From Nostoc sp. GT001 (GTDB lineage: Bacteria > Cyanobacteriota > Cyanobacteriia > Cyanobacteriales > Nostocaceae), in the NCBI RefSeq assembly GCF_030382115.1, contig NZ_JAUDRJ010000003.1:4023518-4077031 (forward strand): 53,514 nucleotides of DNA, given 5' to 3'. Numbering within the stretch: position 1 is the stretch's first letter; each line of letters starts with the position of its first letter. The notes under the pieces are model-generated. The model was given only the letters and a program-made list of their open reading frames with translations. It did not search any database and was not told where the DNA came from. Positions 1 to 53,514 of this stretch are shown here, piece after piece. The translations under genes were made by a program, and so were the position numbers.

Positions 1-743
1 AATTCGGTTTTGTACGGTAATTACCACCAGAAAATCCCAATTTTACCAAGCAGTCCTTAAACTTTTTGCAGAAGCCAGATAAAAGTTTCGGGATAAGGAG
101 TAAGGGATGTTTATCTTTCCCCTTTTTCCTTTAACCTTTGCCCCTTTTGTTTTTCCCCTTTAGGTCTACCTTTTTTCTGCAAGAGTGCAACACTACCTTT
201 CGTAAGATATTTATTGTGAACGCCGATCAGAATAATTACTCCTCAAGGAAGTTCCACTAAGTAGTGTGACTGAGGACTACTGGAAAAATTCTGTTTGTTT
301 AAATTAGAAAAAATATGCTTGCTTGTTGCAGTAGCTATAGGATACGAGCTAGTTTGAAAGTCTTTGACTGACAGGGAAATTGCAATTTAATAGAAATGTT
401 TACTCTTTCTGTTGATTTAAATGCTATTTAGATTATCGCAAACATCTGGCTTTAGGCGAAATAATTGCAAATCTTTATATAATTTTTATGTTTTGCTCAG
501 AGAATAAGACCTCTTAGGGCGCAGGGTAGGGTTTTGCTTTGAGGTATAAGAGCGATCGGCGGTAAACTACGCATGGCAAAATTGGCAGTACAGCATAGTT
601 TTACCATAAGGTTCTCTCGTCTTCAGAGTCAGTATTTGAAGTTTGTGTGAAAAATTTTTAGCGAGGATGTTAGTTTCTGTTGAACAGATGGGTATCCTCA
701 GAACGGGAGGCTTGCTGATACCTAAGTATTTACCGCAGCAAGT
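1..743. other. Intergenic region, no gene recognised
   Basis: I found no convincing coding frame in these 743 bases. Bases 100-170 are a pyrimidine-rich stretch of the kind common between Nostoc genes. Just before the next gene, GGTATC (691-696) and GATACC (717-722) form an outer stem, with CCTC (696-699) and GAGG (707-710) as a possible inner stem. This could be a structured leader. There is no tRNA cloverleaf or known small RNA that I can name. Confidence 0.4.
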
Positions 744-1160
744 ATGTCAGGCATGGCTGGTTCGGACGAAGAATACCTAATTACCCGCAAAAAGCAGATT
801 CAGCGGCGGCAAAAGATTGTCACGATAGTGTCGATGTTCTCGTTTTTTGGTTCTACGGTATTTGCAGTAATTCCGGCAATCCAACAGGCTACTCAACCAA
901 AGCCAGCAACTGCGTCTGCTTCTCCTGAGTCAGGATTACAGCAACAGGCGCGGGGCTACGAGTTGGTTTTACAACGGGAACCAGAAAACCAACTTGCTTT
1001 AGAGAAGCTGTCTTTACTGCGGTTGCAATTGAAGGATGCGAAAGGTGCGATGGAACTTTTGGAGAAGCTAGTGAAGTTACATCCTGAGCGGCAAGATTAC
1101 AAAGTTGTATTAGAGAAGATTAAGAAGCAAGAGGGAAATAGCGATAAGCCAAGTAAATAA
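744..1160 (+). CDS. Small membrane-anchored protein with TPR-like C-terminus
   Basis: The product is 138 residues. It has a basic N-terminus (residues 14-24), one hydrophobic segment at about 25-46, a Pro/Ala/Ser-rich linker, and a helical region at about 68-130 that reads like one to two tetratricopeptide repeats (motif [20 protein letters not shown]). Such proteins usually act as protein-protein scaffolds at the membrane. No enzymatic motif is visible. Two start codons nine bases apart (744 and 753) are both possible and neither has a clear ribosome binding site. The gene is followed by the glycan genes in the same direction, but about 100 bases separate them, so a shared transcript is uncertain. 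Confidence 0.7.
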
Positions 1161-1261
1161 ACAAGCTTATTTTCTTAATTGCCAAGCTCAGAGTTAAGTA
1201 ATCAAAGCGAAATTTATTGAATCGATATTTATAAATTATTCAAAATGTGAGGTTAACAAAT

Positions 1262-1810
1262 ATGCAAACCCCTATTAATAAGTATGGGATACCAAGTGTA
1301 AGTATTTTTGAGTATACAAAGATAATAGGTTTAGAAAATATAGAATTTGGTAGAAATATCATAATTGATGATTTCGTATTTATATATGCCAAAAAAGGAA
1401 TCAAGATAGGTAACAACGTTCATATTGCATCATTCACTTCAATAACGGGAGGTGAGTATTTTACAATGGAGGATTTTTCAGGTTTATCTTCTGGTGTAAG
1501 AATTTTTACTGGCTCAGAAGATTTTCAGGAATGGGGTTTTGGAAATCCTACAATTGACGAAAAGTATAGAAATACTAAGAGAGCACCTATACACATCGGC
1601 AAATTTTGTGTAATCGGTGCAAATAGCGTTATTTTACCAGGTGTTACTGTTGGCGAAGGGGCTACAGTTGGTGCTGGCTCAGTTGTCAGCAAAAACTTAG
1701 AGCCGTGGGGGATATATATTGGAAATCGCAAAATCGGTGATCGAGATAAATCAGGAGTTCTTGAAAACTACAACAAATTTTTATTAGAAAATATAATTAC
1801 TACAAATTAA
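1262..1810 (+). CDS. Left-handed beta-helix (hexapeptide) acyltransferase
   Basis: The product is 182 residues with repeated hexapeptide turns such as IEFGRNIIIDDF, IKIGNNVHIASF and VTVGEGATVGAGSVV, the signature of left-handed beta-helix acyltransferases (WbbJ/maltose-acetyltransferase-like). The family transfers acetyl from acetyl-CoA to a sugar or amino-sugar hydroxyl or amine. I prefer the ATG at 1262 because GAGG lies about ten bases upstream (1248-1251); an in-frame GTG at 1247 would add five residues but would place that GAGG inside the gene. With the downstream methyltransferase and sugar aminotransferase it probably forms a glycan-decoration set. A role in acetylating an aminotransferase product, as in Fuc3NAc or QuiNAc pathways, is inference. 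Confidence 0.85.
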   Translation: MQTPINKYGIPSVSIFEYTKIIGLENIEFGRNIIIDDFVFIYAKKGIKIGNNVHIASFTSITGGEYFTMEDFSGLSSGVRIFTGSEDFQEWGFGNPTIDEKYRNTKRAPIHIGKFCVIGANSVILPGVTVGEGATVGAGSVVSKNLEPWGIYIGNRKIGDRDKSGVLENYNKFLLENIITTN

Positions 1811-1843
1811 CCCAATATCTTAGAAATATGGTGACAAAAAGTT

Positions 1844-2899
1844 ATGTCCAAATTTATCAATGATATTATCCATGAGTTTTATATAAATATTCATAGTTTT
1901 CAGGAAAATAACTGGGATTATGATATGTTTCAAACATTATCAAACGATCATACCAACAGACAGATTTTTATAGACTCATACAGTTATTATCTTAAATTTC
2001 TTTTCCAAAATCAGGAAAATCTTCAGCAAGTTCACGAAATTCTAGCTGATTCTGAGTCTAAGAATTGGTTAACAAACTTGTTACTTTTCCGAATGGTAGG
2101 ACATTTACACTTTAAATTACCTACCAATAATGAACAACACTGGCGAGACAGACAGAAAGCTAAGGAAATGATAGTTTCAGAATCTGATACAGATTACTCT
2201 GGTATTTTTGGTGAATTGCAGAAGTATGCGGTTAGCTTTGAAGATCAATATATTACTATTGATTGCTGGTGGCTCAATGTGGCTTGGACATTTTTATTTA
2301 AGCAATATTATTTTAATAGAAATAATGTTAAAATATGTCCTGAACTAGGAGATTATGTTATTGATGCTGGTGCGTGCTTTGGAGATACAGCAATAGCTTT
2401 TGCATCAACTATTGGCTCAGAAGGCAAAGTTTTTTCATTTGAAATAGAGCCACATAATTTAGATGTATTTTGCTACAACTTGATGCAGAATCAGGATTTG
2501 GCAGAGAGAGTAGTTATTAGTGATTATGCTCTAACAGATAGTTCAGAAACTCAGCTTTATTTACATGGTGATGGACCTAGTGCAAATATTAGTAACACTC
2601 CATCGGAAATACCTATAGCTACTACCACAATTGATCAACTTGTATATGAAAAAAGTATAGATAGAGTGGATTTTATTAAAATGGATATTGAAGGTGCTGA
2701 GTTAAGTGCCTTACATGGGGCTGTAGAAACTATCCGTAAGTTCCGTCCAAAACTTGCTATTTCTATATATCATAGACCAAATGACATTTTTGATATTCCT
2801 ATTTTTATCCATAGTTTAGATATTGGCTACCAGTTGTACATAGATCATTACACGATACATTTAGGGGAAACAGTGCTTTACGCAAAAGTTATGGAATAA
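1844..2899 (+). CDS. FkbM-family SAM-dependent methyltransferase
   Basis: The product is 351 residues. The C-terminal half carries the FkbM methyltransferase fold: the SAM-binding motif I VIDAGACFGDTAIAF, the acidic loop FSFEIEPHN, and the family-typical KMDIEGAELSALHGA near residue 280. FkbM enzymes O-methylate sugars, polyketides or lipids. The first 120 residues are helical and not recognised. The gene starts 33 bases after the acyltransferase on the same strand and is AT-rich like its neighbours, so it probably methylates a sugar of the same surface glycan. The exact acceptor cannot be read from the sequence. Confidence 0.88.
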   Translation: MSKFINDIIHEFYINIHSFQENNWDYDMFQTLSNDHTNRQIFIDSYSYYLKFLFQNQENLQQVHEILADSESKNWLTNLLLFRMVGHLHFKLPTNNEQHWRDRQKAKEMIVSESDTDYSGIFGELQKYAVSFEDQYITIDCWWLNVAWTFLFKQYYFNRNNVKICPELGDYVIDAGACFGDTAIAFASTIGSEGKVFSFEIEPHNLDVFCYNLMQNQDLAERVVISDYALTDSSETQLYLHGDGPSANISNTPSEIPIATTTIDQLVYEKSIDRVDFIKMDIEGAELSALHGAVETIRKFRPKLAISIYHRPNDIFDIPIFIHSLDIGYQLYIDHYTIHLGETVLYAKVME

Positions 2900-2976
2900 A
2901 CCTTTGATATCATTTTACTTTTATTTTTAATATATCAAATACCCTCACTTTTAAAACATAATAAAATCTTTTTTTA

Positions 2977-4200
2977 ATGTTTTATAAAGTTTTCCAAAAT
3001 ATAAAAGAAAAAATGTTTCAGATAAAAAAATACTTCAAGGAATTAGCTTTGTTTGCCGGAACACCAACCTTCTCGGAAAAATTACATGTTGGTCGTCCCA
3101 ATATTGGAAACCGCGAACACCTACTTAATCGCATCAATGACATCTTAGATAAAAGATGGCTAACGAACAATGGGTCTTATGTACAAGAATTTGAGCAACG
3201 CATTGCTGAATTTGTCGGAGTAAAGCATTGTATTGCTAGCTGTAACGCTACAGTAGCATTAGAAATAGCTATCCGCGCTGTGGGTTTAAAAGGTGAAGTT
3301 ATTGTCCCTTCTTTTACCTTTATTGCAACTGCACACGCTCTACAATGGCAAGAAATTACCCCTGTATTTTGTGATATTGATCCTAAAACACACAACATTG
3401 ATCCAAAACAAATAGAGCAGTTAATAACTCCACGTACTACAGGTATTATTGGCGTTCATTTGTGGGGTCGTCCTTGTAACGTGGAGGTTTTAAGTAAAAT
3501 TGCCCGTACCCACAACTTAAAATTAATGTTTGATGCGGCTCATGCTTTCGGTTGTTCACATCAAGGACGTATGATTGGTAGCTTTGGAGATGCCGAAGTT
3601 TTTAGCTTCCACGCTACTAAGTTTTTGAATACATTTGAAGGTGGAGCAATTGTTACAAATAGTGATGAACTAGCGGAAAAAATTCGCTTGATGACAAATT
3701 TTGGTTTTGCTGGTATGGATAATGTTATCTATATTGGTACAAATGGCAAGATGAATGAAATATCAGCAGCAATGGGATTAACTTCCCTAGAAAGTATTGA
3801 TAGCTTTATTGAAGTTAACTATAGTAATTATAGATGTTACCAAAAAGAGCTTGCTGATATTCCAGGGATTTCTTTATTGACTTATAATGAAGGTGAAAAA
3901 TGTAACTATCAGTATATTGTTTTAGAAATAGAACAATATAAAACTAAAATAAGTAGAGACAAACTACTCGAAATTCTTCATACTCAAAATGTGATAGCTC
4001 GGCGCTATTTTTATCCAGGTTGTCATCGAATGGAGCCTTACAGATCGTATTTTCCGTATGCCAGACTAGTACTACCTGAAACTGAACAATTAGCAGATAT
4101 TATTTTAGTTTTACCTACAGGAACATCAGTTAATCAAGATCAGATTCGCATGATAGCTAAACTTATTAGAATTGCTATTATTGAAGGTAAAACTAGTTAA
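2977..4200 (+). CDS. DegT/DnrJ/EryC1-type PLP-dependent sugar aminotransferase
   Basis: The product is 407 residues, close to the usual length of nucleotide-sugar aminotransferases plus an N-terminal extension of about 30 residues. Visible motifs are the substrate-loop SCNATVALEIAIRA, PSFTFIATAHALQW, the PLP-binding FDAAHAFGC, and FSFHATKFLNTFEGGAIVT containing the Schiff-base lysine. The family transfers an amino group from glutamate to a keto-sugar nucleotide, in the cytoplasm. It follows the acyltransferase and methyltransferase on the same strand, and an aminotransferase plus hexapeptide acyltransferase is the classic pair for making N-acylated deoxyamino sugars. The specific sugar is unknown. 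Confidence 0.88.
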   Translation: MFYKVFQNIKEKMFQIKKYFKELALFAGTPTFSEKLHVGRPNIGNREHLLNRINDILDKRWLTNNGSYVQEFEQRIAEFVGVKHCIASCNATVALEIAIRAVGLKGEVIVPSFTFIATAHALQWQEITPVFCDIDPKTHNIDPKQIEQLITPRTTGIIGVHLWGRPCNVEVLSKIARTHNLKLMFDAAHAFGCSHQGRMIGSFGDAEVFSFHATKFLNTFEGGAIVTNSDELAEKIRLMTNFGFAGMDNVIYIGTNGKMNEISAAMGLTSLESIDSFIEVNYSNYRCYQKELADIPGISLLTYNEGEKCNYQYIVLEIEQYKTKISRDKLLEILHTQNVIARRYFYPGCHRMEPYRSYFPYARLVLPETEQLADIILVLPTGTSVNQDQIRMIAKLIRIAIIEGKTS

Positions 4201-4548
4201 CAAAAAACAATCAATTACTTATCCAATATATAGCTTATCCAATATATAGGAATCCGGTTTTATTTCTGAATTTACTTGCATGAGCAGGGAACAGGGAACA
4301 GGGAATAGGGAACAGGAAAGAAGGCATAGATCAGTACTGAGTCTTGTTCAAAAATTAAATAGGAGTCCTATATAGCTTATCCAATATATAGAATGAATGA
4401 TTTAGATAAAAGATAGTTATAGCTTTTGCTTTTAGACTCAAAGATACATCGGCACACACCATTATTTTTTGCTTACCAATAATGGGGATATCTATAATAA
4501 TTTAAACCCTTTTTTTGCCAAAAAAAACTAACTATTAAGGTAAATATT
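4201..4548. repeat. Intergenic repeats: 16-base unit in three copies plus heptamer-like GGGAACA tract
   Basis: The unit CTTATCCAATATATAG occurs in direct tandem at 4218-4233 and 4234-4249 and again at 4376-4391. Between them, 4285-4316 is a GGGAACA-type heptamer tract, a short tandem repeat class common in Nostoc. No coding frame is convincing. A promoter for the giant glycosyltransferase gene may lie in the last 150 bases, but no clear element can be assigned. Confidence 0.6.
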
Positions 4549-7500
4549 ATGAGTAGAAATACCAAAAAATGTCAGTTAAACTTTATTATATCTGCTCCAG
4601 CATTTAAATTTAATACGGGTGGAGTTGTCGCTCTTTATAATCTCGCTCGAATCATTGATGAATATAATATTCCTTGCAAAATATTTGACACAGATGGAGC
4701 TAGATTGCCAAACAATATTTTTGATGATTATGCAACAGAAGCTGATCTCAATGAGAATACGGTTGTAATATATTCAGAGGTTGTTGTTGGCAATCTTGTA
4801 AATGCAAAGTATGTAGTTAGATGGATTCTTTGCGAACTTGGCATTCATTGTCCACATGATATATATACAACATGGGGAAAAGATGATTTTATTTATCATT
4901 ATAGTACATACAATCCTCAAAAAAATGTAAAATACTATAATATTCTTTCCCCTGTATACGTAGAACCCAGATTAAAAAATAATGCCAGATCAAGAGATGG
5001 ATATTGTCACATTATAAGGAAAGGTCACAAATTTCACAAACCATTGATCCATATTCATCCGTCCAATTCCCTTCTGTTGGATGATAATTTATCTCAAGAA
5101 GTTCTTATTGAAATATTTAATATAAAAGAATATTTAATTTCTTATGATCCATATTCTTATATTACTTACATGGCGGCTTTATGTGGGTGTATTTCCATAG
5201 TAATGCCAATCAAAGGAACTAGCAAAGAGCAATGGCTTCAAAGCTCATTTATTTCTAAAGTTTTGGAACAATCTGAAGACAAGGAATTAAAGGGAATTGC
5301 TTATGGATTAGAAGAAGTAGAATATGCAAGAGAAACATTGCAAGAGGTACGAAATCAACAAGGCATATTTGTCCAATATGGCAAAGATTCTGTTTTGCGC
5401 TTTATCAATGATATGATTAGCATAGTTTGTGCTGAATCAGAATCAACAATATCACCAAAAAATTCTAATATTTTACGAGTTATAGATGTATTCCCGATTA
5501 GTAAATTTCCACTAATACTAGAAGAGAGTACACAACAATATAATTCAAAAAAGATTGTTAATAATCTGAAAGATATTAACTTTATTATCTTCCCAGATTG
5601 GAGTCAATCAGAAGAATCAATTGGTTTAGAGTTGCAAGAAGTGATTAAAATTCTTGCAACTTATCCTGATAGTCAAAATACTACTCTGCTGATTGACAGT
5701 AGTAACATTCCAATCGAAGATGCTGAACTATTTTTATCCAGTGTCGCCATGAATTTGCTGATGGAAGAAGATTTAGACATAACTAATGAGTTAGAAATTT
5801 CCTTAGTTGGAGACTTATATAATATCCAATGGCAAGCTTTGTTACCACGCATTAAGGCAAGAATTGTTTTGAAACAGGAAAACCAGGAGGCACAGGCAAA
5901 AAAACTAATTCAAAACCTTGCAGCTTGGGATATAGATATCTTAATCGCTTCCGCCTTAGAAAATAAAACGGTTTCTTGTCTTGACTTTCAACCTGTTTTT
6001 AGTATAATATTCCCAGTCTTTAATACTCCTGAGCAATACTTAAAACCTGCCATTGAGTCTGTATTAAATCAGATTTATCCATACTGGGAGTTATGTATTG
6101 CTGATGATGCTTCTACCAAACCTAATATTAGAAAAATATTAGAAGAGTATTCTCGAACAGATTCCCGCATCAAAGTTATCTTCAAAAATGAAAATGGTCA
6201 TATTTCTCGTTCCTCTAACTCAGCTATAGAAATAGCAACAGGAGAGTTTATAGCACTTTTTGATCACGATGATTTATTAACATCAGATGCCTTATACGAA
6301 GTAGCACTGCTGCTCAATCAGCATCCAGATGCAGATATGATCTATTCAGATGAAGATAAAGTTGATGACAACAACCAATTTCTTTTCCCTACTTATAAAC
6401 CAGATTGGTGTCCTGATTCATTTTTGTCTCGAATGTACACTTGTCATCTCGGCATTTATCGCCGATCGCTTATTAACGAAATCGGCGGTTTTAGAGTTGG
6501 TTATGAAGGAAGCCAAGATTACGATTTGGTTTTGAGATTGACAGAGAAAACAGAGAAAATATTTCATATACCTAAAGTTCTATATCATTGGCGTCTTCAC
6601 TCTGGTTCTACATCTGCTTCTACGACTGCAAAATCTTATGCCTATGAAGCAGGATTTAAGGCTTTGACAGATGCGCTTGCTAGAAGAGGCGAAAAAGGCA
6701 CAATCTTACCAGACTCTAATATTCCTGGGCATTACCATGCTCGTTACGAAATAGACTCTTATAAACTAGTTAGTATTATCATTATTGCAAGAGATTTTGG
6801 CTCCATATTCAATCAATGCCTAGAATCAATTTTTGCAGAAACTTTATATCCGAACTATGAAGTAATTGTCATAGATAATGGTAGTATATCTCAGCCATTA
6901 AAAATTATTGATAAGTGGCAAGTTCAACAGCCTAATCGATTTAAGTATTACTCTCATAATATTCCATTGAATTACTCAAAGCTAAATAATTATGCTGTTA
7001 CAAAAGCGCAAGGTGATTATTTATTTTTTCTGAGTAGTGACATTCAGGTTCTTCAAGGGGATTGGCTTAATGTAATGGTTGAGCAAGCCCAAAGAGAGTG
7101 TATTGGTGCCGTTAGTGGATTTTTAATTGATTCCAACAACTCTATTCAACACGTAGGATTAGCACTGGGTTTAGGCAAAATTGCTAGTCATATCTATAAA
7201 GGACTTACTAAAATAGACGAATACGAAACTTTAGCTAATATAGCATTGATTAAGAACGTCTCAGCCGTAACAGAAGATTGTTTAATGTGTCGTAGAGACG
7301 TGTTTGAAAGTGTTGATGGATTTGATGAAACATTACCTCTTGTCTACAACGATGTGGATTTGTGTTTAAAACTGATAGCGAAAGGATATAAAAATATTTA
7401 TCTTCCTCATGTCAAGCTCATTCACCATGAATTCAGCAGTTGGGAAGTTCAAATTAGGAAGGAAGAACGTTTATATATTGAAGAGATAGCAGTTAATTTC

Positions 7501-10500
7501 ATGCAAGAAAAGTGGGGTAAGATCCTTGAATATGATCCTTGCTGTAGTCCTCACTTAATTAGAAACCTAAACCTTAAAATTCAAGCAGAAAACAAGAAAA
7601 TAATACAACATTATAGTCAAGATGTAGAAACAGAGCCAAAAGAATTTTTTCAGCCTCTTGTAAGTATTTGCATTCCTACTTATAATGGGGAAAGCTTTAT
7701 TGCAGAAGCTATTAATAGTGTATTATGCCAAACCTATCCAAATATAGAAATTATCTTATCTGACGATAATTCTACTGACAAAACAGTTGAGATTTCTAAA
7801 TCATTTAACCAAAAATTATCCTTTGATTTTTCAATTCTCCATCATACTCAGTATGGACTAGCTCAGAATTGGAATTTTTGTATTTCTCAAGCTAAAGGCA
7901 AGTATATAAAGTTTTTATTTCAAGATGACTTATTAGAGCCAACTGCTATTGAAGAAATGGTTAATTTGGCTGAACGAGATGAAGAAATAGGTTTGGTTTT
8001 TTCGCCGAGAAGACTTTTCACTAATACTGGCGATACTGTCTATGATTCAAACTTTTTAATGCATCACGAAGCTAAGGATGTACACAAAGCTTGGTCAGAA
8101 TTAAAGCCAATTCAATCAGGACAGCAACTTTTGCAAGATTCCAATATACTTGACAATCCAATTAATAAAATTGGAGAGCCAAGCACAGTACTTATTAGAA
8201 AAGATGTTTTTGATAAAGTAGGATTATTTAACTCTGAGTTTTGCCAACTTGTAGATTTAGAAATGTGGCTCAGAGTTATGAGTCAATACAAAATCGGTTT
8301 TGTTGACAAAGTTTTATCCCAATTTAGGATACATCCACAACAACAAACTCGTCGGAATGCTGCTTTAAAAGATGCTATTTTATTAGATTATCAAAAGCTT
8401 TTTAAGACAATTTACAGCGATACACGATATCCTCAAGCAACGAGGCAACAAGCTCTTTATAGATACGCAACTTTGAGTGAACAAAATGGAGAATTGCATC
8501 AGTTGCGAAAACAAATAACAGAAGAATGTCTAAATGCTTCAGATGAGCAGATAACAGATATGTATCTGGGTCTGTTAGGTAAAACACATAAGATGTTAGT
8601 GAATAGTAGCATCAAATATGAAAGCCTGGCTAATGAAGAACAGATTTTTGTTAATAATATCGTTACAACTATATCTCAAGGTTTTGAACAGCCAAAAGCA
8701 ATTCAGAGTTTACTCGCAGCTATGCTGTATTGCCGTGCTGACCAGTTACCATTACAGCATAACCTCTCTCACATACCCCATTGGTTAGTTCAGGACTATT
8801 TACAATTCCTATTTTCTTCCCCAGTTCACTTTCAAGAACCGGGTGAGGCAGATAATTACTATTACTTTATGCAAGGATGGATTAATTATTTACACACATC
8901 AATATTACAAAATTCTGATTCTCAATCGTGGGATACAATACTTAATAATTTTGTGTCCATTTCTAATTTTATTGCCCTATATTTTAATGATCATAATCTT
9001 AAAGATATCTATGTTAAACGTGCAGGAATTATAGAATATTTACTAAAAGTTAAGGGTTATAAGGTAGATTACGAGTTTGTTGATAGACCTATAACCAGAA
9101 AAAAAATACGCTTGGGTGTCCTGGCTGCACATTTTCTACCTGGTTCTGAAACATTTGCTTACCTGCCTGTTTATGAGTATATCAGTAGAGATTTTGAAGT
9201 AATTTTGTACTCTCTTAATCAAACTGGTCATAAACTAGAGCAATATTGTCAAAGCTGTGCTAACTCTTTTAAACTACTGCCACAAGATTTAGTAGAACAG
9301 GTAAATATTATTCGTGCTGATGATCTCGATATATTATTTATTGCTACCAATGTGACGGCAGTAACAAATCAAATTTGCCTTTTATCAATGCATCGGTTAG
9401 CCAGAATACAAATTACAAGTGGCGGATCTGTGGTAACAACAGGAATGCGGCATATAGATTATTACATTTCTGGTACTCTAACCGATCCATCGCCAACGGC
9501 AGAACAGCAATATCAAGAAAAGTTGGTGAAACTTGAAGGGTCTGCTCATTGCTTTAGTTATGGTAATGAGGAAGAAAATGTAATTGTCAAAGTCGATCGA
9601 GAAAGTTTGGGTATATCCGAAGAAACAGTTATTTTTATCTCTGGTGCTAACTTCTTTAAAATCATCCCTGAACTAATTGATATTTGGGCAAAAATAATTT
9701 CTGGAGTTCCTAACTCTGTTTTAGTGCTTCTGCCATTTGGCCCAAATTGGTCAAACAATTATCCTAAGAAAGCTTTTGTAAATCACTTAATGAAAGTGTT
9801 TTCAAAGCATGGAATATCGGCAGAAAAATTAATAGTTTTAGATCCTCAGCCCGTGCCAAACCGCCAAGAAGTTAAAGAATACTTCAAAATTGCCGATATT
9901 TATCTAGATTCTTTTCCATTTTCTGGAACAACTTCTTTAATAGAACCACTACAGGTTAATTTACCAGTAATTGCTAGACTGGGAACTAGTTTTCGCTCTA
10001 CAATGGGGGCTGCAATGGTGCAGACATTAGATATACCTGATTTAGTCGCAGATAGTGAAGAGTCTTATATACAGTTAGCGATCGCACTCGGCAATAACCC
10101 TAAATTACGCCAACAAAAGAGCGCCGAAATCAAGGCAAAAATGCAAGCTAATCCTAGTTTTCTAGATAGTCGCTCTTACTCAGATAAAATAGGTAGTCTC
10201 TTCCAAGAACTATTTAGTAAATATCTTGCAGATACTCTGAGTCAAAATTTCCGCTTAGGAGATATTAACCTAATTATTTTTCCAGATTGGTTACAGCCAG
10301 AAGACTTACTATATCAAGATTTAGCAAGTGTCATTTCTACTCTCACTACTCACCCAGATAAAAGTAACTTAACTCTCCTGATAGATACTCAAAATATTTC
10401 TGAAGAAGAAGCCGATATGCTTTTATCGTCTTTGACCATGAATTTGCTCATGGAAGATGATGTCGATATAACTGAGGGGCCAGAAATTTCTCTGCTTAGT

Positions 10501-10644
10501 AAGATGAGTGATACACAATGGAAAACTCTTTTGCCTAGAATTCAGACTCGAATTGCTTTAGCAACAGATAATCAACAGGCGATCGCACAAGCTAAAGCAG
10601 AAACTCTTCTATCCTGCGATGTAGATAGCTTGAGCGCATCTTAA
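4549..10644 (+). CDS. Giant multi-domain glycosyltransferase (three GT2 domains plus SPINDLY-like domain)
   Basis: The product is 2031 residues, far longer than ordinary glycosyltransferases. By position: residues 1-290, an unassigned possibly GT-B-like region starting FIISAPAFKFNTGGV; about 342-460, a module with DINFIIFPDW and TTLLIDSSNI; about 484-715, a GT2 domain with FSIIFPVFN, ADDAST and the metal-binding FDHDD; about 738-1000, a second GT2 domain with LVSIIII and VIDNGS; about 1035-1290, a third GT2 domain with VSICIPTYNG, LSDDNS and FQDD; about 1517-1897, a SPINDLY/O-GlcNAc-transferase-like catalytic region with IRLGVLAAHFLPGS and DSFPFSGTTSLIEPL; and about 1904-2020, a second copy of the 342-460 module. 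It probably builds several linkages of one glycan, or glycosylates protein, from the cytoplasmic face. Preceding decoration genes support a surface-glycan role. Acceptor and sugars are unknown. Confidence 0.88.
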   Translation: MSRNTKKCQLNFIISAPAFKFNTGGVVALYNLARIIDEYNIPCKIFDTDGARLPNNIFDDYATEADLNENTVVIYSEVVVGNLVNAKYVVRWILCELGIHCPHDIYTTWGKDDFIYHYSTYNPQKNVKYYNILSPVYVEPRLKNNARSRDGYCHIIRKGHKFHKPLIHIHPSNSLLLDDNLSQEVLIEIFNIKEYLISYDPYSYITYMAALCGCISIVMPIKGTSKEQWLQSSFISKVLEQSEDKELKGIAYGLEEVEYARETLQEVRNQQGIFVQYGKDSVLRFINDMISIVCAESESTISPKNSNILRVIDVFPISKFPLILEESTQQYNSKKIVNNLKDINFIIFPDWSQSEESIGLELQEVIKILATYPDSQNTTLLIDSSNIPIEDAELFLSSVAMNLLMEEDLDITNELEISLVGDLYNIQWQALLPRIKARIVLKQENQEAQAKKLIQNLAAWDIDILIASALENKTVSCLDFQPVFSIIFPVFNTPEQYLKPAIESVLNQIYPYWELCIADDASTKPNIRKILEEYSRTDSRIKVIFKNENGHISRSSNSAIEIATGEFIALFDHDDLLTSDALYEVALLLNQHPDADMIYSDEDKVDDNNQFLFPTYKPDWCPDSFLSRMYTCHLGIYRRSLINEIGGFRVGYEGSQDYDLVLRLTEKTEKIFHIPKVLYHWRLHSGSTSASTTAKSYAYEAGFKALTDALARRGEKGTILPDSNIPGHYHARYEIDSYKLVSIIIIARDFGSIFNQCLESIFAETLYPNYEVIVIDNGSISQPLKIIDKWQVQQPNRFKYYSHNIPLNYSKLNNYAVTKAQGDYLFFLSSDIQVLQGDWLNVMVEQAQRECIGAVSGFLIDSNNSIQHVGLALGLGKIASHIYKGLTKIDEYETLANIALIKNVSAVTEDCLMCRRDVFESVDGFDETLPLVYNDVDLCLKLIAKGYKNIYLPHVKLIHHEFSSWEVQIRKEERLYIEEIAVNFMQEKWGKILEYDPCCSPHLIRNLNLKIQAENKKIIQHYSQDVETEPKEFFQPLVSICIPTYNGESFIAEAINSVLCQTYPNIEIILSDDNSTDKTVEISKSFNQKLSFDFSILHHTQYGLAQNWNFCISQAKGKYIKFLFQDDLLEPTAIEEMVNLAERDEEIGLVFSPRRLFTNTGDTVYDSNFLMHHEAKDVHKAWSELKPIQSGQQLLQDSNILDNPINKIGEPSTVLIRKDVFDKVGLFNSEFCQLVDLEMWLRVMSQYKIGFVDKVLSQFRIHPQQQTRRNAALKDAILLDYQKLFKTIYSDTRYPQATRQQALYRYATLSEQNGELHQLRKQITEECLNASDEQITDMYLGLLGKTHKMLVNSSIKYESLANEEQIFVNNIVTTISQGFEQPKAIQSLLAAMLYCRADQLPLQHNLSHIPHWLVQDYLQFLFSSPVHFQEPGEADNYYYFMQGWINYLHTSILQNSDSQSWDTILNNFVSISNFIALYFNDHNLKDIYVKRAGIIEYLLKVKGYKVDYEFVDRPITRKKIRLGVLAAHFLPGSETFAYLPVYEYISRDFEVILYSLNQTGHKLEQYCQSCANSFKLLPQDLVEQVNIIRADDLDILFIATNVTAVTNQICLLSMHRLARIQITSGGSVVTTGMRHIDYYISGTLTDPSPTAEQQYQEKLVKLEGSAHCFSYGNEEENVIVKVDRESLGISEETVIFISGANFFKIIPELIDIWAKIISGVPNSVLVLLPFGPNWSNNYPKKAFVNHLMKVFSKHGISAEKLIVLDPQPVPNRQEVKEYFKIADIYLDSFPFSGTTSLIEPLQVNLPVIARLGTSFRSTMGAAMVQTLDIPDLVADSEESYIQLAIALGNNPKLRQQKSAEIKAKMQANPSFLDSRSYSDKIGSLFQELFSKYLADTLSQNFRLGDINLIIFPDWLQPEDLLYQDLASVISTLTTHPDKSNLTLLIDTQNISEEEADMLLSSLTMNLLMEDDVDITEGPEISLLSKMSDTQWKTLLPRIQTRIALATDNQQAIAQAKAETLLSCDVDSLSAS

Positions 10645-10660
10645 GAAGCGCTTTATAAAT

Positions 10661-10698
10661 AAGTTTGTAGTAAGCACTTCAGTGCTTACTACAAACTT
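10661..10698. terminator. Perfect 18-bp-arm palindrome between convergent genes
   Basis: Bases 10661-10678 and 10681-10698 are perfect reverse complements around a two-base TC loop, and two more T residues follow on the plus strand. It lies 16 bases after the giant glycosyltransferase stop and on the 3' side of the convergent SPINDLY gene, so it can act as a bidirectional terminator. The core (GTAAGCACTTCAGTGCTTAC) also resembles a dispersed Nostoc palindrome. Confidence 0.65.
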
Positions 10699-10746
10699 TT
10701 CATTATTAGCTTAGACATTGTACTAGCTTTTATTAATATTGAATTT

Positions 10747-10762
10747 GAGGGTTAAAACCCTC
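10747..10762. terminator. Short hairpin GAGGGTTAAAACCCTC
   Basis: A 16-base palindrome lies ten bases beyond the 3' end of the minus-strand SPINDLY gene. Its minus-strand transcript continues into an A/T-rich stretch. A terminator for that gene is plausible; a chance hairpin is the alternative. Confidence 0.4.
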
Positions 10763-10771
10763 ACTAAAAGC

Positions 10772-12991
10772 TTATTTACCCTCAATATACCTTTGCCACA
10801 TCTGCTCGTAAGCCTTTTCCATCTCACGGGTAAACTGTTTGCCATTCCACAACGGGGCTGTTTGTCGAGATGCTTTCAATTTCAAAGCCACCTGCTGACG
10901 TAAAGCCTCATCTTTCCCCAAACGCACACCCCATTCTATATACTCTTCATCAGTCCAGGCAATACCTTCTGTGATACCCGCATTCATCATCATAGTGTAG
11001 CTGTTACGTGCTGCAAATTGTTCACCAACTCTTGTCACTAAAGGGATACCCATCCACAATGTTTCTAAGGTTGTTGTTGCTCCGTTGTAGGGAAATGTAT
11101 CTAATACAATATCAGCAATGCCTAAATTAGCACGATGAACTGACTCTAAATAAACTTGTGGTAAAAATCGTAACCGAGAACAATCTACACCTTCTTCTTC
11201 GGCAATTTGGTAAAAGAAGCGTTTAATTGTTTCCTGTTCAGCAGGCCCTTTTATCAAAAAGTAGCTGTTAGGTACTTGTTTGAGAATTTGCATTTGCCAT
11301 TTTATAGTTTCTGGATGACGTTTATATCCTCTTTGGGCGCTGAGATAGACAACGGCATCCATAGGAATATCCAAGTCATCGCGGCGGAGAGTTGGTACAC
11401 CAACTTCAAAACCATCTACTGCTATGTAAGTTTGGGGTAATCGCCAGATTTTTTCTGTATAGTAATCTTGTGCATCATCTGGCAGTACATAAGGATCTGC
11501 AATAAAGTAATCAATTGCAGGTATACCTGATGCATCCCACCCCAGCCAAGTAACTTGAATTGGTGCTGGCTTGAGTGCCATTACTTCACTAGTAACATCT
11601 AGAGTGATGCTATCAAGGTCAATTAAAATATCAATTTCATCTTGATATATCTGGTCAGCAATTTCTAGACCATTCATACCTAATTGACGGGCTTTTCCTG
11701 CATTACCTAGATACCACTCTTGGAGATAGTCATTTACTAATTTGTAATTAACAAAATAAGTATGAATATCAAATTTATCTCGATTATGATGCTGAAATAG
11801 CCAGCGAGCTAGCCAACCAACAGAATGATTTCTTAAAGCGTAAGATACATAACCAATTTTTAATTTTTTTGAATGAGCAGTTAAAGAGGAATGATTAATA
11901 ATTTGGCGCTCGTAGTTTTTTCCTTCTGATTTTGCAAGAGCTTGAAGATCATTATAAAAAATTTCAGCTACTTTATTATGAATAGCTCGGAATTCAGCAG
12001 GAGCATCTTTAATGTGAGGGATCGCAAAAGATGGTGTAAGTAAACGCAATATTCTTCCTTTTTCTAAAGGAATTGGTTGAGCTTGAATAAACTGTTGAAA
12101 TACAGTTTCTAATTCTTGGCAAGTTGTACATATCTCTTGCCAATATCCCCCTGCTGACATTAGACCTCTTAACAGCAAATGGAGTGCAAAAATTTTATCA
12201 GCCAAGCCTTCTGATAAGGAATAACACAACTTAGCCGTCTCTATCCCCTGAGAATAATTACGAGCATCTTGATAAAAAATCGCTAAATGCCGCAAAATTT
12301 CTACATTTTCTGGCTCCAATCGTAAATGTAATTTTAGAAGAGATGATGCTAGTACAGGCTGTAGTAAAGTATGACCAATTTGCAGAGCAGCCGTAAGTAA
12401 TATATCGAAGCATTGATAAATATCAGAAAAGTAAGGTAAACAAGCTTCTGCTAAATCTAAATTTATTGGATGTAAAGGAATAGTACTTAAAACTTCTTGT
12501 AAAACTTGTGTTAATAGTTCGGTATTGACATTTGCACTTTGCTTTTCATTTAAAAATTTAATTAATCCCCACTCACGCAAATCATCAATTTCTTCCAATT
12601 TTTCGAGTTTGAGAGAAAGCAATAAAATCTGGAGTAAATTATTGATATCACTAGGATTAATTTCCCGCATATGCTGACGAATTAACCAGGCTATGGAGTA
12701 TTGCCTTAGATTTTCGCGCCTTTCTGCTTCTATTTGCAAAAATTCAAACAGTTCAAGTGTCCAAATTTCTAAATGCTTTTCGTCTGCCTCTGTCATTGGC
12801 AGCATCCAAGTCATTTGAGCTTCTGCCTCTTGACCTTGTAATAATAATATCAATCCTAAATGCCAATAATATGAAACAGCATTTGGTTCTATAGCAATTG
12901 CCTGCTCATATAATTTTGACGATTCCAGATAGTTTTCTTGAAGGAAGTATTCTTCAGCCTGATTTTGCCAACTATATGTATTAGTAATCAT
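10772..12991 (-). CDS. SPINDLY-family TPR/O-GlcNAc-transferase-like glycosyltransferase
   Basis: The product is 739 residues. The N-terminus has TPR units (for example LESSKLYEQAIAIEPNAVSYYWHLGLI) and more helical repeats to about residue 330. From about residue 375 it matches the SPINDLY/OGT (GT41-like) catalytic core: KLKIGYVSYALRNHSVGWLARW, IQVTWLGWDASG, YFIADPYVLP, and ADIVLDTFPYNGATTTLETLWMG. Family members transfer GlcNAc or fucose to serine or threonine of proteins using a nucleotide sugar. It is convergent with the giant glycosyltransferase, which carries a related C-terminal domain, and lies next to a pilin-like gene. Pilin glycosylation is a reasonable guess but not shown. Confidence 0.9.
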   Translation of the reverse strand: MITNTYSWQNQAEEYFLQENYLESSKLYEQAIAIEPNAVSYYWHLGLILLLQGQEAEAQMTWMLPMTEADEKHLEIWTLELFEFLQIEAERRENLRQYSIAWLIRQHMREINPSDINNLLQILLLSLKLEKLEEIDDLREWGLIKFLNEKQSANVNTELLTQVLQEVLSTIPLHPINLDLAEACLPYFSDIYQCFDILLTAALQIGHTLLQPVLASSLLKLHLRLEPENVEILRHLAIFYQDARNYSQGIETAKLCYSLSEGLADKIFALHLLLRGLMSAGGYWQEICTTCQELETVFQQFIQAQPIPLEKGRILRLLTPSFAIPHIKDAPAEFRAIHNKVAEIFYNDLQALAKSEGKNYERQIINHSSLTAHSKKLKIGYVSYALRNHSVGWLARWLFQHHNRDKFDIHTYFVNYKLVNDYLQEWYLGNAGKARQLGMNGLEIADQIYQDEIDILIDLDSITLDVTSEVMALKPAPIQVTWLGWDASGIPAIDYFIADPYVLPDDAQDYYTEKIWRLPQTYIAVDGFEVGVPTLRRDDLDIPMDAVVYLSAQRGYKRHPETIKWQMQILKQVPNSYFLIKGPAEQETIKRFFYQIAEEEGVDCSRLRFLPQVYLESVHRANLGIADIVLDTFPYNGATTTLETLWMGIPLVTRVGEQFAARNSYTMMMNAGITEGIAWTDEEYIEWGVRLGKDEALRQQVALKLKASRQTAPLWNGKQFTREMEKAYEQMWQRYIEGK

Positions 12992-13050
12992 TGTGATTGT
13001 TGGGGAAAATGTATGGGTAATATATTGTCAAGGACTCACATTATGGAAAT

Positions 13051-13078
13051 AAAGTGGATAGAAAAATCTACCCACTTT
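13051..13078. terminator. Hairpin downstream of the pilin gene
   Basis: AAAGTGGATAGA (13051-13062) pairs with TCTACCCACTTT (13067-13078) with one mismatch around a four-base A loop. It lies about 100 bases past the stop of the minus-strand pilin gene and may terminate it. Confidence 0.4.
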
Positions 13079-13181
13079 AAAAAGTACATAATTTAGTTAA
13101 ATGCAAACTACATAAAGAATTAGTTTTGCTATGAAGTGGCTTAACCGAACTATATTCTCACGTAGTAAATCATGTTTCTAC

Positions 13182-13739
13182 TTATCTCAAAGGAGTAAAG
13201 TTGGTGGGACAACTAGGTCCGGTTGCGCCAGCGGTAGCATCACCTGCTGCTAAACCACCGTTAACTCTTGCTTTGTCTGCTTCACACAAAATAGCTATAG
13301 TAGTAGCTTCACTGGTAGCAGCTTGTGTTGCTACACTCACACCACCAACATAAGTTTTGAGGGGTGCAGTAGCAATCACTGTATCTGCTTGGTTACTTAC
13401 TAGGCTGGGGCTACCACTACCACCGCCAGTAATTTTGTATATGTAATTCGTGGTTTGTGTTGCCACGCCAAGACCTAATTTACCAAAGTCAGCTTGGGCT
13501 GCAAATTGATTTTGTTCCAAGTAATAAGCTTGTTGCGCGCGGTTCATCGAACCTGTATAAGTTTTAGCTTCTGACTGCTTGGCTTTGTTAGCTTGGTTCA
13601 AGAAAGAAGGTAGAGCGATCGCAGACAAAATACCGATGATGATAATTACTACTAGTAATTCAATAAGTGTAAAACCCTCATTTTCATTCTTTTTGTTGAG
13701 GATGTGTTGGAGAAACTTGGCTTTTAATTCGGTTTTCAT
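13182..13739 (-). CDS. Type IV pilin-like protein (PilA/prepilin)
   Basis: The 185-residue product has the prepilin signature ENEG/FTLIELLVVIIIIGILSAIALP: cleavage follows Gly, the mature protein starts with Phe, and Glu sits at mature position 5. The leader is long (about 22 residues). The hydrophobic helix serves as membrane anchor and pilus core. Two cysteines near the C-terminus may form the D-loop disulfide. I chose the ATG at 13739 because AGGA lies about eight bases upstream; an upstream in-frame start would add 25 residues of atypical leader. It probably builds type IV pili used for motility, adhesion or DNA uptake, or a minor pseudopilin. No other pilus gene is nearby, and the neighbour is a SPINDLY-type glycosyltransferase. 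Confidence 0.9.
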   Translation of the reverse strand: MKTELKAKFLQHILNKKNENEGFTLIELLVVIIIIGILSAIALPSFLNQANKAKQSEAKTYTGSMNRAQQAYYLEQNQFAAQADFGKLGLGVATQTTNYIYKITGGGSGSPSLVSNQADTVIATAPLKTYVGGVSVATQAATSEATTIAILCEADKARVNGGLAAGDATAGATGPSCPTNFTPLR

Positions 13740-13943
13740 AAGTGTTTTCCTGGGGTAGGAAGTGCTTGGGTGTTCTAGATGTAACTTACCCAGCTGCGAT
13801 CGCTTTCCTATCACCTCCAGAAAAAAAGTTTGGCAAGATCCGGTTAGACAATCCAGAATCCTTGTATCCCAATTGACACAGATATAACTAAGCCCCTGTT
13901 GTTCACCAAGAGCTAGATTCTTAATTTCATTTGTGAGACTACT

Positions 13944-14510
13944 TTATTCAAACTCAGGTGGCCACAGTTCTGATACTGCTAGTTCCCAACCTGGTAGCAA
14001 GTCTGGTAATACAAGTGTCTCTCCATTTTGTAATACCATTGGAGTTTGGTTTATTCGATAAACCGTTACTGTCAATTTGTCAGGGTCAATCAATATACCG
14101 ACTGTAGACCCAAGTTGCAAAAATAACTGAATCTTCTCTTCAAGCGGTTTAATTCTGTCGCTTTTAGATTTAATCTCAACCATCAAGTCTGGAACTAACT
14201 CTACAAAGTCGCGCTTGGTCTTCTTCAATCTGTCAGCGCGAACAAAAGACACATCAGGGGCACGCAGATTTGTTTTTTCCGAGTCACCATCTTCTATACT
14301 CGGTATGATAAAGCCAGCGCTAGAACCAGTTATACGTCCTAGTCTGCGCGACATGACCCAGTTATTCAAGAAGGTAATGAGACGAGCGCCAATTTCCTCT
14401 GACTCGTAATCTGATGGCCCCATAACTATAATTTTCCCCTCTACCAGCTCCATCTGCCATTCTGGATGCTCAGTTTGTAGCTGTTCTAAGTCTTTAATCG
14501 CAAAGGACAT
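13944..14510 (-). CDS. Uma2-family putative restriction-like endonuclease (DUF820)
   Basis: The product is 188 residues, the normal size of this very abundant cyanobacterial family. Motifs are WQMELVEGKIIVMGP near the N-terminus, LRAPDVSFV, and LVPDLMVEIKSKSD, where the acidic residue and E-x-K form the PD-(D/E)XK-type nuclease core. The biological role is not settled; many copies per genome are usual and association with mobile DNA has been suggested. It is transcribed divergently from a 65-residue protein 58 bases away, so they may share a promoter region. Confidence 0.88.
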   Translation of the reverse strand: MSFAIKDLEQLQTEHPEWQMELVEGKIIVMGPSDYESEEIGARLITFLNNWVMSRRLGRITGSSAGFIIPSIEDGDSEKTNLRAPDVSFVRADRLKKTKRDFVELVPDLMVEIKSKSDRIKPLEEKIQLFLQLGSTVGILIDPDKLTVTVYRINQTPMVLQNGETLVLPDLLPGWELAVSELWPPEFE

Positions 14511-14568
14511 AATACACTAAATAACGCTTTTATATCTATCATACGTACCCTAACCTACGAAATCTACA

Positions 14569-14766
14569 ATGCTTGATTTAGATGCATTCAAAAATACTCG
14601 ATTGTACGAGAGTATGTTGGCAAAGACTAAGCCGAAAACTGAACTAGAAACAAAGTTGAAATTAGTCCCAAAATGTGTTGATAAAGGTATGAGTATTCAA
14701 GAAACAGCAGAATTTTTAGCACTAGATGTTGAAACTATCAGAAAATATCTGCAAGAAGAGTCTTAG
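14569..14766 (+). CDS. Small protein with helix-turn-helix-like C-terminus (possible nuclease-family remnant)
   Basis: The 65-residue product ends in KLVPKCVDKGMSIQETAEFLALDVETIRKYL, a helix-turn-helix-like segment. This resembles the C-terminal tail of the Rpn/PD-(D/E)XK transposase-like proteins common in cyanobacteria, so it may be the surviving tail of a larger gene or a genuine small protein. It is divergent from the Uma2 gene. No catalytic residues are present. Start choice rests only on the first ATG. Confidence 0.5.
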   Translation: MLDLDAFKNTRLYESMLAKTKPKTELETKLKLVPKCVDKGMSIQETAEFLALDVETIRKYLQEES

Positions 14767-14885
14767 CGCTTAAGAGGATGTTTGGCAAGCGTTGAGCAGA
14801 TACTAAGTACCGTAGGCGTTTTATGATCGCTTACCGTCTGCCATAGCCAATCGTAAATTGTTGTGCTATATTAAGCGTAGTCGTT

Positions 14886-16274
14886 ATGAGTTCATATATT
14901 TTCATGACTAACCCTACAGTAGAAAACTTGGTAATTATCGGTTCTGGCCCAGCAGGGTACACAGCTGCCATCTATGCCGGACGCGCTAACTTGAAACCCG
15001 TTGTATTTGAAGGTTTCCAAGCCGGGGGATTACCTGGTGGGCAACTAATGACAACGACGGAAGTTGAGAATTTTCCAGGGTTTCCTAAAGGAATTACTGG
15101 GCCTGAACTGATGGATCAGATGAAGGCACAGGCGGAGCGCTGGGGGGCTGAACTATATACTGAAGATGTTATATCAGTTGACTTGAGTCAGCGTCCATTT
15201 ACAGTGCGATCGCAAGAAAGGGAAATAAAAACCAACAGCATCGTCATTGCTACTGGTGCAACAGCAAAGCGTTTAGGTTTACCCAGCGAACACGAATTTT
15301 GGAGTCGGGGTATCTCTGCTTGTGCAATTTGCGATGGTGCAACACCAATTTTCCACGGTGCAGAATTGGCTGTAATTGGTGCTGGCGACTCGGCGGCGGA
15401 AGAGTCAATTTACCTCACCAAATATGGTTCCAAGGTAAATATGTTGGTACGCACTGATAAAATGCGGGCTTCTAAAGCCATGCAAGACAGGGTTTTGAGC
15501 AACCCGAAAATCCAGGTGCATTGGAACACAGAAGCCGTAGATATCTTCGGTAGCGATCGCATGGAAGGGGTGAAAATCCGCAATACTAAAACTGGTGAAG
15601 AGAGCAAACTGCACGCTAAGGGTTTATTCTACGCCGTTGGTCATACTCCCAATACCTCTTTATTTAAAGGGCAATTAGAACTGGATGAGGTGGGTTACGT
15701 TGTCACCAAGCACGGTACTGTGGAAACCAGCGTAGAAGGGGTTTTTGCCGCTGGCGACGTCCAAGATCATGAGTTTCGGCAAGCAATTACGGCTGCGGGT
15801 ACTGGTTGTATGGCGGCGATGTTGGCAGAACGTTGGTTGTCATCTACTGGCTTGATTCAAGAATTCCATCAACAGGCAGAAACAGCAGATAATGAATTAG
15901 AACATCAGCCAGCCAAAAAGACTGAAGCTGAGGAAGAAGCTGGATTTAACTTGGATGGAACGCGTCATGAGGGAGGTTATGCTTTACGGAAATTATTCCA
16001 TGAAAGCGATCGCTTACTCCTGGTTAAATACGTCTCTCCTGGCTGTGGCCCTTGTCATACCCTGAAGCCAATTTTAAATAAAGTGGTGGATGAATTTGAC
16101 AGTAAAATTCACTTTGTGGAAATTGATATCGACAAAGACCGAGATATAGCTGAAAATGCTGGTGTGACAGGAACGCCAACGGTTCAATTGTTCAAAAACA
16201 AGGAACTGGTGAAGGAAGTCAAAGGCGTGAAGCAAAAGAGCGAATATCGCCAGTTGATTGAAAGTAATCTTTGA
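14886..16274 (+). CDS. ntrC (NTRC; trxB-trxA fusion): NADPH-thioredoxin reductase C (reductase-thioredoxin fusion)
   Basis: The 462-residue protein joins a thioredoxin reductase to a thioredoxin. The FAD motif GSGPAG lies at about 20-25, the redox CAIC at 146-149, the NADPH motif GAGDSA at about 165-170, and the second FAD motif AAGDVQD near 293. A linker leads to a thioredoxin domain from about 355 with active site CGPC near 387-390. NTRC uses NADPH to reduce 2-Cys peroxiredoxin and other targets in cyanobacteria and chloroplasts. An ATG at 14904 would shorten the protein by six residues and would begin [15 protein letters not shown], closer to usual family starts. It is not the nitrogen regulator NtrC despite the abbreviation. 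No operon partner is evident. Confidence 0.95.
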
Positions 16275-16368
16275 GATATTAGGAATTGGGCAGTTCCCAA
16301 TATCCAATACCTGCCATAGCCCAATACGCTTGGGTTATAGGTTCTTGGTGTAGATAATTGTTATTTTA

Positions 16369-16388
16369 AGACGCGATAAATCGCGTCT
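16369..16388. terminator. Hairpin AGACGCGA-TAAA-TCGCGTCT
   Basis: A perfect eight-base stem with a four-base loop lies about 95 bases after the NTRC stop. It resembles the GTAGAGACG-type dispersed palindrome also seen near 37515. It could terminate NTRC transcription or be a small repeat element. Confidence 0.45.
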
Positions 16389-16516
16389 CTACATCAGGGT
16401 TTTGTTGCTCATTCTGAACTGTATTGCGCCATAGCCGATAACTTTAACAGCTCATTCTTTGCATCTTGAGACAGGTGCAAAGGATGATTCTAACTCAGAA
16501 ATTGAGCTAATTAATA

Positions 16517-16804
16517 TCAATTATCTTGATGACGATCACTTGTATCTTGCTCAGTTTCTAGTAGCCGTGAAATAAGCATATCTGGTTTTCTGCTAATAAT
16601 AGACTTAACTTTATCAATAGCAATTACTTCACTGATTTTCACAACCATTTCCCAGAAAGTATCTTCCTCTGTATCTTTGTTGTAAGTTCTATGTTTAAAC
16701 CACAACAAATCATCCCAAACTCCGATAATTGTGGCGAAATACCACTTATCTCTTACTAGTATCCAGATTTCTTGTTCTAAGTAAGTCTGTAGAAGAGGTT
16801 TCAC
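16517..16804 (-). CDS. Hypothetical protein (95 aa)
   Basis: I do not recognise this protein. It begins with GTG, and the sequence WILVRDKWYFATIIGVWDDLLWFKHRTY suggests a small beta-barrel (SH3-like) followed by an acidic helix and an Asp/His-rich tail. There is no signal peptide. No ribosome binding site is obvious and neighbours give no functional hint. Confidence 0.5.
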   Translation of the reverse strand: MKPLLQTYLEQEIWILVRDKWYFATIIGVWDDLLWFKHRTYNKDTEEDTFWEMVVKISEVIAIDKVKSIISRKPDMLISRLLETEQDTSDRHQDN

Positions 16805-17059
16805 AATGACTAAAGATAATGAAAAAGATTGTGCAACATATTAAGTAAGTATTAATAGCTAAGACAACAGTTAAAATACTGAAAGTGTGTCAAAGAAATC
16901 AAAGGCTGCATCATCAAGATGACTGATTGGTTGATAAAGATGATCACGGTTAAAAATAAGGCATAATTTCACCTCTAACTCAGTCTAGCTCTGTATACAC
17001 CGCGAAGCAGTCGGACTTTTATTCAGGATGTTTACGCAATTCTCCATCTAATATGTAAA

Positions 17060-17995
17060 ATGGTCAGCGTATCAAGCTTTGCTCCAGGCGATCGCTTTAT
17101 GGCCATTACAAAACGGCGACTACCGACATTTTTACAGTTTGGCAAAAGTCTCAATCTTTCCCAAAAACTCATGCTCATCGGGTTAGCCATTACCCTATTT
17201 TTCATCTTCCTGGCATTTTTCGCTCCCGTATTGCAGGCTTGGGGATGGCTGCAAAACCCCAAAGATTTCCTCTCTAATCCAATTCACGAGCCACCCTCAG
17301 CTAAACATTGGTTTGGTACTAGTCGCCTGGGTTATGATGTGTTCTCCCGAACAATCTTCGGCGCTCAAGCTGCTTTGCAGGTGGTGATTTTGGCAACGGC
17401 GCTGAGTATGATTATCGGTGTGCCTTTGGGGATGCTGAGTGGTTATCTCGGTGGGAAGTTGGATAAGGTGTTGCTATTTATTATGGATAGCATCTACACT
17501 CTACCAGGGCTACTGCTGTCTGTGACACTGGCGTTTGTAGTAGGGCGTGGGATATTAAATGCAGCGATCGCTATTAGCATTGCCTACATCCCCCAATATT
17601 ACCGCGTTGTTCGCAACCACACCGTGAGCGTGAAAACTGAAGTGTTTATCGAAGCTGCTCAAGCAATGGGCGCTTCCACTTGGGTTGTGCTTTCTCGTTA
17701 TCTGTTTTTCAACGTCATTCAAAGCGTACCCGTCCTATTTACACTCAACGCCGCTGATGCGATTTTGGTGTTGGGTGGTTTGGGCTTTTTGGGGCTAGGA
17801 CTTCCCGAAGAAGTGGCAGAATGGGGACATGATTTAAAACAAGCCCTAGAAGCTCTACCTACTGGTATTTGGTGGACTACCCTGTTCCCTGGTTTAACGA
17901 TGACATTCATGGTTGTAGGGTTATCACTACTTGGTGAGGGGTTAAATGAATTTGTCAATCCCCGATTACGGAGAGAAAATAGAATCCGAAAGTAG
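17060..17995 (+). CDS. ABC transporter permease, DppC/OppC type
   Basis: The 311-residue protein has about six membrane segments and the permease EAA loop EAAQAMGASTWVVLSRYLF, which couples to the ATPase. The N-terminal region with HWFGTSRLGYDVFSR and the C-terminal NPRLR are typical of the DppC subunit of dipeptide/oligopeptide/nickel importers. In the inner membrane it would pair with a DppB-type permease, DppD/F-type ATPases and a binding protein, none of which is adjacent; scattered subunits are common in cyanobacteria. An ATG at 17099 is an alternative start. Substrate is unknown. Confidence 0.88.
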   Translation: MVSVSSFAPGDRFMAITKRRLPTFLQFGKSLNLSQKLMLIGLAITLFFIFLAFFAPVLQAWGWLQNPKDFLSNPIHEPPSAKHWFGTSRLGYDVFSRTIFGAQAALQVVILATALSMIIGVPLGMLSGYLGGKLDKVLLFIMDSIYTLPGLLLSVTLAFVVGRGILNAAIAISIAYIPQYYRVVRNHTVSVKTEVFIEAAQAMGASTWVVLSRYLFFNVIQSVPVLFTLNAADAILVLGGLGFLGLGLPEEVAEWGHDLKQALEALPTGIWWTTLFPGLTMTFMVVGLSLLGEGLNEFVNPRLRRENRIRK

Positions 17996-18033
17996 TTATT
18001 GGTCATTAGTCATTAGCAAAAGACGAAGGACAA

Positions 18034-18155
18034 AGGGACTTCCAACTAAAAAAATATCCCATCGCTGTCTAGGCAGGGGAGCAGGGGGCAGGGGGCAGGG
18101 GGAGAAAGAAAAATATTATCTGAGTAAATTGGATAATTTATTTTCTGGAAGTCCC
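18034..18155. mobile_element. MITE-like element with GGGACTTCCA terminal inverted repeats
   Basis: The 122-base segment begins GGGACTTCCA and ends with its near-complement TGGAAGTCCC. It has no coding capacity and contains a GCAGGGG-type heptamer tract (18072-18102). AAA flanks both ends, a possible target duplication. A 19-base direct repeat (18018-18036 and 18163-18181) lies around or overlaps the ends. The structure fits a non-autonomous transposon remnant. Confidence 0.6.
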
Positions 18156-18216
18156 AAAGAACAAAAGACGAAGGACAAAGGACAAATAAACACAAATAAA
18201 CAATAGAGAGATTTGT

Positions 18217-18426
18217 ATGAAAGATAATCTAACGTTAATTGCTGCCGCTACAGGCGGGTTTATCCTTTCCGTTGCTCTTGCTGGTATCTTAAGGGGTACG
18301 CCAATTACAGCTTGGCAGGAACAATCGAGTTTTCGTACCACAACTGTTGCTAATTTACAGAGAGCAGAATTGAAAGCCCCGCGTCTTAAGATTGGTAATG
18401 AAAACGACTCGCATTCAATAAAATAG
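18217..18426 (+). CDS. Hypothetical small membrane-anchored protein (69 aa)
   Basis: The product has one N-terminal hydrophobic segment (residues 5-25, LIAAATGGFILSVALAGIL) followed by a polar tail. It is unrecognised. AGAGAG lies about seven bases before the ATG and is a reasonable ribosome binding site. It lies between a MITE-like element and the glucokinase gene. Confidence 0.5.
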   Translation: MKDNLTLIAAATGGFILSVALAGILRGTPITAWQEQSSFRTTTVANLQRAELKAPRLKIGNENDSHSIK

Positions 18427-18494
18427 AAAATTTAGAATTCTTTCGCGCCAAAACGCTAAGTACAGATTTGCGGAAAATAGTGGCGAATTAAGGG

Positions 18495-18550
18495 TGGAAA
18501 TTGAAACGCAGAGGGGCGCAGAGGTAAGCGCAGAGGATACGCAAAGGTTT
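18495..18550. repeat. CGCAGAGG-type dispersed repeat
   Basis: The stretch ACGCAGAGGGGCGCAGAGG and its continuation match a dispersed Nostoc-type repeat. The related reverse form appears at about 50600-50642. It is open in the glucokinase frame but is unlikely to be coding. Confidence 0.5.
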
Positions 18551-18577
18551 ATGGCTTGGTGTGAGGATTTTAAAGTG

Positions 18578-19471
18578 GTGAGTTCTCAAGTAATTGGCAT
18601 TGATGTGGGTGGAACAGCTATTAAGCTGGGGCGTTTTGCCGCTGATGGTACTTGTCTGCAATCTTTGACTGTGGCAGCTCCCCAACCGACAACGCCGGAA
18701 GCGGTGTTGACGGTGTTGGTAGATGCGATCGCTCAAATTGATCCAGAAAATCAAGCTGTTGCCATTGGTGTTGGTACTCCTGGCCCATCCGATGCCGCAG
18801 GACGCATTGCCAAAATCGCCATTAACTTACCTGGATGGATCGATGTGCCTTTAGCAGACTGGTTAGAAGTTAAAACTGGCAAACCGACTGCGATCGCTAA
18901 CGATGCTAATTGCGCTCTTTTGGGAGAAGCTTGGCTGGGAGCTAGTCGCCACTTTCAAAATCTGATTCTGCTAACTTTAGGAACTGGGGTTGGTGGTGCA
19001 ATTATCCTCGATGGCAAACTATTTATTGGACATCAAGGAGCCGCTGGGGAATTGGGTTTAATTTCACTCAACCCTGATGGGCCAATTTGTAATAGTGGCA
19101 ATCGAGGCTCTTTGGAACAATATGCCTGTGCGACTGCAATTCGCCGCCGCACTCTTAAAGAACCCATTGAATTAGGTTTTCTTGCCCAACAAGGAGATGG
19201 CGCAGCATTGACTTTTTGGCAAGAATATGGTAAGTACTTGGGAATTGGTTTGACCAGTTTGATTTATGTACTCACACCGCAAGCGATTGTTATTGGTGGT
19301 GGTATAAGTGGCAGCTTTGAGTTTTTCTTACCAGGTGTAAAGGCAGAAATTGAGAAGCGAGTACAGCCTTTATCACGAGAAGGTTTACAGATATTGCCCG
19401 CAGAGTTAGGTAATTTTGCCGGGATAGTGGGTGCAGCAAAGTTGGCGTGGCAACACTATTCAAGATTTTAA
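18578..19471 (+). CDS. ROK-family glucokinase
   Basis: The product is about 297 residues. It opens with the phosphate-1 ATP motif VIGIDVGGTAIKLG, has IANDANCALLGEAWLGA with the catalytic Asp, the phosphate-2 motif LTLGTGVGGAIILDG, and HQGAAGELG followed by CNSGNRGSLEQ, a modified ROK zinc-site region. ROK glucokinases phosphorylate glucose with ATP in the cytoplasm. The frame is open upstream to 18494, but that part encodes a dispersed CGCAGAGG repeat. I therefore place the start at GTG 18578 (or GTG 18575) behind GAGGA at 18563-18567. The zinc cysteines look reduced compared with canonical CxCGxxGC members. Confidence 0.85.
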   Translation: MSSQVIGIDVGGTAIKLGRFAADGTCLQSLTVAAPQPTTPEAVLTVLVDAIAQIDPENQAVAIGVGTPGPSDAAGRIAKIAINLPGWIDVPLADWLEVKTGKPTAIANDANCALLGEAWLGASRHFQNLILLTLGTGVGGAIILDGKLFIGHQGAAGELGLISLNPDGPICNSGNRGSLEQYACATAIRRRTLKEPIELGFLAQQGDGAALTFWQEYGKYLGIGLTSLIYVLTPQAIVIGGGISGSFEFFLPGVKAEIEKRVQPLSREGLQILPAELGNFAGIVGAAKLAWQHYSRF

Positions 19472-19474
19472 ATT

Positions 19475-19681
19475 ATGGTTAAAACAATCCCAGCTAGAGA
19501 CATCAGTCTTTACGAATTAGAAGAAAAATCTGGTTTACAACTTGCCATAGACACTAACTTTTTTCCAGAATGCAAAGTTATGCCATCAGGCTTATCGCCT
19601 ACCTATACTTGCAACTCAAATCCAGGTAATATATCTTCTCCAGAAAGAATCGCTGGCATTTGCATAACTTCTACAGAATAG
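19475..19681 (+). pseudogene. Truncated N-terminus of a cyanobacterial restriction-like nuclease protein
   Basis: The first 33 residues (MVKTIPARDISLYELEEK, then LQLAIDTNFFPE) look like the start of a large family of cyanobacterial type I restriction/PD-(D/E)XK-like proteins. The remaining frame does not continue that family. It is replaced near 19572 by a stretch bounded by AAGTTATGC (19575-19583) and its complement GCATAACTT (19662-19670), suggesting that a small element inserted or a deletion occurred. It begins three bases after the glucokinase stop. I regard it as a remnant, recognised from memory of the family only. Confidence 0.55.
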
Positions 19682-19702
19682 AATTCCCTGTCTAATGGTG
19701 CA

Positions 19703-19721
19703 AGTCCTCTAGAAGAGGACT
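19703..19721. terminator. Hairpin AGTCCTCT-AGA-AGAGGACT
   Basis: A perfect eight-base stem with a three-base loop follows the glucokinase and the nuclease remnant. An A-rich stretch rather than a T-run follows, so it is a weak intrinsic terminator at best. Confidence 0.4.
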
Positions 19722-19900
19722 AGAAAAACTTGGGTTAAAGCACTGACAGCTATTATGCAATACAGTACAGTTTTTCTTTTTGCCCTTTCCTATCATAGCT
19801 TTCAGCTTTGAGGATGTACCTCATAGCTGCCGGAAGTGCTGTATTGCTAACTACGTTACCTTTAGTTAAAAGTTTAACAAGAGTAAGTTCCTCATTCACA

Positions 19901-20323
19901 CTAAGATAAAGAATATCCTGTTGCTTTCTTAACGTATTTCACAACTTTTTCATAAGATTCAGGATTACTCACAGGGTTGATGATGATGGGAATAGTGCCA
20001 TCTGGCAACCAAAAAGTTATCCTACCGTTCGGTTCATGACAAAAGGAACTGATGCAGTTGAGATTAATTACATATTCATTTTTTTCGTAAATTATTCTCA
20101 CCCAGTGGGCATGATCTAATTCTAATCCTGTCACACATTCTAAATAATCGAGAATTTTTTGATAATCTTCCAGGTTACTTTGTGGGTTAATTACTATGGG
20201 AATGGCGCTATCGGGTAGCCAAAAAGTAACTCTGCCATTCAGTTCATAACAAAAAGCATGGACACGTTCAAAATTTACTACATATTCTTTCCTCTCGTAA
20301 AGGATTTTCACCCAGTACGCCAC
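19901..20323 (-). CDS. Hypothetical protein made of two tandem 68-residue units
   Basis: The 140-residue product is an internal duplication: residues 2-69 and 72-139 align without gaps at a constant offset of 70. Shared segments include NGRVTFWLPDSAIPI against NGRITFWLPDGTIPI, and EYVVN against EYVIN. Each unit reads as a small beta-rich domain followed by a helix (DYQKILDYLECVTG / SYEKVVKYVKKATG). I do not recognise the family. It has no signal peptide and lies upstream of nothing in its own direction. Start is the first ATG. Confidence 0.7.
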   Translation of the reverse strand: MAYWVKILYERKEYVVNFERVHAFCYELNGRVTFWLPDSAIPIVINPQSNLEDYQKILDYLECVTGLELDHAHWVRIIYEKNEYVINLNCISSFCHEPNGRITFWLPDGTIPIIINPVSNPESYEKVVKYVKKATGYSLS

Positions 20324-20446
20324 AACATCTCCTCAAGTCCGAAATTTACGAATGATGCACCCTGGATGTCCAAATCTACTGAAGCCTTAAGTTAATGTTG
20401 TTATGCACCAATTCAAAATCTAAAAAATTAATTTTGAATTACGAAT

Positions 20447-20482
20447 TACGTTAGCGTAGCGGTAGCGAGTATTCGAGCGTCA
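20447..20482. repeat. Small dispersed repeat (TAGCGTAGCGGTAGCGAG type)
   Basis: The sequence ACGTTAGCGTAGCGGTAGCG and the following ATTCGAGCGTC form belongs to the GC-rich small dispersed repeats of Nostoc. It is flanked by ATTACGAATT-like arms on both sides and lies just past the pyrG stop. Confidence 0.5.
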
Positions 20483-20492
20483 TTACGAATTG

Positions 20493-22154
<1,662 letters not shown>

Positions 22155-22214
22155 CTAAAAATACATCCCGTCATTGTGCCACAGTTGTTGTGGTGTCATC
22201 TTCTGTGATTTGCT

Positions 22215-23969
22215 GTGAAAAACCTCTTAGGATTAGTAATATTAGGCTGTATTCTCACCTCCTCAGTAACCTTGGCAGAGCCATCTCTCATAGTCGTTTT
22301 TCCCCAGACAAACTACCAGACAAGTGCCCAAAAAATCTTCTTTCTGGGCACTGCACCACCAGATGGTCAGGTTTTGATCAATAGTAAGCCAATTAACCGC
22401 AGCAAAGCTGGTCATTTTTCGCCTAGTTTCCCCTTACAGTTGGGGGAAAATCTTTTTACTGTGCGTCACCAGAATCAAGAACTTAAAATTAAGGTGATCG
22501 GGCTTAACGCTAGCCCTGAACTACCACAGGGGGTAGCCTTTGCGAAAGATTCTCTGACTCCCGCAGTTGACATTGCCAGATTACCGGGAGAAGTAATTTG
22601 TTTTAGCGCGATCGCACCTCCTAACGCTAATGTCTCTGTAACCCTGGCTAATCAAACTATTGCCCTTTTACCACAACCTCAACAAGCACAACTACCAAGT
22701 AATTTGGCAGCTTTGACAGGTCAAAATCAGCCTCATGCCCAGTCTAGCGTAGGCAACTATCAAGGTTGCACCGCAGTAGCAACAGCTGCCGATCTAGGAA
22801 AACCTCAATTTCAACTGACGCTTGATGGGAAGACAATAACTCAATCAGGATCTGGTAAGATTGAAATCCTCTCAAGATCACAGTTGCCAGTTTCTGAGGT
22901 TACAGTAGAGTTAGGCGTTGCTCGTACTGGCCCTAGCACCGATTATTCCCGACTTACACCATTGCCCAAAGGCACACGCGCAACAGTTACAGGTAGGGAA
23001 GGTGAATGGTTGCGCCTAGATTATGGCGCTTGGATTAATAGTAAAGAAACCCGCATTCTCCCTGGTGCAGTTCCGCCACAAACAATAATTCGCAGTGTCG
23101 GATACCGTCAACTCCCTAGTGCGACAGAGATAGTTTTCCCCTTGCAAGTTCCCGTACCCGTGAGCGTACAACAAAGTGAGCAAACTCTCGCTCTCACTCT
23201 CTACAATACCACTGCCCAAACAGACATCATTCGCCTGGATGACAACCCCCTAATTAATCGCCTAGACTGGCAACAGGAAGCCCCAGGACAAGTAAAATAC
23301 ACCTTTAACCTCAAAAAAGCTCAACAGTGGGGATACAAGCTGAGATACGACGGTACAACCCTGGTTTTGGCTTTGCGTCATCCGCCTAAAATCGGGAACA
23401 CAAGACGAAAGCTTTTAGCTAATTTCAAGATTGTACTAGATCCAGGGCATGGCGGTAAAGAATCTGGTGCCAGTGGGCCAACTGGATATTTAGAAAAAGA
23501 TGTCAATTTGGTAGTTTCCAAGTTGTTGCGGGACGAATTGGTGAAGCGAGGGGCAACGGTGGTGATGACGCGGGAGGACGACAAGGAAGTTTCGCTAGTA
23601 GAACGTCAGGCAATTATCAGTCAAGAAGAACCTGCGATCGCTATTTCCATACATCACAACTCTCTACCCGATAATGGCGATGCCGAGAAAACCAAGGGAT
23701 TCGGCACGTTTTGGTATCATCCCCAAGCCCACAGCCTCGCAATATTTTTACAGAACTATGTAGTCAAAAAACTCGGCAGACCTCATTATGGGGTGTTTTG
23801 GAACAACCTAGCACTGACACGTCCCGCTGCTGCGCCATCAGTATTGCTGGAATTGGGTTTTATGAGTAATCCTGATGAATTTGAGCAGGTAGTGAACCCA
23901 GAAGAACAGAAGAAAATGGCAAAAGCGATCGCTCAAGGGATTACAGAGTGGGTTAGGAGTGTGAGATAA
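22215..23969 (+). CDS. N-acetylmuramoyl-L-alanine amidase (Amidase_3, AmiC-like)
   Basis: The 584-residue protein begins at GTG with a signal peptide (KNLLGLVILGCILTSSVTLA). A bacterial SH3-like region with VTVELGVARTGPSTDYSRL lies at about 235-280, an AMIN-like region at about 300-390, and the zinc amidase at about 405-584. The amidase shows the zinc ligands in VLDPGHGGKESG, the Glu in GYLEKDVNL, SIHHNS, and the catalytic Glu in LLELGFMSN. It cleaves the amide bond between muramic acid and the stem peptide in the periplasm. In filamentous cyanobacteria such enzymes also drill septal nanopores for cell-cell communication; whether this copy does so is inference. It is divergent from pyrG. Confidence 0.92.
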   Translation: MKNLLGLVILGCILTSSVTLAEPSLIVVFPQTNYQTSAQKIFFLGTAPPDGQVLINSKPINRSKAGHFSPSFPLQLGENLFTVRHQNQELKIKVIGLNASPELPQGVAFAKDSLTPAVDIARLPGEVICFSAIAPPNANVSVTLANQTIALLPQPQQAQLPSNLAALTGQNQPHAQSSVGNYQGCTAVATAADLGKPQFQLTLDGKTITQSGSGKIEILSRSQLPVSEVTVELGVARTGPSTDYSRLTPLPKGTRATVTGREGEWLRLDYGAWINSKETRILPGAVPPQTIIRSVGYRQLPSATEIVFPLQVPVPVSVQQSEQTLALTLYNTTAQTDIIRLDDNPLINRLDWQQEAPGQVKYTFNLKKAQQWGYKLRYDGTTLVLALRHPPKIGNTRRKLLANFKIVLDPGHGGKESGASGPTGYLEKDVNLVVSKLLRDELVKRGATVVMTREDDKEVSLVERQAIISQEEPAIAISIHHNSLPDNGDAEKTKGFGTFWYHPQAHSLAIFLQNYVVKKLGRPHYGVFWNNLALTRPAAAPSVLLELGFMSNPDEFEQVVNPEEQKKMAKAIAQGITEWVRSVR

Positions 23970-24140
23970 ATTTTGAGGTACAAGACTAGTTCCTAATTGT
24001 ATTTGGTGGAGTGCGATCGCTATTTTTAGTTCTGAAGTCACTTGCAAGATTTAATCAATATTTGATGGTGATAGATTAAATTTGATACAACAAAATTACT
24101 TGTTGACAGAATATGCCAGTTTTAGCATAATTGAGATTGC

Positions 24141-24530
24141 ATGAGTGAACAACAAGAAAAACCACTTAAATGGATTGCAAGCGCTCTTGATGATTTAAAG
24201 AAGTTTCCTGAAGATGTACAAGATGTAATGGGTTATGCCCTGGATTTGGCACAACATGGTGAAAAGCATCCTGATGCAAAACCTTTACATGGATTTTCAG
24301 GGGCTAGCGTTTTAGAAATTGTAGATGATTTTGATGGGGATACATACAGAGCAATTTACACTGTTAAATTTGCAGGAGTTGTTTACTTATTGCATTCATT
24401 TCAAAAGAAATCAAAACATGGTATTGCTACACCGCAACAAGACATAGATTTGGTTAAAAAGAGATTAAAAGACGCTCAGAAAGATTATTCAACAGAAACA
24501 GCTAAAAAGAACGAGCTAAAAAATGAGTAA
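24141..24530 (+). CDS. HigB/Gp49-type toxin (phage-derived, RelE-like)
   Basis: The 129-residue product has the Gp49-like layout: LKWIASALDDLKKFPEDVQDVMGYALDLAQ, then KPLHGFSGASVLEIVDDFDGDTYRAIYTV and VYLLHSFQKKSKHGIATP, matching the RelE-fold mRNA interferases paired with HigA. The family cleaves mRNA on the ribosome. It overlaps the downstream antitoxin gene by eight bases, a toxin-first order typical of higBA and a strong sign of translational coupling. The antitoxin usually represses the shared promoter. Confidence 0.88.
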   Translation: MSEQQEKPLKWIASALDDLKKFPEDVQDVMGYALDLAQHGEKHPDAKPLHGFSGASVLEIVDDFDGDTYRAIYTVKFAGVVYLLHSFQKKSKHGIATPQQDIDLVKKRLKDAQKDYSTETAKKNELKNE

Positions 24531-24849
24531 CGAAAATAATGTTTACGTTAGTAGCGGGAATGTGTTTGCTGATTTAGGATTACCTAATCCCGAAGAAAGA
24601 CTTGTCAAAGCCGAACTTGCTCGTAAAATTAGTGAAATCATTACTACTCGAAAATTAACACAAGTGCAAGCTGGTGAAATTTTAGGAATTGATCAGCCTA
24701 AAGTTTCTTCATTAATTAGAGGACGATTAAGCGGGTTTTCACTTGATAGATTGATTAGCTATTTGAATAGTTTGGGTAATGATGTAGAAATCACAATTAA
24801 ACCCAAACCTGAAAATCGCCCAATTGGACGTACAACCGTAGTCTGTTAA
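24523..24849 (+). CDS. HigA-type antitoxin, XRE-family DNA-binding protein
   Basis: The 108-residue product has a helix-turn-helix at about 43-75 (LTQVQAGEILGIDQPKVSSLIRGRLSGFSLDRL), the pattern of XRE/HigA antitoxins partnered with Gp49-type toxins. It would neutralise the toxin and autorepress the operon. It overlaps the toxin gene by eight bases. The pair sits beside the HNH/actin-like cassette and supports an accessory or mobile character for 24-28 kb. Confidence 0.88.
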   Translation: MSNENNVYVSSGNVFADLGLPNPEERLVKAELARKISEIITTRKLTQVQAGEILGIDQPKVSSLIRGRLSGFSLDRLISYLNSLGNDVEITIKPKPENRPIGRTTVVC

Positions 24850-25194
24850 TAACATTATTCCAGAAGTGCGGTAAACTACCCGCTTTTTCATAAGTCTACT
24901 TTTGAATATTATTCGGCAGCGTCAATATTCAGTAATCGCAATTTTTTAGCTAGTTCCTGCTCAATGTTGCGATTGACTTTTATAGTGCGATCGTCATAGG
25001 AAAGACTGCAAATAGGGCATTGGTGATTGTTAACAAGCTGTATCGATTTGGGAGCAACGCGATTTGGTGAGGTGCTAAAAATTAGGGGTATAAATCATCT
25101 ATTTTTATTGAGAATCTAGCTATATAACTGAGAATTAAACCCCGATCTCACTTTTTCGCGTTGCCCCTTATCGATTGATAGTCACGCACCTATT
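24850..25194. other. Intergenic region with a possible decayed coding remnant on the minus strand
   Basis: No intact gene is present. On the minus strand, 25093-24909 is open and encodes a plausible stretch with a CPICSLSYDDRT zinc-knuckle-like motif and NIEQELAKKLRLLNIDAAE before a stop, but it has no start codon. It may be the tail of a lost gene. One HIP1-like site core (GCGATCG) lies near 24987. Confidence 0.3.
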
Positions 25195-25602
25195 TCAAGA
25201 TAGCCTTTGATAATATGGCTCAAAAGGTTGATAAGTATCTAGGAATTCAAATGTACTCGCTAATGTAGTCATTGAACGAGATATCGCTACCCTCTGAGAG
25301 TCTATCAATTCCTTTATTTCGGGTATTGTAATTAGTTCTTCAAACTCAGATTCAATAACAATTAAAAAATTTATTTCTTTTCTAGAATCATTTTTTATCT
25401 CATCGTGCGTTATTAGAAATGGGTAAGTCACCTCTTTTTCTAAATCAAAATAACAAACTTCCCAATTTTTATCCGGTAGCTTGTAAATATTTTCTTTGTT
25501 TACAAGCAATTCCTGTCCTGCCTTAAAGTCTTTCGGTTGGTTAAGAGGAATACACTCTTTATAATGTCTCTGTTTGACATCATCATAAAGTTTAATTTTC
25601 AT
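25195..25602 (-). CDS. Hypothetical protein (135 aa), third gene of the HNH/actin-like cassette
   Basis: I do not recognise this protein. It starts MKIKLYDDVKQRHYKECIPL and looks soluble, with a beta-rich first half (DKNWEVCYFDLEKEVTYPFLITHDEI) and an acidic helical second half. It has no signal peptide or membrane segment. It follows the actin-like gene by 76 bases on the same strand, so it is probably co-transcribed and may be an accessory or immunity-like partner; this is inference from position only. Confidence 0.6.
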   Translation of the reverse strand: MKIKLYDDVKQRHYKECIPLNQPKDFKAGQELLVNKENIYKLPDKNWEVCYFDLEKEVTYPFLITHDEIKNDSRKEINFLIVIESEFEELITIPEIKELIDSQRVAISRSMTTLASTFEFLDTYQPFEPYYQRLS

Positions 25603-25678
25603 TTGTTTACTGGTATGTTAAATCAATCTTTACAGCTACCAAAAATTATCTTTGCTTTGGGATAAATTCAAAGTAACA

Positions 25679-27205
25679 TCAGTTTTCTGACCTAGCACGG
25701 CGATCAATGGCGCGTAATTGCGCCTCACCATAAATATACTGCCCCAAAGCATTAGCTTGCCTAGCGGGTGCCGCTAAATGGACATAAATCTTTGCTTCCT
25801 TGAGTAGACGTTGAACGTCATCCCAGTAGAATTCACCGCCACCACCAGTAATAATCACATCAGTTACACGCTCTGGCAACCAGGCTAGAACACGGCTACA
25901 GATTTCACGAGAAAACATCTCTGTGAGGTTAGGAAGAAAATCGTCTAAGTTAGTGAGTTTGCTTGCTCCTTTAGGAAGATAAAAACGCTCGCCTCTGGGT
26001 TTGTTAACAGCAGAAATCAGCGCTAGAGATTGACTATCAGCACCTTCTATTTCAGCAGATACCAGTTCATAGAACTTATGCATACCAAAGTCTTCACTCT
26101 TAGAAGCATCTCTAGTAAAACGGAATTTATCTACCATCAAAAGATCGACGGTTTGATGTCCGATATCAACTATCGCCACCGATATTTTTGTAAAATCGGG
26201 ACTGTTAGGACTTTTCTTAGGTTGAGCTTCAGACCACAACAGGCTGCCATAGCCCTCTGGCATTACCCATACCTTACTGACATTCAGCGACACAGATTCG
26301 CCTCGGAAGTTCAACACGTGAGGGCCACCTACTTGACTAATCAATTGTGCTTTTTCTTTTTCAAATTGCTCTAAAGAAAGAAAAGGCAGACCAAGTACAA
26401 CTGAGATATCGTCTCTGAGTTTGAAGTAGCCAGCACTTGCTAAAACTTTTACCAGTGCAGCTTCTACCTTAGATTGTCCGACTCCTAAATTCGCCCCAAA
26501 ATCGGCTGCCAGTTGACCAACAGCATATCCATTTCCTTGATACTCCAGCCACAAATCCATTAAGGGGTCAGTAGCTCTGGCTTCAAAAACACCACCGCGT
26601 ACTTGTTCTATTGACATCTGCTTGACGTTGGCAGGTACGAACACCACACTGCCTGGTTCACGACTCACACAAGTTTTTGTGGAAGTTCTGCCTAAGTCAA
26701 CACTGAGAAGAGTTTTACTGCCAACATTGTTGGGTTTTACAGTGTTGATTTGTTTAGTTGCTGCTGTTGCTGTTAAAAGACGTGCATAGTAGTCATTAGG
26801 AACAATAATTAACTCCTCTTTTAAGAGGTATAGAACTTGGTTAGTTTGCTCCACTGCTGCTTGAAATCTATTTAAAGCATCTGTTGTAGATTCTCTATCA
26901 ATCTCCCACATTAAGGAAATGAGATTCTGTTGCAATCGCACTGCCAAACGCAAACAGTCTTTTTCTACTTCATCTAATGCGTGTTGGCGAGTTAAATCAT
27001 TAATCTGCCTTTTGCTCTGATCAGCAAATTCATAATATTTCTTCTCTAAATTAGCGTATTTGTCTGTTAATTCATTTGCAACTTGTCTGTGATGCTTGCC
27101 TGCTTGTCTGTCCTTTTCTCCAGCAGCATGAGCAGTAAAAGCACCTGCGACAGCACCAACTGCCGCCCCTAAAACACCAAACAGAAGAGGAATTATAAAA
27201 ATCAT
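25679..27205 (-). CDS. Membrane-anchored coiled-coil protein with ParM/actin-like ATPase domain
   Basis: The 508-residue product opens with a glycine/alanine-rich membrane segment (residues 2-26). Residues 40-130 are a charged helical, probably coiled-coil, region. From about 164 it is an actin-like ATPase: phosphate-1 motif SVDLGRTSTKT (168-178), phosphate-2 motif VDIGHQTVD (346-354), and adenosine motif VIITGGGGEFYW (450-461), followed by RQANALGQYIYGEA. ParM/Alp-type actins form filaments that move plasmids; an N-terminal membrane anchor is unusual for them. It lies 19 bases after the HNH-motif gene, so coupled expression is likely. It may polymerise at a membrane or use the ATPase as a sensor or switch; function is unknown. 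Confidence 0.8.
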   Translation of the reverse strand: MIFIIPLLFGVLGAAVGAVAGAFTAHAAGEKDRQAGKHHRQVANELTDKYANLEKKYYEFADQSKRQINDLTRQHALDEVEKDCLRLAVRLQQNLISLMWEIDRESTTDALNRFQAAVEQTNQVLYLLKEELIIVPNDYYARLLTATAATKQINTVKPNNVGSKTLLSVDLGRTSTKTCVSREPGSVVFVPANVKQMSIEQVRGGVFEARATDPLMDLWLEYQGNGYAVGQLAADFGANLGVGQSKVEAALVKVLASAGYFKLRDDISVVLGLPFLSLEQFEKEKAQLISQVGGPHVLNFRGESVSLNVSKVWVMPEGYGSLLWSEAQPKKSPNSPDFTKISVAIVDIGHQTVDLLMVDKFRFTRDASKSEDFGMHKFYELVSAEIEGADSQSLALISAVNKPRGERFYLPKGASKLTNLDDFLPNLTEMFSREICSRVLAWLPERVTDVIITGGGGEFYWDDVQRLLKEAKIYVHLAAPARQANALGQYIYGEAQLRAIDRRARSEN

Positions 27206-27224
27206 ACAATTTTTGACTAATTCT

Positions 27225-28235
27225 CTAGGAATGAGGAGGAAGGTAAAGAAGTTGAGAATCAGGCAGTAACTTACTATCAGTTGATGCTAGTCCTAAAGAC
27301 TGAGCAATAGCGACTGATTCACGTAAGCGTTGCATAGTCCCTTCTATTCCCGGTGCAATTGGACGATTTGTAATTTTTTGATTAATTGCTTCTGATTCTG
27401 CCAAAAACTTTAGATTTTTATGGTGTTCATAAATCAGTTCTTTTTCAATTGCTTGTAATCTTTCTAATTCTTGTTGAGTTAAAGATTCATAATAGATTTT
27501 CACAGTTTGTTTATGGTCATCGAGGATTTTGAAAAACTCGTAAACCATACCCGCAGTTCCAACAACAGCTAAAACTGGTGCTGCTGCGGTTAAAGCGATC
27601 GCAATTGGTGGACAAGCTGCTGCTACTGTTGTGGTTACAAACGCTGTCACACCCCCAACTGTGCCGCCTTTTACGGTATCTTTCAATGTTTCTATAGCGG
27701 CTTCTTGTGCAGAAATTTCACCCCGAACTACCCGCAGCGCGTTGGTTAGTAACGAAAATGGTGCTGTCGTCGCTACACCAATGGCTGCTCCCAGGGGCGC
27801 GGCTTTAACACCTGCTTTAACTGCACCTGTTAGATTGTCAAAATGCCATTTAGCATCTAGTCTCATTTGCTCCTGCGAAGTCATGGGTTTATCGCCACGG
27901 GCTAAATTATCTTTGGCGTTTTCCCACTTGATATTTTGAGGATCATTTGAGCCGCCTTTGCTATGCGATTTGATATGACTGGCGTGTTTATCTGATAGGT
28001 ATTTTTGGGTATTAACATCAGTAGATTTGCCATCAATCCCTGCTCTTTGAGATGGAGGGATTTTATCTAACATTTCTTGGGCTTGCACTCTGGTTCTGAT
28101 CGGATCGCCAGATCGAATCCCACCTTTATATAATCTACGGGCTGCACTTAAGGATAAATCCTGTAATTGAGGATGTTGAACATTAATGTTGGCAGCAGCG
28201 TTAAAAGCGGAATTACGCTCTTGTTCGTCAGACAT
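27225..28235 (-). CDS. HNH-motif protein with membrane segments
   Basis: The 336-residue product has an HNH-like centre at residues 80-115: KHASHIKSHSKGGSNDPQNI then KWENAKDNLARG, with His84, His87, His91, the GG pair, and Asn97, Asn101 and Asn110 spaced as in HNH nucleases. Two hydrophobic stretches follow, about 146-166 and 193-235 (the latter very alanine/valine-rich), then a helical tail. HNH domains are usually nucleases; fusion to membrane segments is seen in some toxins and defence effectors. It is the first gene of the cassette, upstream of the actin-like ATPase. Nuclease activity and topology are inferred. I do not recognise the full architecture. Confidence 0.72.
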   Translation of the reverse strand: MSDEQERNSAFNAAANINVQHPQLQDLSLSAARRLYKGGIRSGDPIRTRVQAQEMLDKIPPSQRAGIDGKSTDVNTQKYLSDKHASHIKSHSKGGSNDPQNIKWENAKDNLARGDKPMTSQEQMRLDAKWHFDNLTGAVKAGVKAAPLGAAIGVATTAPFSLLTNALRVVRGEISAQEAAIETLKDTVKGGTVGGVTAFVTTTVAAACPPIAIALTAAAPVLAVVGTAGMVYEFFKILDDHKQTVKIYYESLTQQELERLQAIEKELIYEHHKNLKFLAESEAINQKITNRPIAPGIEGTMQRLRESVAIAQSLGLASTDSKLLPDSQLLYLPPHS

Positions 28236-28416
28236 GGGTAAACCAATCTAGTGTGATGTATAGCTTATTTTCTTATGGTTCCCATTTGAACACAGATGCG
28301 ATCGCCTCTGATAAAATCATAAGCATCTTGCTCTGTCTTGATTTCAGTGCTTTTACCCTGCCAGAACCCGTTTGATTGCGGCTAGAAATATATGAAATCT
28401 TATATTTTGAAACTGT

Positions 28417-28794
28417 ATGTATTTTAAGATAGGCGGGATTGTGGGAGCGATCGCTATTTTATTAAGTAATGGTAGTGCCATCGCTGAAGATGCACAGAGA
28501 TATATCACTGTAGGGCATGATAAATTAGGAAACAGTGTAGCTCTGGATACGGAAACTATAAAAGGCACTACATACAAGCTTTACGGAATGTATGGTGATG
28601 GCATTTTCGAGACTACATTCGATGCTTCGTGCAAAGAATCGCGGCTTTTTCGGAATCGCATTGCCATTTATGGTTCGGAGGGACAGCTACTTCAAGAGGA
28701 TCGAGAAAAAGGAGAAATACCTTTTGTAGCTAATTCTTCACCAGGCAAAGGAATGCAAATTGTTTGTCAAAAGATTGGTGCAGATGGTTGGTAG
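28417..28794 (+). CDS. Hypothetical secreted protein (125 aa)
   Basis: The product starts with a signal peptide (KIGGIVGAIAILLSNGSAIA, cleavage likely before EDAQ) and a short beta-rich domain. Two cysteines (in DASCKES and QIVCQK) may form a disulfide. The pattern TVGHDKLGNSVALDTETIKGT resembles small periplasmic cyanobacterial proteins, but no function is known. It is divergent from the HNH-motif gene. Confidence 0.65.
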   Translation: MYFKIGGIVGAIAILLSNGSAIAEDAQRYITVGHDKLGNSVALDTETIKGTTYKLYGMYGDGIFETTFDASCKESRLFRNRIAIYGSEGQLLQEDREKGEIPFVANSSPGKGMQIVCQKIGADGW

Positions 28795-28859
28795 GTTAAG
28801 TAGGGAGTGGGAAATGGGGAATGCCCCATGCCCAATCACTAGTGCCCAGGTAGAAAATA

Positions 28860-29468
28860 CTAAGGACAAAACAACGTGTCACGCGTATCTCGTCCTGTAA
28901 TCGGATTAGTCCCTTTGGCAAGTTTGCACAATTTTTTTTGCTCATCGGGACGCAGCAGCGTATCGGTAAAATCTGCCCCGTCAATGATTGCACCATCAAA
29001 TCTGGCGTTAGCAGCAAAGGCACCCTCCAATAGTGCATTTGTCAAATTTGCTCTGACTAAACGAGCTGAGTCTAAAGTGGCATTTCTCAAATCAGAACTT
29101 TCCAAATTCGCAGACTCTAAATTTGCTGCAAAGAAACTGACACCGTTCAAATTAGCTCGGCTGAAGTTGCTCTGGCGAAGATTAGCTTTAGTAAAGCTAG
29201 AGTCTGTTAAATCACGTCCTGAAAAATCAGCCTCTACCAAAATTTCCTTATTATATTCAAGTGCCAGAGCTGTTGGAGTAAAACCGACTGTTGCGGTGAT
29301 GCCAACTATTCCCCACAGGAATAAGCTGAGTATACTTACCCAAATGTGATGGTTTGTTTTACGCTTCAATTCCAACTCAGTGCTGAATAAGTTGAGTGTA
29401 GAACCCGTTGTGCGTAGGCATAGCCCGCCGCAGGCATCGCTTAACCTAGAATTCACAGAATTCATCAT
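28860..29468 (-). CDS. Pentapeptide-repeat protein with N-terminal membrane/signal segment
   Basis: The product is about 202 residues from ATG 29468 (a TTG at 29480 would add four). A hydrophobic segment ([19 protein letters not shown]) is followed by about eleven pentapeptide repeats of the A(D/N)Lxx type ([19 protein letters not shown] and following), which fold as a right-handed beta-helix. The C-terminal tail has two cysteines (KKLCKLAKG and DTLFCP), as in thylakoid-lumen pentapeptide proteins, so a lumenal or periplasmic location is likely. The first 20-25 residues are encoded by a small dispersed repeat (29409-29443), so the true start may be downstream. Function is unknown. Confidence 0.8.
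29409..29443. repeat. Small dispersed repeat inside the pentapeptide gene N-terminus
   Basis: The GC-rich stretch with GCATAGCCCGCCGCAGGCAT is typical of dispersed Nostoc repeats and is translated in frame as part of the N-terminus ([11 protein letters not shown]). Confidence 0.5.
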
Positions 29469-29479
29469 ATTTTTAGTCA

Positions 29480-30022
29480 ATGGCTAACCTTCCTCCATCT
29501 CATTATCCAGATATTGGTCATTTAGGAGAAGACCTAGTAGCCCAATGGTTGCAATCTACTGGTTGGATAATTCTCCATCGTCGCTTTTCTAGCCGCTGGG
29601 GAGAAATTGATATTATTGCTCAATATGATGGACGAACTGGGGAAAAACTCTTTACTCAGGACTCCTTACGGGCTAAACGCCCCGCTACCGCTAACAGCAC
29701 TCAGCACTCAATATTGGCATTTGTTGAAGTTAAAACCCGTAGTTCAGGTAGTTGGGATGCCGGGGGAAGAAGCGCAATCACTCCACAAAAGCAAGCAAAA
29801 ATCTGGCGTACAGCTGGAATATTTTTAGCGCAGTACCCTGAGAAGGCAGATTATTCTTGTAGGTTTGATGTTGCTATTGTCTACTGCCAAAAAATATCAA
29901 AAAATCTGACTGGGGTTATAGCAAATCAGGAAGCTCTAGCTACTTCATCAGTACCCGGATATAAGTTTAAGCTGCAAGAATACATTCTGGCAGCTTTTGA
30001 CTCTTCAATTGATAATGGTTAA
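29480..30022 (+). CDS. YraN/UPF0102-family putative endonuclease
   Basis: The 180-residue product has the family motifs [20 protein letters not shown] and [12 protein letters not shown], a PD-(D/E)XK-like nuclease core (E, D, E-x-K). Typical members are about 120 residues. The excess is partly explained by an in-frame dispersed repeat encoding about residues 60-77 ([16 protein letters not shown]), inserted between the two core motifs. The role of the family is not well established; a link to DNA processing is presumed. It starts 11 bases from the divergent pentapeptide gene. Confidence 0.85.
29659..29709. repeat. Small dispersed repeat inserted in frame in the YraN gene
   Basis: The stretch around ACGGGCTAAACGCCCCGCTA and CCGCTAACAGCACTCAGCACT matches a GC-rich dispersed-repeat style of Nostoc and interrupts the YraN core without breaking the frame. 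Confidence 0.55.
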
Positions 30023-30092
30023 TTGGTAATGGATAAAATATCTTAATTACCAATGACCAATAATTTTGTAGTGGCGTTACAACCAAATAGTC

Positions 30093-30482
30093 TCAGGCCA
30101 GAGTTTCTGGACAGTAACCTAAGCCCCTGACAAACTGTTGCCGGAACGCTTCAATTTCGTCTCTTTCTGGGCTACCATGAGAAACGATCGCTACCTGATA
30201 GCGACGCATCACATCCACAGGGCACTGTCCCGCTTCCAAACTCCAAAGTGCCATTTGCACCCTCATTGGCGGTTCGTAGCTAATTCCTAATTCATTTAGA
30301 AAAGCGCGAAAGTCGCCATCTTCTTGGGCCGAGACTTGACCTTTGAGTTTGATCCTAACCACCCAGCCATCAATTTGATGAATTACGGTGACGAACGAAA
30401 CTGGTGTCTGGGGTCTAGCGTGGAGGTGTTGAACGACCCTCAGGGTTAGACTGGCATTTGCCAGATAGTACAAGTATTCCAT
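30093..30482 (-). CDS. Hypothetical cyanobacterial protein (about 129 aa)
   Basis: I do not recognise the function. From ATG 30482 the product begins MEYLYYLANASLTLRVVQ and is a small soluble alpha/beta protein. The frame stays open to a TTG at 30590, which would add 36 residues; neither start has a clear ribosome binding site. It converges with the YraN gene, with a possible hairpin at 30023-30053 between them. Confidence 0.6.
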   Translation of the reverse strand: MEYLYYLANASLTLRVVQHLHARPQTPVSFVTVIHQIDGWVVRIKLKGQVSAQEDGDFRAFLNELGISYEPPMRVQMALWSLEAGQCPVDVMRRYQVAIVSHGSPERDEIEAFRQQFVRGLGYCPETLA

Positions 30483-30752
30483 GTTTGTTGTGCTTGGGAT
30501 CAAAGCCAATCCTACATATCTATATTCGTCAATAATACCTGTTCCCGGTAGGGTAAAAGCCCCCGTTTTTAGATGGGGAGGTTTACCCAATTTTTATGTT
30601 AATTTTTCCGTGTTACTTAATAGTAACAATCTTATAGCCTTGCGACAAAACTGAGCGAAAATGCCTTAAAGTTCCTTTAGAAGGGAAAACTTAACTCAAC
30701 CTTTTTAAGAGAGTATAAATACTAAATAAAGCAAAAACTAGTACAAGCCAAT

Positions 30753-31955
30753 TTGAAAGATACATCTCGTCCACAAGCAAAAGATTTGGAATTAGATTGC
30801 TCGGTAGCTGGCTATGACTACACACTACCTCCAGAACTCATTGCCCAAAACCCAGCAGTTCCTAGAGATAGCTCACGGTTACTGGTAGTTGATTCTCGGA
30901 CTACAGGCATAGAAGCAGCACCTCTACACCATATTTTCCATGATTTGCCTGCACTGCTACGCTCTGGTGATTTGTTGGTTATGAACAATACAAGAGTCAT
31001 TCCAGCGCGGCTTTATGGTCATAAATCCACTGGTGCGAAAATCCAGGTGTTGCTGTTGGAAGAACGGCAGCATAACTGTTGGTTAGCTTTAGTTAAGCCA
31101 GGAAAAAGCTTCAAACAGGGAGCGAAGATTATCTTTGAACCAAGGCAATTAGGGATTCGGGATTATAAAGATTCTTCGCCAATCCCCAGCGATGGACTGA
31201 GCCTGTCGTTGGCGCAGCCTCTCGTAGAGAGGTGTCCCCAACTCACGGCTACGGTTCTAGAAACAGACGCAGCTACCGGGGGGCGTTTGTTGCAATTTGA
31301 TGTACCAGAGGGAAAGACTTTGGTAGAACTGTTAGAGGTATTTGGTGAAGTACCGTTACCACCGTACATCACTACCTCAAAAGCTGCTGATGAACAGTAT
31401 CAGACAGTTTATGCTAAACAACCAGGAGCGATCGCGGCTCCAACGGCAGGATTACACTTTACCCCAGAGTTATTACAAAAGTTGCGCGATCGCCAAATCA
31501 ATCAAGCTTTTGTGACGCTACACGTTGGTGTCGGCACATTTCGCCCTGTGGAAGTAGAAGACGTAACTACCCATCAGATGCATGAAGAATGGATTGAAGT
31601 CCCTGCTGCTACAGTAGAGCAAATCCGCGCCACTAAAGCTGCTGGCGGTCGAATTATTGCTGTGGGAACAACGGCAGTAAGGGCTTTAGAAGGGGCGGCT
31701 CAATCTGGTAATTTACAACCATTTTGCGGAAAAACAGACTTGTTTATTTATCCCGGCTATCAATGGCGGGTGGTAGATGGTTTGATTACGAATTTTCACT
31801 TACCGCGTTCTAGTTTATTGATGTTGGTAAGTGCCCTAATTGGTAGACAACGGTTATTGAATATATACAATGAAGCGATCGCTTTTAAATATCGCTTTTA
31901 TTCATTCGGTGATGCCATGCTAATTTTGCCGTCAGGTGTGGGAGTGGGGAGTTAG
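30753..31955 (+). CDS. queA: tRNA preQ1(34) S-adenosylmethionine ribosyltransferase-isomerase
   Basis: The protein is about 400 residues, longer than the usual 340-360. Motifs are [63 protein letters not shown] and [22 protein letters not shown] [13 protein letters not shown]. It transfers the ribosyl moiety of SAM to preQ1 in tRNA, making epoxyqueuosine. The start is TTG at 30753, since no ATG or GTG precedes the conserved region. The extra length is a segment at about residues 131-165, part of which is encoded by a dispersed repeat near 31189-31238. Confidence 0.95.
31189..31238. repeat. Small dispersed repeat inserted in frame in queA
   Basis: The stretch around GTTGGCGCAGCCTCTCGTAG, with the palindrome CTCTCGTAGAGAG, is a GC-rich Nostoc-type repeat. 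It is translated as [12 protein letters not shown] in a variable loop of QueA. Confidence 0.6.
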
Positions 31956-31985
31956 GAGTTAGGAGTGAGGGGTTAGGAGTTAAAA
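31951..31985. repeat. GTTAGGA heptamer tract
   Basis: Five contiguous heptamers (GTTAGGA, GTTAGGA, GTGAGGG, GTTAGGA, GTTAAAA) start at the queA stop. The complementary heptamer TCCTAAC occurs three times at 33341-33361, on the other side of the TPR gene. Confidence 0.75.
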
Positions 31986-32064
31986 GTTGGAAATTAGGAA
32001 TTTTTTCTTTCGTGGTGGGTACTCTGACTTATAGGAGTTAAAAATAAGTACAGGTCTGCTATTA

Positions 32065-33159
32065 ATGTCTGAAAAATACCTATTTTCTCATTGGTTAAAT
32101 TTATTTTGTCAGGTAACACTCGGTGGCTGTTCTGCATTTTTGCTCTTGGCTGCACCGACAATTACTAATTTTCCAGTTAGCAAGCTGCTGGCAGAAACTG
32201 CAATTTCTCAGGATCTCGAAGTAGCTAGCTTTTTCCAGCAGGGAGTTACGCGCTATAACCGCCAAGACTTACAAGGTGCAGAATATGCCTTTCGCCAAGC
32301 GTTGCAGCGAGATCCTAACCTTGGGGCAGCACGGAATTATCTGGGTAATATATTAATAGAGCAAAATCGCCTGGATGAAGCTTTACAAGAATTTACAGAG
32401 GCGATAAAACTTAATCCCAATTCTAGCGAAGCTTATTACAACTTAGGGTTAGTGTTGCATCGACAAGGAGAAAAAGATGCAGCAATTACGGCTTATCGCC
32501 AGAGCTTAGTGATAGATTCCACAAGGGTGGCAGCACTGTATAATCTGGGTTTGTTGCTGTACGAACAAGGAAAGTTAGAGGAAGCGATCGCAGCATACCA
32601 AAAAGCGATTAATCTAGATGGCAGCAATGCCAATGCTTATCTTAACTTAGCGATCGCCTTGCAACAACAAGGTCAAATCGAGCCTGCGATCGCTACTTAT
32701 CGCCAAGCTTTGAAGCTAGATCCTAAAAATGCCACAGCCTACAGCAATATGGCAAATTTGCTAGCAATGCATGGTCAAGCTCCTGAGGCTATTTCTGTTT
32801 ATCGGCAAGCTATTCGCCTAAATCCGAAAAGCGCCTCAACTTACTATAACTTGGGAGTAACTTTATATAATCAGGGCGAGTTCAAAAAAGCCAGTGGAGT
32901 TTTGAAACGCGCTCACAACGAATATCGCGAGCAAGGCAACATTGAACAAGCCCAGAAAATTGAGCAGCTAATGCAGCAAATTGCTCAGAAAACTGGGCAA
33001 CAGCAACCTCAAGCTAGTCAAACAGCTACTCCTTCTCAGAGTTCAGATTCTACAGCACAAACACCTGAGTCACAGACGCCAAATCAACCAGAAACGTCCG
33101 CGAACCCTGGCGATGTGCCTGTCTCAGTTGAACCACAATCCACTTCAACAAGTCCCTGA
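32065..33159 (+). CDS. Tetratricopeptide-repeat protein with N-terminal signal/anchor
   Basis: The 364-residue product has a hydrophobic segment at about 12-33 and then six to seven TPR units (residues 52-290; for example LDEALQEFTEAIKLNPNSSE and AYYNLGLVLHRQGEKDAAIT). The C-terminal 60 residues are Gln/Ser/Thr/Pro-rich and disordered. It is likely exported or membrane-attached and works as a protein scaffold. The partner is unknown. It lies between inverted heptamer tracts and is followed by dispersed repeats. Confidence 0.88.
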   Translation: MSEKYLFSHWLNLFCQVTLGGCSAFLLLAAPTITNFPVSKLLAETAISQDLEVASFFQQGVTRYNRQDLQGAEYAFRQALQRDPNLGAARNYLGNILIEQNRLDEALQEFTEAIKLNPNSSEAYYNLGLVLHRQGEKDAAITAYRQSLVIDSTRVAALYNLGLLLYEQGKLEEAIAAYQKAINLDGSNANAYLNLAIALQQQGQIEPAIATYRQALKLDPKNATAYSNMANLLAMHGQAPEAISVYRQAIRLNPKSASTYYNLGVTLYNQGEFKKASGVLKRAHNEYREQGNIEQAQKIEQLMQQIAQKTGQQQPQASQTATPSQSSDSTAQTPESQTPNQPETSANPGDVPVSVEPQSTSTSP

Positions 33160-33189
33160 CAATAAAAACTCAGAGTTAAGGCGATTTGC

Positions 33190-33275
33190 CCTCATCCCCC
33201 AACCCCTTCTCCCAAAATTGGGAGAAGGAGAACGAATTTCAAAGTCCCTCTCCCAAGCTTGGGAGAGGGCTTTTG
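33190..33275. repeat. Interspersed palindromic repeat (CCAACCCCTTCTCCCAAAATTGGGAGAAGG type)
   Basis: CTTCTCCCAAAATTGGGAGAAG (about 33208-33229) and CCCTCTCCCAAGCTTGGGAGAGGG (about 33245-33268) are two perfect or near-perfect hairpins of the widespread cyanobacterial intergenic repeat. They follow the TPR gene and could double as its terminator. Confidence 0.7.
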
Positions 33276-33340
33276 ATTCATGCAATAAGTCTATTCTCTA
33301 CTGGAAGTTAGGTTGGAGTAAAAGTTGCACACAGCATAAC

Positions 33341-33361
33341 TCCTAACTCCTAACTCCTAAC
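33341..33361. repeat. TCCTAAC heptamer tract
   Basis: Three exact tandem copies of TCCTAAC end five bases before the stop codon side of the minus-strand KtrA-like gene. Confidence 0.75.
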
Positions 33362-33365
33362 TTTT

Positions 33366-34061
33366 TTAAATCGGCAAACGATTAATATCTTTATTGCAAC
33401 CAATAACAACCATTGCTGAACCACGCTCTAAACGCTTGGTAGCGTCAGGATTAATTTGAAATTTACCATCCTGGCTTACTGCTAACAAATTTAAACCATA
33501 GCGGTTACGAAGTTGCAGTTCAGTGATGGTTTTGCCGTGAAATTCATCAGGCACAATCAACTCTACAATACTGTTATCTGGGTCGAGGTCAAACCGATCT
33601 AGAATTGCTGGTTTGGTAAGAGTACGCGCTAAGGCACAACCCGCTTCATACTCAGGAAAAACAACATGATCTGCTCCTACTCGCCGCAATAGTTTACGGT
33701 GAACTTCACTAGAAGCTTTAGCAACTACATGAGGTACACCAGCCTCTTTCACATTTAGAGTGGTTATGATACTTTCTTGAACGTAGTTGCCAATTGCAAC
33801 AATTACAGTATCAAATTCAAAAATTCCAGCTTCTTTGAGTGCGGCTGGTTCTGTAGAGTCTAGTTGCAAAGCATGACCAACTATTCCCTCAGTTAATGCT
33901 TCTGAAACTCGTTTTTCATCAATATCTGTTGCCAGCACTTGATAACCAAAATTGTGCAGCGTGGAACAGACAGACCTTCCAAAACGACCTAACCCAATTA
34001 CAGCAAATTGGTGGTTATCTTTACGTAAACTGCGAAAAAAACTTAATGATGACAGATTCAC
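33366..34061 (-). CDS. TrkA/KtrA-type potassium uptake regulatory subunit
   Basis: The 231-residue product starts with GTG. An N-terminal Rossmann RCK domain carries AVIGLGRFGRSVCSTL and ATDIDEKRV, binding ATP or NAD; the C-terminal RCK_C/TrkA_C domain is at about 140-230 (IVELIVPDEFHGKTITEL). It is the cytoplasmic gating ring for the membrane subunit encoded just upstream (151 bases apart, same strand), as in KtrAB and cyanobacterial KtrABE. Confidence 0.92.
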   Translation of the reverse strand: MNLSSLSFFRSLRKDNHQFAVIGLGRFGRSVCSTLHNFGYQVLATDIDEKRVSEALTEGIVGHALQLDSTEPAALKEAGIFEFDTVIVAIGNYVQESIITTLNVKEAGVPHVVAKASSEVHRKLLRRVGADHVVFPEYEAGCALARTLTKPAILDRFDLDPDNSIVELIVPDEFHGKTITELQLRNRYGLNLLAVSQDGKFQINPDATKRLERGSAMVVIGCNKDINRLPI

Positions 34062-34212
34062 CGTTGTTATCCTTATTATGGCTCCCTGTATTTAGGGCAA
34101 AAAACGGTTATACCGCTTGAATTAAAAATTTTATTTTTGCCTTCTAATGTATATTTTATCAGTTTGGGCATTGGTTATTCTTTCTCCCCCATTCCCTATT
34201 CTGTCTCCATAA

Positions 34213-35565
34213 CTATCCCACAAGTAAATTTTCTTCAGGATAGTGAATTCTCGTAGGGCGGGGATCTCCTAGTACGGCAGACATCAGTAGTAAAACACCT
34301 ACTCTTCCAACGTACATAGTGACAATTAAGATGAGCTTTGCTGCTGTAGATATAGTTCCTGTAATGCCTGTAGAAAGCCCTACAGTAGCAAAGGCTGATA
34401 CTACTTCAAACAAAATTTGAATAAAATCTAATGTTGGATCTGTGAGGCTAATTAAAATCGTGGCGAAAATCACGGTCGCTACCGATCCTACTAACACACC
34501 TACAGCTTTTAAAATTAAAGTTATTGCTATCTTGCGATCATACAACAAAACTTCTTCTTTTCCCCGGAGAATAGCTTTTGTACAACTGGTTAGAACTCTT
34601 AAAGTTGTTGTTTTCATACCTCCCCCTGTACCACCTGGACTTGCACCAATAAACATTAGTGCAATCGTAATAAATAGACCAGCCGTAGTCATTTTGCTAA
34701 TATCAATGGTGTTAAAACCAGCAGTTCTGGGAGTAACTGATTGGAACCAAGCTACTAATATCTGGTCACGAAAACTTAGAGAGCCAAATGTTGCAGGGTT
34801 TCTGATTTCTATACAGAAAAAGGCTATTATTCCTATTACTAATAATATCAGAGTTGTACTAGTCGCAACTTTGAAATCTAGGGTAAAGACTTGGGTTTGA
34901 GTTTTTTTGTGGATGCAATCGCGCAACCAAAGATACATTTCCAAAATTACCTGATAGCCAATTCCCCCAAAGATAATCAACATGCTAATGGTGAAGACTA
35001 CTAAAAAGGATGATTGATAGCCAATTAAGTTATCTTTAAACAAACTAAAACCAGCATTGTTCCAAGCATTGATGCTATGGAAAATCGCTAACCAAAGTCC
35101 TTGACTCCATCCATACTCTGGAACAAAAGCTGGTATAAGTAAGAAGACTCCGGTAATTTCAAAAATTAAAGTTGTGGCAATAATTGAACGGATAACTTGG
35201 GAGCTACCACTCATCCCTGGTCGGTCTAAAGCTTGTTGAATGGCGATTTTTTGCCGCATATCAAACTTACGACCAATTAGCAAAATCAGAAATGTGGTGG
35301 TTGTCATGTAGCCCAACCCGCCAATCTGAGCTAAGAGGGCAATAAATAACTGACCCCAAAAGGAAAAATAAGTACCAGGATCGACTACTGATAAACCTGT
35401 GACACAAACTGCGGATGTGGAAGTAAATAGTGCCACAATCAGGTTATCCCATGTACCATCGCTAGTTGAGAAAGGCATCATCAACAGGATAGTACCAACA
35501 GCAATGACAGCCAGAAACCCCAAACAAATTGTGCGAGCGACAGTCATAATTAATTCAAAATTCAA
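34213..35565 (-). CDS. KtrB/TrkH-type potassium transporter membrane subunit
   Basis: The 450-residue integral membrane protein has four pore repeats, the first with TSTSAVCVTGLSVVD, others with NAWNNAGFSLF, SVTPRTAGFNT and FATVGLSTGIT. The conserved pore-loop glycines of the KtrB selectivity filter are visible. It imports potassium, often with sodium, across the inner membrane. With the downstream KtrA-like gene it forms a Ktr system important in osmotic adaptation. Length is normal. Confidence 0.93.
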   Translation of the reverse strand: MNFELIMTVARTICLGFLAVIAVGTILLMMPFSTSDGTWDNLIVALFTSTSAVCVTGLSVVDPGTYFSFWGQLFIALLAQIGGLGYMTTTTFLILLIGRKFDMRQKIAIQQALDRPGMSGSSQVIRSIIATTLIFEITGVFLLIPAFVPEYGWSQGLWLAIFHSINAWNNAGFSLFKDNLIGYQSSFLVVFTISMLIIFGGIGYQVILEMYLWLRDCIHKKTQTQVFTLDFKVATSTTLILLVIGIIAFFCIEIRNPATFGSLSFRDQILVAWFQSVTPRTAGFNTIDISKMTTAGLFITIALMFIGASPGGTGGGMKTTTLRVLTSCTKAILRGKEEVLLYDRKIAITLILKAVGVLVGSVATVIFATILISLTDPTLDFIQILFEVVSAFATVGLSTGITGTISTAAKLILIVTMYVGRVGVLLLMSAVLGDPRPTRIHYPEENLLVG

Positions 35566-35742
35566 AATTCAAAAAGTCAGATTTAAAATGGGTTGCCAGA
35601 TGCTTTAAGCTGTAGCCCTATTTAGGAGAATTGACATAAATTCGACTCAGTAAAGTTTATTAAGGTAAAACTGAGAAATTTTTCCCAGGAGGATAAATCT
35701 CGGTTTACCTTCCCTGGAAGTAAAAATACCCTTATTTAATTA

Positions 35743-35778
35743 AAAACATACATGGTAGCCTACCTGTATGTTTTTTTT
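35743..35778 (+). terminator. Hairpin plus T-run 33 bases before a methyltransferase gene
   Basis: AAAACATACATGGTA pairs with TACCTGTATGTTTT (one bulged base), followed by a run of eight T residues. It has the form of an intrinsic terminator for plus-strand transcription, but no plus-strand gene precedes it for about 2.5 kb. It may be a leader attenuator or terminate antisense transcription. Confidence 0.6.
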
Positions 35779-35810
35779 GAATTCTACTTCGTCTCAATAC
35801 TACTTTTTTC

Positions 35811-36653
35811 ATGAGTGCAACACTTTACCAGCAAATTCAGCAGTTCTACGATGCTTCCTCTGGTCTGTGGGAACAGATTTGGGGCGAACACATGCACCAC
35901 GGCTATTACGGGACTGATGGCAGCCAGAAAAAAGACCGCCGTCAAGCTCAAATTGATTTAATCGAGGAACTGCTCAATTGGGCGGGGGTACAAGCAGCAG
36001 AAAATATCCTCGATGTGGGTTGTGGTATTGGCGGCAGTTCTTTATATTTGGCAGAAAAGTTTAATGCTAAGGCTACAGGAATTACTTTGAGTCCTGTGCA
36101 AGCTGCCAGAGCAACGGAACGCGCAACGGAAGCGAATTTGAGTCTGAAAACTCAGTTTCAAGTCGCCAATGCTCAAGCAATGCCTTTTGCTGATAATTCT
36201 TTTGATTTGGTTTGGTCGCTAGAAAGCGGCGAACACATGCCAGATAAAACTAAGTTTCTCCAGGAATGTTATCGGGTATTGAAACCTGGCGGGAAGTTAA
36301 TTATGGTGACTTGGTGTCATCGACCGACTGATAAGTTACCACTGACGGCGGATGAGGAAAAGCATTTGCAGGATATTTATCGGGTGTATTGTTTGCCTTA
36401 TGTGATTTCTTTACCAGAATATGAAGCGATCGCACGTCAACTTCCATTAAACAATATTCGCACCGCCGATTGGTCAACCGCCGTCGCTCCCTTTTGGAAT
36501 GTAGTCATTGATTCGGCATTTACTCCCCAAGCACTTTGGGGTTTACTCAACGCCGGTTGGACTACCATTCAAGGGGCGTTATCACTGGGGTTGATGCGTC
36601 GCGGTTATGAGCGCGGGTTAGTTCGGTTTGGTTTATTGTGCGGGAATAAGTAG
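35811..36653 (+). CDS. Gamma-tocopherol methyltransferase-like SAM methyltransferase
   Basis: The 280-residue product has the hallmark YDASSGLWEQIWGEHMHHGYYG at the N-terminus, split as ASSGLWEQIWGEHMHHGYYG, which is characteristic of gamma-tocopherol methyltransferases. SAM motif I is ILDVGCGIGGSSLYL, then ANAQAMPFADNSFDLVWSLE and VLKPGGKL. It would methylate gamma-tocopherol to alpha-tocopherol at thylakoid or envelope membranes. A related methyltransferase of other prenylquinones or sterol-like substrates cannot be excluded. Confidence 0.78.
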   Translation: MSATLYQQIQQFYDASSGLWEQIWGEHMHHGYYGTDGSQKKDRRQAQIDLIEELLNWAGVQAAENILDVGCGIGGSSLYLAEKFNAKATGITLSPVQAARATERATEANLSLKTQFQVANAQAMPFADNSFDLVWSLESGEHMPDKTKFLQECYRVLKPGGKLIMVTWCHRPTDKLPLTADEEKHLQDIYRVYCLPYVISLPEYEAIARQLPLNNIRTADWSTAVAPFWNVVIDSAFTPQALWGLLNAGWTTIQGALSLGLMRRGYERGLVRFGLLCGNK

Positions 36654-36672
36654 AAAAGTTCTTTGGGAAAAT

Positions 36673-36698
36673 ATCGCGCTGTGGTGAAACAGCGCGAT
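36673..36698. terminator. Hairpin ATCGCGCTG-TGGTGAAA-CAGCGCGAT
   Basis: A perfect nine-base stem with an eight-base loop lies 20 bases past the methyltransferase stop and between convergent genes. No T-run follows directly. Confidence 0.5.
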
Positions 36699-36750
36699 CG
36701 CACTACAATTTAAGAAATTCAATGACGGCTAATGTCTACCTTCAGAAACC

Positions 36751-37230
36751 TTACTTTGCTGTGAAATTGCCTATAATGCCACCAGCTTCGAGCGAACACC
36801 TAAAAAGTGTACCTGTTTCGCTATTCCCATCAGGCCCATCATTTACATCAAGGCTACCGAGATTAAGGGTTTGCCAATCTTTTGGCCCAGAAGTAGTATA
36901 AACTAGAGAACTAAACGAGAAACCGTTTCCAACACCATTAATCGAAACTGCTTGACACGAGCTATTATTTCCATAAATTCTGACTGACGTTGGGTGAGAA
37001 CCTGGTGACAGTTGCAAGGTTCCTACAACTTGAACACTGTAACTACAGTTATTGATAATTCCCCCATAACTCGAAGTGCTTAAACATGAATTGTCTTGGG
37101 GAAAGGAATTCTTCATAGTAGCTCCTGGTGCCGTTACTGCCAAAGCTTGGTTCGCTATTAAGCTTATAACTCCAGCCAACATACTTACCAAATAACCTTT
37201 TATAAAAAACCGCATTTTTTTTAACTCCAA
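36751..37230 (-). CDS. Hypothetical secreted protein (159 aa)
   Basis: The product has a clear signal peptide (FFIKGYLVSMLAGVISLIANQALA). The mature part is rich in Ser, Gly and Asn with four cysteines (NSCLS, NNCSYS, SSCQA, FRCSL) and a beta-rich pattern, so it is probably periplasmic or extracellular. I do not recognise it. Two Fur-like boxes lie 136-210 bases upstream, suggesting iron-responsive expression. Confidence 0.75.
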   Translation of the reverse strand: MELKKMRFFIKGYLVSMLAGVISLIANQALAVTAPGATMKNSFPQDNSCLSTSSYGGIINNCSYSVQVVGTLQLSPGSHPTSVRIYGNNSSCQAVSINGVGNGFSFSSLVYTTSGPKDWQTLNLGSLDVNDGPDGNSETGTLFRCSLEAGGIIGNFTAK

Positions 37231-37365
37231 TTTTGTATATATTTCAGTTTCATAAATTGAATTTACCTAAGAATTAAGCACGTTTTTGACAAAGTTATTC
37301 TGTCGTTACAATACTTTTTTATAACTTTTTCATATAATATTTAAGCTGTCAAAGACTTTGAAAAT

Positions 37366-37375
37366 AATGATAATC
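37366..37375. promoter_or_regulatory. Fur-box-like site AATGATAATC
   Basis: The context ATAATGATAATCAAAA matches the NAT-repeat core of Fur boxes. Its exact inverted copy is at 37431-37440. It lies upstream of the secreted-protein gene on the minus strand. Confidence 0.45.
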
Positions 37376-37430
37376 AAAAAGAGGCAAAGAAGTGCGATCT
37401 ATACTCGCATCCTCTCCCTCTGTACCACAT

Positions 37431-37440
37431 GATTATCATT
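37431..37440. promoter_or_regulatory. Fur-box-like site GATTATCATT
   Basis: This is the exact complement of the 37366-37375 site, in the context CATGATTATCATTTTGATT. Two inverted sites 55 bases apart would allow cooperative Fur binding. The motif match is by eye. Confidence 0.45.
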
Positions 37441-37514
37441 TTGATTAAACTTATTTTAAGTATTTTAACTCATTGACAAAATCAGCTTTATCTTAAAATC
37501 TCAAGGATGCGTTT

Positions 37515-37543
37515 GTAGAGACGTTGCAATACAACGTCTCTAC
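37515..37543. repeat. Palindrome GTAGAGACGTTG-CAATA-CAACGTCTCTAC
   Basis: Perfect 12-base arms with a five-base loop. GTAGAGACG palindromes are common dispersed repeats in Nostoc; a shorter relative is at 16369-16388. It may also terminate the minus-strand rpaA transcript, about 105 bases past its stop. Confidence 0.7.
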
Positions 37544-37648
37544 ACAGCAGAAAGTCTTACCAATAACCTTAACTAAGCGGTAAGGAATAAGAGTTACAGA
37601 GAAGTTCTTGCCTAAGTGATAGCTTAGTTAAGGCAATTTAGCGTCATT

Positions 37649-38392
37649 TTATTCAACGACTGTTACCGAAGCCCCTTCATTTGCTGGAGGTACACCGGGC
37701 AATTCAAGACAATATCCAGCACCATACACTGTCTTGATATAGCGGGGATGGCGGGGATCTGGTTCTAGCTTGGTTCTCAAGTGGCGAATATGCACTCGAA
37801 TCGTTTCTATGTCATCATCAGGATCGTAGCCCCAAACTTCTCTGAGGATTTCGCTGGGAGAAACTGTTTGACCGTGGCGTTGCAATAAGCAGTGAAGTAA
37901 CTCAAATTCCAAGTGAGTCAATTTCACCGTCTCATTGAACCATATTGCCTCAAATCTTTCGGGAACGAGGGTTAATGAGCCATAGTTGAGAATCTCACTG
38001 TGCTTTGCGGCTTGAGGAATCCGGTCAGTCCGCCGCAAAAGTGCCCGCACCCGCGCCAGCAGTTCTTCAACTTCAAAAGGTTTGGTGAGATAGTCATCTG
38101 CGCCAGCATTGAAGCCTTCCACCTTGTCCTGAGTTTGGCTCAAAGCCGTCAACATTAACACGGGAATCTCAGAGGTGCGATCGTCGCGGCGCAGGCGTTG
38201 GCAAACGGTAAACCCATCTACTCTGGGCAACATTAAATCGAGCATGATCAAGTCTGGTTGAAGCTGGAGAGCCAGCGCCTGACCTTTGATGCCGTCTTCA
38301 GCTTGACTAACATCGTAGCCAGCCATTTCCAAGTTGACGGCAACTAGTTCTGAAATCGCTGGGTCATCGTCTATGACAAGAATCCTCGGCAT
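37649..38392 (-). CDS. rpaA: OmpR-type response regulator, RpaA
   Basis: The 247-residue product has a receiver domain (acidic pocket Asp8-Asp10, phosphorylated Asp52 in IMLDLMLP, Lys in YLTKPFE) and an OmpR winged-helix domain ([39 protein letters not shown]). The sequence [27 protein letters not shown] agrees closely with remembered RpaA, the regulator phosphorylated by SasA that gives circadian output and controls phycobilisome energy transfer. It is less like RpaB. No histidine kinase is nearby, which is normal for rpaA. Confidence 0.88.
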
Positions 38393-38548
38393 TCTTAAAA
38401 ATTACTACTACTTATTAAGGATAATTAACAACCTTTGATAGATACAAAGATTTTTGAATCAATGATGAAAAAGTTTTTAAATCTTACATAAATATTAAGA
38501 TTAAATGACTGTGAAATCAAGACTCAATTACACGAAATCTTATAGTCT

Positions 38549-39613
38549 ATGATGTGTTATACTCCCACCTACAATCCGTCTTGGTTTTTACAAAACGGTG
38601 TGATGATGACTGTATACACCGCTTTGTGGGGAAAACGTAACTGGCAAAGTACTACTAAAGACCCAGAACCGTCTTATCACGAGAAAATCTTCATTGGTGG
38701 GGAAGGTGTGCCAATTTTTGGCTTGGTTGCCATCCCGGAAAATGCTCACAGCACGATTATCGGTACTTATGGCATTACCGGAGAATTAAAAACAGAATGG
38801 TTTTTGAGAGTGCTAGGACGTAAGGCTTACGCTCAAGGATATGCTGTGGTGTTATTTGATTGGCGTGCCCACGGCAAAAGTGCCGAATTGTCGCCGACTC
38901 TCACCTCTGATGGTTTGTATGAGGGGGAAGATTTTGTTCGCATCGCCGCCGCAGCTAAGGCAATAGGATGTCCGGGTAAATTTTGGTTTACAGGGTATTC
39001 TTTAGGGGGGCAATTGGCGCTATGGGCGGTGAAGGTGGCTGGTGAGGTGATTAGGGACTATGGAGATTTAGGACTAGAAGATAGCGATATTGGCGGTGGT
39101 ATGGTGATTTGTCCAAGCTTGGATTCGGAGCGATCGCTATCTTATCTAGTTACAAAGCCATTTGGTAGATATTTGGAAGCAGGGATTGCCCAAAATTTAA
39201 AAAAACTGGCGTGGCGAATTCATGATGCCCATCCTGGAAGCCTTGACCCAGAAGCGATTGAACGGGCGAACAGTATTTGGGGTTTTGACAATGAACTGGT
39301 AATTAAGCGACTTGGTTTTCCTTCCGTGGAGGCGTATTACCAAGCTAGTAGTGCTTTACAAATATTGCCGCAAATCTCGAAACCGACTTTGATTTTATAT
39401 GCTGCCGATGACCCACTTTTTGACCCAGCTATCATACCGGAATTAGAACAAGCGTGCGATCGCAATCCTGCAATAGATTTGTTACTCACTCAATACGGCG
39501 GCCATGTTGGCTATTTGAGCAGTAAAGACTGCCAGCGTCAGGTAAACGATTCTGATCCTTGGTGGGCATGGAATCGGGTCTTACAATGGTTAGAGCAACA
39601 ACGAATAGAGTAA
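38549..39613 (+). CDS. Alpha/beta hydrolase (YheT-like)
   Basis: The 354-residue product has the nucleophile elbow FTGYSLGGQLALW (Ser), a late acid in LYAADDPLFDP, and the catalytic His in YGGHVGYL. HGK in DWRAHGKS lies in the oxyanion-type loop. The layout resembles the YheT/EMB8-like hydrolases. The substrate is unknown, perhaps a lipid ester. The start is the first of two adjacent ATG codons; an ATG 57 bases later is also possible. Confidence 0.82.
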   Translation: MMCYTPTYNPSWFLQNGVMMTVYTALWGKRNWQSTTKDPEPSYHEKIFIGGEGVPIFGLVAIPENAHSTIIGTYGITGELKTEWFLRVLGRKAYAQGYAVVLFDWRAHGKSAELSPTLTSDGLYEGEDFVRIAAAAKAIGCPGKFWFTGYSLGGQLALWAVKVAGEVIRDYGDLGLEDSDIGGGMVICPSLDSERSLSYLVTKPFGRYLEAGIAQNLKKLAWRIHDAHPGSLDPEAIERANSIWGFDNELVIKRLGFPSVEAYYQASSALQILPQISKPTLILYAADDPLFDPAIIPELEQACDRNPAIDLLLTQYGGHVGYLSSKDCQRQVNDSDPWWAWNRVLQWLEQQRIE

Positions 39614-40169
39614 TAGGCAGGACGACATTCTAGTTGCTAGGATACTCAACGGATGGAGTCGTATTGCTTGGAAGCCCAAAATAGAGAGGATGGCATTGAC
39701 CCAGAGGCTACCACAATATCATTGGTAAACCAGCAAGAACAGAAGCAATACCTGTCCAGAGAGTAAAACGCGCAATATCTAACTCATCCAAAGCAACGCT
39801 CATTTGCCTAATTGCTAATAGCAGCGCTGCTAGTAGCAGTATAAAAAAGGCAAAGTACTCCAAATTAATGATCATTCATCCTCACTATGTTCTACAAAAA
39901 AGTAGTTGTAATAGGTTTTTAACAAGCTTTGGCAAGAGTTTTTTGTTCCAGATTTAACACTTTCTGAAAAAAACTATTTATTACTGAAGAGATATCTACT
40001 TCAGAACACTTGCAGACATTGGTCGTAGTTCCTTTGATTTATGGAAAATTCTAGGAAAAACACGCGCAGTTGTATATAGTAATGCTAAAGCGTTAAACCA
40101 GATCCACCCATAATAATCGTCGTAATTAAACAAACTATTAAAGTACAATTCCCTTGACTTTTTGACTCA
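39614..40169. other. Intergenic region holding one small minus-strand gene
   Basis: Apart from the 55-residue membrane protein at 39708-39875, I see no gene. The last 290 bases before hetI are AT-rich and should carry the hetI promoter, but no specific regulator site could be assigned. Confidence 0.4.
39708..39875 (-). CDS. Small two-helix membrane protein (55 aa)
   Basis: The frame encodes 55 residues with two hydrophobic segments: YFAFFILLLAALLLAI and FTLWTGIASVLAGLPMILW, joined by a polar loop (RQMSVALDELDIAR). A good ribosome binding site, GAGG, precedes the ATG by four bases. Codon use is consistent with a real gene. Function is unknown. Confidence 0.6.
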   Translation of the reverse strand: MIINLEYFAFFILLLAALLLAIRQMSVALDELDIARFTLWTGIASVLAGLPMILW

Positions 40170-40889
40170 ATGACCGCTTCTAATGATATTTGGCTACCTG
40201 CACCCACGGATTTCACTTTGCTACCGGATGATATTCATGTCTGGCGTATAGAACTTGACCAACCAGAACTACAACTACAAAATTTAGCAGCAACTCTTTC
40301 CAGTGACGAAATGGCCCGTGCGGAACGGTTCTATTTTCAGGAACATCGGCAGCGTTTTATTGCTGGTCGTGGTATTTTGCGAACTATATTAAGTCGCTAT
40401 TTAGATATCAAGCCTTTACAAGTGCAGTTTAATTATCAACAGCGTGGCAAACCAGTATTAGCAGATACATTTGCCGATAGTGGACTGGCGTTTAACTTGT
40501 CTCATTCCCAAGGGTTGGGTTTGTGTGCAGTGAATTGCACCAGAGAAATTGGTGTAGACCTAGAATATATTCGCCCGATGTCTGATATTGAAGCTCTTGC
40601 CAAACGGTTCTTTTTACCGAGAGAATATGAAATGTTGCGATCGCTATCTCCCAACCAACAGCAAGAGGTATTTTTCCGTTACTGGACTTGTAAGGAAGCT
40701 TATTTAAAAGCAACTGGAGACGGACTATCCCAGTTAGAGCAAATTGAAGTGTCGCTCACTCCCACAGAACCAGCCAAGTTACAGATAACTGAAGACTGGA
40801 GTTTATTTGAACTAGTACCCGCTAACAATTATGTTGCTGCTGTTGCGGTAGCAGATTTTGGCTGGGATTTAAAGTGTTGGCAATACTAA
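40170..40889 (+). CDS. hetI: Sfp-type 4'-phosphopantetheinyl transferase
   Basis: The 239-residue product has the Sfp-family motifs GRGILRTILSRYL, FNLSHSQGLGLCAV, GVDLEYIRP (Mg-binding Asp and Glu) and FFRYWTCKEAYLKATGDGL. It attaches phosphopantetheine from CoA to carrier proteins. The position at the end of the hgl cluster, converging on the hetN-position gene, is the same as hetI in Anabaena. It would activate the carrier proteins of the hgl synthase (including HglB) and probably other carrier proteins of the cell. Confidence 0.93.
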   Translation: MTASNDIWLPAPTDFTLLPDDIHVWRIELDQPELQLQNLAATLSSDEMARAERFYFQEHRQRFIAGRGILRTILSRYLDIKPLQVQFNYQQRGKPVLADTFADSGLAFNLSHSQGLGLCAVNCTREIGVDLEYIRPMSDIEALAKRFFLPREYEMLRSLSPNQQQEVFFRYWTCKEAYLKATGDGLSQLEQIEVSLTPTEPAKLQITEDWSLFELVPANNYVAAVAVADFGWDLKCWQY

Positions 40890-40942
40890 TTCTAGGCATT
40901 AGTCATTAATTAAGTTAATTATTCTTCCCCTGCTCCCCCTGC

Positions 40943-41747
40943 TTATTTATCTTCCTGCATATTTCTGACAATTTTTGTTACCAGATTTCTAGGTACAAAT
41001 CTGACGCTTTTTGCAAGTATTGTATTGAGTAAACCAGGAATGACAATGGTTTGACCCTTCATTAAGGCACGAAAACCAACTTCTGCTACTGTTCGTGCAT
41101 CCATCATCCTCTTACCCTTGAGCAACTTAGAGTCAGCCATTCCGGTTCTTTCGTGAAAAGCGGATGCGGTTGAGCCTGGGCAAAGAACTGTCACAGTGAC
41201 ACCAGTACCTTCTAATTCATTAGCGATCGCTTCCGAAAACGATAAGATATAAGCCTTAGTAGCAAAATAAACTGCCATCAAAGGCCCTGGTTGAAAAGCA
41301 GCAGCCGAGGAGACGTTTAATATCTTACCTTCACCTTGCTTGACCATGTGCTTCAGGAATAGCTTGGTTAAATGGGTGAGACACACCAAATTTACTTGTA
41401 GCATTTCCAGTTCAGTAGCTAGGTCTGTTTCGTGAAATAATCCATAGATACCAAATCCGGCATTATTTACCAGCACATCAACATTAATATCGGCTTTTTG
41501 TAACTCCGTGAAAATTTCTTCAGGAGCCGTTGATATAGATAAATCTTTAACAATAGCCTTGACAAAAATTCCAAATTTCTCTTGGAATTTAGCTGCAATT
41601 TCTACTAGCTTTGGCCCGTTTCTATCTACTAAGACCAGATTGTAATCATGAGCAGCAAAAATACAGGCTAATTCGTAGCCAATTCCATCTAGCTGCCCCG
41701 GTAATAAGAGCAGTTTGTTTGCTCTGTCTTTGAAGTGTTGTTTTCAT
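40943..41747 (-). pseudogene. Short-chain dehydrogenase in the hetN position, frameshifted
   Basis: Read as one gene from ATG 41747, it encodes 267 residues if one inserted base (the A at plus-strand 41687) is removed: the frame then reads ALITGAARGIGYELA, the NAD(P) motif TGxxxGxG, and continues to VLVNNAGFG, VSSAAAF and the catalytic YFATK. As written, translation breaks at residue 20 and only a 177-residue fragment from GTG 41476 is open. It is an SDR of the classical fold. Location between hglB and hetI equals that of hetN, but the pattern-control motif RGSGR is absent; the equivalent stretch at 41324-41341 reads KQGEGK. It may therefore not be an HetN orthologue. Confidence 0.8.
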
Positions 41748-42318
41748 TTAAGAATATTGGTGAATTCAACTTGATCAAGCTGCGTTGCATTTACAGTGGT
41801 TCTCGTTCTACAATTAAGTACGCGTAATATCTCAACCTACAAGAAATATCTTGAGTTATTACTCTTTCAAATGCTTGTTTAGTGCATTGGATAGATGTAG
41901 CAGTCCAAACGCAAATTTAGGACTTATGCATCGAAGAAGTTGGGCATTAAATAAGTTCGGTTATTTCAGATTACTAGCATAAGGCTTTTAATCACTCACA
42001 AAAGCCAGCAGGTAAAATCAAACTTTTATGCCCGACATTAACCATTCTATCCTCAATTGCTTCTGTCAAGGGGTGAATACTAAATATTTACATGATTGAG
42101 CATAAAAAAACAGGGCAATTATATTGCCACTGTTGGTATATAAGTTGTTGCTGGCATCTGAAATATTAACTATTCAGCAGTACTGAGTTTTAAAAAACAT
42201 CGACTGAATAAACTTGTTTTGTTGTATTTGTAGGGTGTGTTAAGGCTTCCGTAACGCACCGAAAGTATCCGGGATAGTGCGTTACGTTCCTAACACATCC
42301 TACGCAAGTTGTGAATTT
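41748..42318. other. Intergenic region with dispersed palindrome and short coding remnant
   Basis: No intact gene. At 42231-42305 the sequence TAGGGTGTGTTAAGGCTTCC, CGTAACGCACC and their near-complements GTGCGTTACG and CTAACACATCCTA make a long imperfect hairpin, a common dispersed element. On the minus strand around 42060-41994 the reading TEAIEDRMVNVGHKSLILP followed by AGFCE and a stop may be a remnant of an unknown gene. Confidence 0.4.
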
Positions 42319-43833
42319 CTAAGCGAGATTCAAGAAGCCGCTTTGAATCAAGTAGGAAGTATAAGTCATAAACAATTGAGAATCAATGGGAGGACAAGCA
42401 ATAGAACTACCTGCCAATGCATGAAGAGTATCTTGGCAGCTAATATGGGGTCTTCTAGCTTGTAAATACAAATCAGGAATAGTCAGTTGTTCATCAGACC
42501 AACGTTCCAGTAAAAATGGCCGCAGAGTGTATAAAGGATTGTCAGCAGAAGTGACATTATTGATTAACTCAGATTGCCATTTTTCATAGGGAATCATTTC
42601 AACTGAATAACCAAATGAGCGTATCCACTCAACTAGCATTTTTAAAGCGGCGGGTTGGGGATGTTGTAAATTGAAAGCCTTACCTATGGATTCTTTCTGT
42701 CTTGACAGATAAACGATCGCTTTACTTACATAGTCCACAGGTGACATATCCAACATATAATCTACATCAGGAAAATATCCCATTTGTAGACAACCTTTGG
42801 TCATCAGATTGATAAAGTCATGTGTGTTACAAATACCTGTTTTGCTATCACCAGAAATCAGTGGTGGTCTGTGGATAGTTACAGGCAGTCCACGGTCACG
42901 AGCAATTTTAACTAACTTTTCAGCTACCCATTTAGTTTGGGAGTAACCAAGATAAATACCTTCCCAATGATTGAATTCATCCTGCTCTTTGACAACCTTG
43001 CCAGCATAAGCAGTGGATTCAAAAACAGCAACACTAGAAACGTAATGTACAGGCTTGACTTTAACTTGACAAGCCAATCTCAAAACTTCTTGCGTTCCTA
43101 AAACATTGGCTGCTTTCAGTGCTGAGTAAGGAAAAACATAATTTAACAAAGCACCACTATGATATATAGTATCAATATTGGTAGCTAAAATTTGAAACTG
43201 TTCCGAACCAACACCTAACAATGGCAGAGATAAATCGCCGACAATCGGAATAATTCTGGAGGTAAATTCTTCCTGCCAAATAGCATACTGTTCCAGATTA
43301 TTTTGGAGTTTGCTTTTGCCTTCTTGGGCATTAGCAGCACGTACTAAGCAATAGATATCCGCATTAGTTTCTTGTAGCAATTCCCGGATGATGAAAGCTC
43401 CTAAAAAGCCTGTTCCTCCAGTTAAAAAGATGTTCTTGGGTTCACCCACAAGTACATTAGATGCAGCACCAGGATGGATGGTAGGATCAAGAACAGCCTC
43501 AGCACCTAAATCTAGAACAGAGGGTGCAGTATTGGCATTAGAGGCTACTACCTTTGTATCTTGAACTGGTGAACCTTCTTGCACTTCTTCAGCTAAACGC
43601 TGTGAAAGAGCTTCAATATTTGGATAATGCCACAGCAGCAACGGAGATGGTTGAAATCCGAGCAACTTTTCTAAGTTACTGACTAGAATCATTGCTTGGG
43701 CTGAATCCAAACCATAGTTTTCTAAATGTTCTTTGACATCTATTTCATCAGTTGCGACTCCTAGCAACTTAGCTAAGTTAGATACCAAAAATATTTGAAT
43801 ATCGTCTGCTGTGAAAGACTGTTTTATAGTCAT
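42319..43833 (-). CDS. hglB: Carrier protein-thioester reductase of heterocyst glycolipid synthesis (HglB/HetM)
   Basis: The 504-residue product has an acyl carrier domain at about 10-85 with the phosphopantetheine serine in YGLDSAQAM, and a thioester-reductase (SDR-type) domain from about 130 with [15 protein letters not shown] and the Tyr/Lys pair in YLGYSQTKW. It reductively releases the finished acyl chain as an alcohol for the heterocyst glycolipid. It follows hglA by two bases, so the two are translationally linked. HetI would prime its carrier domain. Also known as HetM. Confidence 0.93.
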
Positions 43834-43835
43834 TT

Positions 43836-45512
43836 TTAAATCTCCAACAAGGATGTAGAACGAACAGGGTGATATTGACTGTAATAATCGGAAGCTTGCA
43901 GCCCTTGAATTTTCAAATTTTGGACACGGTACAAAAAGGCTGCACCAGTCATAATTTGATTAGCAACATCAACTACACCACGATTATTTGGTTCAGACAG
44001 GTAAGAACCGCGTACCCAGTCATTGAAACCGCCCATTGCCGGAGCACACCAAATTTGATAATCGACTTCTCTACCTTTTTCACCAGAACTAGACCAGCGA
44101 GAAGATAATCCTAGATACCAGCGGAAAATCAACGCCATTTTTAGTTTAGGATTATTGACTGCTTTCCCAAGTTTCTCAGGATTCTTTTGGGACAAATAAG
44201 CCGCAGTTCCTTCCCATACTTCAGCAATAGTTTTACGAAAAACTTGTTTTTCTAATTTCTCTCTTTCTGCAATGGGGATGCTTTCAATGGAATCATAAGC
44301 GCGATAGAGTTCAAATAATTTCTGCGCTCGCATGGGGAACATTGTACCCCGTTTGAGAACTTGCAGTTTGACTCCCATTTCAAACATATCTGCTGCTGGG
44401 GCCATTATCATATCAGCCATTTCTGCTTGGGCTAGTAACTTTTTGGTATGTTCACAAGCCCCAGATTCAACACATGATTGATTAATGGAACCAGTCATTA
44501 TATAAGCAGCACCCATCATAAAGGCTGCTAATGCTGATTGTGGTGTCCCAATTCCCCCTGCTACGCCAATTCTAATCGGTGTTTGGTAATGATATTGGGC
44601 TTGAATTTCATCCCGCAAGGCAATAATAGAAGGTAACACACAAACTAGGGGACGATTATCTGTATGTCCTCCAGAATCAGCCTCGACGGTAATATCATCA
44701 GCCATCGGAACTTTGGCTGCAAGGGTTGCTTGTAACTCAGTAATTAGCCCTTGTTCAAGAAGTTCTTTGATTATTCTGGCTGGTGCTGGTTGCAGAAATT
44801 TAGTCGCAACTTCTCGGCGAGAAATTTTGGCAATGATTTTATTTTTGATTTCAATTTGATTGGCGTTATTCAAACCCAATCCAGCAACACGGTAATAAAC
44901 AATGTTGGGGGTCAAGTCGAGAAATGCAGAGGCTTCTACTGTTCTTACTTGATATTTGAGATATAAATCTACAGCCCGGCGTTCACTCGCAGGTTCATTG
45001 GGACTGTGGATTAGATTAAATGCGTAGGGCCCTTGAGGTAAAGCTTGTTGAATGCGATTTATGGCTGCTTCCAAACGTTCTGGAGTTAAACCACCTGCAC
45101 CAAAGGAACTCAAAATTTGCTCTTTTCCGAGTGCAATGACCATTTCTTCGGAAGCAATTCCGCCAGCCATTGCGCCGGTAACGTAGGCATATTTCACTCC
45201 ATGAGAGGAGAGAAAATTGGGATCTCCAAATTGTTGAATGCGGATTGGGGCTGCAAATGTCAGCAGTTCTACTTGTGCTGTTGTGCCATTATCACCAGGG
45301 GATAAATAACCCTCATTAGTGACACCGATTTTTCCGGCAACTTTCACGATGTAGCAGGGTTTATTTAACACCATCAATTTATCTTTGATGGTTTGTTTCT
45401 CAAAAGATACAGTTTCTAAAGAACCTTTCCAAACCTGGTTTTTGTTATATGACCAGGAAGAAAAATTAAGGCCATTATCGTGTTTACTTAGTACCGTATC
45501 TACGGTTGTCAC
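43836..45512 (-). CDS. hglA: PfaD-like FMN enoyl reductase of heterocyst glycolipid synthase (HglA)
   Basis: The 558-residue product matches the PfaD/nitronate-monooxygenase-like enoyl reductases: [40 protein letters not shown], and [21 protein letters not shown] followed by [20 protein letters not shown]. In Pfa-type synthases this FMN protein works in trans to reduce enoyl intermediates. It lies directly before hglB in the same operon and after hglC. The symbol follows the Anabaena cluster naming as I recall it. Confidence 0.88.
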
Positions 45513-45539
45513 GGCAGTTATCCCTCGGATTACAATTAT

Positions 45540-45610
45540 TAAATAAGGGGAGTGGGGAAGGTGGGGCCCCCTCTGGGGATAAGGGGTAATGGGGAATAGG
45601 GAATGGGGAA
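45540..45610. repeat. GGGGAATA/GGGGAATG-type purine tract between hglC and hglA
   Basis: Repeated GGGGAA(TA/TG)-like heptamers and the palindrome GGGGCCCC (45563-45570) occupy the 172-base gap between hglC and hglA. This is a short-tandem-repeat tract of the Nostoc type. Confidence 0.55.
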
Positions 45611-45684
45611 GAAATATTTTCCTTTTATCAATCCACCTTTCCCCTTACCCAAGGTTATTGACGGTTGAAGTATGTAGACTTATG

Positions 45685-48600
45685 TCAAGATTCGTCGTTA
45701 AGTAAGTTTTGGGCGCAAGCTAGTTGCAATTGAATGATTTCGCTCATTTGCTGACTGTAATCTTGTCTAGCTTGTAAGAAGGCTGTGTGTGCTTTAGTTA
45801 TCTTTGAATTATTAGCATTGAGCTTTTGATACTGGGTCTTATTTAAATCGAACATGCTGATGATGCTACTAATTTTTCGAGTTATGACAGGTGCAGAAGA
45901 AAGAGGAATTGGCTGTCTAATTGCGCTTGACTCAGAAGATTGTAATTGTTCTTTCGGTTCAAAAACGTTATCAATGATATTTTTCGGTTTTACTTCTTCT
46001 GGCTGAGGCAAGATGTTAGAGGAATAAGTTTCTTCTTGGGTTATGTGTTTGGAAGTATTAAGAAAATCTGTGATTTCAGGTTGTTGGAGATTAGGTATAT
46101 TTGGATGCTGTATTTTGAAGCGATCGCTCCTAAGATCCCCAGCAAAATCTTCAACAAGTTTACGATTTTCTGCGCTCAAAATTGTAGCAGCGATCGCTTT
46201 CCCACCCAAGGTAACTGTTCTCAATGTTGCTTTATTTGAATTAGCAGTGTCTTGGGCTTTGCTATACAGTGGTGATAAATCCACGTTCACCTGATGACTG
46301 AGTAGTTTTGCTAATGCTTTGACCATTGCAGCATGGTCATCCATCCCTCTACGATTTAGAGAGACTGTGATATGTTCTTGGTTGCCGAGAATTTTGTCAA
46401 TCCATCGCGAACAGACATTACCCGCGCCTGCTTCTAGAAATATTTTGACTCCATCACCGTAGACACGATTAACTAATTGCGGAAAATCAAGTTCTTGGCA
46501 CAACCCTTTGGCGATGTTGTGGGCAATGGTATCACTATCAAGTACAATTGGTTGATAATCGGCGGCTGAGTAAAAAACGATACCGGGGAGATTTTGCGAT
46601 GGTAAGGTGTTTACCTTCTTGATTTCCTCGTACTGCGATCGCATCGTTTCACAATGTATCACATGGTCGAAGGGAGCGGGGAAGGCGTTACAGCCTAAAG
46701 TCGCAATCACTCGCTTACAGGCGGCATCATCACCAGCGATTAATACTTCTTCTGGTGTGTTGATTTGAGTTAAGTAGACGCGATTCTCCTGTTTGAGGCA
46801 CTCTCTAACTTGCGATGGAGTAGCCATGAGAACATAGGTATTCCAAAGATTGTTGTTTGGTGAATCGGTTAATCCCCAATATTCACGCACAGCATTTTTT
46901 GGCCCAGATAACTTATCGCCAAATAGAGGTGATGAGTTTAAGGTGTTACTTCCGCCCTCAAAATTACTCCAAACTCCTTGGGCAACCATCATACTAGTTT
47001 CACCCAAGCTATACCCAAATACAGATTGCGGCTTGACTTGAAAATCATCTCGGAAAATTGCCGTCATGTATCTGGCAAAGGCGATTTCACTTTCAAACAT
47101 TGCTAGTGAATCATCTAACAATTGCTTTTCGAGTGTTTCTAGTTGTCTGGTTGTCAATTTAGGCAAGCTTCTGGGATAAACTAACTTTTCAACATCGGCA
47201 GCCCGATTGTAGAGATTGTTACTTTTTAAATCCTCGAATACTTTCGGAAATAAGCGGAAGACGCTGCGACCAATGCCAATATAAGAATTGACGGCTGCGG
47301 GGTAAACGTAAGCAACTGCTCCAGTTTTACCTAATGGTTTTGCTGTGAAATAACTACCTAGTGGTGTTTGCCAATCTGTGCCGTTTTCAAAGGCATTATT
47401 TATACCTTTGCGGGCAGATTCAATTTCTTTGAGTAAATCTTTGGTGTTACGTCCTGTGATTGATAAAACGTATTTTGGATTAGAGTGCTGTTGAAAAGTA
47501 GCGAATGTTTCGCTGGCGGTAGCTGATAAAGAAGAACTAGCTTCAATGGATTTTTGGAGATGGTTTAGGATATCGGGTATAGTGGAGCGATCGCTAACTG
47601 CGATCGGAAACAGATGAAAAGGCATTTGTTGCAAATATCTGTTATCGCGCTCCTCTTGGCTGGGTTCCTCCGATAAGATTAAATGGGCATAACTCCCATC
47701 TATAGCCATGCTATTAATTGCTGCTATTCTGCGTGTGCCGCCTTTATCGACAAACCAAGGTCTTGATTCCATTGCCACATAGAAGGGGCTACCTTCCCAT
47801 ACTTGCGGTGTTTTGACACCAGACCATTTGGGTGTGGCGGGAATATACCTGTAATAAAGACAGAGAGCGGTTTTGATTAAGCTAGCAATTCCCGATGCTG
47901 TATAGGTGTGGCCGATATTGGCTTTGACGCTGCCCAATGCACAGTGCAAACCATTGCCCACTTTCGGATAAGCTTGGAGTAAACCTGTGATTTCGGCTTC
48001 ATCCTCCTGGGGAACGCCACTACCGAAGACTTCCACATAGTTAACCTCTGTGGGTTGAATCTCCGCCATCTGGAAAGCTTGTTTGCAGACATTGCTGATA
48101 GCTGAAGCATCAGGTTTTACCAAAGCGTCACTCAAAGTAGAATTACCTTGTGCGAAACTCATAGCATCAATTACTGCATAGATGCGTTCATTATCTTCTT
48201 TAGCAGCTTCGTAGCGCTTGAGGACGACAGCACCCGCACCTTCGCCAACTGTCCAGCCATTTGCTTGTTGGTCGTAACCCAACGTATTGACACCCGTATT
48301 AATTGGGGCAAATTGGCTGCGGAACAAGACATTTTCTACACCACCTAGCTAAATCTACCGCACCCACAACCACCGCGTCTACTTCTCCCGTAGCGAGTAG
48401 CATTTGGGCAACTTCCAAAGCTTTGAGGGCAGAATTTTCGCCAGCGCTGACGGTGAATGCAGGGCCAGTGAAATTCCACAAAGCAGAAATCCGGCTTGCC
48501 ATGATGTTGGCGATGTGACTTACATATTCGCCGATTTCTACTGGTTGGTGAATGCTATCTTTGACAATGGTTTCCAGTTGGGAAAGCTGTTCAGCAGGTA

Positions 48601-50435
48601 GAGAAATTCCTTGGTTGAGTAAGCCATCCTTAACTTGCCAAGAGAGATTCCATCTTTGCTGTAACTGATGCACAGAGAATTCTGTCTCGGCGGCGACTAT
48701 AACCGCTACATTGCCACCTTCCTTTAGTTTCGCATCTTTGACGGCGCGATCGCTAACCTTCAGAAGCAACAATTGTTGTGGATTTAATTTCTCTATCTCA
48801 TTCGGTGGGATTTTGCACGATAAAGTATCGATTTCAAAATCTTTAATATATGCCCCTACTGGTGCTTTCCCGTCTGGAAAACCGTACTCTTTCAGAACAC
48901 TTTCTTGATTTTCTATCCCATGCCATCTTTGAGGCGGTAGAGAAGTAAAATGTTGTGTTCCATCATAAATACTGCGTTCAAAAGCATCTAAGCCATTGCA
49001 GTTACCAAAAAAGGCATCCATGCCGACAATGGCGACTTTGGTAGGCGGAACAGGTGGAGTTGGTTCAACAGATTGTGTTGTATTTCCTTGTTCTAAAATC
49101 AGATGAGAATTAGTGCCACCAAAACCAAAAGCGCTAATAGCCGCCCGTTTAATTGGTGCATTATTATTCGGCCATGTTGTAGCTGTTCTAACAATTTTAT
49201 CGGCAGAAATTGTACCTTTTTCTGAAGTTAAAGGTTCCGAAACATTCATGGTTGCTGGAATTACACTATGCGACATACTCAAAATCACTTTAGTCAAGCC
49301 AACCATGCCAGCAGCAGTTAACAAGTGACCAGTATTTGCCTTAGCAGAACCTACCAGAGGCGCAGCTTGGTTTTGACCAAAGAATGTTTCTATGGAGTTG
49401 AATTCAGTTGTATCTCCTAGTAATGTGCTTAGTGGCGTGACACTCTAAATAATCAATGCTTTTGGGACTAAAATTCGCCTCATTATAGGCTCGTTCAAAA
49501 GCTAGGACTTGTCCTTTAGGATTTGGACTCAGTAAATGTTTACCTTTGCCATCATTCGAGAGTCCATTACCGCAGATAGTGGCAAGAATATTATCACCAT
49601 CTCTAACGGCATCAGAATATCTCTTCAGCATCACCATCCCAACACCATCGGCGGGGATTAATCCTCTAGATGACTTATCTAAGGGACGGCTGATACCGTT
49701 TTCTGCATACCCTTGAACACCGGAAAATAACATCCGCACGAATAGGGAATCTGCACAACTGATAGCTCCAGCTAACATGACATCAGCTTTGTGTGACCAT
49801 AAGTAATGAGATGCTAGTTTAATCGCGTAAAATGATGACGAACAAGCAGCATCCAGACATAAATTAATTTGCGATAGAGATAAAGCTTGAGCTACGATAG
49901 ATGCTGGTAAACCAGATATCATTGCATTGTATAAAGATGCTTTAGTTGCACTTGGGACAGCTAAATCAAAATCTTCATACTGCAAAAGTTCTCTGACAGC
50001 AGGATTAATAGCTTGCTGGTAAATTGGCGAGAATAATTGATTAGATAATTTTGTTGGGAATGACAAATTACCTAAAATTACGCCGCATTTTGCCAGGACA
50101 TTTTGATTACCCCAATAACCACTTTGTACGATTGCTTGTTTAGCGGCATACAATGACCATTTGAAGGTGTTATCTAAACTAGCAACAAATTCTGATGGTA
50201 GATTGTATTCAGATGGATTAAACTGGAAGTTGCGGATGTAACCGCCTTTGAGAGAATAGGTTTTGTCTGGTGTACCTTTAACTGGATTGTGAAATATTGT
50301 CGGATCTACTCCGATTTCTTCGACGGTTGCAGAGGATGTCGAATCTTTTTGATTAACGATGTTTTGCCAGTATTCTTCAGGATTCTTTGCATCGGGGAAT
50401 AGGCATGATAATGCGATGATGGCTATTTTTTCCAC
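45685..50435 (-). pseudogene. hglC: Heterocyst glycolipid synthase HglC (KS-CLF-AT), broken by two frameshifts
   Basis: With two single bases removed the gene reads as one 1582-residue protein starting at GTG 50435. A ketosynthase comes first, with the active Cys198 in DAACSSS, His333 in ECHAT and the later TGH. A ketosynthase-like chain-length factor follows, with SAGENS in place of the active-site Cys. Next are an acyltransferase with the nucleophile elbow FGYSLGE and a helical tail. This is PfaC-like. The first break is an extra T in the TT at plus 49429-49430 (corrected reading CHATSTLLGDTTE); the second is an extra T at 48346 (corrected reading DLAGGVENVLFRSQ). As written it gives open pieces 50435-49404, 49324-48299 and 48327-45685. 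Confidence 0.85.
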
Positions 50436-50589
50436 GATTTATATGCTCCGAGTTTGGGTATTTAGCAAGAGATATTTACCAGGCAGGATTTACGCTGTTC
50501 CCCAAACTTCAAACGAGGCAAATTATAACAATCCTAAGATTAAGCTAGCTTTGATAGTTTGCAGTAAAGACTTATTACTTAGTACAACA

Positions 50590-50645
50590 TTTCATGAATT
50601 CTCTGCGAACCTTTGCGTTTCCCTTTGCGCCCCTTTGCGTTTAAA
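50590..50645. repeat. CTTTGCG-type dispersed repeat upstream of hglC
   Basis: TCTGCGAACCTTTGCGTTTC followed by CCTTTGCGCCCCTTTGCG is the complementary form of the CGCAGAGG repeat near 18495-18550. It lies in the 280-base gap between hglD and hglC. Confidence 0.5.
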
Positions 50646-50715
50646 ATTCAACCCTCAATTCGCCACGAGTTCACGGACTAAAATCCTTACTACAAACTTT
50701 TAATTTCACAGATTA

Positions 50716-52443
50716 CTAGCTTCTAAGCATTTTCATTGACCAAATAATGGCATGAGCGCCGAGCATTCGTGAATAGATTTTACCTTGACGGTCGTGTATG
50801 ATAAAGTTTGCGATCGCACTGCTTGGTGTCTTAGCTAGTACTTCACAAGAAACGTAAAATGTTTCGTTATGTGGTATCGCTTCAAACTGTTCAAATTTCT
50901 CTACTTTTCCAGGTAAACAACCTTCTTCATGAAAGTGTTGTGTCCAAATCCATAAGGCGTGCATACTCAAGTCAGTGGTGTAAGGATTTACCCATTGGAC
51001 TGGGAATTGTCCTTGTTGCTGTGCGCTGAGTTCTGGCCACAGACATTCTGTAGTGATTTTTTCAGGACTGATGTTTAAAACTCTCTTAACTTCTTGAAAA
51101 CCGGGGCCGTGAAATAATGTAGCCCCACCATTTTGGTAAAATGCTTTTCCTGTCGCAGTGATGATATTATCTGGTTCGAGATTGAGAGATTCATAGATTG
51201 GTGCATCTGGGATTTCACGCTGGAGATTTAGTTGAGCGCTAAAATGAAAATGGATTCTGCCTTCTGGGTTTTTACTCGAAATTTTGGCTTTAAGTTCGAT
51301 TCTTTCAAGATTAACTTTAGAAATCTCTTCTATTTCTAAAATATGTTCCTTCGCTAATGTCTCATTGAAAGTAATCCCCTTTAAAACTTTAAAATCTTGG
51401 TAATTAAACAACCGATAACCGGGATATAATTGTTCAGAAGCATTGATAATCCAGGTCATTGCACAAGTTGCTGGTAAAACTGGAGAACCAGCAATCGTAT
51501 GATCGTGCAAAAATGGATTAGCCTCTAATGTCATTTGGCGACGAATACGATAAGTTTGTAGTTCTGAATCTAACTCCGCTGCCAGTGGAACGAGTGGACT
51601 ACCAATAACAACTTGTGCAGTTGCGTGATTGGTATTATCCATTTCTTTAACGAGCATTTGTGCCCCGACTGCAATGGGAATTATATCAATTTTTCGCTCT
51701 TGAAAAATCTTCTTTAATTCTGCTGTCACCATCCCACTGTCCCAAGCACCCCAGTTGATTGCGACGACATGACATGAGGGATAGCTTTGCTTAAATATAT
51801 GGGCTGATTTGTTCAGAATTTCATTTGCGATCGCATAATCAGATTGTCCGGGATTTCCGTAAAAGCCTGTTACGGAAGAAAACAAAACTAAATGCTGAAG
51901 TTGATTAGGGTTGACGCAAGTTAGCAGGTTTTCTAAACCTTGAACTTTAGCAGTGTAAACTTTTTCAAAATCTTCTTCTGTTTTCTTTTCAATTAACTTA
52001 TCAGCTAAGTTACCAGCACCGTGGATAATTCCGGTAATTGGACCGAGATGTTGCACAGCAGTGGCAAGTTTTTCTTGTAAAGCTTGTGTATCTGTGACAT
52101 CGACGCTGATATATTCTGCTTTAGCTCCGGTTTTTTCAATTGCTGCTAGAGTCTTTTTAATTTCACGGCTGGAGGTAATTTTGTTATATATTTTTTGTAC
52201 ATTCATGGGTGTGGGCTTCTCTCCTTGAGAAAGAAGATTTTCCATGATGCATTTTTTCAATGCTGATTCATCAGAATTTTGAGCATAACCTGGCTCGGTT
52301 TCTAATAGTTCAGAGCGACCGAGGAGGATGAATTTGCAGGGTTGCTGTTGAGCTAATCTGATAGTACACTCAGCCGTAATCCCTTTTGCACCGCCGCTCA
52401 CGACAAAGACAGATGATGGACTAAGCTGGGCTGTTTGTGTCAT
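50716..52443 (-). CDS. hglD: Heterocyst glycolipid synthase HglD (ketoreductase-dehydratase)
   Basis: From ATG 52443 the product is 575 residues; GAGG lies eight bases upstream of that ATG (four bases separate GAGGA from it). The catalytic ketoreductase half begins at once: VFVVSGGAKGITAECTIRL (NADPH motif), FILLGRSE, GIIHGAGNLAD, and FSSVTGFYGNPGQSDYAIAN with the Ser/Tyr/Asn set. A hot-dog dehydratase domain follows, with HDHTIAGSPVLPAT. It would reduce and dehydrate the growing chain. The frame is open upstream to 52713, but that part encodes interspersed repeat sequence and is not credible protein. The structural half of the ketoreductase lies in the preceding gene. Confidence 0.88.
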   Translation of the reverse strand: MTQTAQLSPSSVFVVSGGAKGITAECTIRLAQQQPCKFILLGRSELLETEPGYAQNSDESALKKCIMENLLSQGEKPTPMNVQKIYNKITSSREIKKTLAAIEKTGAKAEYISVDVTDTQALQEKLATAVQHLGPITGIIHGAGNLADKLIEKKTEEDFEKVYTAKVQGLENLLTCVNPNQLQHLVLFSSVTGFYGNPGQSDYAIANEILNKSAHIFKQSYPSCHVVAINWGAWDSGMVTAELKKIFQERKIDIIPIAVGAQMLVKEMDNTNHATAQVVIGSPLVPLAAELDSELQTYRIRRQMTLEANPFLHDHTIAGSPVLPATCAMTWIINASEQLYPGYRLFNYQDFKVLKGITFNETLAKEHILEIEEISKVNLERIELKAKISSKNPEGRIHFHFSAQLNLQREIPDAPIYESLNLEPDNIITATGKAFYQNGGATLFHGPGFQEVKRVLNISPEKITTECLWPELSAQQQGQFPVQWVNPYTTDLSMHALWIWTQHFHEEGCLPGKVEKFEQFEAIPHNETFYVSCEVLAKTPSSAIANFIIHDRQGKIYSRMLGAHAIIWSMKMLRS

Positions 52444-52499
52444 AAATCCTCGTGAATACCTGCATAAATTGGGTTTTTTGATGTGTAACTTATTCTTGA

Positions 52500-52715
52500 A
52501 ACCCTCGGTCTGAAGTAGCTGATTAACCAGGGTTTTACCCCACCCTAACCCTCCCCTTGTAAAGGGGAGGGAACTAGATTTCTTTTTCCCCCCTTTCCAA
52601 GGAGGGATTAAGGGGGGTAATTCGACCGTAGCCACAAGGAGAGAGGCTTTGATTCTTACTCCCCTTCCCTTGTAGGGAAGGGGTTGGGGGTTAGGTTCGA
52701 GAGAAAGTTGCACAC
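52500..52715. repeat. Interspersed palindromic repeats between the synthase gene and hglD
   Basis: Hairpins such as CTCCCCTTGTAAAGGGGAG (about 52552-52570), CCCCCCTTTCCAAGGAGGG (about 52588-52606) and CCCCTTCCCTTGTAGGGAAGGGG (about 52661-52683) are the common cyanobacterial intergenic repeat, related to 33190-33275. They fill most of the 288-base gap. Confidence 0.7.
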
Positions 52716-52731
52716 GGCATTAATCAACTTT

Positions 52732-53514
52732 TTAATCGGCGATAATGGTGACTCGTCCTTGTGAGCCGTAGCCAACTTCACTTATATAAAGGTTGGGGTC
52801 GTGAAGTTCGGCGATGATGTTTTGTACTGATTGTTTGGCATCAAGTCTAGGGCTTAGGTCGATCGCACGAGTAAATACCTTTGGCCATTCCCATCTCAGA
52901 GTTTTGGTTAATCCGAACAAACCAGCGCCGATCGCACCGAAGTTGACTTTATACTCTAAACCGAAGGCTCCATCAAGATGAGCAACTGTGCAGAAACAAC
53001 TACGTCCATGCTTTGCGGCTTCGTTGAGGGAAGGTTTAAGGTGTTTCGCCATCAAAAATACGTGCTTGACGATCGCCTTTTCTGATTCGTTATAAGAAAT
53101 ACTGTAGGTGTGATTTCCTACAAACATTGGGTGTAGATGGATGAAAGCCCCAATCGCTCCGCAGTGAGATGCGATCGCTTGCAATTGTTGTTGGAGATGT
53201 TCTTCACTCAAGTTTGCTAAGGTGACGCGGGTTACTCCTGTGGGTAGGGGCGCTTGTTGGACGAGAAGCGATTGGGGGAAGCTGATAACTACTACTTTCC
53301 AGCCTTTCTCGATTAGGGATTCAGCTAATTTGTAAGTGGTGAGGGAACCATCATCGGTGATTAAACCGATGTGTCCCTCTGGTAACGTGAAATCCAAATA
53401 ATCGGGCTGTGCTAGGCTTCTGAGTTTGACCGGATGGCGCTGGATAGTATGCTCTAGTTCATGTTCTAATTGAGGTGGCTGCTGTTGGACAAACTCAGGC
53501 TCAGACTTTTTTTT
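52732..53514 (-). CDS. C-terminal end of a PfaA-like glycolipid synthase protein (structural ketoreductase half), partial
   Basis: The frame is open to the edge of the window, so only the last 260 residues are visible. After a Gln/Glu/Pro-rich linker comes LAQPDYLDFTLPEGHIGLIT and DDGSLTTYKLAESLIEKGW, then a Rossmann-like domain without an NADPH motif of the catalytic type and with RAIDLSPRL. This matches the structural ketoreductase subdomain that precedes the catalytic one in PfaA and related synthases. It ends with VTIIAD and a stop; the catalytic half starts afresh in hglD 288 bases on. It is the upstream member of the hgl run, with its ketosynthase, acyltransferase and carrier domains probably outside the window. 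Confidence 0.82.
   Translation of the reverse strand, partial: KKKSEPEFVQQQPPQLEHELEHTIQRHPVKLRSLAQPDYLDFTLPEGHIGLITDDGSLTTYKLAESLIEKGWKVVVISFPQSLLVQQAPLPTGVTRVTLANLSEEHLQQQLQAIASHCGAIGAFIHLHPMFVGNHTYSISYNESEKAIVKHVFLMAKHLKPSLNEAAKHGRSCFCTVAHLDGAFGLEYKVNFGAIGAGLFGLTKTLRWEWPKVFTRAIDLSPRLDAKQSVQNIIAELHDPNLYISEVGYGSQGRVTIIAD

Follow-up and report, generated by a model that had tools for sequence, protein, structure and literature searches.

An HNH-membrane gene paired with a membrane anchor whose tail is replaced as a cassette: a probable conflict system in Nostoc

We identified a conserved unit of two genes, an HNH-membrane gene and a membrane-anchor gene, at a locus that the first-pass annotation had read as a three-gene system in the window (the whole 53,514-nucleotide stretch of Nostoc sp. 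GT001 DNA that was analysed). The tail of the anchor protein is replaced as a cassette at about codon 143 of its gene, by FcmB actin, dynamin, GUN4, repeat or zinc-ribbon-like stretches. The anatomy and history of the pair can be read from the comparisons presented here, and from these we infer its function. That it represents a variable-tail conflict system seems probable to us. With less confidence, though still on the favourable side, we regard it as a modular membrane-bound conflict system, probably anti-phage, in which the tail would serve for sensing or docking and would govern the HNH effector; we hold the anti-phage role in particular with that same slight preference.

The three same-strand genes are present as first annotated. 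Gene 1 (28235-27225, 336 amino acids), gene 2 (27205-25679, 508 amino acids) and gene 3 (25602-25195, 135 amino acids) are minus-strand ORFs separated by gaps of 19 bases (gene 1/gene 2) and 76 bases (gene 2/gene 3), and all coordinates given within them refer to the minus strand. The claimed linkage of an HNH membrane gene to a gene for a membrane-anchored, polymerising-type NTPase is genuine, and the pair indeed fits no catalogued system well. Our search of the open PMC literature, preprints excluded, found no paper describing the pairing. The proposed third gene (25195..25602) is a real ORF but not a conserved part of the system: it is an accessory gene that accompanies 4 of 12 actin-tailed copies and occurs in 3 of 145 family genomes, one being that of the window. 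Its protein gave no family above cut-off in Pfam, PADLOC and NCBIfam searches, and it is unrelated to the protein that occupies the FcmC position in the window genome.

Gene 1 (27225..28235), delimited by its ORF and its protein family, is the fixed core of the system. The family comprises 355 proteins at E<=1e-3, and residue conservation was counted in the best 120 of these. Six HNH residues had been named initially. Among these best 120 of 355 relatives, H87, N101 and N110 are invariant (120/120) and H91 is nearly so (115/120), while H84 (80/120) and N97 (86/120) are not conserved. The invariant residues also persist in 19 distant relatives (H87 in 19, N101 in 19, N110 in 18 with one gap). 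Together with the predicted fold, this conservation delimits an HNH core at residues 83-113 (27897..27989), with spacings of 14 and 9 between H87, N101 and N110; a strand (83-87), a second strand (102-106) and a helix (107-113) are predicted there, and the pLDDT of 10-residue blocks is 71-90 across residues 21-130. The Pfam HNH model stays below threshold (E 0.081, 13.5 bits, cut-off 21.4), and a fold search with the whole model gave no convincing match. Gly/Ala-rich segments at residues 142-238 (27522..27812) may enter the membrane, judging from hydropathy and low-confidence helices; the hydropathy of the putative segments 145-163 and 193-238 is moderate only.

Gene 2 (25679..27205) encodes, by its ORF and profile matches, a membrane anchor fused to an FcmB-type actin. 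The anchor (residues 1-145; 26771..27205) combines a helical-looking stretch with the protein's one strongly hydrophobic segment by hydropathy (residues 1-29). Of 145 family genomes, 18 have a strong anchor match, and the identical 18 have a near-complete close HNH relative, a co-occurrence far above chance, and the anchor gene follows the HNH gene in 38 of 45 loci, the remaining seven having incomplete HNH matches. The HNH-actin pairing first proposed thus holds for the anchor and not for the actin, which is found in just 12 of the 38 anchored loci: the conserved partner of the HNH gene is the anchor, and actin is one choice among several exchangeable tails. Exceptions occur on both sides. 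At 20 loci, gene 1 relatives of 26-38% identity, several of which are fragments, have no anchor match, and one locus (L186) carries an anchor-actin gene with no gene 1 relative nearby.

The tails at the 38 anchored loci are FcmB/CorM actin (12), dynamin (13, plus 2 remnants), zinc-ribbon-like (5), short (3), LRV repeats (2) and GUN4 (1); protein databases added TPR, trefoil and degenerate FtsZ tails. The FtsZ tail of P0135 is identical to the FtsZ of the window genome at 146 of 279 aligned residues, with its GTP-binding signature GGGTGTG replaced and one stretch missing; the one link so far between P0135 and the HNH protein P0004 is that their contigs have the same length (159972). Dynamin_N matches the tail of sister systems (5e-17), which also show partial matches to LeoBC (2.2e-9) and BDLP (2.5e-10); a search of the window genome, run without a positive control, found no resident protein resembling this tail. 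In all six comparisons of loci with different tails, DNA homology ends at codon 142, 143, 142, 148, 148 or 143 of gene 2, placing the tail-swap junction at codons 142-148 (26762..26782), whereas in the same-tail control (window/L104) it continues to codon 320. Homology resumes past the tail in three actin/dynamin comparisons (window/L091, window/L077 and L092/L039) and one GUN4/actin comparison (L086/L084), and close relatives carry differing tails at one and the same genomic site. On the HNH tree (36 rows) tail type requires 10 changes against a possible minimum of 5 and a mean of 19.1 for shuffled labels. The tails are therefore partly inherited, their labels being more clustered than chance.

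The tail found in the window (residues 161-508; 25679..26725) derives from chromosomal fcmB, according to its NCBIfam match, its match to a PDB chain, and trees. Gene 2 matches ALP_N (3.4e-16), an actin fold, and the NCBIfam model of FcmB (NF052678; 1.3e-206, 685.7 bits, cut-off 300), and its tail aligns with the CorM chain of PDB 9rmi (4e-199; residues 3-345 of 348). ParM-type models match it weakly (53.1 bits, cut-off 417). Of the ParM-type actin fold reported behind a membrane segment, the actin fold and the anchor were borne out; the actin is FcmB-derived and not a plasmid ParM. The first-pass annotation would have taken a match to a chromosomal housekeeping family as evidence against its proposal. 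FcmB/CorM is such a family, and the fused gene is nonetheless distinct from it and separately conserved. An unfused resident fcmB is present in the window's own genome and in every one of 25 others searched, and across 353 residues the window tail shares 92.7% identity with resident FcmB. Within the tail, a tract of about 420 bases (26279..26696) bears the mark of gene conversion from resident fcmB, with 40 resident-type against 4 fusion-type diagnostic sites (permutation p 1e-4).

In a comparison of fusion and resident FcmBs, the window tail retains all three nucleotide (ATP-site) motifs. DLGRTSTK (residues 170-177; 26675..26698), which we take to be the phosphate-1 motif, is intact, as is DIGHQTVD (residues 347-354; 26144..26167), presumably phosphate-2, of which T352/D354 are altered in 4 of 10 fusions; TGGGGEFYW (residues 453-461; 25823..25849) we assume to be the adenosine motif. 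By column comparison, T364-R365-D366 (26108..26116) replaces A364 and G366 of resident FcmB, the sole two of 224 resident-invariant columns that are changed in all 10 fusions. G366 is invariant in 26 of 26 resident FcmBs and absent from 35 of 35 fusion rows. Its loss is not a universal mark of fusion, since the HNH-less L186 retains it. In five fusion pairs dN/dS is 0.16-0.23, with one of the five at 0.53, compared with 0.03-0.07 for six resident FcmB pairs; purifying selection acts on the actin tails, though less tightly than on resident FcmB. A single fusion clade is rejected on the full-length tree (p-AU 0.0058) because of signal from the 5' half. One origin is rejected by that half (p-AU 2e-5) and accommodated by the 3' half (p-AU 0.50, or 0.28 without residues 360-370). 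We do not claim several independent captures of fcmB, given that the 3' half does not reject one origin. The favoured history would be one or few captures together with recurrent gene conversion in the 5' half.

Comparison of insertion sites places the locus between a conserved gene for 125 amino acids (28417..28794, plus strand) and an amidase-like gene, named from sequence reading (22215..23969, plus strand). Across 14 genomes this site holds the system in four (G146 from one side only), a remnant in one, other cargo in two, about 255 bases in two, and is unreadable in five. Besides this shared chromosomal site, the HNH-anchor pair occupies other genomic positions and plasmids, with close relatives in 4 of 72,556 plasmid records; 107 pattern matches in viral contigs yielded no confirmed relative, and phage records gave one weak partition-protein match. 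Among 150 of the 171 neighbouring ORFs at 17 loci, 62 PADLOC families matched at 1e-12 (members not told apart), the 25 listed including DISARM, DRT and BrxH-type models. As a control, 150 of the 200 ORFs around resident fcmB at 16 loci gave 58 families (members likewise not told apart), the 25 listed being mainly QueC plus one restriction-modification set.

How could such a pair work? The HNH-membrane protein and the anchor would form a complex in the cytoplasmic membrane, in which the tail, as the sensing or docking part, would hold the HNH domain silent. The trigger would be a phage or mobile-element product binding to or disturbing the tail, or else the filament or membrane beneath it, and the freed HNH domain would cut DNA, leading to death or arrest of the infected cell of the filament. 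The window tail appears to duplicate FcmB/CorM, the shape actin of the same cell; gene conversion maintains the similarity and one fixed site has changed, a combination more readily expected of a bait or of an altered docking subunit than of a functional shape protein. Both FtsZ and MreB are described as targets of phage or prophage products (PMC10714956, PMC12482147, PMC11762379), and phage resistance from a bacterial dynamin has been reported (PMC8844932). We put forward a bait mechanism tentatively, as something short of an even prospect. Slightly less likely still is a full integrated-decoy immunity, in which a membrane HNH executioner would be guarded by a partner bearing a replaceable mimic of cytoskeletal targets of the host, such as shape actin or division tubulin, or other sensors. 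Phage proteins attacking the cytoskeleton would strike the bait and set off the nuclease; the bait would be refreshed from the host gene through gene conversion, and the fixed G366 substitution would exclude it from host filaments or let it cap them. Bait cannot explain every tail, because those of the zinc-ribbon-like, short and repeat types do not copy host proteins. In favour of the conflict-system reading stand the joint occurrence of HNH gene and anchor, the tail changes and swaps at one junction, the invariant HNH residues, the GUN4 and degenerate FtsZ tails, the shared insertion site, the purifying selection on the actin tails and the lack of a confirmed viral relative. Against it stand the ATP-site motifs kept by the window actin, the dynamin tail, for which no counterpart was found in the window genome, the partial inheritance of the tails, the gene 1 relatives at loci without an anchor match and the HNH-less anchor-actin gene of L186.

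Alternatively, the tail might be a scaffold or address label, not a bait, that polymerises with or docks on host structures such as the FcmB girdle, the Z ring or membranes, and so would place and cluster the pair where DNA enters or cells join. Filament- or coat-forming types dominate the tails (actin and dynamin, 12 and 13 of 38), the window actin keeps its three nucleotide motifs, and its identity to resident FcmB, which is described as forming membrane-bound filaments (PMC12645912), makes co-assembly conceivable. However, the FtsZ tail lacks its GTP-binding signature, phosphate-2 residues are altered in 4 of 10 actin tails, polymerisation is not known for zinc-ribbon-like and short tails, and gene 2 already has a membrane anchor of its own. 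We consider this reading rather unlikely. A kin-recognition or contact-dependent toxin, in which a polymorphic recognition tail accompanies an HNH protein that is delivered into adjacent cells of the filament or activated there, would account for the constant 5' part, for the cassette-like 3' replacement at one codon and one site, and for the small gene right after some actin tails. Yet the varying part is no recognised toxin, the putative toxin is invariable, Pfam found no delivery domain in the system's proteins, and the small gene accompanies only a third of the actin-tailed copies; such a role seems improbable.

Two readings centred on the actin itself fare worse. Gene 2 could be an additional FcmB paralog, anchored in the membrane, with a role in tuning the morphology of the filament, the HNH gene being a bystander; the strength of the FcmB match and the requirement of FcmB for rod shape described in Nostoc punctiforme (PMC12645912) would suit this. 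We disfavour it, and consider it very improbable, since the same HNH gene and anchor bear dynamin, GUN4 or other tails. Moreover, the system is present in 18 of 145 family genomes against 25 of 25 searched for resident fcmB, and the FcmC-position protein of the window genome gave no match beside any fusion, a search that a diverged FcmC could escape. The ParM-like partition or DNA-positioning device also suggested initially could draw on the weak ParM-type matches and the few plasmid relatives. The actin is FcmB, though, no FcmC/ParR-like partner was found beside gene 2 and non-filament domains can replace the tail; we reject a partition system as the least probable reading of all.

If the decoy version of our preferred conflict-system reading is true, bacteria would protect their cytoskeleton much as plants protect immune targets, the baits being copies of proteins of the host itself, and phage inhibitors of division and shape proteins would become risky to carry. 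A single glycine (G366) sets the working shape actin apart from the HNH-linked copies. Actin, dynamin, FtsZ and GUN4 tails form a natural series on one effector, so that sensor logic could be tested by simple swaps.

Among known systems, the window tail matches the FcmB domain of the cell-shape actin FcmB/CorM of filamentous cyanobacteria (mSphere 2025, PMC12645912; PDB 9rmi). Unlike it, the window copy sits behind a membrane anchor as a fusion, has an HNH gene as partner and no fcmC found next to it, lacks the resident-invariant G366 and is accessory, not universal. The VMAP ternary/EAD conflict systems offer a likeness in their multicellular hosts, swapping domains and proposed decoys (Kaur et al., 2020; PMC7159879); as described there, such variable systems carry GUN4 and inactive cell-division domains of the FtsZ, MinD and FtsK families, of which GUN4 and inactive FtsZ recur among our tails. 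Here, by contrast, variation lies in the partner's tail and the effector stays constant, and Pfam found no MoxR, vWA or VMAP domains in the system's own proteins. HNH and GUN4 are also described among the variable domains of conflict proteins other than this pair (PMC8195603). The PADLOC candidate PDC-M09 comes near, its PDC-M09B models matching gene 1 (9.4e-6) and the N-terminus of gene 2 (0.0034) with low scores and partial cover. Bacterial dynamins (LeoABC, PMC4159319; DynA, PMC8844932; BDLP, 2j68) resemble the Dynamin_N-tailed sister systems; in these, unlike in the former, dynamin is fused to or lies beside an HNH-linked anchor, and the window has actin instead. As in polymorphic toxins, a constant 5' part precedes a 3' part replaced as a cassette, but the variable part (actin, dynamin, GUN4, LRV, TPR, FtsZ) is no recognised toxin and no constant downstream (immunity) gene follows. 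In plants, NLR immune proteins with integrated decoys use a copied host protein as bait, and the proposed bait tail would resemble these by analogy.

The conserved unit of this system is the HNH gene together with the membrane anchor that begins its neighbour. Of the 145 genomes of the family, 40 hold an HNH match (E<=0.001) and 23 an anchor match; strong anchor matches (E<1e-40) occur in 18, and the identical 18 carry a close HNH relative that is complete or nearly so, counting split copies (genomes G015, G087) and a two-part copy (G121). In five genomes the anchor matches are all weak (G024, G077, G094, G107, G120). That of G024 is a 627-aa anchor-actin gene, and no gene 1 relative was seen in the 9.5-10 kb read around each of the anchors of G024, G077 and G107. 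Short fragments of a close HNH relative, with no accompanying anchor match, are found in G027, G029, G091, G127 and G140. Among 45 distinct loci (the window, 40 further loci, and L039, L042, L047 and L054), the anchor lies 3' of HNH in 38, mostly at 18-74 bases and farther away in L093, L094, L100 and L112; in the seven loci without it (L054, L081, L108, L109, L110, L113, L114) the HNH matches are incomplete. The HNH triad (H87, N101, N110) is invariant among the relatives listed. An anchor hit was absent from 20 more distant HNH loci, several of them fragments only. The H-N-N core is shared by a more distantly related family of HNH-membrane proteins (L055-L074), which is present in many family genomes without an anchor match. 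L047 holds a 60% identical HNH N-terminal fragment (2028-2306); some 4.8 kb downstream of it lies a second HNH match, which lacks its first ~86 residues. At L108 (8001-10085; the same locus as L052) a deletion appears to have joined the end of the dynamin tail to the HNH gene, in frame (699 aa as read in L052).

In the window, the three genes of the first-pass annotation were borne out, on the minus strand: the 336-aa HNH-membrane protein (28235-27225), the 508-aa gene 2 (27205-25679) and the 135-aa gene 3 (25602-25195), separated by 19 and 76 bases. Their contig is 7.29 Mb long in a genome of 7.9 Mb, and the closest named loci are from Nostoc (N. foliaceum HNH, 94%). Gene 2 begins with a strongly hydrophobic segment by hydropathy (residues 1-29), continues with about 115 helical-looking residues giving a YtxH-like match below cut-off, and ends in an actin part that matches NCBIfam FcmB (residues 146-497) and the CorM chain of PDB 9rmi. 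A separate, ordinary fcmB lies elsewhere in the genome, and the gene after it, in the fcmC position, encodes 159 aa. According to PMC12645912, FcmB with FcmC keeps the rod shape of Nostoc punctiforme, and FcmB is said to originate from partition actins. Gene 3 occurs in three of the 145 family genomes and accompanies 4 of 12 actin-tailed copies: 3' of the actin tail in the window, L075 and L076 (partial, at a contig end), and on a separate contig beside an actin remainder in G015. The copy in G074 is at a different place, surrounded by unrelated genes.

Behind the anchor, tails are swapped as cassettes. Of the 38 anchored loci, 12 have an actin tail (two truncated), 9 a fused and 4 a separate dynamin (L089 broken; further remnants in L094 and L112), one a GUN4 tail (L086; four copies, 433.4 bits), two an LRV tail above the LRV cut-off (L098, L106), five a zinc-ribbon-like tail (L099 and L103 by a ribbon model below cut-off; L101, L102 and L105 by cysteine pairs read from sequence) and three a short or unassigned tail (L079, L097, L111). 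With only the anchor as query, a search of protein databases gave 63 proteins of about 280-889 aa: 29 with actin, 15 with dynamin, 3 with GUN4 (one with FtsZ), 6 with LRV/trefoil-type tails and 10 with no named tail domain; a further search, which gave 19 proteins, brought in TPR tails. The FtsZ part of P0135 is identical to the window genome's FtsZ at 146 of 279 aligned residues, its GGGTGTG signature is replaced and one stretch is missing; by this reading it would be a dead FtsZ copy. In a tree built from 36 HNH proteins (the seven anchor-less loci and the L094 and L112 remnants excluded), tail type requires 10 changes, against a minimum of 5 and 19.1 for shuffled labels, so inheritance and exchange have both shaped the distribution of tails. 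When copies with different tails are compared, six pairs in all, the DNA is homologous across HNH and anchor, and the homology ends at gene 2 codon 142, 143, 142, 148, 148 and 143; in the same-tail pair window/L104 it continues to codon 320. Past the tail, homology resumes for four of these pairs (window/L091, window/L077, L092/L039, L086/L084), which indicates that exchange happened at one genomic site.

The insertion site is shared as well. Between the same flanking genes (window 28417-28794 (+) and 22215-23969 (+)) the system is present with actin in the window genome and G146 (viewed from one side, at a contig end) and with dynamin in G142 and G149. G147 has a degraded HNH remnant there, G145 and G134 about 255 bases, and G059 and G006 other cargo; the site was not readable in G090, G110, G148, G150 and G151. 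Within it the window also carries a toxin-antitoxin-like pair, Gp49/DUF891 and HTH_37 (24141-24849 (+)), and another genome of the genus (L179, 2573-5455) a 960-aa protein that reads from sequence as a nuclease-related N-terminus, a sigma-70-like middle and a TPR C-terminus. Plasmid records matched in 8 of 72,556, nearly full-length in 4 (76-79% identity), and a search of viral contigs gave no confirmed copy.

The actin tail has undergone conversion by the resident gene. Resident FcmB, in a frame of about 385-407 codons, is present in 25/25 other genomes searched. Against the N. foliaceum sister fusion and the window genome's own fcmB, the window tail has 128 diagnostic sites, in the order 6 fusion-type, then 40 resident-type with 4 fusion-type, then 77 fusion-type with 1 resident-type; on this pattern, the resident-type stretch (26696-26279; permutation p 1e-4) marks a conversion tract about 420 bases long. 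The trees reject a single fusion clade for the whole domain (p-AU 0.0058) and for the 5' half (p-AU 2e-5) but not for the 3' half (p-AU 0.50); one or a few captures, then repeated conversion, best account for these tests. The dN/dS of five fusion pairs is 0.16, 0.19, 0.20, 0.23 and 0.53, that of six resident pairs 0.03-0.07 and that of four fusion-resident pairs 0.10-0.22. By eye, actin-tailed P0152 seems to hold, in addition, the N-terminal tail that characterises resident FcmB, which suggests a recent transfer from fcmB.

One difference is fixed. Only A364 and G366, out of 224 columns that never vary among 26 resident FcmBs, differ in every one of the 10 full fusions. Among 35 fusion rows covering the site (10 from loci and 25 from the protein search, the latter as proteins alone; at least three of the 35 are duplicates), none has glycine at position 366 and one retains A364 (P0134); four truncated rows do not cover G366. 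By actin anatomy the site would be close to the loop that follows phosphate-2 and makes filament and partner contacts. Four of the 10 fusions have changes in the phosphate-2 motif itself (T352/D354); the window's motif is intact. The HNH-less fusion of L186 (3033-4916 (-)), an anchor with a longer coiled coil plus FcmB actin and no gene 1 relative seen nearby, keeps the glycine. About 3 kb from it (8045-9148) is a protein of pentapeptide type whose C-terminus, as read from sequence, is HNH-like but of a different kind.

We regard this as a genuine two-gene system, structured and with exchangeable tails, whose function is putative. The HNH and anchor proteins may form a complex, both with a predicted membrane topology, in which the HNH protein would be the nuclease and the tail might act as bait, and the system may have an anti-phage role. 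Among 150 of 171 ORFs neighbouring it at 17 loci, 62 PADLOC families were matched at 1e-12, DISARM, DRT and BrxH-type models among them; around resident fcmB (150 of 200 ORFs, 16 loci) the number was 58, the families listed being mainly QueC and one restriction-modification set. In the open-access PMC papers searched we found no description of the HNH-anchor system. Products of phages and prophages that inhibit FtsZ and MreB have been reported (PMC10714956, PMC12482147, PMC11762379). The closest published idea, in PMC7159879, is that of inactive host-enzyme copies as decoys in conflict systems of multicellular bacteria. As described there, those systems are built around a MoxR-vWA core, which was not found in the HNH-anchor proteins, but they resemble the present system in including cell-division and GUN4 domains.
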